32,556 nt of DNA. Origin: Synergistaceae bacterium (GTDB lineage Bacteria; Synergistota; Synergistia; Synergistales; Synergistaceae). Both the position numbers and the translations under genes were made by a program. The DNA lies in contig JAIRKI010000080.1 of the NCBI GenBank assembly GCA_031260185.1, forward strand, positions 1 through 32,556, read 5' to 3'. How positions within the stretch are numbered: the stretch's first letter is position 1; each line of letters begins with the position of its first letter. The notes beneath the pieces are model-generated. The model was not told the DNA's origin and did not search any database. It was given only the letters and a program-made list of their open reading frames with translations. Positions 1-32,556 of the stretch are shown piece by piece.

Positions 1-163
1 CACCCGCGGCCCCCCCCCCCACCCGCCTGGCACCACCCCCCCCCCCACATTTTTTAACCGGGGTTCAGGGGGCACCCCCGTGGGGGGTTCCGGGGCGGCC
101 CCCCCTGGTTTTGGGTGAAAAAATTTTTTCGAGAAATCATGACACGCCTCCGATGATATTATT
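1..163. other. low-complexity G/C-homopolymer edge
   Basis: The first ~110 bases are almost entirely runs of C or G, including C runs longer than ten bases and short self-complementary GGGG/CCCC blocks. The stretch then passes into an AT-rich stretch before the DUF2905 stop codon. No gene is supported. It could be a GC-rich hairpin repeat lying downstream of the ruv operon, or a poorly resolved assembly edge; the sequence cannot separate these. Confidence 0.5.
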
Positions 164-382
164 TTATTTTCTCCCGATTTGCGCGACGATATTGAGTATC
201 ACGGTCAAAACCACGCTCACCGCGAGCATGGTCGCGAGCGGAAAATACACTTTTGCGTTCCTGGTTTCCCACGCGATGTCGCCGGGAAGTTTGCCTAACG
301 GCAACCCCAATTTCGAGACCGCCCAAATTATCGCGCCTGCGGCGAACAATACTGCGCCGATTGTCATAAGCGTCCGCGCCAC
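164..382 (-). CDS. DUF2905 family small membrane protein
   Basis: 72-residue protein with two predicted membrane helices (about residues 5-22 and 47-66) separated by a short loop. The loop carries the family hallmark GxLPGDI (here GKLPGDIAWE) followed by a YFPLAT segment. This matches the DUF2905 family in length and layout; its function is unknown. The GTG start at 382 lies three bases after the ruvB stop, so it is almost certainly translated as the last gene of the yebC-ruvC-ruvA-ruvB operon. In many bacteria DUF2905 genes sit beside ruvB or queA, which agrees with this placement. A slightly longer overlapping frame on the same strand lacks the family motif and is a shadow. Confidence 0.85.
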   Translation of the reverse strand: MARTLMTIGAVLFAAGAIIWAVSKLGLPLGKLPGDIAWETRNAKVYFPLATMLAVSVVLTVILNIVAQIGRK

Positions 383-385
383 GCG

Positions 386-1426
386 TCACACCCCCCCGTC
401 GTCCAGTACGGACAACTGGCGGAACATGAAATCGCGCGGCTTTACGCCCAGATATTCGTATGTGTTGCGCGTGGCCTTGCGGCCGCGCGGAGTGCGTTCG
501 AGCATCCCCTTTTGTATCAGGTAGGGCTCGTATATGTCCTCGATGGTGCCCGTATCCTCGTTCAGCGCCGCCGCGAGGGTCGAAAGCCCCACCGGGCCGC
601 CGTCGAAAAGTTCCAGCAGCGCGCGCAAAAATTTTCTGTCGTGGTCGTCGAAACCGAGTTCGTCCACGCCCATCATGCCGAGCGCCGCTTTCGCCAGCGC
701 CGGTTCGATCGTTCGCTCTCCCCTCACGGTCGCGACGTCCCTCACCCGCTTGAGGAGCCGCAGGGCGACCCTTGGAGTTCCTCGCGCCCTCTTGCCTATT
801 TCGGCCGCCGCTTCGCCGGTGATGTCGGCTTCGAGTACCGTCGCGCCTCGCCGCACTATTTTCGTGATCTCCCGCGGCTCGTACAGGTCGAGCTGTTCGA
901 GGATGCCGAATCTGGCTCGCAGGGGCGACGTCAGCAGGCCGAGACGCGTGGTCGCCCCCACCAGGGTGAAACGCGGAAGCCGCAGCCTGATGCTTCTGGC
1001 GAGCGGGCCCTTGCCTATGACGATCGAAAGACAGAAATCCTCCATGGCCGGGTATAGTATCTCCTCGATATTGGCCGAGAGGCGGTGTATCTCGTCGATG
1101 AAAAGCACGTCGCCAGCCTGAATGTTCGACAGGATGGCGGCGAGGTCGCCCGCGCGCTCGAGCGCGGGGCCGGACGTCGTCTTGAGCGCGCCGTTCATCT
1201 CGTGCGCTATTATGCCGGCGAGCGTCGTCTTGCCGAGTCCCGGAGGGCCGTAAAAGAGCGTGTGGTCGAGCGATTCCTCCCTGCTCCGCGACGCGCTCAT
1301 GAAAATCGACAATTTGTTCTTGAGCGCGTCCTGCCCTATGAATTCGTCGAGCGCCCGCGGACGGAGAGACAGCGCGTCCTCCTCGGTTTGGGCCCGCAGG
1401 GTTTCGAAAGGTTTGTCCTGGGGCAT
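386..1426 (-). CDS. ruvB: Holliday junction branch migration ATPase RuvB
   Basis: 346-residue AAA+ motor of the RuvAB branch-migration complex, which drives Holliday-junction movement in recombinational repair. Visible motifs are Walker A GPPGLGKT (residues 60-67), Walker B with DEIH (111-114), a GATTR sensor segment, the LRARFG arginine-finger region, and a C-terminal winged-helix DNA-binding domain ending in a Tyr/Arg-rich tail. The length is typical for the family. The ATG follows the ruvA stop by a single base, with a GGAGAAGG ribosome-binding site inside the ruvA end, so translation is coupled. It is fourth in the minus-strand operon yebC-ruvC-ruvA-ruvB-DUF2905. Confidence 0.98.
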
Positions 1427-1427
1427 A

Positions 1428-2030
1428 CTACCTTCTCCGGAGTCTCGCGAGCGCCGACATCATCAGGTCTTCATCGCCCCATTCCCTCTCTCCTCCCTCG
1501 GAGCGGCAGAGGCTCACGGCGCGCGCCGCCTCGCCATGGGAGAAACCGAGGCCGACGAGCCCGCTTATCACTTCGCCGTCCACGGAGCCCGACAGCTTTA
1601 TCTCCGTTCCGCCGGAGGCGATATGCGCGAATTTTTTCTCTATTTTGGGACGCAGTTCGAAACATATTCGCTCGGCGCGTTTTGGGCCAAGCCCCGGGAC
1701 GGCGAGGCGCGACGCGTCGGAAGCCATTATCGCCGACACTATCGCCCCCGCGCCCAAGTGGCGCAACAGCGTGATCGATAGCTTACCGCCCATCGTCTTT
1801 ACCTGCGTTATCTCGAGAAACAGCGCGCGCTCCGACTCGTCGGAGAAGCCGAACATCGACATCCCCGCGTCGCTCACCTGAAGCCACGCGAGACATTCGA
1901 GATCCTCGTCCGCCGCGGCGCGCGCCAGCAACGAGCCGGAGGCGTATACCTCCAATCCGAAACCGGCGACATCCAGACATATCATCTCGTCGCCGACGGA
2001 CAAAACCGTTCCGCGCAGAGAGCGAATCAT
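1428..2030 (-). CDS. ruvA: Holliday junction DNA-binding protein RuvA
   Basis: 200-residue RuvA, the tetramer that binds the four-way junction and loads RuvB. The N-terminal OB-fold (MIRSLRGTV... to about residue 65) is followed by the helix-hairpin-helix region with GGKLSITLL and the canonical [16 protein letters not shown] segment. The C-terminal RuvB-contacting domain starts near residue 150 and contains [10 protein letters not shown]. The start codon overlaps the ruvC stop by four bases (ATGA), an arrangement typical of coupled translation. Length and domain order are normal, and nothing is missing. Confidence 0.97.
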
Positions 2031-2530
2031 TGAACAGCGCCTGCGGCGTTTCGCGTGTCGTATATCGACAGGGCCATGCCGGTTATCGCCGCCGCGAGCG
2101 CGTCCGCGGCGTCGTCGGGCCTGGGCGTCTCGGGGAGGTTCAGCAGGTTGCGCACCATTCCCTGCACCTGCCGCTTATCGGCGGAGCCGCTGCCGCATAC
2201 CGCCAATTTTATCTCGGACGGTTTGGGCTCGTAGGGAACCAGCCCAAACCTCGCCGCGGCGAGAAGTATCACGCCCCGAGCCTGCCAGACCATTTCGGCC
2301 GTGGTGGTGTTGCGCCCGAAGTAAAGACGCTCCACCGCTATCACGTCGGGGCGGTGCGACGATATTTTTTCCTCGATCCCGCGAAAGATATCGCCGAGCC
2401 TGACCGCTGTCGGAAACCCCGGGCCGGTGGATATCACCCCGTAATCGAGCGATCTCATGACGTCGCCCGTCTGACTCACGATTCCGTAGCCCAGCCTCCC
2501 TATGCCGGGGTCTATCCCGAGACAAAGCAT
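2027..2530 (-). CDS. ruvC: crossover junction endodeoxyribonuclease RuvC
   Basis: 167-residue RNase H-fold resolvase that cuts Holliday junctions symmetrically. The first catalytic aspartate is in GIDPG (Asp7), the glutamate in VERLYFGRN, and the C-terminal acidic pair in RPDDAADALAAAI, so the active site looks complete. The conserved SEIKLAVCGSGSADKRQV stretch, which contacts DNA, is present. It follows yebC by 18 bases with a GAGGAGG ribosome-binding site and overlaps ruvA by four bases. The normal length and intact residues suggest a functional enzyme. Confidence 0.97.
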   Translation of the reverse strand: MLCLGIDPGIGRLGYGIVSQTGDVMRSLDYGVISTGPGFPTAVRLGDIFRGIEEKISSHRPDVIAVERLYFGRNTTTAEMVWQARGVILLAAARFGLVPYEPKPSEIKLAVCGSGSADKRQVQGMVRNLLNLPETPRPDDAADALAAAITGMALSIYDTRNAAGAVQ

Positions 2531-2548
2531 GAAACGCGGACGTCCTCC

Positions 2549-3298
2549 TCAGCCCAGAGCGGCAAGGATTTCGTCCGGTATCTCGAAGTTCGAGTAGACG
2601 TTCTGTACGTCGTCGCTCTCCTCGAAACGGTCAATCATGTTGAGCATCTTTTCCGCTTCCGCCTTTGTTTTCACCTGTATCGTGGTCTTGGGTTCCATGG
2701 TGATTTCGGCGGCGCTCACCGCGTAACCGGCGTCCCGGACGGCTTTCGCCACCGCCGAGACGAGCGGCGGATCGGTTATTATCTCGAAACCGTCGTCCGT
2801 GTCGTTCATGTCGTCCGCGCCGGCGTCTACGGCGACGCTGAGCAGTTCGTCCTCGTCTATGCCCTCGCCGGTGACGGTCACGACCCCGCGGCGCTCAAAG
2901 TTCCACGCGACGCAACCCATCTCCCCGATCGCGCCGCCGACGCGGGTGAATATGGCCCGCATTTCCGGCGCGGTTCGGTTGCGGTTGTCGGTGGAAGTCT
3001 CCACCATGACGGCGACCCCGCCCGGCCCGTATCCCTCGTAGACGACATCCTCGTAAATGACACCCTCGAGGCTGCCCGCGCCCCTTTTGACCGCCCGCTC
3101 GATGTTGTCGTTGGGCACGTTGCCCTCTTTGGCGCGGTCAATCGCGACCTTGAGCGCGAAGTTGGCGTTGGGATCCCCGCCGCCGGATCTCGCGGCCGCG
3201 ATGATGTTCTTGGTGAGGCGCTGATAGGCAACGCCCTTCCTGGCGTCCTGCGCCGCCTTGCGGCGTTTGATTCCGGCCCAGTGTGAATGTCCGGACAT
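2549..3298 (-). CDS. yebC: YebC/PmpR family protein
   Basis: 249-residue member of the YebC/PmpR/TACO1 family. Members are reported as DNA-binding regulators and, in more recent work, as ribosome-associated factors that help translate proline-rich stretches. The start MSGHSHWAGIKRRKAAQD is the strongly conserved N-terminal signature; the three-domain length is normal, and acidic C-terminal segments such as DADDMNDTDDGFE are typical. The ATG at 3298 is preceded by GGAGGGG at a good distance. It is the first gene of the ruv operon, a position common across bacteria, and a candidate promoter lies about 85-110 bases upstream. Confidence 0.95.
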   Translation of the reverse strand: MSGHSHWAGIKRRKAAQDARKGVAYQRLTKNIIAAARSGGGDPNANFALKVAIDRAKEGNVPNDNIERAVKRGAGSLEGVIYEDVVYEGYGPGGVAVMVETSTDNRNRTAPEMRAIFTRVGGAIGEMGCVAWNFERRGVVTVTGEGIDEDELLSVAVDAGADDMNDTDDGFEIITDPPLVSAVAKAVRDAGYAVSAAEITMEPKTTIQVKTKAEAEKMLNMIDRFEESDDVQNVYSNFEIPDEILAALG

Positions 3299-3380
3299 TT
3301 ATAAACCACCCCTCCGTCCCGCTTCGCGTGCGGAAATTTTTTTGAACGCCTGCCAAAAGTGTGATTCAAAGCCGTCGGCG

Positions 3381-3408
3381 AAAATATCTTTTCGTTATTT
3401 TATCACAA
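3381..3408 (-). promoter_or_regulatory. candidate promoter for the yebC-ruv operon
   Basis: On the minus strand a TTGTGA -35-like hexamer (3403-3408) is followed after 16 bases by TATTTT (3381-3386). It lies 83 bases upstream of the yebC start in the only AT-rich stretch of the leader. The match to a sigma-70 promoter is moderate; a TAAAAT just downstream of the -35 offers an alternative -10. Confidence 0.35.
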
Positions 3409-3731
3409 GCCCAAGTCGGAAGACAGGGATCGCCGATCGGACAACAGCATTTTCTTTAGAGAACCTCTAAAAATCCTCCACCTCAAACCACAGCTTGATG
3501 AGTTGGAATTTCTATAAGTAGTTCATATTTCTGGATTCATGGGATTATGTCTTTTCACCCATTGGATGAAAGTTCTCCTTTGCGAGAAGTAGTCCTATCA
3601 CAGGATTTAGCACCATTATTGAGAACTCAAGCTGCGGTTTGAGGCTCCATGAGACATAGTGGAAAAACCACCGTCAAAATGATATAATTACCGTAGTATC
3701 AAGCTATCATGCGGAGGGGTGTATCTATATA
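3409..3731. other. gene-free stretch with IS-end debris
   Basis: No convincing gene lies here. It holds a 17-base palindrome (TTTAGAG, AAC, CTCTAAA at 3455-3471). It also holds two oppositely oriented copies of the ~20 bp motif that recurs at 4866 (see the 3481-3644 entry), a short hairpin-like CTTTTCACCCATTGGATGAAAG-type segment near 3553-3575, and the leader of the truncated transposase with GGAGGGG at 3712-3718. Composition is AT-rich compared with the ruv genes. Confidence 0.5.
3481..3644. repeat. inverted repeat pair matching an IS end
   Basis: CCTCAAACCACAGCTTGA at 3481-3498 is matched at 17 of 18 positions by the reverse complement of 3627-3644. The same motif recurs at 4866-4885 in the 3481 orientation. 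The right-hand copy is probably the left terminal repeat of the decayed IS5-type element. The left-hand copy would then be a solo end left by a second, deleted copy. Confidence 0.55.
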
Positions 3732-4118
3732 ATGAAACAGTACGGCCTTTTCGATGACAAAATCGCCTATGACCGCCTCGACAAATGCCTTGACCCGTTG
3801 TTGTGTTTAAACGAGGCCGTGAATTGGGAATTGTTTCGAGTTCAATTGCGGAGCGTCCGCAAAAACGAGACGGTCGGGCGCCCCTCGTTCGATGTAATAA
3901 TGATGTTTAAAGTGATGATATTACAGTCGTTGTACAACATCTCCGACGCCGCCGCGGAATTTTTTATCGGAGACCGTCTGTCCTTTATGAGATTTCTCGG
4001 TCTCGACTTGACCGAAAAAGTGTTCTCATGTTCTTTGATAAATATAAAAATCGGACGCGGAGGTTTCTTCTTCGTTTCCGATCATATAAGGATATTCGTT
4101 GGGGATATACTTGATTAA
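3732..4118 (+). pseudogene. truncated IS5-type transposase (N-terminal part)
   Basis: The frame opens with MKQYGLFDDKIAYDRLDKC and contains the DUF772-type N-terminal domain of IS5-group transposases: VGRPSFDVIMMFKVMILQ, then LYNISDAAAEFFIGDRLSF, then FLGLDLTEKV. In intact relatives the next residues lead into a (P/S)D-x-x-T(I/L)WxFR segment and the DDE catalytic core. Here homology stops at about residue 97 (near 4020), and the remaining ~30 codons are antisense to the methyltransferase gene. The whole catalytic core is missing, so it cannot be an active transposase. The ribosome-binding site GGAGGGG is intact. Confidence 0.8.
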
Positions 4119-4745
4119 CTGAAATTCCAGCTTACGCGCCGCCACAAGATGAGTAAAGTTTCGGTGACGATATCCCACATACTTAGTATAACTTTCATGA
4201 TTGCTAGAGTAAATGATGACTATTCTGGAAGATAAGGAAAACAAGTCTTCGATGTAGTGTTTAAAAATATCGTCTTCCAATAAGTGATAAATAACATCCA
4301 TTGACAATGAGGCGTCATATTTTTTATTGATATAACTATCTCTTTCAGCGGTTAAATAGAAAATCTTATTTTCGTCATCGGCGTATTGTTGGCGATGACG
4401 GTTTATTATCGTTGCCGAGACGTCTACTCCCGTATATTTGGGGACTTTAAGCATGGAAAGCAAGTTTCCGTCTCCACAGCCCAAATCGATCAATGATTGA
4501 ATACGAAAATCCTCCGTCAAGCCATTTACGATGCGAGCTTTGAAATCGGCAAGATGATTATAAGAACCTGTCCCAGATGTCCCGCCGTAGCGGTAATTTC
4601 TTTCCCAAAACTCTCCGGAATTAAAGCCCCCCCCCCCCTCCGTCAGCCATCGCTCCAGTAATCGCGTATATTCGACATGACGCCGTATTGGCGGGATACA
4701 TAAAGCCGCTTTTTTACACATGTTATAAAAAAACTGCCTGATCAT
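4026..4745 (-). CDS. class I SAM-dependent methyltransferase with poly-G tract
   Basis: 239-residue protein with a Rossmann-type methyltransferase core. SAM-binding motif I is LIDLGCGDGNLL (about residues 86-97), then YTGVDVSATII, then SLSMDVIYHLLED for the motif IV region. The lead-in GEFWERNYRYGGTSGTGSYN resembles small-molecule or glycan methyltransferases linked to surface polysaccharide loci; the substrate cannot be told. Codons 36-40 contain twelve consecutive G residues on the coding strand. The gene is clearly more AT-rich than its neighbours, lies antisense inside a decayed IS, and ends exactly where transposase homology stops; these are signs of transfer. The ATG at 4745 has a GAGGGGG ribosome-binding site. 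There is no operon partner. Confidence 0.85.
   Translation of the reverse strand: MIRQFFYNMCKKAALCIPPIRRHVEYTRLLERWLTEGGGGFNSGEFWERNYRYGGTSGTGSYNHLADFKARIVNGLTEDFRIQSLIDLGCGDGNLLSMLKVPKYTGVDVSATIINRHRQQYADDENKIFYLTAERDSYINKKYDASLSMDVIYHLLEDDIFKHYIEDLFSLSSRIVIIYSSNHESYTKYVGYRHRNFTHLVAARKLEFQLIKYIPNEYPYMIGNEEETSASDFYIYQRT
4627..4638 (-). repeat. 12-base homopolymeric G tract inside methyltransferase gene
   Basis: Twelve C on the plus strand (G on the coding strand) encode most of the Gly-Gly-Gly-Gly run near residue 37. Tracts of this length slip readily during replication. A change of one base would shift the frame before the SAM-binding motif and switch the enzyme off. Confidence 0.8.
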
Positions 4746-4921
4746 TGTACAAAAACCCCCTCTTAACCAAATCTCCGCCGCTGGCGTTTTGTGGGCTTAT
4801 CACGGCGGTTGGCCACTAACGTATAAAAACACATTTTTGCGCCGAAGTCAATAGTGTGCCGTGTGCCTCAAACCACAGGTTGGGCACTTGATAATGGTAT
4901 TGAATACGGCAGTAATGTCGA

Positions 4922-5026
4922 TTATAGCGGTTTAGTATAACGTATACTATATATCGCTCCGTAAATAGCCTATTTTCAGCTGCCTGCAGAATGCTGCATA
5001 GTATAGATTATATGAAACCGCTATAA
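4922..5026. repeat. 105 bp TA-flanked inverted-repeat element (MITE-like)
   Basis: TTATAGCGGTTT (4922-4933) is the exact reverse complement of 5015-5026. With mismatches the arms extend to about 30 bases each, leaving a ~45-base centre. Both outer edges read TATAGCGG/CCGCTATA, so the element is bounded by TA. That is the target chosen by IS630/Tc1-mariner transposases. It has no coding capacity and could be a non-autonomous relative. It lies between the methyltransferase element and glnN. Confidence 0.6.
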
Positions 5027-5337
5027 AGGGAAATCGAACTTTCACCCACTGGGTATAATTTAAAAAATTCGTAACTATTCAGTTTTAGATACAAAGTTTG
5101 GGATTTTCCCCGCGAACAAACCGCCGATATTCTTCAAAACACTCCCGCGTTTGGTCTGCGTACGCGCGTAAGTGCCGCGAAAAAGTTTGACATTTTTTCG
5201 CCTTGCCCCCTTGATTTTGCATAGAATACATGATAACCTGCCAAAGTTGTTTCAATAAACTGTTTATGCTGTGCTTTGCGCGTGTTAAACATTTTCGAGA
5301 GGTTTTACAGCCGCTTAAATTCGGGAGGTCGAAAGAA
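5027..5337. other. leader region of glnN, no gene
   Basis: AT-rich DNA. It contains an ACTTTCACCCACTGGGT segment near 5038-5054, similar to one near 3555, and a TTGACA hexamer at 5187-5192 that has no well-spaced -10 partner. GGGAGG at 5322-5327 is the ribosome-binding site for glnN. The frame of glnN is open upstream to 5230, but that extension has no family similarity and is probably untranslated. No convincing riboswitch or operator was recognised. Confidence 0.4.
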
Positions 5338-7488
5338 ATGTCTGATGTCAAAGAAGTTGTGGGTAAAAAGAGCGGAACGCGGGAGAGAGTGAGGGATATT
5401 TTCGGGTCGCTCGTGTTCGACAGGCGGGCGATGAAGGAGCACCTTCCCAAAAAGGTATTCGCCAATCTCGAAGAAGCCAGGATTGGCCGTAAATCCATGG
5501 ATTCGGGGGATGCCGACATCATAGCCATGGCGATGAAGGAATGGGCGATAGAGAACGGCGCCACGCATTGGTCGCACTGGTTTCATCCGCTCACGGAGGC
5601 GACCGCCGAAAAGCACATGGCGTTCACGCTGCCGTCCGACGACGGCACGCCGCTCGAGACTTTCAAAGGCTCCGACCTCATGCAGGGCGAGCCGGACGCT
5701 TCGTCGTTCCCCTCGGCGGGCCGCCGCTCCACTTTCGAGGCGCGCGGCTACAGCGTCTGGGATACCAGCAGCAACGCGTTCATCGTGAAGAGCAGGAAGG
5801 GCGGCACGCTCTGCATCCCATCCGTGTTCCTCTCATACGACGGCACTCCTCTGGATCTCAAAACCGGCCTTTTGCGCTCTCTCGAATCCATAGAGGCCTC
5901 GTCGCTGAAACTTCTCCGCATGTTCGGACAGAGAGGCATAAAGTACGTCCGCATGACGGTCGGGGCCGAGCAGGAATATTTCCTGCTCGACAGGCCAAGG
6001 GCACAGAAGCGTCCCGACATCCGTTTCTGCGGCAAGACGATAATCGGCGCTCAGCCGGCCAAGGATCAGCGGCTCGACCATCACTATTTCGGCGCCATCG
6101 CGACGCGGGTGCTCGACTACATGGAGGACGTGGAGCGCGACCTCGCCGGGCTGGGCATTTCGCTCGCCACGCGCCACAACGAAGTCGCGCGCTGTCAGTT
6201 CGAATTCGCCCCTCTCTATGATGAAGCCAATATCGCTTGCGACCAAAACCAGATAGTAATGGAGACCATGCGCAAACGCGCCCGCGAGCACGACCTGAGA
6301 CTGCTCTTTCACGAGAAGCCGTTCGACCACATGAACGGCAGCGGCAAGCATCTCAATTTCTCCCTCGTCGACAGCGAGGGCCGCAACCTGCTGAAACCGT
6401 CGACAAACCAGCGCAAAAACATAGTGTTCCTGACGTTCCTCTCGTCCCTGGTTTACGGCATATCGAAGCATTTCGGCTTCCTGCACTCGGTGAACGCCAC
6501 GGCCGGCAACATGTACCGCCTCGGCGGTCACGAGGCGCCTCCGGCCATATTGAGCGTCTATCTGGGCGAGGCGCTCACGGCCATGTTCAACGAGATAGGC
6601 CACGGCTCTCCCGAGTTCAAAAAACGCCCGGCGATGGACCTCGGCCTCGCCAAACTCGCCCGGATAAACACTTACGAGAGCGACCGCAACCGGACGAGCC
6701 CCGTGGCCTTCACCGGCGACAAGTTCGAGTTCCGCGTTCCCGGCGCCTCCCAGGCACTCGCGCTGCCGGTCACGGCGCTTGCCACGATATGGAGCTGGGG
6801 CATAAGAAAAGTGTCGTCCCTTATGGAAAAAAAGATCGAAAGCGGCTCGGACCCGCTTGACGCCGCCCTCGACGTTATAGCCGAAGTCATGAAAGACGCG
6901 AAGAACATCATTTTCGAGGGCGACGCGTATACGGCCGAGTGGCAGGCGGAAGCCGAAAAGAGAGGGCTGATCAAATCCCACAACACCCCGGAATCCATTG
7001 ACCTCATGCTCGAGGAGAGCACCGTCGAGATGCTCGATGAATTGGGCGTTTACAAGAAAAACGAAATCGAGAGCATTCACGACATACGCGTGGAATCGTT
7101 CTGCACGGCTATAGAGGTGGAACTGGCCGTGATGTTCGCCATGCTTTACGAGGGAGTGTTGCCCGCCATCTCGCGTCAGCTCATACTGGAGAAGGATTCC
7201 ATTTCCGCCCTCGGCGGCGCGGAGTTCCCCGAAGGCGGCGAATGGTCTGAATTCATCAAAAAACTCGGCAAGGCAAAGGCCGAAATTCTCAAAGACGCGA
7301 AAAAACTGGCTGATATGAGAGCCAAACTTGCCGATCTTCCGGCCCGCGAACGCGCGCGGGCGATAGTGGACGAAGCGGTGCCCCTCATGGACGGCGTCCG
7401 CAAGAAGTGCGACGAGGCGGAACTGCTGATATCCGCTGATATCTGGCCTTACCCGATATACAGAAACCTTCTGTCGCTGTCGATGTAA
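5338..7488 (+). CDS. glnN: glutamine synthetase type III
   Basis: 716-residue GSIII enzyme, which condenses glutamate and ammonia with ATP; it is the large dodecameric form found in anaerobes and cyanobacteria. The family-specific N-terminal region contains FGSLVFDRRAMKEHLPK and ATHWSHWFHPLT. The catalytic barrel includes VGAEQEYFLLD, FHEKPFDHMNGSGKHLNFS, and YRLGGHEAPPAILSVYLG. The acidic/Arg active-site pieces appear intact. The ATG at 5338 is chosen because GGGAGG lies ten bases upstream and the protein then begins at the usual family length; an upstream open extension of 36 codons looks non-coding. It stands alone, followed by a strong hairpin. Confidence 0.95.
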   Translation: MSDVKEVVGKKSGTRERVRDIFGSLVFDRRAMKEHLPKKVFANLEEARIGRKSMDSGDADIIAMAMKEWAIENGATHWSHWFHPLTEATAEKHMAFTLPSDDGTPLETFKGSDLMQGEPDASSFPSAGRRSTFEARGYSVWDTSSNAFIVKSRKGGTLCIPSVFLSYDGTPLDLKTGLLRSLESIEASSLKLLRMFGQRGIKYVRMTVGAEQEYFLLDRPRAQKRPDIRFCGKTIIGAQPAKDQRLDHHYFGAIATRVLDYMEDVERDLAGLGISLATRHNEVARCQFEFAPLYDEANIACDQNQIVMETMRKRAREHDLRLLFHEKPFDHMNGSGKHLNFSLVDSEGRNLLKPSTNQRKNIVFLTFLSSLVYGISKHFGFLHSVNATAGNMYRLGGHEAPPAILSVYLGEALTAMFNEIGHGSPEFKKRPAMDLGLAKLARINTYESDRNRTSPVAFTGDKFEFRVPGASQALALPVTALATIWSWGIRKVSSLMEKKIESGSDPLDAALDVIAEVMKDAKNIIFEGDAYTAEWQAEAEKRGLIKSHNTPESIDLMLEESTVEMLDELGVYKKNEIESIHDIRVESFCTAIEVELAVMFAMLYEGVLPAISRQLILEKDSISALGGAEFPEGGEWSEFIKKLGKAKAEILKDAKKLADMRAKLADLPARERARAIVDEAVPLMDGVRKKCDEAELLISADIWPYPIYRNLLSLSM

Positions 7489-7536
7489 CCGAAAACCGCT
7501 CTCCGCGCAGGCGCGTCGGATCTCTAGTGAATTTGC

Positions 7537-7575
7537 GCCCGACCCTTGAACCGCGAAGCGGTTCAAGGGTCGGGC
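7537..7575 (+). terminator. perfect 18 bp hairpin after glnN
   Basis: GCCCGACCCTTGAACCGC (7537-7554), a GAA loop, then its exact reverse complement (7558-7575), 48 bases beyond the glnN stop. The stem is very stable, but neither side has a T run. It is therefore either an atypical terminator / mRNA 3' stabiliser or a palindromic repeat. Confidence 0.5.
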
Positions 7576-7694
7576 ATTCATGGATCCGAAAATAGATAAA
7601 TTGTTCGCGAACTCGGTTATGGCAATACTTTACCGGTTATACTGATGAACAATGCGCGAATAACAGACCCCGTAAAATATTATCGCGGCCGGTG

Positions 7695-7716
7695 GGGCGA
7701 ACCTGTGTGTTCGCCC
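7695..7716. repeat. short hairpin repeat GGGCGAAC/GTTCGCCC
   Basis: An 8 bp perfect stem (7695-7702 and 7709-7716) around a CTGTGT loop. It lies in the otherwise gene-free 373-base gap between glnN and the two-component system. The composition resembles small dispersed palindromes seen in many anaerobe genomes. No second copy was found in this window. Confidence 0.4.
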
Positions 7717-7861
7717 AGGCACGAGATAATCCCTTTGCCTTCCTGAACCCAATTTGTCCTGTCCCGCGTAATTTCCGCGCAATTATTTGGTAATATCATC
7801 GGTGATAAAATTTCAGCTTTCACTCGTTAATTTGCCGTTTAATCATGGAGGGAGCGCCGGT

Positions 7862-8578
7862 ATGGGAGAAGAACGCAAAAAAATACTGATCGTGGACGAC
7901 GAGGCGAAAATCGTCGAGGTCGTTACGTCATATCTGGAGAACAAAGGATTCGCCGTCTTCGGGGCGCCCGATTGCGGGCAGGCGTTCGAGATTTTCGAGC
8001 GGGAGAGCGTCGGCCTCATCCTGCTGGATCTCATGCTTCCCGGTATGACGGGAGAGGAATTCTGCGCGGCCATACGCAAAAAATCTCACGTTCCCATAAT
8101 CATGCTGACCGCGAAGGTCGATGAACGGGATATGCTGAACGGCCTGTCCATCGGAGCCGACGACTACATAACGAAACCGTTCAGCCTGAAAACCCTGCTG
8201 GCGCGTGTCGAAGCCGCCCTGCGCAGAACCGGCGAATACGCGCTGACGCCGGGAAACAAATTGGTTTTCAACGGGGGAGAGCTGGAGATCGACTTCGGCG
8301 GCCGTTCCGTCCTCAAAAACGGCCGGACTGTCATTCCAACGCACAACGAGTTCAAAATTCTCGACGCGCTCGCGAGAAATCCTGGCAAGGCGTTCACGAG
8401 AGAACAATTGATCGACATGGTCATGGGGGACGATTTTGACGGTTTCGCGAGGGCGATCGACAATCACGTCAAGAATCTCAGACAAAAAATAGAGACCGAT
8501 TCCAAAAACCCGGAATATATTCTCACCGTTTATGGGGTCGGATACAAATTCAGAGGAAAACGTGAAGAAAAAATATAG
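7862..8578 (+). CDS. OmpR/PhoB-family response regulator
   Basis: 238-residue transcription factor. The receiver domain (residues 7-120) has the acidic pocket VDDE (11-14), the phospho-acceptor Asp56 in LILLDLMLPG, the Thr in MLTAK, and the Lys in YITKPFS. A C-terminal winged-helix DNA-binding domain (about 135-232) ends in YILTVYGVGYKFRG, typical of the OmpR class. The ATG at 7862 is chosen because GGAGGG lies nine bases upstream; a further 25 codons upstream are open but unlike the family. Its last 17 bases overlap the kinase gene, so the two form a regulator-sensor pair. Targets are unknown; the adjacent transport/surface operon is a candidate by position only. Confidence 0.92.
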   Translation: MGEERKKILIVDDEAKIVEVVTSYLENKGFAVFGAPDCGQAFEIFERESVGLILLDLMLPGMTGEEFCAAIRKKSHVPIIMLTAKVDERDMLNGLSIGADDYITKPFSLKTLLARVEAALRRTGEYALTPGNKLVFNGGELEIDFGGRSVLKNGRTVIPTHNEFKILDALARNPGKAFTREQLIDMVMGDDFDGFARAIDNHVKNLRQKIETDSKNPEYILTVYGVGYKFRGKREEKI

Positions 8579-9956
8579 CCTGAAAACGCGGTTGTCGGTC
8601 AATATGGCTTTTGTGGCACTGTTTACGGTCGCAGTGATCAGCGTCGTGGCGAACATATTCATCAACAGGCAATTCGGGGAATATGTAGCCGAACGGCAGA
8701 AAAAGAGAACCGAATCGATTCTCTCCGATCTGGAACGGCAATACGATGAGGCGGATGAGACATGGGACGTTGAATTCCTGCACACGATCGGAATGAGCGC
8801 GCTTTTCGACGGATACATAATCAAGATATACGATACGTCGGGCGGAACGCTGTGGGACGCGGAAAAACACAATATGAGCGCCTGCGCGCGAATCGTTGGG
8901 GAAATCACCCAAAGAATGCGGGCGCGTTTTCCCGACAGCAAGGGAGAATTCACCACAAACGGCTACGATTTGGAAAGGAACGGCCGGCCGATCGCCGGGG
9001 TAAGTATCAGTTACTTTTCGCCGTATTTTTATGACGACGACGATTTTCGGTTTTTGGATTCCCTGAACGTCATTCTAGCCGGGAGCGGCGTATTTTCCCT
9101 TTTGCTCGCCGTGACGGCGGGCTGGCTCCTGTCTCGGCGTTTGAGCGACCCGATCCGGAAAACCGCCGCGGTGGCGAAACGAATGTCCGAGGGCGACTAC
9201 GTCGTGAGGATTGAGGAAAAGACAAACATCGACGAGCTGCGCGAGTTGACGGCGTCGGTAAACCAACTTGCCGATTCCCTCTGCAAACAGGAAAACCTGC
9301 GCAAGCGGATGACGGCCGACGTCGCCCATGAACTGCGCACGCCGCTCGGCAATATCGCGGCGCACATAGAGGCGATGACCGAGGGAGTCTGGGAACCAAC
9401 CCCCGAACGCTTGTCGAGTTGCCATGAGGAGATAAAAAGGATAAGCCGGCTGGTGTTCGATCTCGAAAACCTCGCCAGGGTCGAGAGCGAAAATCTCAAA
9501 CTCGACAAGACGCGCTTCGCGCTCGCGGAACTGGCCGAAAAAACCGTGTCCGCCTTCGAGGCCGATATAGCCGCGAAAAAATTGGACGTTTCCGTCGAGG
9601 GAGACCGTTCTGATATCTCGGCCGACAGGGGCAGGATTCAGCAAATATTGATCAACCTGCTTTCCAACGCGGTAAAATATACGCCCGAAAACGGCGCCAT
9701 ACGCGTCCGCGTTTCCGAGGCCACCGGCGCAGTGTTTCTCGACGTGGAGGACAACGGCGCCGGCATACCTCGCGATGAACTGCCGTTTGTTTTCGAGAGA
9801 TTTTACCGCGCCGACAAGTCGCGCAACCGTCTTTCGGGAGGCGCCGGCATCGGGCTCGCCGTGGTGAAGTCGATAGCCGCCGCGCACGGCGGCAGGGCCG
9901 AAGCCGAAAGCCGCGAGGGCAACGGCAGCCGGTTCCGGATAACGCTGCCCAAATAA
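8562..9956 (+). CDS. sensor histidine kinase (HAMP type)
   Basis: 464-residue membrane kinase: TM1 at about 12-35, a ~130-residue extracytoplasmic sensor region, TM2 at about 167-191, HAMP (190-240), a HisKA domain with His256 in DVAHELRTPLGN, and a HATPase_c domain. The ATPase domain has N-box LLSNAVKYTPENG, G1 DVEDNGAGIP, F-box FVFERFYRADKSRN and G2 GGAGIGLAVVKSI, all intact. The GTG at 8562 is preferred, since AGAGGA lies five bases upstream and the protein then begins MKKKYSLKTR. An ATG at 8532 in the same frame would add ten residues but lacks a good ribosome-binding site. It is the partner of the overlapping response regulator; the stimulus is unknown. Confidence 0.92.
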   Translation: MKKKYSLKTRLSVNMAFVALFTVAVISVVANIFINRQFGEYVAERQKKRTESILSDLERQYDEADETWDVEFLHTIGMSALFDGYIIKIYDTSGGTLWDAEKHNMSACARIVGEITQRMRARFPDSKGEFTTNGYDLERNGRPIAGVSISYFSPYFYDDDDFRFLDSLNVILAGSGVFSLLLAVTAGWLLSRRLSDPIRKTAAVAKRMSEGDYVVRIEEKTNIDELRELTASVNQLADSLCKQENLRKRMTADVAHELRTPLGNIAAHIEAMTEGVWEPTPERLSSCHEEIKRISRLVFDLENLARVESENLKLDKTRFALAELAEKTVSAFEADIAAKKLDVSVEGDRSDISADRGRIQQILINLLSNAVKYTPENGAIRVRVSEATGAVFLDVEDNGAGIPRDELPFVFERFYRADKSRNRLSGGAGIGLAVVKSIAAAHGGRAEAESREGNGSRFRITLPK

Positions 9957-9978
9957 TATCGCCTCGGACGGAAACGCG

Positions 9979-10010
9979 GCGCGGACGCGCGAAAATTTTT
10001 TTATTTTTTT
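9979..10010 (+). terminator. weak possible terminator after the sensor kinase
   Basis: GCGC-GGAC-GCGC (9979-9990) followed by AAAATTTTTTTATTTTTTT, 22 bases after the kinase stop. The stem is only four base pairs, but the T-rich tract is long. Confidence 0.35.
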
Positions 10011-10080
10011 ACGGGGAATTTTTCTTCGGTAAAAAGTACGAGAATGGGTATATCATTTGCGGAGGCCCCGGCAATCACTA

Positions 10081-10134
10081 TTGAACCCAATACAGGAAGC
10101 CGCCGTGAATGGAGCCGTTCACGCCCGCAGGGTC
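10081..10134 (-). pseudogene. scrap of a decarboxylase beta-subunit gene (mmdB/oadB-like)
   Basis: Read on the minus strand, these 54 bases give DPAGVNGSIHGGFLYWVQ and then a stop codon. Residues 68-85 of the intact beta subunit at 19036-20187 are DAVGENGSIHGGFLYWVQ, 15 of 18 identical. At DNA level 10081-10134 matches 19932-19985 at about 48 of 54 positions. No further homology is visible on either side, and the match ends three bases before a long inverted-repeat element. It is therefore a remnant of a second copy of the gene, or a piece moved by recombination. Confidence 0.75.
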
Positions 10135-10136
10135 AT

Positions 10137-10413
10137 TATTCAACCGTGTTTTCCAGCTCTAAAATTCCCCAAGACACCTGTTCTATCAGCAGGTGTTGTA
10201 TGAATATATCTTATTTTCCGCTGACTGTCTACACTCGTGAGAAAAATTTCGAAATCAGACCCGCTTTTTTCACGATAATTCGTTTATAACAGACTAATCT
10301 CTCAGCCCTTGCGTTTCAACGCGTCACGCAGTTTAACCGCGAATTTTTCAGGACACCTGCTGATAGAACAGGTGTCCTGGGGTAGTTTCAGAGCGGGAAA
10401 ACGCGGCTGAATA
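10137..10413. repeat. 277 bp element with ~60 bp imperfect inverted arms
   Basis: The left arm 10137-10196 is matched by the reverse complement of 10353-10413 with about ten mismatches or gaps. The inner 24 bases of the arms are perfectly complementary to each other. Each arm also folds on itself (ACACCTG, nine-base loop, CAGGTGT). The ~156-base centre has no open gene. The right arm ends 31 bases before the start codon of the transport operon, so the element forms most of its leader. It could be a MITE/IS remnant or a regulatory leader structure; a MITE-like origin is favoured because gene debris abuts it. Confidence 0.65.
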
Positions 10414-10444
10414 GTTACAAAATATATGTGGAGGTGTGGTATCT

Positions 10445-11425
10445 ATGAAGAAATATTTTTTCCTGTTTTGCGCGGTAGCGGTATGTGTTGTGCTATTCGC
10501 GTCGGCTTCTTCAGCGCGGGACGATAATCGTGTCGTCATATACTCTTCGGTCGAAGATTTCCGGGAGGAGTATTTTTACGGAAAACTGAACGAAAAGTTT
10601 CCAGATTATGAAATAGTGATCGAGTATCTTCCAACTGGCAACAGCGCGGCTAAACTAAAGGCCGAAGGCCTCGAAACCGAATGCGATATAGTTTTGGCGC
10701 TCGATGTCAGTTACGCCGCGTCATTGAGCGAATTTCTCGCCGATCTGTCCGCCTATGATTACAGTGAATATCTCGACGAACTCGTGCCAACCGTCAAAAA
10801 ATATATGATATGGGAACGTTGGAGCGGATGCATCGTCACTAATCCCAAAATACTCTCGGAAAAAGGTCTCGAAGTTCCGAAATCATACGAGGACCTGTTA
10901 AAACCGGAGTACAGGGAACTGATAGTCATGCCGAATCCGAAATCATCCGGAACGGGCTATTTCTTTCTCTTCTGCTTGTATAAGGCGTGGGGCGCCGACA
11001 AAACGTTCGAGTATTTCAACAAACTGGCGCCGAACGTTCTTCAGTTTACCGCGTCCGGCTCGGGCCCCATAAACGCGCTCATGAGAGGGGAAGCGGCGAT
11101 AGGTTTCGGAATGACCTTTCAGGCCGTGACTCAACGCAATTCCGGCGCGCCTCTTGAAATTACATATTTCAAAGAAGGCGCGCCCTACAACAGTAGCGCG
11201 TTCGCTATCATCGATGGAAAACAAAACAGGCAGCCGGTTATGGACGTTTTTAACTTCCTGAGGGATGTCCTGGTATATGACGACAAAAAACTGTTCTCAC
11301 CGGAAAAAATATTCAAAAATCAGGAGATAGATATCCCGAACTATCCGCGGGTTCCATACGCGGATATGACAGGCATAGATTCCGAAGAGGAGAAGGCGGC
11401 GCTTCTTGCCGGATGGACTTATTGA
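10445..11425 (+). CDS. ABC importer substrate-binding protein (family 1, PhnS/AfuA-like)
   Basis: 326-residue periplasmic binding protein. A signal peptide (residues 1 to ~25, KKYFFLFCAVAVCVVLFASAS) ends at an ASSA-type cleavage site. Mature-domain features are VVIYSSVEDFRE, then ECDIVLALDVSYA, then LIVMPNPKSSGTGYFF, then RGEAAIGFGMTFQA, as in the iron(III)/2-aminoethylphosphonate/spermidine-type solute-binding family. The exact ligand cannot be read; the neighbouring cytidylyltransferase favours a phosphonate or phospho-alcohol. The ATG at 10445 has GGAGG ten bases upstream; a GTG nine bases earlier is less likely. It is the first gene of the seven-gene operon and overlaps the ATPase gene by 13 bases. 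Confidence 0.88.
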   Translation: MKKYFFLFCAVAVCVVLFASASSARDDNRVVIYSSVEDFREEYFYGKLNEKFPDYEIVIEYLPTGNSAAKLKAEGLETECDIVLALDVSYAASLSEFLADLSAYDYSEYLDELVPTVKKYMIWERWSGCIVTNPKILSEKGLEVPKSYEDLLKPEYRELIVMPNPKSSGTGYFFLFCLYKAWGADKTFEYFNKLAPNVLQFTASGSGPINALMRGEAAIGFGMTFQAVTQRNSGAPLEITYFKEGAPYNSSAFAIIDGKQNRQPVMDVFNFLRDVLVYDDKKLFSPEKIFKNQEIDIPNYPRVPYADMTGIDSEEEKAALLAGWTY

Positions 11426-12192
11426 ACTTGCCGGTCAAACTTCAGGCCCGCGGCCTGACGATGCGTTACGGCGCGAACGAGATACTCGGCGGGGTCAGCT
11501 TTGACGCGAAAAGCGGCGAATTTTTATCGATACTCGGCCCGTCGGGTTGCGGCAAGACGACTGTTTTGGGCATACTCGTCGGATTGTTGAAACCCGAGAG
11601 CGGTTCGGTGTTCAAGGATGGAGCCGACATCACCGGCGTTCACCCATCGAAACGCGGGATGGGCATTGTTTTCCAAAATTACGCGCTGTTTCAAAATATG
11701 ACGGTTTTGGGAAACGTGGAGTACGCTCTTCGGATCAAAAAAGAGACGCGCGGACAATCGCGCGAGATAGCCGCGAGCATCATAGAGCGAGTCGGGCTGA
11801 AAGAGCACATGCACAAAAAACCTCACCGTCTGAGCGGAGGCCAGCAACAGCGCGTCGCCGTCGCGCGAACGCTCGCTATGGGGCCGGACGTAGTGCTGCT
11901 AGATGAACCGATGAGCGCCCTCGACGCAGCGACAAGATTGCAGATGAGAGAGGAACTCATTGATATAAAGGACACATTCGGAACAACCATGATATACGTC
12001 ACTCACGATCAGGAGGAAGCGTTCGCCCTGTCCGACCGCGTCATTGTCATGGAGACCGGCAAGATATCCCAGTTCGACACGCCCGAGAACATCATATGCA
12101 ATCCGGCGAACGAATATGTGCGGGATTTCGTGGTGCGAAACATCGAACTCAAACTAAAATCATTGACGAAGTATATAAATAATAAAATATGA
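11413..12192 (+). CDS. ABC importer ATPase (PhnT/PotA-like)
   Basis: 259-residue nucleotide-binding subunit. Walker A is GPSGCGKTT (42-50), the Q-loop is in IVFQNYALFQNMTV, the signature LSGGQQQR is at 140-147, and Walker B VVLLDEP is at 160-166, followed by the D-loop SALD and the H-loop Thr-His in YVTHDQEEAF. The protein lacks the extended C-terminal TOBE domain of longer CUT1/PotA ATPases and ends soon after the AFALSDRVIVME region. It overlaps the binding-protein gene by 13 bases and the permease start by four (ATGA), so the three subunits are translationally coupled. It energises the fused permease that follows. Confidence 0.93.
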   Translation: MDLLNLPVKLQARGLTMRYGANEILGGVSFDAKSGEFLSILGPSGCGKTTVLGILVGLLKPESGSVFKDGADITGVHPSKRGMGIVFQNYALFQNMTVLGNVEYALRIKKETRGQSREIAASIIERVGLKEHMHKKPHRLSGGQQQRVAVARTLAMGPDVVLLDEPMSALDAATRLQMREELIDIKDTFGTTMIYVTHDQEEAFALSDRVIVMETGKISQFDTPENIICNPANEYVRDFVVRNIELKLKSLTKYINNKI

Positions 12193-13784
12193 CAGCTACC
12201 GTAAATAAAATTCAAACGTCGATCAAATCCCTGCTCACCGTCTTCCTTGTCGTGGCGGTGATATTGCCGTTGGCGAAAATGCTCGCCCTCGTCACATACT
12301 CTGACCTGGGCGCCGTGTTGACCTCGCCGAGACTCTGGCGAGCCGTAAAAAACTCCGTATCGGTATCGGCCGCGGCAAGCTTCATAGCAATTTCAACCGC
12401 AATGCTGGCGGCGTTTTGCGTATCTCGCTGCGATATACGTAACAGGCGCATCTTTAATGTTATGGCCGCGTTGCCCATGCTGATCCCTTCCGTCTCGCAC
12501 GGGATGGGCCTCATCATAATGTTCGGCAGAAATGGCGTGCTGACCAATATTTTAGGCATCGAAGGGTCGTTATACGGATTTTGGGGTATTGCGGCCGGTT
12601 CCGTATTTTATTCATTTCCCCTGGCTTATCTGATGCTGGAAAATATATTGAGATATGAAGATACATCGCCCTACGAAGCAGCGGAGGTACTGGGAATATC
12701 GTGCGCCAGACAGTTCATGTCGATAACCCTGCCTTATATGCGCAAGCCTCTTGCCTCCGTCATATTCGCCGTATTCACCATGATCGTCACGGATTACGGC
12801 GTCCCGTTGACTATCGGAGGTCGGTACGTCACTCTTCCGGTCATGATGTACGAGGAAGTCGTGGGACTGCTCAAATTCGGCAGCGGAAGCGTAATCGGGG
12901 CGCTGCTGCTCATACCGGCGGCGGTATCGTTCATATTCGATTCGTTCACGCACGATATCGGCAATCAGAGTTATCTGGCGCACACCAGGCGTCTTAAGGT
13001 GTCGCGCGTTATAAACACGATGGCCCGTATCTACTGCGGCATTATCTGCGTAACAGCTCTGCTGCCTGTTTTGTCGTTTTTGTTCCTCGCCTTTGTCCGT
13101 AAATATCCGTGGGATATGTCGTTGACTTTGTACAATGTCACCAACAGTTTTCGCAGAGGGGCGGGCACGTACATGAAAAACTCACTGATAATCGCGTTGT
13201 GTGTGGCTACTTCGGGCGTTATTATGTCCTATCTCGCCGCTTATCTCACCGCGCGTTCCGAAGGCTCGTCGTCCCGCGCGCTGCACTTCGCCTCGATAAC
13301 CTCGATAGCGGTTCCGGGCATAGTGCTCGGCATTGCTTACGTGCTGCTTTTCAGGACAACTTTTTTGTACGGTACCATGGGAATACTCATATTGGTAAAT
13401 TTGACGCACTTTTTCGCTTCCCCGTATCTCATGGCATATAATTCCCTGAACAAAGTCAACAGGAATCTTGAAGCGGTGGGAATGACGCTCGGGGTCGGAC
13501 GATGGAGGATAATACGAGACGTCATAGTTCCCTTGACTGCGTCCACCATAGTCGAAATGTGGAGTTATTTTTTCATAAATTCGATGATGACGATCTCGGC
13601 TGTCGCTTTCCTTTCCAACGTCAGAACCAGGCCCCTCAGCATGATGATTCCGTCGTTCGAGGCAAACATGCAGTTTGAATCCGCGGCGTTCGTGTCTCTT
13701 TTGATTCTTGCCGTAAATGTAACAATGAAAGGATTGATGGGCATCATAAACGGAATATTGCGCCGGAGACGGGAGTTATGCTGA
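12189..13784 (+). CDS. ABC importer permease, two fused transmembrane domains
   Basis: 531-residue integral membrane protein with about twelve helices in two homologous halves, each with a BPD_transp_1 coupling motif. The first half has an EAAEVLGISCARQF-like EAA loop (about residue 160); the second has LEAVGMTLGVGRWR (about 430). This matches the FbpB/AfuB/PhnU-V type of double permease, in which one polypeptide supplies both membrane halves. It overlaps the ATPase stop (ATGA) and the cytidylyltransferase start by seven bases. The substrate is small and probably polyanionic; phosphonate or phosphocholine is inferred from context only. Confidence 0.9.
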   Translation: MTATVNKIQTSIKSLLTVFLVVAVILPLAKMLALVTYSDLGAVLTSPRLWRAVKNSVSVSAAASFIAISTAMLAAFCVSRCDIRNRRIFNVMAALPMLIPSVSHGMGLIIMFGRNGVLTNILGIEGSLYGFWGIAAGSVFYSFPLAYLMLENILRYEDTSPYEAAEVLGISCARQFMSITLPYMRKPLASVIFAVFTMIVTDYGVPLTIGGRYVTLPVMMYEEVVGLLKFGSGSVIGALLLIPAAVSFIFDSFTHDIGNQSYLAHTRRLKVSRVINTMARIYCGIICVTALLPVLSFLFLAFVRKYPWDMSLTLYNVTNSFRRGAGTYMKNSLIIALCVATSGVIMSYLAAYLTARSEGSSSRALHFASITSIAVPGIVLGIAYVLLFRTTFLYGTMGILILVNLTHFFASPYLMAYNSLNKVNRNLEAVGMTLGVGRWRIIRDVIVPLTASTIVEMWSYFFINSMMTISAVAFLSNVRTRPLSMMIPSFEANMQFESAAFVSLLILAVNVTMKGLMGIINGILRRRRELC

Positions 13785-14665
13785 CCCGCGATCAATTTGA
13801 CGCGCTGACCGCCATCGAGGCGGAAAATAACGATAATATTGAAGGTCACGCGCCGCGGCAGCCAAAATTATCATCTACCGGGACGTTCGATGGCGCCTTA
13901 AAGGAACTAAACGAGCTTGGCCTCGCCGAAAAAAACGCGATCACGCCGAAAGGCCTGGACGCTCTGGAACCGTACCGCGCGCGCCGTGCGATAATACTCG
14001 CGGCCGGTTTAGGGGAACGTATGCTACCGCTCTCAGAACACATACCCAAGCCCCTCGTTCGGGTAAAGGGCGTTCGGTTGATCGATACAGTTCTTGACGC
14101 GCTCCGGGACGCTGGCATCACTGATATAACGATCGTTCGCGGACATCTCGCGGAGCAATTCGACCAACTGCTCGAAAAATACCCGTATGTGCGTTTTGTC
14201 CAAAATCCGGCATACAGCGAAACCAACAGTATCTCGTCGATGATGTGCGTCAGACACATGCTGGAGAACGCGTATGTATCCGAGGCCGATCTTCTTTTTT
14301 ACAACAAGCGATTGATAACGAAGTATCAGTACTGCAGCAACTACCTTGGAATCTCGGCGGACGCGAGCGACGACTGGTGTTTCGAGAGCGGAGGCGGGCT
14401 CATAACGAAGATGACGCTTGGAGGACGAAACTGCCATATTGTCGTTGGGCTGTCTTATTGGACCGCGCGCGATGGCAGGATGATATCGGAGCACATAAAA
14501 CAAGTATACGAAATGCCGGGAGGCAAGGATCGTTTCTGGGATACCGTTCCGTTGGAATATTTCAGAGAATATTACAACGTGACGATTCGCGAATGTAAAC
14601 ACGAAGACGTTATCGAGATCGACACATACGATGACCTCAAAAAACTCGACAGCAGTTATCCCTGA
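13778..14665 (+). CDS. LicC/PntC-like cytidylyltransferase with N-terminal helix domain
   Basis: 295-residue nucleotidyltransferase. Residues ~1-66 are a small extension resembling an abbreviated winged helix (LTRDQFDALTAIE, LKELNELGLAEKNAITPKGLDAL). The nucleotidyltransferase domain begins at 70 with AIILAAGLGERMLPLSEHIP and KPLV. A metal-binding acidic pair lies in SEADLLFY (Glu169, Asp171), and the C-terminal half resembles LicC (GLSYWTARDG, FWDTVPLEYF, VIEIDTYDDLKKL). LicC makes CDP-choline from phosphocholine; its relative PntC makes CMP-2-aminoethylphosphonate. The sequence does not decide between them, but coupling to a PhnSTUV-like importer favours imported substrate. It overlaps the permease by seven bases. 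Confidence 0.88.
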   Translation: MLTRDQFDALTAIEAENNDNIEGHAPRQPKLSSTGTFDGALKELNELGLAEKNAITPKGLDALEPYRARRAIILAAGLGERMLPLSEHIPKPLVRVKGVRLIDTVLDALRDAGITDITIVRGHLAEQFDQLLEKYPYVRFVQNPAYSETNSISSMMCVRHMLENAYVSEADLLFYNKRLITKYQYCSNYLGISADASDDWCFESGGGLITKMTLGGRNCHIVVGLSYWTARDGRMISEHIKQVYEMPGGKDRFWDTVPLEYFREYYNVTIRECKHEDVIEIDTYDDLKKLDSSYP

Positions 14666-14735
14666 TTACAAAGTTCCTAATGAACCGGAAAATTTGGCGG
14701 ACGGCGCGTGCCGCCTCGCATAAGGAGACTTGAAA

Positions 14736-14990
14736 ATGAAGAGGATTGACAGAATCTTTGCTGTAGCATACTTCGCGTTCTGGACGAGCCGGCTGCTTGC
14801 CGCAAACGCCTACGCCTATATCGACCCGACGACCACGGCGATGATCACTCAGATTGTAGCGGGCGTATTTATTTCGCTCGGGTTCGCGTTCGGTATATTC
14901 CGGCGCAGGATAATCATGTTCTTTAAAAACCTGTACGTCAAGATGCTGCAAAAGAAACTGCGGAAAGGAACCGGCAAAAATGGCAAATAA
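14736..14990 (+). CDS. small AYIDP-motif membrane protein
   Basis: 84-residue protein of unknown function. The N-terminal hydrophobic segment (about 6-24) is followed by AYAYIDPTTTAMITQ and a second helix (about 40-56, IVAGVFISLGFAFGIF). A strongly basic tail then follows (RRRII, FFKNLYVKMLQKKLRKG). The first segment could be a cleavable signal peptide ending at AYA. Short proteins with a YIDP motif of this kind recur in bacterial envelope gene clusters, but no activity is known to me. The ATG at 14736 has AAGGAG eight bases upstream; a TTG at 14730 is too close to that site. It sits between the cytidylyltransferase and the YidC fusion, so it is probably an accessory membrane part of that system. 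Confidence 0.75.
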   Translation: MKRIDRIFAVAYFAFWTSRLLAANAYAYIDPTTTAMITQIVAGVFISLGFAFGIFRRRIIMFFKNLYVKMLQKKLRKGTGKNGK

Positions 14991-15014
14991 CGCGATACTA
15001 CGGAAGGATAAGCC

Positions 15015-17093
15015 TTGAGCATAATAAACTTTCTTCTCGGCGCCCCGCTCGGTTTTATCCTGCGGTTTTGCTATGACATAACCCACGATCTCGGTTGGGC
15101 GATTGTCATTTTCACATTCGCGACAAAGGTGATATTGTTCCCGATTTCACTTATCTCACAAAAGAATTCCATCATAATGGTCAAGCTGCAGCCTCGGCTT
15201 GACGACATAAAGGCGCGATATGAGGACGAATTTGAGGTAATGTTGAAAGAGCGGAAAGCTTTATGCAAGCGTGAGAAGTACAGCGCGTTCAAGGCGATTC
15301 TGCCGCTCCTTATTCAGATTCCGATTATACTCGGCGTAATCGGCGTTATTTACTCGCCGCTGAAATATATCCTGAATATTGACAATGCCGATATAAATCA
15401 GCTTACGGCAATTACGCGGGAATACGTCGGAGAGAGCCTTGAGACCGGCGCGGACTTGCGGGTTATCCACGCGGTTCATGAAAATCCGCGACTATTTCCG
15501 GCTAGCGCGGCCGTTCAGGCGATCGCGGACTTCAAGACCGGTTTTCTCGGTTTTGATTTGTCGGCGATACCGTCTCTTGCGGGCGCATATATTCTCATAC
15601 CGCTGTTGTCGGCGTTATCGGCTTTTTTGATGTGCCTCGCGCAGAACTGGTTTAATCCGCTGACAAAAGAATCGGGTTTCCTGAACAAGTGGGGGATCAC
15701 GATATTTCTCGTGATGTTTTCAGGGTACTTCGCGGCGGTTTGCCCCGCCGGCGTCGGGTTGTACTGGATCGCGGGCAATTTGCTCGGCATACTTGTTTCG
15801 TGGGTTTGCTATCTGATTTACAATCCCAACAAGTACATTGACTATGAGAACCACGCCGTCAAGACCAAATTGTCCGCAAAGGAAAAGCGTGAACTCAAAG
15901 ACAAAAAACGCCGTGAAAAAGAATGTCAGAAAGTCGACGAGAAACGGTTCTTCGGCGTAAAGAAAGAGATCGTGTTCTATGCCGAAAGCAGAGGATTTTA
16001 TAAGTATTTCAAGGGCTTTATTCAGCACATTCTCGACCGCTCGGATATTGTCGTTCATTACGTTACGAGTGATATTGACGACCCGCTGTTAAGCGATACC
16101 CGCGAGCGGTTTGAGAGCTATTTCTGCTCGGTGAACGGCTTGATAACGCTGTTTATGAAAATGGACTGCGATATTATGGTGCTTACGATGCCGGACCTGG
16201 AGCGGTACCATATCAAGCGTTCGCTTGTAAAAAACGACATCGAGTATATCTACGCCGACCACGGCATCGGCAGTTTCCATCTTATGCTCCGCAAAGGCGC
16301 GCTTGACTATTACGACACGATTTTCTGCTACAGCAAGAACCACGACGCTGAAATCCGCGCAACCGAGCGGTTATACGGGACGCAAGAGAAAAAACTCGTA
16401 AATGTCGGTTTCGGTTTGCTCGACGAGAACATCGCTAACTATGAACGGCTTGACCTGCCGAAAAATGAAAAACCGCGGGTGCTGATCGCTCCGTCCTGGC
16501 AGAAAGACAACTTGCTCGAATATTGTTTTGACGAACTGGCGGAGGGATTGCGCCTGACGGACTACAAGATTATTATCCGTCCGCATCCTGAGTTCGTGAA
16601 GCGTTTCCCCGGCAAGATGAAGCTGATATTCAATAAATGCAAGGACTTTATGGGTGATGACTTCGAGATTCAGACTGACTTTTCATCGAACTCGACGGTA
16701 TATTCGTCAGACCTGGTGATCACCGACTGGTCGAGCATAGCGCAGGAATTCTCGTTTGCGACAAAGAAGCCCGTGTTATTTATCAACACTCCGATGAAAG
16801 TGATGAATCCGGAATGGAAACGAATCGACATCGTTCCGCAGGAGATTTCCATCCGCGACATAATCGGGATTTCGGTTGACGCCGACAAACTCGGCGATAT
16901 TGACGAAACCGTCCGTGAGCTCATAACCAACGCCGGCAAGTACCGCGCCGCGATAGAAAACTTCATCGCCGGCAATATGTACAACGTCGGACACGCCGCC
17001 GAAGTTGGCGGTGAATATTTAATCGCCCAGGTAAAGGCAAGGAGAGAAGCGAAAAATGAGGAAGATAATGAATTGCCCGCCGCCCGGAACTAA
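15015..17093 (+). CDS. YidC-like insertase fused to CDP-glycerol glycerophosphotransferase-like domain
   Basis: 692-residue two-domain protein. Residues ~5-275 form a YidC/Oxa1-type membrane domain: LGWAIVIFTFATKVILFPIS (26-45) with Lys38 where the groove arginine normally sits, the cytoplasmic loop LQPRLDDIKARYE, the ILPLLIQIPIILG helix, and GVGLYWIAGNLLG. A charged linker (283-312, Lys/Arg/Glu-rich) leads to a TagF-like domain (~313-675) with ADHGIG (414-419), IAPSWQ (491-496), RPHPE (522-526) and VITDWSS (568-574). Those are the histidine-bearing and nucleotide-binding motifs of CDP-polyol phosphotransferases. A TTG start is chosen because GGAAGG lies seven bases upstream. It overlaps the sulfatase gene by 38 bases. 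I infer it moves a phospho-head group from a CDP donor at the membrane. Confidence 0.9.
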   Translation: MSIINFLLGAPLGFILRFCYDITHDLGWAIVIFTFATKVILFPISLISQKNSIIMVKLQPRLDDIKARYEDEFEVMLKERKALCKREKYSAFKAILPLLIQIPIILGVIGVIYSPLKYILNIDNADINQLTAITREYVGESLETGADLRVIHAVHENPRLFPASAAVQAIADFKTGFLGFDLSAIPSLAGAYILIPLLSALSAFLMCLAQNWFNPLTKESGFLNKWGITIFLVMFSGYFAAVCPAGVGLYWIAGNLLGILVSWVCYLIYNPNKYIDYENHAVKTKLSAKEKRELKDKKRREKECQKVDEKRFFGVKKEIVFYAESRGFYKYFKGFIQHILDRSDIVVHYVTSDIDDPLLSDTRERFESYFCSVNGLITLFMKMDCDIMVLTMPDLERYHIKRSLVKNDIEYIYADHGIGSFHLMLRKGALDYYDTIFCYSKNHDAEIRATERLYGTQEKKLVNVGFGLLDENIANYERLDLPKNEKPRVLIAPSWQKDNLLEYCFDELAEGLRLTDYKIIIRPHPEFVKRFPGKMKLIFNKCKDFMGDDFEIQTDFSSNSTVYSSDLVITDWSSIAQEFSFATKKPVLFINTPMKVMNPEWKRIDIVPQEISIRDIIGISVDADKLGDIDETVRELITNAGKYRAAIENFIAGNMYNVGHAAEVGGEYLIAQVKARREAKNEEDNELPAARN

Positions 17094-18966
17094 ACTCGCG
17101 GCCATACTGTCCGCGGCGTTTGCCGTGAGTTTTATGGTATTGTTTTTCACGCCATTTGATTTATACCTGCATAACCCGACGGGTTTCATTGTAGGATGGA
17201 AGTTTTTGCTACCGTCGCTCATCGCGCTCATATTACCCGCGTTTGTCGGACTGTCAACGGTCCTGCTGCTTCTGTATCACAGAAAGACCGTTGCCGGCGC
17301 GGCGTTGTTCGCGCTCTGCGCCGCGGTTATCGCGTATTTGAGATTCGTTCGGCATCATTTTCTTTACGTGGGTATTCCGGCGTTATTGCTGCTCGCCGCT
17401 TTGCTTGCGGTTTGGGTTCTGTCGATAAAATTCATGAAAGAAAAGGCTGTCGACGCCGCCTTGCTCCTGATATGGGGTGTCGTCACCGCGGCTTACGTCC
17501 AGTCGCTGTTCCTGAACGGGGAAATGGTTCAGCTTACGGGCGACAGAGCGGGATACGGCGATGTCACTGCCGGGCACGTCGCGAATTTGCTTCTTTGGGT
17601 TGCGATAATGTCCGCGCCGCTGTGCGTATGGCTGTTCCTTGGCCGCAAAAAGAAAGCGTTTAATTTTGATAAACCTCTTATTTTCACCCTTCTGCTCGTT
17701 TGCGGAATGCAAGCCGCGGGACTCATTTCAGCTGCCGTTTCCGCGGATTTGCCGGTTGGCTACGAGGATAATCCGCGGTATCTATCTTACGGGAACACTC
17801 TGAGTTTCAATAAAGACAAAAATATTGCCGTGTTTGTACTCGACCGTCTCGACGTGTCATATATGACCGATGCTCTCGATAATTATCCGGAGCTTTATGA
17901 AATGCTTGACGGATTTACTTTTTACAAAAACAACGTATCGGAGTTCGGAGGAACTTTCCCGTCAGTGCCTACGATGCTCACGCAGTATTATTACGATGAC
18001 AGCGGATTGACGTTCAGCGAATACTGGAGAACAGCGTGGTCGCGTCATAATGTCATAGACACGCTTCGCGAAAATGGATATACGACAAATTTATTGATTG
18101 ACAAATTATCGACATACGGAAGTTATGACGAAATTGACAGGCGGACGGACAATATCGAGCTCGCCAAAAAGTTGGAAATCAACCCCAAAGGTATGATTAA
18201 CGCAATGGGAAAACTTGCGTTTGGGCGATTGGCGCCGTATTTTATGAAAAATTTGTTCCTCGCAACAGTTAACCCGTCATTTGGCAACTGGCTATATGAC
18301 ATCGGCGATATCGATGGTCACGCTTCGGTCGGTTCGGCTTCGGACAGAAAATTCTACGAGTATATTAAAAGTGAGACGATGTCCGCAGACAGCCAAAAGC
18401 CTGTTTCCAATTTTATTCATTTAAATTGCGCTCACGTAGATCGGGATAAAACAATCAGAAGCATGGGGTATCACTGGGATTCTGAGAAACAAACCATTGT
18501 GGGCTTTGGTAACTATGTTGAAACAACAGCGGCTTGTTTTTATATTTTGGACGAGTATTTCTCTAAAATGAAACAAGCGGGAGTGTATGACAATACTACA
18601 ATAATCCTGCTTGGAGACCACGGCAGGGATCTTGACACAGAGTCCGAAAATCCCGCCGTTGCCACCGGCCTATTGATAAAACCGCAAAAAGCGAGCGGAG
18701 TTTTGAAAATCGATACAGCAAGCGAACTGTCAAACCGCTATCTTCCGGCAAGCATACTCGAAGCGGCGGGGATACCGCATGATAATCTTGGGCTTTCCTA
18801 CAATGACGTAATTATGAGTGAAGAATACCCAGTGAGAAGATATTATGTTTATAATTCTTGGTGGGATGCGCGCGGCAGATCGGAAAGTATTCGTTTGTCG
18901 GGCATGTATGAAATCAGCGGAGACGCGAATAATTTCTCAAACTGGAAGTTCGTATCCAACGAATAA
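17056..18966 (+). CDS. membrane-anchored sulfatase / LTA-synthase-like phosphotransferase
   Basis: 636-residue protein: about six or seven membrane helices in residues 14-228, then an alkaline-phosphatase-superfamily catalytic domain (~255-600). Visible metal and nucleophile motifs are VFVLDRLD (Asp263), GGTFPSVPTMLT (catalytic Thr probably 300 or 306), HLNCAH (455-460) and LLGDHGRD (519-525). Family members such as LtaS and phosphoethanolamine transferases move phospho-head groups on the outer face of the membrane. Here it would act after the CDP-dependent steps encoded upstream, or trim the product. ATG 17056 has GGAGAG upstream inside the previous gene. It is the last gene of the operon, followed by a hairpin. 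Confidence 0.88.
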   Translation: MRKIMNCPPPGTKLAAILSAAFAVSFMVLFFTPFDLYLHNPTGFIVGWKFLLPSLIALILPAFVGLSTVLLLLYHRKTVAGAALFALCAAVIAYLRFVRHHFLYVGIPALLLLAALLAVWVLSIKFMKEKAVDAALLLIWGVVTAAYVQSLFLNGEMVQLTGDRAGYGDVTAGHVANLLLWVAIMSAPLCVWLFLGRKKKAFNFDKPLIFTLLLVCGMQAAGLISAAVSADLPVGYEDNPRYLSYGNTLSFNKDKNIAVFVLDRLDVSYMTDALDNYPELYEMLDGFTFYKNNVSEFGGTFPSVPTMLTQYYYDDSGLTFSEYWRTAWSRHNVIDTLRENGYTTNLLIDKLSTYGSYDEIDRRTDNIELAKKLEINPKGMINAMGKLAFGRLAPYFMKNLFLATVNPSFGNWLYDIGDIDGHASVGSASDRKFYEYIKSETMSADSQKPVSNFIHLNCAHVDRDKTIRSMGYHWDSEKQTIVGFGNYVETTAACFYILDEYFSKMKQAGVYDNTTIILLGDHGRDLDTESENPAVATGLLIKPQKASGVLKIDTASELSNRYLPASILEAAGIPHDNLGLSYNDVIMSEEYPVRRYYVYNSWWDARGRSESIRLSGMYEISGDANNFSNWKFVSNE

Positions 18967-18978
18967 ATTCAAAAAATA

Positions 18979-19014
18979 TATGGGCGCGTTTTGAAATCAA
19001 TAAGCGCGCCCATA
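18979..19014. terminator. bidirectional terminator between convergent operons
   Basis: TATGGGCGCG (18979-18988) and CGCGCCCATA (19005-19014) form a perfect 10 bp stem with a 16-base loop, midway between the sulfatase stop and the mmdB stop. On the minus strand the stem is followed by a TATATTTTTT tract. On the plus strand the downstream T content is weaker. Confidence 0.75.
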
Positions 19015-19035
19015 AACATGTTCCGGAAAAAAATT

Positions 19036-20187
19036 TTACTTCGTGAGCAGCGTCAGCATCGCTCCAGCGGCTACGGCCGTGCCGATTACGCCCGCCACGT
19101 TCGGGCCCATCGCGTGCATCAGGAGGAAACTGCCCGGGTTCTCTTTTTGCACGACCTTCTGCACCACGCGCGCCGCCATGGGCACCGCCGAGACACCGGC
19201 CGCGCCTATCGCCGGGTTTATCCTGCCGTTCGAGAGGACTTTGAACAGCTGTCCCAGCGTGAGGCCGCCGGCCGTGCTGAAACCAAAGGCTATAAGCCCC
19301 AGGATGATTATCTTCACGGTCGTGACCTGCAGGAAAGTATCTCCCTCCATGGTGCCGCCGACGGAAATGCCGAGGAATATGGTCGCCATGTTCAGAATCT
19401 CGTTCTGCGAGGCCTGGCTGAGGCGTTCGGTGCATCCCGACTCGCGCAGCAGGTTGCCGAACATCAGAAGCCCGACAAGGGGCGCACAGGCGGGAAGAAC
19501 AAGCCCGCAGATTATCGTGGATATTATGGGGAACAATATCCTTTCGAGTTTGGAAACCGGGCGAAGCTGGTCCATCTTTATCGCGCGGTCGGCCTTGGTG
19601 GTCAGCAATTTGATGACCGGAGGCTGAATGAGCGGCACCAGCGACATGTAGCTGTACGCCGCCACAGCCACCGCTCCCAGGATGTTCGGGGCGAGCTTGC
19701 TGCAAAGATATATGGCCGTCGGCCCGTCAGCGCCGCCGATTATGCCTATTCCGGCCGCTTCCTGAATCGTGAATCCCCACGCCATGGCCCCCGAGACCGC
19801 TATGAATACGCCGAGCTGCGCGGAAGCGCCGAGGAGAAAGGTTATCGGGTTCGCCAGGAGCGGGCCGAAATCGGTGAGCGCTCCAATCCCCATGAATATG
19901 ATTATCGGGTACAGCTCGTGCTCGATGCCCTTTTGAACCCAGTACAGGAATCCGCCGTGAATGGAGCCGTTCTCGCCCACCGCGTCAAGTATGCCCGAGA
20001 ACGGAAGATTCGCCAGAAGGCATCCGAAAGCTATCGGAAGCAACAGGAGCGGTTCGAAACCTTTTCTGATAGCCAGATAAAGAAGTACAAAAGCGACTAT
20101 CAGCATAGCGATATTTTTCGCGGAAAGCCCGATTAACCCCGAGTTCTCGTAGATTCCCCACAAAGCTGTTTTGTATAATTCAAACAT
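19036..20187 (-). CDS. mmdB: Na+-pumping decarboxylase beta subunit
   Basis: 383-residue integral membrane carboxybiotin decarboxylase, the subunit that releases CO2 from biotin and pumps Na+ outward. Hallmarks are GIGALTDFGPLLANP, then GGADGPTAIYL with the essential aspartate, then GGTMEGDTFL, and the C-terminal GPNVAGVIGTAVAAG; about ten hydrophobic helices are present. OadB, GcdB and MmdB are alike; MmdB is chosen because the operon also encodes a propionyl/methylmalonyl-type carboxyltransferase and methylmalonyl-CoA epimerase. It is the last gene of mce-mmdA-D-C-B. A damaged 54-base copy of codons 68-85 lies at 10081-10134. Confidence 0.93.
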   Translation of the reverse strand: MFELYKTALWGIYENSGLIGLSAKNIAMLIVAFVLLYLAIRKGFEPLLLLPIAFGCLLANLPFSGILDAVGENGSIHGGFLYWVQKGIEHELYPIIIFMGIGALTDFGPLLANPITFLLGASAQLGVFIAVSGAMAWGFTIQEAAGIGIIGGADGPTAIYLCSKLAPNILGAVAVAAYSYMSLVPLIQPPVIKLLTTKADRAIKMDQLRPVSKLERILFPIISTIICGLVLPACAPLVGLLMFGNLLRESGCTERLSQASQNEILNMATIFLGISVGGTMEGDTFLQVTTVKIIILGLIAFGFSTAGGLTLGQLFKVLSNGRINPAIGAAGVSAVPMAARVVQKVVQKENPGSFLLMHAMGPNVAGVIGTAVAAGAMLTLLTK

Positions 20188-20231
20188 TTTTCACATCATC
20201 CTCTCCGTCAGGCTAAGACCGCGAGCACGCC

Positions 20232-20642
20232 TCAGCCTATTACGAGGAGAACGTCGCCGGTGCTTACCGAATCTCCCTCTTTGCAGTTGATCTGCCTCAC
20301 GGTTCCTGTCGCCGGGGAGAATATCTCGTTTTCCATCTTCATGGCTTCCAGCACCAAAGCGAGCTGTCCCTCGTTTATGGAGTCCCCTTCGCGGACATGG
20401 AGCTTCCAGATTTTTCCCGGCATCGGGGCCGTGATGGTGGTTCCTCCGGTTACCGGCGCTTTGGGCGCCTCGGCGGCGGGAGCGGGAACAGGGGCCGCGA
20501 CGGGCGCCGGCGCGACAGGCGCGGGTGCGGCCGCCGGAATCAGAGCGGGCGCGGGAACTGAGACTGGCGCCGCGGCGCCGAGTTCTTCGACGACCACGTC
20601 GTATGATTTTCCGTTTACCGATATTCTGTAACTGCGTGCCAT
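20232..20642 (-). CDS. mmdC: biotin carboxyl carrier subunit
   Basis: 136-residue carrier. A short N-terminal segment (SYRISVNGKSYDVVVEEL) is followed by a long Ala/Pro linker (about 22-66) and a biotinyl domain with the invariant EAMKMENE (biotinylated Lys102). The flexible linker lets biotin swing between the carboxyltransferase (mmdA product) and the membrane decarboxylase (mmdB product). Size and linker are typical of decarboxylase gamma subunits in anaerobes. The ribosome-binding site GAGGAGG is ten bases upstream. Activity would require a biotin ligase encoded elsewhere. Confidence 0.94.
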   Translation of the reverse strand: MARSYRISVNGKSYDVVVEELGAAAPVSVPAPALIPAAAPAPVAPAPVAAPVPAPAAEAPKAPVTGGTTITAPMPGKIWKLHVREGDSINEGQLALVLEAMKMENEIFSPATGTVRQINCKEGDSVSTGDVLLVIG

Positions 20643-20697
20643 TTAAAAAAAACCTCCTCAGTCGAGTCTTGAATTCTTCGGTTGATTTGCCGTGCCG

Positions 20698-21135
20698 CTA
20701 ATCGCGAAACCCGCGGCTGTTCGAGAGTATTCCGGCCATCCTCCACGCGGAGAGTGACGGACGCCTGAGCGCCGTCTCCGCCGGCGCGTAACTCAAAACG
20801 GCGGCGGCCTGTCCGCTCATGTCCGCGATTGCCGCCGCGAATACGGCCACCAGGTCGTCGTCTTCGTCGGAAGCGGGAGGCTCGTAGCGAACCGCCGCGG
20901 TCACAACCGGTTTGGCGGGCGGCCGCGGCGCCGAAGGAGGAGCGGCCGTTCCGCCTCCGGACGGCGCGGGCGGGGATTTGTCATTGTCCTTGTTGATTGC
21001 CGCGACGAATACTTTCAGGGCCATCATCATTAACATGAGGCCCGCGATGACGAGAAAAACTATGCTGAAGGCGATGAGCGACATCAATATGCCGCCCTGC
21101 CAGCCCACAAAATGACTCGCGATGCCGCTTCCCAT
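20698..21135 (-). CDS. mmdD: decarboxylase delta/gamma small membrane subunit (OadG family)
   Basis: 145-residue protein with one membrane helix (about 17-40, LMSLIAFSIVFLVIAGLMLM), a Pro/Ala-rich spacer (about 53-85), and a C-terminal domain (DDDLVAVFAAAIADMSGQ). Members of the OadG/MmdD family hold the carboxyltransferase and membrane subunits together, and the conserved VAVIAAAIA-type C-terminal motif contacts the alpha subunit. It is encoded between mmdA and mmdC as in related operons. The N-terminus is short, as is usual. The family assignment is by layout and motif, as sequence conservation is low. Confidence 0.85.
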   Translation of the reverse strand: MGSGIASHFVGWQGGILMSLIAFSIVFLVIAGLMLMMMALKVFVAAINKDNDKSPPAPSGGGTAAPPSAPRPPAKPVVTAAVRYEPPASDEDDDLVAVFAAAIADMSGQAAAVLSYAPAETALRRPSLSAWRMAGILSNSRGFRD

Positions 21136-21153
21136 TTTTTTCTCTCTCCCTTC

Positions 21154-22716
21154 TCAGCCCGGCATGACGCCGTGCTTGCGTCTCGGACGAACGTCGTCGC
21201 GTTTGCCGGCCGTCATCACCAGCGCCCGATACAGCGCTACCCTCGTCTCCTCGGGCAGGATCACGCGGTCGACGAACCCGCGTGACGCGGCCACGTAGGG
21301 ATTGGCGAACGCGGCGCGGTACTCCTCCACTTTTTCGGCGCGCGTTGCCTCTTTGTCGTCGGACGCGTTTATCTCATTGCGGAAGATTATATTGGCCGCG
21401 CCCTCCGCGCCCATGACCGCTATCTCGGCCTGCGGCCAGGCAAGCACCGCGTCGGCGCCAAGGTCTTTGCTGCACATGCCGAGGTAGGAACCGCCGTAAG
21501 CCTTGCGCAGGACTATCGTTATTTTGGGCGCGGTTGCCTCGCTGTACGCGTAGAGCATTTTCGCGCCGTGCTTTATGATGCCGCCCATCTCCTGTTTGAG
21601 GCCTGGGAGGTATCCGGGCACGTCCTCGAAGGTCACTATCGGCACGTTGAAAGCGTCGCACACGCGGATGAAGCGGGCCGCCTTGCAGGAAGCGTCTATG
21701 TCGAGGCATCCGGACATGACGAGAGCCTGATTGGCGATGACGCCTATCGCGTATCCGCCCACGCGGGCGAAACCAGTGACCATGTTGAGCGCGTGGAGCG
21801 ACTGCGTCTCGAAGAAATCTCCGTCGTCGACGACGCGTTTTATGACGTCGCGCACGTCGTAACTCTTGTTGGGATTGGTCGGCACTATGGAGCGCAGTGT
21901 GACGTCGGCCCTCGTCGGGTCGTCGCCGGTTTCCTTGAATGGGGGCTCCTCCAGGTTGTTGCTCGGAAGATACGAGAGCGTGCGGCGAATCTGATCGTAA
22001 CACTGGTCTTCGTTCTCGGCGTAGAAATGGGCGGCGCCCGACGTCTCGTTGTGGGCCTTCGCCCCCCCTATTTGCTCGGAGGTGACGTCCTCGCCCGTGA
22101 CGGACTTGATCACCGCCGGCCCTGTGATGTGCATCACGCTTATTTTGTCGACCATGTACACGAAATCGGTTAGGGCCGGGCTGTATACCGCTCCTCCGGC
22201 GCAGGGTCCCGCGATCGCCGAAAGCTGCGGCACCACGCCCGACGCCTTGACGTTGCGGAAGAAGATGTTACCGTAGCCGGAGAGGGCGTCTACGGCCTCC
22301 TGAATGCGCGCGCCGCCCGAATCGTTGACGCCGACAACCGGAGAGCCGTTTTGCATCGCGAGATCCATGACCTTGCATATTTTTCTCGCGTGCGCCTCGC
22401 CAAGGGAACCGCCGATCACTGTGAAATCCTGACTGTAGATGTATACGACACGTCCCTCCACCGTGCCGTAGCCAGTCACTACGCCGTCGCCCGGAAATAC
22501 GGCATGTTCCATGCCGAAGTTCGAGCACCTGTGCTCAACGAACTCGTCGATTTCGACGAAGCTGCCCGGGTCGAGTATTTTCGCTATCCTCTCGCGGGCC
22601 GTGAGCTTGCCCTTTTCGCGCTGCGCGGCGATGGATTTCTCCCCGCCTCCCCGCGACGCTTTCTCGCGGCGAGCGAGTAAATCGTCGCAGAGTTGCTCGA
22701 TAGTACGATCCGCCAT
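21154..22716 (-). CDS. mmdA: methylmalonyl-CoA decarboxylase carboxyltransferase subunit
   Basis: 520-residue carboxyltransferase of the propionyl-CoA carboxylase beta type: it moves CO2 from (S)-methylmalonyl-CoA to carrier biotin. Motifs are NDSGGARIQEAVDALSGYG, GPCAGGAVYSPALTDF, VPGYLPGLKQEMGGIIKHG, and YGGSYLGMCSKDLGAD then AWPQAEIAVMG, which form the two crotonase-like halves and oxyanion holes. The start MADRTIEQLC at 22716 is chosen because AAGGAGGA lies ten bases upstream; an ATG 48 bases earlier lacks a good site. It is followed by mmdD, mmdC and mmdB. With these it forms a Na+ pump fed by propionate/succinate-linked metabolism. Confidence 0.95.
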   Translation of the reverse strand: MADRTIEQLCDDLLARREKASRGGGEKSIAAQREKGKLTARERIAKILDPGSFVEIDEFVEHRCSNFGMEHAVFPGDGVVTGYGTVEGRVVYIYSQDFTVIGGSLGEAHARKICKVMDLAMQNGSPVVGVNDSGGARIQEAVDALSGYGNIFFRNVKASGVVPQLSAIAGPCAGGAVYSPALTDFVYMVDKISVMHITGPAVIKSVTGEDVTSEQIGGAKAHNETSGAAHFYAENEDQCYDQIRRTLSYLPSNNLEEPPFKETGDDPTRADVTLRSIVPTNPNKSYDVRDVIKRVVDDGDFFETQSLHALNMVTGFARVGGYAIGVIANQALVMSGCLDIDASCKAARFIRVCDAFNVPIVTFEDVPGYLPGLKQEMGGIIKHGAKMLYAYSEATAPKITIVLRKAYGGSYLGMCSKDLGADAVLAWPQAEIAVMGAEGAANIIFRNEINASDDKEATRAEKVEEYRAAFANPYVAASRGFVDRVILPEETRVALYRALVMTAGKRDDVRPRRKHGVMPG

Positions 22717-22851
22717 TCCTGTTTTATCCTCCTTCATAAGGCCCCGTTGAAAATTTTTTTCCAAAGGGGCGCGTTTGTTTTCACTTTCACGATTCGGGGA
22801 ATATCGGCCGCCCTCTCCCGCGAATCCGCCTGATTTCCCGGCCGGGCCGAG

Positions 22852-23253
22852 TTATCTTTCGCAGAGTTCGAGGAGTATTCCCCCCGCGGCCTTTGGGTGG
22901 ATAAACGCGATCCCGGCGCCGCCCGCGCCTTTGCGGGGATGCTCGTCAATGAGCCGGACGCCCCTTTCTTTGAGGGAAGCGAGAGCGTCTTCGAGATTAT
23001 CGACCCTTATCGCGAGGTGATGTATCCCCTCACCGCGTTTTTCCACAAAACCGGCGATGGGACTGTCCGGCGATGCCGCCTCCAGAAGCTCGATCTCGGA
23101 TTCCTCGATTGGCAGAAAAGCGGTTGTGACTTTCTGTTCCCCGACCGTCTCCCTGCCCGAGCACTTGACTCCGAGCGCGCCTTCCCAGAACGGAAGCGCC
23201 TCGTCGATGCTTTTCACCGCTATCCCGACGTGATCGATAATCGTGGTTTTCAT
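22852..23253 (-). CDS. mce: methylmalonyl-CoA epimerase
   Basis: 133-residue VOC-superfamily enzyme that interconverts (R)- and (S)-methylmalonyl-CoA. Two beta-alpha-beta modules are visible. [17 protein letters not shown] starts the first and [14 protein letters not shown] the second, giving two metal-binding histidines, and the closing glutamate lies in GGILLELCE. Length is typical. GGAGG precedes the ATG at 23253. It is the first gene of the mmd operon and supplies the correct stereoisomer for the decarboxylase; the coenzyme B12 mutase that makes the (R) form must be encoded elsewhere. Confidence 0.94.
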
Positions 23254-23331
23254 GTTCTTCCTCCTTTTCCCGCGCGCACTGACGGGTTTATATATTTTGA
23301 ACCGCCGGGATTACTTGACCGCGTGATTATT

Positions 23332-24933
23332 TTACAGGCATCGGCCGCGCTTTTTCCTCAACAGCGCCAAACCGCCCAAGACCAACGGCAGAAGCCCAAG
23401 ACCAAAACCGGCCGCGCAACCGCCGCCCGCATTATCATTTTCAGTATTATCATTTTCAGTAAAAGGCAAAACAAGAGCAACTATGGTACCATTCTCCTTA
23501 TGCAGGTCAAATCTTCCGTTATCTTCAATATACAGTATCAGCTTCTTCATTTCCATTGCGCCTGTTACTCCGGTGAGCGGTGTATCTCGCGGGTAAATCT
23601 CGCCGGCCCTGCTTACTATGGCAAAATCTCCGTCTTTTGGCGTTTGGGCGGGATTTGCGAAATTTGTCATCCTCTCGATATCTCCGGCGCTTTTACCGAA
23701 AATTCCGAGAAGCCTCACATCGCCTACAGTTTTCGCGGTCGGAGGAAAATCATCATCAGTTACTTGTATTGGTATTGGTATTAGCCCAAGCAGTTGGTCT
23801 GTCCCATCGGAAATTTTTGAAAGCGGGAATGTTTTGCCGGGAGAAATATAAATATAAGAGTAAACGGGGTTCTTCGCAATGATAGAATCAAGTACATCTT
23901 TTTTCAATTTCAAGGAGAAGGCGTCGTCCTCACTCGATTCAAAATCATCAAACCCAAGATCCGTGTATTGCAACGCGACATTTACTTTTGCCCTCTCCGC
24001 CGGATAATCTAAAGCTGAATTTAAATTAATTATTCCTTCACTTGGCGTGTTTGTAAATTGCACTCTCGCGCCCTCATCTATTATCAATTTACCGCCCGGT
24101 TCTATTTTAAATTGCCCATTTATTATTAAAGGCTCCATTCTTTCATCGACGACAGTCGGAACAGGGACGACAGTCGGGTTAACAGGGATGACAGGGATGA
24201 CAGTCAGAATAGCGCCGTTTCTAACTACCCAGCTCGAGTCCTCAGAAGACACTATGACATTCGATCTGGTATCAATTGTTACGTTTCCATACACGAGTCC
24301 TCTGAAGCGGTTTTTATCATCAAACGGTTGATTGGAGGGATCGTCTTTTGAGTCACTCAAACCGACACCGGCGGCCGCGGTAACTGTGCCGACGATAGTT
24401 CTTACATCACCCGACAGTTGTATTTCTCTGCTGACGGTTTCATTATGTATGGCGCGTCCGTTTGAGGCGATAACGCTGCCGCCGTTTATAATTATGTCGC
24501 CGCCGCCTTCACTGGTGATAACAGCTTTTTGCCCTCTCGGGCCGGAGACAGATCTTACAATTCCATCATTGATAATTATGTCAAAACTCGCGCGTGATGT
24601 GAGAACTCCATCCCCTCCTGTAACGGACCCGTCATTAAGGATGAATTTATTGTTCCCCTCTTTATTATCCAAAATTATCAAATCGTCTATATTCGCTCCG
24701 TAAACCGTTGCTTGCCAGTTTATTTCAACGTTCTTAAAGTAATTTAAAAAGGCGTTTATAATTATCTTAGATTCACCGTTTACTTCCCCTTTAACTGTCA
24801 CCTCATCATCACTCACAGAATAGATCAGGCCGCCGGAAAAATCAGAATCAGCCCAAGCGCGCCGAGCGGTTCCCAAAGTAAGCGTCATAACCGTCACAAT
24901 TACCGCCAACACACTGACTCTCGATTTTTTCAT
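23332..24933 (-). CDS. secreted protein with Synerg-CTERM sorting tail
   Basis: 533-residue exported protein. A signal peptide (about 1-28, hydrophobic VLAVIVTVMTLTLG, cleavage near ARRAWA) is followed by a Gly/Asn/Ile-rich region that reads like a parallel beta-helix (DIIINGGSVIASNGRAIHNE-type repeats, residues ~75-300). A Pro/Val spacer (VIPVIPVNPTVVPVPTVV, about 245-262) is present. The C-terminus has GGGCAAGFGLG, a hydrophobic helix and RKKRGR, the Synerg-CTERM layout thought to direct surface sorting. Function is unknown; adhesin or surface polymer are possibilities. A well-formed promoter lies 125 bases upstream, and the gene seems to stand alone. Confidence 0.85.
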   Translation of the reverse strand: MKKSRVSVLAVIVTVMTLTLGTARRAWADSDFSGGLIYSVSDDEVTVKGEVNGESKIIINAFLNYFKNVEINWQATVYGANIDDLIILDNKEGNNKFILNDGSVTGGDGVLTSRASFDIIINDGIVRSVSGPRGQKAVITSEGGGDIIINGGSVIASNGRAIHNETVSREIQLSGDVRTIVGTVTAAAGVGLSDSKDDPSNQPFDDKNRFRGLVYGNVTIDTRSNVIVSSEDSSWVVRNGAILTVIPVIPVNPTVVPVPTVVDERMEPLIINGQFKIEPGGKLIIDEGARVQFTNTPSEGIINLNSALDYPAERAKVNVALQYTDLGFDDFESSEDDAFSLKLKKDVLDSIIAKNPVYSYIYISPGKTFPLSKISDGTDQLLGLIPIPIQVTDDDFPPTAKTVGDVRLLGIFGKSAGDIERMTNFANPAQTPKDGDFAIVSRAGEIYPRDTPLTGVTGAMEMKKLILYIEDNGRFDLHKENGTIVALVLPFTENDNTENDNAGGGCAAGFGLGLLPLVLGGLALLRKKRGRCL

Positions 24934-25360
24934 CTCTTTATAACCCTCTCTTCATTAATTTATTTGATTCAAAGAACCCGGCTCCCATGCCACTCAGGAA
25001 AATCTCGCGCCGGAAACAAAGACTTTGCCGTCATAAAATCCCTTCCCGATTGACTCAATTATATACCCCTGATTGTCAGGATTCAAGACCGGACATAATT
25101 GCCGGGCATGCGATAAAATCGCGGGTAAAAATAAGGATCAGGCGGCAGAGGAAGAGACACAGAGGCCAATGACGATTTAACCGTATTTGAGATTTTATTT
25201 TTTCGTTAGTTCTGGAGTATATTGATAAAGGAACCTTGAGAATTATTGAGAGCGGAGACCGGATTCGCAATACCGAAACCCGTCTGGAAAAGGTTTTTAG
25301 AGGTTTCCCATGGAACGAGCGGCGGCGCAAACATTACGCATTACACGAATACGGCGTCTC
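24934..25360. other. intergenic region, no gene
   Basis: Contains the promoter described at 25058-25086 and the AT-rich leader of the Synerg-CTERM gene. About 270 bases beyond that have only short overlapping frames without family features. A GGTTTTTAGAGGTTTCCC segment at 25291-25308 resembles the AACCTCTAAAAAT motif at 3463-3475 in reverse; this may be a dispersed repeat end. No RNA gene was recognised. Confidence 0.5.
25058..25086 (-). promoter_or_regulatory. sigma-70-like promoter of the Synerg-CTERM gene
   Basis: On the minus strand TTGAAT (25081-25086) is followed after exactly 17 bases by TATAAT (25058-25063). The -10 matches consensus and the -35 matches four of six positions. It points towards the start codon at 24933 and implies a ~115-base leader. 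Confidence 0.65.
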
Positions 25361-26098
25361 CTACCATGTTCTTGGGACGAAGCCCTCCGGGATGTCGATC
25401 TTCACCGTGTCGCCGGTCTGCGTGATGACGTATATGCCCGCCTCGATGGCGGCCTTTTTGACGGAGTCGGTCATGATGGCTCCCGCGAGAGCGCCGTGGA
25501 TTTTCCGCCTGTCGTTTTTCTTGTCTTTGTTGAGACGAAGTATCCGCAAACGCCGCAAGTGGTCTTTTACGTCCTTATTTGACGGCTTCGACTTCACCTC
25601 CACGCCGACGATAGATTCCCCATTTTCCAGGATGATGTCGAACTCCGCGATTTTTTGCCCGCTTTTATCGTCGTAAATGACCCGGCGCAGTCCGGAAATT
25701 TCATCGAAGTGAAAGCCGAGGGCGTTGAATTTCTTTACGATATTGGGCGCGACCAAATGTTCGGCCAATTCTCCGAAACGATTGCCCAACTTCCCAAGCT
25801 GCTCGTCGGTTTTCTTCATCTTACGATCGGTCTCTTTCATTTGCCGGGCAGTTTCTTTTATCTGTCTGTCAGTTTCTTTTATCTGCCGGGCAACATCCTG
25901 TATCACTCTGTCGGTCTCTTTCATACGCCGGTCGGTCTCTTCTTTCGATTCCCGTATCTTCCGAGCGGTTTCCTGTATCACCCGGTCGGTCTCTTCTTTC
26001 GATTCCCGCATACGCCGGTCCGATTCCCGGAACATCGCCCATACTTTCTCGAACGTCAAGCCCATTTCCGGTTCGCGCGTTTCCGCTTGCGTCGTCAT
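25361..26098 (-). CDS. coiled-coil / PD-(D/E)XK-like protein (DUF3782-like)
   Basis: 245-residue protein in two parts. Residues ~26-98 are a charged coiled coil built from near-identical seven-residue units (KETDRQI, KETARQM, KETDRVI). Residues ~105-245 resemble the DUF3782-type restriction-endonuclease-like domain found in cyanobacteria, spirochaetes and Synergistota. AEFDIIL (Asp154) and VGVEVKSK (Glu167-x-Lys169) would be the D-ExK metal site. The domain suggests DNA cleavage, but no partner or target is known; many such proteins occur singly in multiple copies. The ATG at 26098 is chosen because GGGAGG lies nine bases upstream; the 32 open codons before it are unlike the family. Confidence 0.75.
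   Translation of the reverse strand: MTTQAETREPEMGLTFEKVWAMFRESDRRMRESKEETDRVIQETARKIRESKEETDRRMKETDRVIQDVARQIKETDRQIKETARQMKETDRKMKKTDEQLGKLGNRFGELAEHLVAPNIVKKFNALGFHFDEISGLRRVIYDDKSGQKIAEFDIILENGESIVGVEVKSKPSNKDVKDHLRRLRILRLNKDKKNDRRKIHGALAGAIMTDSVKKAAIEAGIYVITQTGDTVKIDIPEGFVPRTW
25805..26023 (-). repeat. 21-base coding tandem repeats (seven-residue units)
   Basis: About ten degenerate 21-base units encode heptads such as KETDRxI/V and SKEETDR. Neighbouring units share long identical stretches (for instance GTTTCTTTTATCTG on the plus strand), which suggests recent expansion. Copy number probably varies between strains without breaking the frame. Confidence 0.7.
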
Positions 26099-26190
26099 CG
26101 CGTTTTGCCTCCCACTCCGAAAAATTTTCGCCTTTATTCTACCACCGTGCCGGGACAAACGCCAACGTAGGGACGCGCGCGTTTCGTAAT

Positions 26191-27315
26191 TCAATAATCG
26201 GCCGCCGCTTCTTCGAAATCCTCTTCTTCAAGCGCGCCGTCCTTCAGTTGAGACGCGACAAATTTGAACGTGTCCGTCAGGTCGGCGAACGCGGAAACCA
26301 CGTCCGGGTCGAAGTGTATGCCGGACTGAGAGACGATGAAATCCGTCGCTTCCCCGCCGCTCATGGCTTTTTTGTACGGACGGGCCGAGATCAGGGCGTC
26401 GTACACGTCGGCTATTGCCGTCAATCTCCCCGAAATCGGTATCTCGTCTCCCTTCAGCCCTCTCGGATAACCCTGGCCGTTCCATTTCTCGTGATGCGAC
26501 CACGCTATCTCGTCGGCGAGGACGAGGAAGCTGTTGTTCGGCAACCGCCTCGTGAGACGGCGCAATATATTGTGCCCGTAAATCGTGTGTTTTTTCATCT
26601 CCTCGAATTCCCCGGGCGTCAGCTTCGCCGGCTTGAGCAGTATATTGTCGGGGACGCCGACTTTGCCGATATCGTGAAGGGTGGCGGCCTTGCCCAACTC
26701 GTCCCGCTCCGGCGGCGCGAGATAATCGCGGAACCTGGGATGCGAAGCCAGCCGCTTCGCGAGAAGATGAACGTAAAGCCGGGTGCGCCGCACATGGCCG
26801 CCCGTCTCCTGATCCCGCGTCTCGGCGAGGCTCGCCATCGCCTCTATTATCACGTTCTGCGTCATCGAGAGTTCCCGCGTGCGCTCCCTGACCTTCACCT
26901 CGAGCGTCTCGTTCTGCCGTTTCAGGGCTTTTCTCGCGTCGAGCAGCGAAAGATGAACGCCGAGCCTTGCCCTGACTTCCAATACGGCGAAGGGCTTTGC
27001 CATGTAATCGACTGCCCCGAGCTCGAAACCGCGGGCCTTGTCGTTGATGTCGGTCATGGCCGTGAGGAATATTATCGGTATGTCCGCCGTCGCGGGATTC
27101 GACTTCAGCTCCGCGCACACTTCGTAGCCGCTCATGCCGGGCATGACGACGTCCAGCAGGATTATATCGGGGAAGTTAGTTTTCACCTGAGCCAGGGCGG
27201 ACTCCCCGTCGAGCGCGGTGAAGAGGTCGTAGCGGTCGCCGAGCGCGTCGACAAGTATATCTATGTTGATGTCGGTGTCGTCGACGATCAGAACTTTGCT
27301 TTTTTGCGCGCTCAT
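26191..27315 (-). CDS. response regulator with HD-GYP domain (c-di-GMP phosphodiesterase)
   Basis: 374-residue two-domain regulator. The receiver domain (5-122) has phospho-acceptor Asp55 in IILLDVVMPG and Lys108 in MAKPFA. A helical linker (about 125-155) leads to an HD-GYP domain (155-345) with HDIGKVG (214-220), SHHEKWNG (273-280) and GYP (282-284), then IADVYDAL. The residues needed for metal binding and c-di-GMP hydrolysis are present. The ATG overlaps the stop of the upstream RNA methyltransferase gene (ATGA), so it is coupled to uvrA and the methyltransferase. No histidine kinase is nearby on this strand. An in-frame upstream extension to 27504 is antisense-like, overlaps that gene and is rejected. 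Confidence 0.93.
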   Translation of the reverse strand: MSAQKSKVLIVDDTDINIDILVDALGDRYDLFTALDGESALAQVKTNFPDIILLDVVMPGMSGYEVCAELKSNPATADIPIIFLTAMTDINDKARGFELGAVDYMAKPFAVLEVRARLGVHLSLLDARKALKRQNETLEVKVRERTRELSMTQNVIIEAMASLAETRDQETGGHVRRTRLYVHLLAKRLASHPRFRDYLAPPERDELGKAATLHDIGKVGVPDNILLKPAKLTPGEFEEMKKHTIYGHNILRRLTRRLPNNSFLVLADEIAWSHHEKWNGQGYPRGLKGDEIPISGRLTAIADVYDALISARPYKKAMSGGEATDFIVSQSGIHFDPDVVSAFADLTDTFKFVASQLKDGALEEEDFEEAAADY

Positions 27316-28112
27316 CGTTTTTTTCGCTCCGTGCTTTTGAAATTCCCGTTTGCCCGCGCCCATTCGAACATGCACACGGACGCCGCCACCGAGGCGTTGA
27401 GACTTCCTCCTTCGCCCTTCATCGGCACCCTCAGCGACTCGTCGCAGCTCGCGCCGGCGGCGCGGGACATGCCGGAACCTTCGCCGCCGACCACGAATAC
27501 GCATCTCGCCGGGAGAGGGGAATCGTAAATCGTGCCGGGCGCTTCCTCGTCGAGCCCTATCGTCCAGAAGCCCGCCTTCTGGGCTTCGTTAATCGCGTTG
27601 GCGACGTTGCCGAGCGAAGCCAGCGGAAACCTCAGGGAAGCCCCCGCGCTCGTCTTCGCCACCGTCCCGGTGGGCAACGCTCCCCTGCGCGACGGAAACG
27701 CCGCGAACAGCGCGCCCGCGGCTTCGGCGCTTCGAATGATCGCCCCCATGTTGCGCGGGTCCTCGATATGATCCATTATTACCGCCATCGCCGGTTCGGG
27801 GGGACGCGGAACGATTTCCAGCGCTTCGCCGAAATCCGTCACATCCACGGGAGACACCGCGGCGGCGACCCCCTGGTGATTTTCCCCGCCGGTCACGGCG
27901 GACATCGCCTCAAGCCCGACAAACGTGAACGGAATCCCCGCGTCCGAACAGAGCTTCGTTATTTTCCCGACCCAAAACCCCCGCGTCGTTTTCGATATGA
28001 ACACTTTCAAACAGCGCGACGGATTTTTCGATAACAAGAACAATACGGGATTTCTTCCCCAGCAATAATTTTCGGGGGATTTACCGTGCCGCTCTTTGAG
28101 ATGTCGTTTCAT
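27312..28112 (-). CDS. rlmB: SpoU/TrmH-family RNA 2'-O-methyltransferase (RlmB-like)
   Basis: 266-residue SPOUT methyltransferase. An N-terminal L30e-like substrate-binding domain (about 15-90; YCWGRNPVLFLL, then GGENHQGVAAAV) precedes the trefoil-knot catalytic domain. Motif 1 is DHIEDPRNMGAIIRSAEAAG, motif 2 VFVVGGEGSGMSRAAG, and motif 3 GGSLNASVAASVCMFEW, the SAM-binding loop. The layout fits RlmB, which methylates 23S rRNA at G2251, but related TrmH-type enzymes are similar, so the exact target is uncertain. The start overlaps the uvrA stop by four bases, and the stop overlaps the HD-GYP gene by four. Confidence 0.88.
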   Translation of the reverse strand: MKRHLKERHGKSPENYCWGRNPVLFLLSKNPSRCLKVFISKTTRGFWVGKITKLCSDAGIPFTFVGLEAMSAVTGGENHQGVAAAVSPVDVTDFGEALEIVPRPPEPAMAVIMDHIEDPRNMGAIIRSAEAAGALFAAFPSRRGALPTGTVAKTSAGASLRFPLASLGNVANAINEAQKAGFWTIGLDEEAPGTIYDSPLPARCVFVVGGEGSGMSRAAGASCDESLRVPMKGEGGSLNASVAASVCMFEWARANGNFKSTERKKR

Positions 28113-30946
28113 TTCCGTTTTTCGCGTTTCAATTCTTTCATGTAGTCCCTCAGATAAGCCCCCGTGTATCCGGCTTTGCGCTTCGCCACTTCTTCGGGCG
28201 TGCCGGCGGCCACCACCCTGCCGCCCCGCTCGCCGCCCTCGGGCCCCAAATCTATGAGATAGTCGGATGAGAGCAGAACGTCCAGATTATGCTCTATCAA
28301 AAATACCGAGTTGCCCTGATCCACCAGTTTGTGCAGCAGTAAAAGCAAATTTTTGACGTCCGTGTAATGCAATCCAGTGGTGGGCTCGTCGAGAAGGTAC
28401 ATCGCGCCGCCCCTGAAACGCTTTCCCAGTTCCGTCGCCAATTTCACCCGCTGCGCCTCGCCGCCCGACAGCGTAGTGGCGGACTGTCCCAGTTTTATAT
28501 AGCCCAATCCCGCCTCTTTTATCACCGACAGGCGGGAAGCTATTCTCGGTATGCCGCTGAAATGTTCGATGGCTTCCTCCACGCTGAGATTCAGGATGTC
28601 GGCTATCGACATGCCCTTGAACGTCACTTCGAGCGTCTCCCTATTATATCTCTTGCCGCGGCAAATGTCGCAGTTGACGTAGACGTCCGGGAGAAACAGC
28701 ATCGAAACCTTCGTCACGCCGTCACCGCCGCAGGCCTCGCATCTGCCGCCTTTGACGTTGAAGCTGAAGCGTCCCGGGCGGTATCCCCGCAGTTTCGACT
28801 CCGTCAGGGAGGCGAAAAATTCCCTTATCGGCGTGAAAACGCCCGTATATGTGGCGGGGTTTGAGCGCGGCGTGCGGCCTATCGGGCTCTGATCCACCAG
28901 CGCCACGTTGCGCAGTCCTTCCGTTCCCGATATCGAGGCGAACTTTCCCGGCCTGTCGCGGTATTCGGGATCGAGTTTCATCCTGAGCCCCTTGTACAAT
29001 ATCTCGTACAGGAAAGTGCTCTTGCCAGAGCCAGAAAGTCCGCACATCGAGACCAAAACGCCTTTGGGAACCGATATGTCGGCGTTTTTGAGATTGTTCT
29101 CGCGGCACCCCGACACCTCTATCCATCCGGCGGGTTCGCGCCTCCCGCCCGGCGTCTTCACAATCCCCGTCACCTCTCCGCGCAAAAACGCGCCCGACAT
29201 GGAATCCGAAGCCTCTATGCCGTTCGGTTCGCCCTGTATCACGATGTTCCCGCCGCTCTCTCCGGCGCCGGGGCCGAGTTCCAGCACGTAATCGGCGGCT
29301 TTCAGCGTGTCCCTGTCGTGCTCGACCACGATCACCGTGTTCCCCGCGTCCTTTATGGCTTTAAAGGTATCGAGAAGCCTGTCGGTATCCCGCGGGTGAA
29401 GGCCGATCGTGGGTTCATCCAGCACGTAGAGCACGCCTGTGAGTTTGGAGCCTATCTGGGTGGCGAGGCGTATTCTCTGGCTCTCCCCGCCCGAAAGGGT
29501 GTCGGCGCGCCGCGCGAGCGCGAGGTATCCGGCCCCGACATCGATCAGGAACGCGAGGCGTTTTCGCACCTCGGTCAGGGCGAGCCCCACTATTTTATGC
29601 TGGCTTTCCGTGAGCGTCAGGGATTGGAGCGCGGGGGCCAGTTGCTCCACCGGCAGTTCCGTAAGTTCCGCTATATTGTAGCCTCCCAGCCTGACGGCAA
29701 GAGGCTCCGGTTTCAGCCTGCGGCCGCCGCAGGTCTTGCATACGTCGGCCACACGGTAGCGCGACATGTCCTCGCGCCAGATATCGGACTCGGTCTCCCC
29801 GAAACGGCGGGTGAGCCATGGAATCAGACCCTCGTAGTGCCCCTGATATTCGCTGTCCCCGTATCTGCTCTCGAAAATCAGGGTTATTTTTTCGTCCGAG
29901 CCGTACAGCATCACGCGTTTGGCTTCCTCGGGCAGCGAGTCGAACGGCACGGAGATGTCCCAGCCGCGGCGCTCCGCTATCATGGCCGCGCGCTCGACCA
30001 TGTATTTCATCGTCTTCCACGGGATGAACGCCCCGTCGAGTATGGACAGGTTTCCGGCGACGGCGAGTTCCGGCGAGAAACGCTCGTGAAAGCCCAGCCC
30101 CGAACATTCGGGGCACGCGCCCGAAGGATTGTTGAACGAAAACAGCCGCGGCTCTATCTCAGGGAGGCTGATCTGACAATCGGGGCAGACGTATTTTTCG
30201 GTCAGTTCCAAATTTTTTCCGTCGGAGACCAGCAGCACGAAACCATCGGACAGTTTCAGGGCCGTCTCGACGGCCTCGGTGACGCGCTCCCTGTTGTCCT
30301 CCCTCACCTTCAGGCGATCGATCACCGCCTCGATGGAGTGGCGTTTTTTCCTGTCGAGCGGCACGTCCTCCTCCAGCCAGCAAGTCGCCCCGTCCACGCG
30401 CGCCCTCATGTAGCCCTGCGATTTTAATTGGGAGAGAAGATTGCGGTACTCCCCTTTTTTCCCCCTGACGAGCGGCGACAATATTTCGAGCGGAGCGCCA
30501 GCGTAACCGCCGTATATCATATCGACGATTTCGTCGAGGCTGTACTTGAGGACGGGTTTGCCGCACGAAGGGCAGTGCGGCGTTCCCGCCCTCGCGTACA
30601 AAAGCCGCAGGTAGTCGTATATCTCGGTCACCGTGCCCACGGTGGACCGCGGGTTGTGGCTCGTCCCCTTCTGTTCTATCGATATGGCGGGCGACAGGCC
30701 CGAGATATCGTCGACTTCCGGCTTGTCCTGCACGCCCAGAAACTGCCGCGCGTAAGACGACAGCGACTCGACGTAACGCCGCTGGCCTTCGGCGTATATC
30801 GTGTCGAACGCGAGCGACGATTTGCCTGAACCCGAAGGCCCTGTCAGCAGCACGATTTTATTTTTTGGCAGATCTACGTCTATATTTTTTAAATTGTGCT
30901 GACGGGCGCCTCTTATTTTTATCCACTGATGATCCGCTGTGTCCAT
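28109..30946 (-). CDS. uvrA: excinuclease ABC subunit A
   Basis: 945-residue damage-sensing ATPase of nucleotide excision repair, with two ABC ATPase modules and zinc sites. Features are Walker A1 [14 protein letters not shown] (about 35-48), CPSCGKP and CPDC...CPEC zinc-binding pairs, signature 1 [12 protein letters not shown], Walker A2 [21 protein letters not shown]...[10 protein letters not shown] zinc site, signature 2 [15 protein letters not shown], and [10 protein letters not shown]. Length and order are standard. The ATG at 30946 has GAGGGG eight bases upstream. It starts an operon with the RNA methyltransferase and the HD-GYP regulator. Its usual partner uvrB is reduced here to the UVR-domain scrap immediately upstream. 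Confidence 0.97.
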
Positions 30947-31112
30947 TGACCTGACCCCTCAATCCGTTGATCGTGTCCCTCAGTTCCGCGGCAAGCTCAA
31001 AATCGAGACACTTGACCGCCTCCCGCATCCGGCGCTCCAGGTCGCGGACGTTCCGCCGGCCCGCCTCGGAGGCCGATTCTCCGTCGGCTGCCTCGTCGAC
31101 AAATAATTTCAC
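30858..31112 (-). CDS. orphan UVR-domain peptide, possible uvrB 3' remnant
   Basis: An 84-residue frame starting at GTG 31112. Residues ~22-52 ([20 protein letters not shown] and following [11 protein letters not shown]) match the UVR motif found at the C-terminus of UvrB, where it contacts UvrC and UvrA. The rest of UvrB is absent: a stop codon lies four codons upstream. The last 29 codons overlap uvrA in another frame (89-base overlap) and look non-homologous, so the natural end may have been frameshifted. It could be a leftover of a deleted uvrB or a small stand-alone UVR protein. A -10 element ends eight bases before the GTG, so any translation would be nearly leaderless. Confidence 0.5.
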
Positions 31113-31120
31113 AATTAGTG

Positions 31121-31126
31121 ATTATA
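31121..31126 (-). promoter_or_regulatory. -10 element upstream of the uvrA operon
   Basis: A perfect TATAAT on the minus strand in an AT-rich gap, with no clear -35 at 17 bases. The predicted transcript start falls at about the GTG of the UVR peptide, giving uvrA a leader of roughly 165 bases. Confidence 0.45.
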
Positions 31127-31215
31127 CTATTTCACGTGGCTAAATGGGGGAAATTTTTGGGAAGGCGCGAGGTCTTGTCAGAAGATAATTATGTGATGGG
31201 AGGACGGCGGTTATC

Positions 31216-31579
31216 ATGATGTGTCGTGATCTGCTGAGCAAATTTTCACCGGACGAGCTGTGGTATTATCTTTCAATGCGCCACGGGTTTCAAAACAAAC
31301 CAATTAAAGCCCGGCCGGTGACCTTTGTAAGGTCTCTACGTATCCGGGCTTCAAAACAAACCAATTAAAACCCGTGAATTGCGCGAGCCGTATGGGGCGG
31401 CACGGGATGAGTTGCTCGCTCTTGAGCTTAATCAGGGCGAAACGCGCGGAGAATTGTCTTGCGACTTCTGCGCGAATAAAACCGACGAGCGGGACGATAC
31501 GCTTTTTGACGTGTCGTTGAAAGAACCCGAAGAAACTTATGCCATCGATTTTATATCGTGGGCACGACTTAAAGTTTGA
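31216..31579 (+). pseudogene. small conserved gene split by a 61 bp insertion
   Basis: The frame opening at ATG 31216 (GGGAGGA upstream) reads MMCRDLLSKFSPDELWYYLS, then MRHGFQNKPIK, and then runs out of frame at a direct repeat. Exactly 61 bases later the same peptide GFQNKPIK type (GLQNKPIK) resumes in another frame and continues TRELREPYGAARDELLALEL to FISWARLKV and a stop at 31577-31579. Removing 61 bases restores one uninterrupted protein of about 100 residues, so the insertion broke the gene. The acidic/aromatic C-terminal part (DFISWARL) resembles small uncharacterised proteins ending in a SWxxLxxMEV segment. The 3' end may also be truncated, since it meets the secreted-protein gene tail to tail with an 11-base overlap. 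Confidence 0.65.
31284..31374. repeat. 30 bp direct repeat flanking a hairpin
   Basis: CGGGYTTCAAAACAAACCAATTAAARCCCG occurs at 31284-31313 and 31345-31374 with two differences (Y and R positions; given here as two halves CGGGYTTCAAAACAAACC and AATTAAARCCCG). The 31 bases between contain GACCTT-TGT-AAGGTC. The inner ends of the repeats (AAGCCCGG and CCGGGCTT) pair with each other, enclosing that hairpin. Confidence 0.75.
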
Positions 31580-32003
31580 CGTCGATTATGGCCGTAACTC
31601 CAACCCCCTGGACCCGCCTGAACTGCTTGATCGGATTTTCGGAGTCTATGGGGATGAGGGCGCGGGCGCGGACTTTCTGGAAATCACCCTCCAACTGCGC
31701 AACGGCCATCGTCTGATCCACCGCGCTCTTTGTCGTGCCTCCGACCTGCGCCGCGCCGATGTGGGTTCCGCTGCCGATTGACACTATGGGCACGACCTTC
31801 GTATAACCATCGAACTTCGCGTTATTGTTGAACGTGATCGTGTTGATGAAGTCGTTGAGCTGAGGCCCCAGCGCTTTCACGACCATTCCGCCGCCGAGTA
31901 TAATGGCCCCGTCCTTCAAGACGTCCATCACGTCTATGGCGAACGCGAGATGGACGGAGAACGCGAGTATCACAGCAATCAGCACCACTAAGAGCTTTTT
32001 CAC
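31569..32003 (-). CDS. small secreted protein of unknown function
   Basis: 144-residue exported protein. A signal peptide (MKKLLVVLIAVILAFSVHLA, cleavage near AFA) is followed by a segment rich in small residues (KDGAIILGGGMVVKALGPQ). A predicted beta-rich domain then follows, with GYTKVVPIVSIGSGTHIGAA, RARALIPIDS and VTAIIDVKL. No family was recognised. The GTG at 32003 is chosen because GGAAGG lies nine bases upstream; a second GTG at 32012 abuts that site. Codon use and the signal peptide support a real gene. It converges on the broken gene at 31216-31579 and overlaps it by 11 bases. Periplasmic or surface location is inferred. Confidence 0.8.
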   Translation of the reverse strand: MKKLLVVLIAVILAFSVHLAFAIDVMDVLKDGAIILGGGMVVKALGPQLNDFINTITFNNNAKFDGYTKVVPIVSIGSGTHIGAAQVGGTTKSAVDQTMAVAQLEGDFQKVRARALIPIDSENPIKQFRRVQGVGVTAIIDVKL

Positions 32004-32228
32004 TTGAAACACCTTCCCGATATAAATTTACTGCCCAAGCAGCATTCTCATGTTATCACTTCGCATGGGTAATTGTATAGGGAAATTCGGTCAAATACAG
32101 GGCAACAGCATTTATCTCAAATCCGCGGGCAAAACCTTGGGGCTCTCCGTAGGCGGCATCGGGCCTATGGGCGCCCCAAACCCCGCAAGGAGACAGTTCT
32201 GAAACGTACAAATTGGAGGTAGCGCGTT
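32004..32228. other. leader of the secreted-protein gene; short open frame
   Basis: An open frame from ATG 32050 or 32065 to TGA 32202 would encode 45-50 residues ending GGIGPMGAPNPARRQF. It has no ribosome-binding site and no recognised family, so I do not call a gene. The remainder has no visible feature. Confidence 0.3.
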
Positions 32229-32410
32229 ATGTATAATAGGGAACATCTAGAAACCGACTTTTAAATTGAGATTTCCGCGTAGTCAAAAACCGGAACTGGC
32301 TCGCTCCGAGAAGCTCGCTCTCACACACAAAACTCGTTGCGGAGCTTGAGGCCGAACAGAACGCGAAGTTGGAGCGTGTCGCAAGGCAGGTAGGATTTTC
32401 GGTAGTTTAG
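32229..32410 (+). pseudogene. frameshifted remnant of a small gene
   Basis: GGAGG at 32215-32219 precedes an ATG (32229) whose frame closes after 11 codons (MYNREHLETDF). Other frames then read KLRFPRSQKPELARSEKLA and, near the end, LVAELEAEQNAKLERVARQ followed by a stop at 32408-32410. The amphipathic charged tail looks coding. I infer a small gene broken by two frameshifts, next to an IS. Identity is unknown. Confidence 0.3.
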
Positions 32411-32439
32411 CATTGCTTATGATCAACAGCTACAAAACA

Positions 32440-32556
32440 CTAGGGCGTGTTGACGCTACGCAAGAGTATAAACGCCAGCCCCCAATGTATATAAGCCATG
32501 AACATCACATCGAGCTTGTCGTACCGAGTAAATATTTTGCGGTATTCTTTCATTCG
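32440..32556 (-). CDS. IS5-family transposase, C-terminal end (cut by window edge)
   Basis: The minus strand from the window edge reads RMKEYRKIFTRYDKLDVMF, then MAYIHWGLAFILLRSVNTP and a TAG stop. The (R/K)Y-x-K-L-x-x-x-F-x-x-x-(I/V)H segment is the usual C-terminus of IS5-group transposases, after the last catalytic glutamate. The stop codon lies in AGGGCGTGTTGACG, which resembles an IS5-type terminal repeat, so the element probably ends near 32440 and extends beyond the window. It differs from the element at 3627-4886 in its terminal motif. Confidence 0.75.
   Translation of the reverse strand, partial: RMKEYRKIFTRYDKLDVMFMAYIHWGLAFILLRSVNTP

Follow-up and report, generated by a model that had tools for sequence, protein, structure and literature searches.

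A YidC-TagF gene fusion and the four-module, envelope-decorating system to which it likely belongs

Here we describe a genuine gene fusion that joins a YidC/Oxa1 domain to a TagF-like domain in a Synergistaceae bacterium, on a contig whose whole length of 32,556 nucleotides is referred to below as the window. Comparison with relatives, in which the same domain sits on the enzyme's outside partner, suggests that the YidC domain functions as a component of a machine that decorates the cell surface. The system likely comprises four modules: a small membrane protein that we call YIDP, the YidC-like domain, the TagF-like domain, and a phosphotransferase of the EptA/LtaS fold. It is probable that the system transfers headgroups to the envelope, and we lean, by a small degree, towards the fusion being the membrane-embedded cytoplasmic transferase subunit of this machine. 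We infer the complex from gene fusions and gene neighbourhoods; the chemistry of the headgroup and the direction in which it is transferred are also inferred.

The fusion protein, its recurrence and its origin

The fusion gene lies on the forward strand at 15015..17093, begins with a TTG start codon, and stays open from end to end to encode 692 amino acids. A YidC/Oxa1 domain (residues 27-265) is followed by a charged linker (about 276-318) and a TagF-like domain of GT-B fold (about 319-676). Both domains had been proposed in a first-pass annotation made from the letters alone, and both are confirmed by Pfam matches that exceed their gathering scores: 60KD_IMP (PF02096) at residues 27-265 (E=1.5e-29, 103.5 bits against 35) and Glyphos_transf (PF04464) at residues 437-590 (E=1.9e-9, 37.4 bits against 22.1). 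The protein also reaches the NCBIfam cut-off for the YidC C-terminal domain. In TagF the residues of the HG, RPHP and TD(Y/W)S motifs are catalytic. The annotation had picked out ADHGIG, RPHPE and TDWSS, which are found where it placed them as H416-G, R522-P-H524-P and D571-W-S, and in an alignment of 20 fusion sequences H416, R522, P523, H524, P525, D571, W572 and S573 are invariant. It had also proposed predicting the structure of the full protein. The AlphaFold2 model, built from 20 homologues, has a mean pLDDT of 85 and a pTM of 0.60, the latter leaving the mutual placement of the two domains uncertain; its best PDB match in Foldseek is TagF (3l7k), and the YidC of B. halodurans (3wo7) matches it with a TM-score of 0.68-0.69, normalised by target length. 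The TagF-like domain is a divergent member of the TagF family.

A scan of GTDB genomes for full-length homologues returned 19 loci, mainly from Oscillospiraceae/Ruminococcus and other metagenome-assembled genomes (MAGs) of Bacillota, and a sample of 393 Clostridia-type genomes contained the fusion in six. The set that we examined comprised 26 loci in 25 genomes, and so 25 full-length copies besides that of the window. The annotation had named an assembly error at the junction as the finding that would overturn its reading, and MAGs are indeed among the sources of the copies found; however, the identical junction recurs in independent assemblies at all of these loci, the 19 homologues of the scan sharing 39-59% identity with that of the window where they align, and the flanks of the window match genus-mates at up to about 90%. 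An assembly error or chimeric gene is therefore ruled out for practical purposes, and we regard it as vanishingly improbable. The one genome with two copies (G051) carries the first (L036) and the second (L051) in different surroundings, one with sulfatase-fold genes and the other near a PEP mutase, so these paralogues may serve different headgroups.

The fusion can also be ruled out as the housekeeping insertase. Two proteins of the window genome match PF02096, the fusion and a 310-aa protein on a different contig (contig 95, G000:C95; 178.6 bits), and the latter sits between rnpA/yidD and jag in an rnpA-yidD-yidC-jag context, which makes it the separate housekeeping yidC that the annotation had recommended looking for. 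A stand-alone yidC was likewise found in 12 of 13 other fusion-bearing genomes, the exception being a 1.5-Mb MAG, and in 8/8 of a second set. A match on a Subdoligranulum plasmid was set aside as an ordinary yidC-jag.

The window copy was likely acquired horizontally, as indicated by its lower GC content, its nesting among Bacillota copies, and the absence of the fusion from its closer relatives. Between about 10 and 19 kb of the window the GC content is approximately 0.48-0.52, versus approximately 0.58-0.62 over much of the flanks. For pieces of the right flank, matches to genus-mates reach about 88-91%, and for the glutamine synthetase region 90%, so the contig itself is sound. The full fusion was absent from genus-mates and other genomes of the window's class (183 searched); synteny on the left side ends at 19034, and no clean empty site was found in the genus-mates. 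One split homologue within the class (L053) is a stand-alone TagF-like protein with no YidC or YIDP on its stretch. In the tree, the window's YidC domain nests within the Bacillota fusions (sets of 5 and 6 rows, supported at 99/97 and 100/98), far from the housekeeping YidC of its own genome.

Two repeats were observed around the low-GC stretch. On its left side, at 10161-10388, lies a MITE-like element whose inverted terminal repeats are 36 bp long and 92% complementary; pieces related to it occur on more than 10 other contigs of the genome. A 58-bp direct repeat (88%) flanks the stretch at 10078-10135 and 19930-19987; its right copy falls within the oxaloacetate decarboxylase beta gene, and the left one may therefore be what remains of an oadB that was duplicated or broken.

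Four modules that exchange partners

Immediately upstream of the fusion, at 14736..14990 on the forward strand, is the gene for YIDP, an 84-aa membrane protein with one clear hydrophobic segment after YIDPTTTAMITQ and no match to a Pfam family. Its homologues either adjoin the fusion or are themselves fused to TagF-like or sulfatase-fold proteins, and in 18/26 YidC-TagF loci a YIDP gene is adjoining or fused to the sulfatase gene. On the other side, at 17056..18966 on the forward strand, is the gene for a 636-aa membrane protein with about seven hydrophobic segments and an alkaline-phosphatase-superfamily (sulfatase/LtaS-like) domain, for which the Pfam Sulfatase match has an E-value of 7.9e-13 and the LtaS match is weak. 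By comparison with the YidC-sulfatase alignment, the Asp in VLDR, the Thr in GGTFPSVP, and GDHG are probably its metal ligands and nucleophile. A sulfatase-fold gene was found in 12 of the 26 YidC-TagF stretches, several of which are incomplete.

These parts are joined in four ways. YidC is fused to TagF at the 26 loci described above and to the sulfatase-fold phosphotransferase in the 19 sequences that we aligned; YIDP is fused to TagF in every stand-alone TagF-like protein examined, where it forms the N-terminus (12/12), and to the phosphotransferase at L034 and L110. In architecture A, that of the window, a YIDP protein, a YidC-TagF fusion, and a sulfatase-fold protein are encoded separately; architecture B consists of YIDP-TagF and YidC-sulfatase, while a variant, A', pairs YIDP-sulfatase with YidC-TagF (L034, L110). 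Where YidC is carried by TagF, YIDP either stands alone or is attached to the sulfatase-fold protein; where the sulfatase-fold protein carries YidC, it is TagF that bears YIDP. Such swapping of YIDP and YidC between partners indicates strongly, if indirectly, that the four parts act jointly.

The stand-alone TagF-like proteins of the YIDP type, 407-443 aa long, have at their N-terminus the YIDP motif of the small protein upstream of the window fusion, and often lie beside a YidC-sulfatase. Among the 393 Clostridia-type genomes, 11 have such a TagF-like protein, 12 have a YidC-sulfatase, and 11 have both (Fisher p=1.6e-20, a value that ignores kinship). The genes were within 240 bp of each other in 12/16 pairs and within 6 kb in two more; of the remaining two TagF-like genes, one (G269:C8) has a YidC-sulfatase about 2 kb off, and the other is at a contig end. 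The predicted structure of a YidC-sulfatase (pLDDT 82, pTM 0.74) finds its best matches in EptA, PbgA, LtaP and LtaS. In the tree, each fusion type has a clade of YidC domains to itself, supported at 100/99 for YidC-TagF and at 100/100 for YidC-sulfatase. The two clades do not come out as sisters, but the AU test does not reject a common clade (p=0.40) and is compatible with recruitment of YidC in either one or two events.

A sheep-rumen Clostridiales genome (G052, the source of L038 and of loci L042-L049) gave 13 matches to PF02096, mostly in open reading frames of about 730-945 aa in which a YidC domain is followed by transmembrane helices and then by a sulfatase/alkaline-phosphatase-superfamily domain. 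It holds around ten YidC-sulfatase paralogues, one YidC-TagF, and one housekeeping yidC, and its paralogues are possibly an expanded or switchable repertoire for surface decoration.

Headgroup chemistry and the role of the YidC domain

The window also encodes a LicC/MobA-like nucleotidyltransferase (13778..14665, forward strand) that matches NTP_transf_3 above its cut-off, reaches no curated equivalog cut-off in NCBIfam, and probably activates the headgroup with CTP. Its N-terminal extension of about 65 residues (13778-13975) matches the winged-helix families HTH_24 and MarR_2 in a homologue (L024:7732-9510, reverse strand), so the enzyme may also regulate transcription. Further upstream on the same strand are the genes for a solute-binding protein (10436..11425), an ABC ATPase (11413..12192), and a two-domain ABC permease (12189..13784), whose best NCBIfam matches are PhnS2 (of the 2-aminoethylphosphonate, or AEP, type), PhnT2 and PhnU2; since all three fall below the family cut-offs, the substrate is not fixed. 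Choline kinase and PEP mutase/Ppd, present in many relatives, are absent from the window, which has this PhnSTU2-like importer instead. The lack of a kinase would make sense if the importer brought in a headgroup that already carries a phosphate, or is a phosphonate, and that passes directly to activation with CTP.

In the loci of relatives, LicC-like domains are fused to choline kinase or to an aminotransferase (PntC-like), and there are PEP mutase-cytidylyltransferase fusions, a TPP enzyme of the phosphonopyruvate-decarboxylase type, and BCCT transporters. At least one LicC, PntC or PEP-mutase homologue occurs in 19/26 YidC-TagF stretches, with PEP mutase in 9. At one locus (L103:7961-9976, reverse strand) a triple fusion of LicC-like, cytidylyltransferase-like and PEP mutase domains adjoins YIDP-TagF and YidC-sulfatase genes. 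Since the enzyme sets (AEP, choline, other) differ among loci, a single chemistry is unlikely. The activation of AEP with CMP by PntC is established, and its use on surface glycans or lipids is expected (PMC6697681).

In the model that we propose, a phosphonate or phospho-headgroup would be imported or made, and a LicC/PntC-like enzyme would activate it as a CDP or CMP conjugate. The C-terminus of YidC is cytoplasmic, which would put the TagF domain on the side of the CDP substrates and leave the EptA/LtaS-type domain on the outer side. The TagF-like domain would then move the CDP-activated group, of phosphonate or phosphocholine type, onto a membrane-linked acceptor, the YidC-like domain would be a structural subunit by which the TagF domain is held to YIDP and to the EptA/LtaS-fold transferase, and that transferase, with its active site outside, would complete the transfer to the envelope. 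By analogy, and speculatively, the YidC groove might let the lipid-linked headgroup cross the membrane.

The first-pass annotation had suggested a membrane platform or channel for a lipid-linked product, of which the platform role is in keeping with all of the data, and had taken a lysine in place of the groove arginine, along with an unusual segment of about 70 residues (125-185), as signs of altered function. Lys38 does occupy the groove-arginine column of the alignment, and the segment does exist, but neither carries that meaning: lysine is common in this column, being found in 9 of 35 stand-alone YidCs (arginine in the other 26), and the segment is optional, missing from 7/20 homologues. 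The groove lysine as a novelty and the segment as a functional part are both ruled out. The charge itself is kept in YidC-TagF, with lysine in 17 sequences and arginine in 4 (K/R 21/21), and lost in YidC-sulfatase (K/R 0/19), so a function common to both types cannot depend on it. This pattern argues against a classical insertase role shared by both types and is in line with a structural or lipid-related role.

YidC classically handles small membrane proteins, and the YidC domain might instead be a dedicated insertase that serves YIDP or the sulfatase-fold partner and is coupled to the transferase to aid assembly. The TagF fusions retain the YidC helices, the groove charge, and the cytoplasmic hairpin, and the YIDP gene adjoins the fusion; yet almost all of the genomes checked have a general yidC as well, and in architecture B the YidC-sulfatase has lost the groove charge while YIDP is fused to TagF. 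We consider this improbable, and hold the same opinion of the YidC domain as a mere membrane anchor for an ordinary teichoic acid polymerase or primase. TagF enzymes are membrane-associated, and the fold and motifs of the fusion are those of TagF, but the five-helix insertase fold is conserved at its motif positions without drift, the sulfatase-fold partner uses the same YidC fold, each fusion type is a single, strongly supported clade, and the neighbours are headgroup enzymes.

That the YidC fold is a transmembrane hub that links both transferases and, as a dedicated scramblase, would pass the lipid-linked headgroup between leaflets is a tentative idea that rests on analogy. Purified E. coli YidC, Oxa1 and Get1, members of the Oxa1 superfamily of insertases, scramble glycerophospholipids in vitro (PMC10491306), and a path for lipid headgroups through the YidC domain is to that extent plausible. 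The more particular proposal, in which the lipid-linked product made by TagF would be carried by the YidC domain across the membrane to the outside transferase, is speculative and rather unlikely. It would suit a YidC fused to an enzyme on either membrane face and an outside partner that folds like lipid-dependent headgroup transferases; however, scrambling in vitro is general to insertases and need not reflect a dedicated role, and the loss of groove charge in 19/19 YidC-sulfatase fusions means that the two fusion types may differ.

Comparison with known systems

We found no publication on such a fusion or system in the open-access literature, although it may be mentioned in subscription journals or database annotations. 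The known roles of YidC/Oxa1 proteins are those of insertase and chaperone, and a YidC fold tied to enzymes on both membrane faces, in two fusion types and one apparent pathway, points to a non-insertase role. E. coli YidC scrambles lipids in vitro without a clear physiological reason, and the fusions are natural proteins in which scrambling might be the actual job. The system also supplies candidates for the transferase that would act, in many bacteria, once CMP-AEP or CDP-choline has been formed, a step left open for CMP-AEP in PMC6697681.

The fusion shares the GT-B fold and the HG, RPHP and TD(Y/W)SS motifs of the TagF/TarF CDP-glycerol (ribitol) polymer transferases (PF04464; 3l7k), but it carries YidC, is so divergent that phmmer finds no match to TagF in the PDB, and has neighbours that make CDP/CMP-choline or phosphonate conjugates rather than CDP-glycerol. 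With the YidC/Oxa1 insertases (PF02096; 3wo7) it shares the fold, the groove charge and the cytoplasmic hairpin; unlike them, it has an attached enzyme, is additional to the housekeeping yidC, and belongs to its own clade. The fusion loci have in common with the Lic and Pnt pathways (PMC6697681) the LicC/PntC cytidylyltransferase, choline kinase, and PEP mutase, together with a phosphonopyruvate-decarboxylase-like enzyme and a BCCT transporter. That paper names LicD-like transferases and does not mention YidC, glycerophosphotransferase or sulfatase, whereas here the pair of YidC-TagF and an EptA/LtaS-fold protein would fill the transfer role. Finally, the sulfatase-type partner has the same fold as the membrane phosphotransferases EptA, LtaS and PbgA, and differs from them in architecture B, which places a YidC domain ahead of the transmembrane part.
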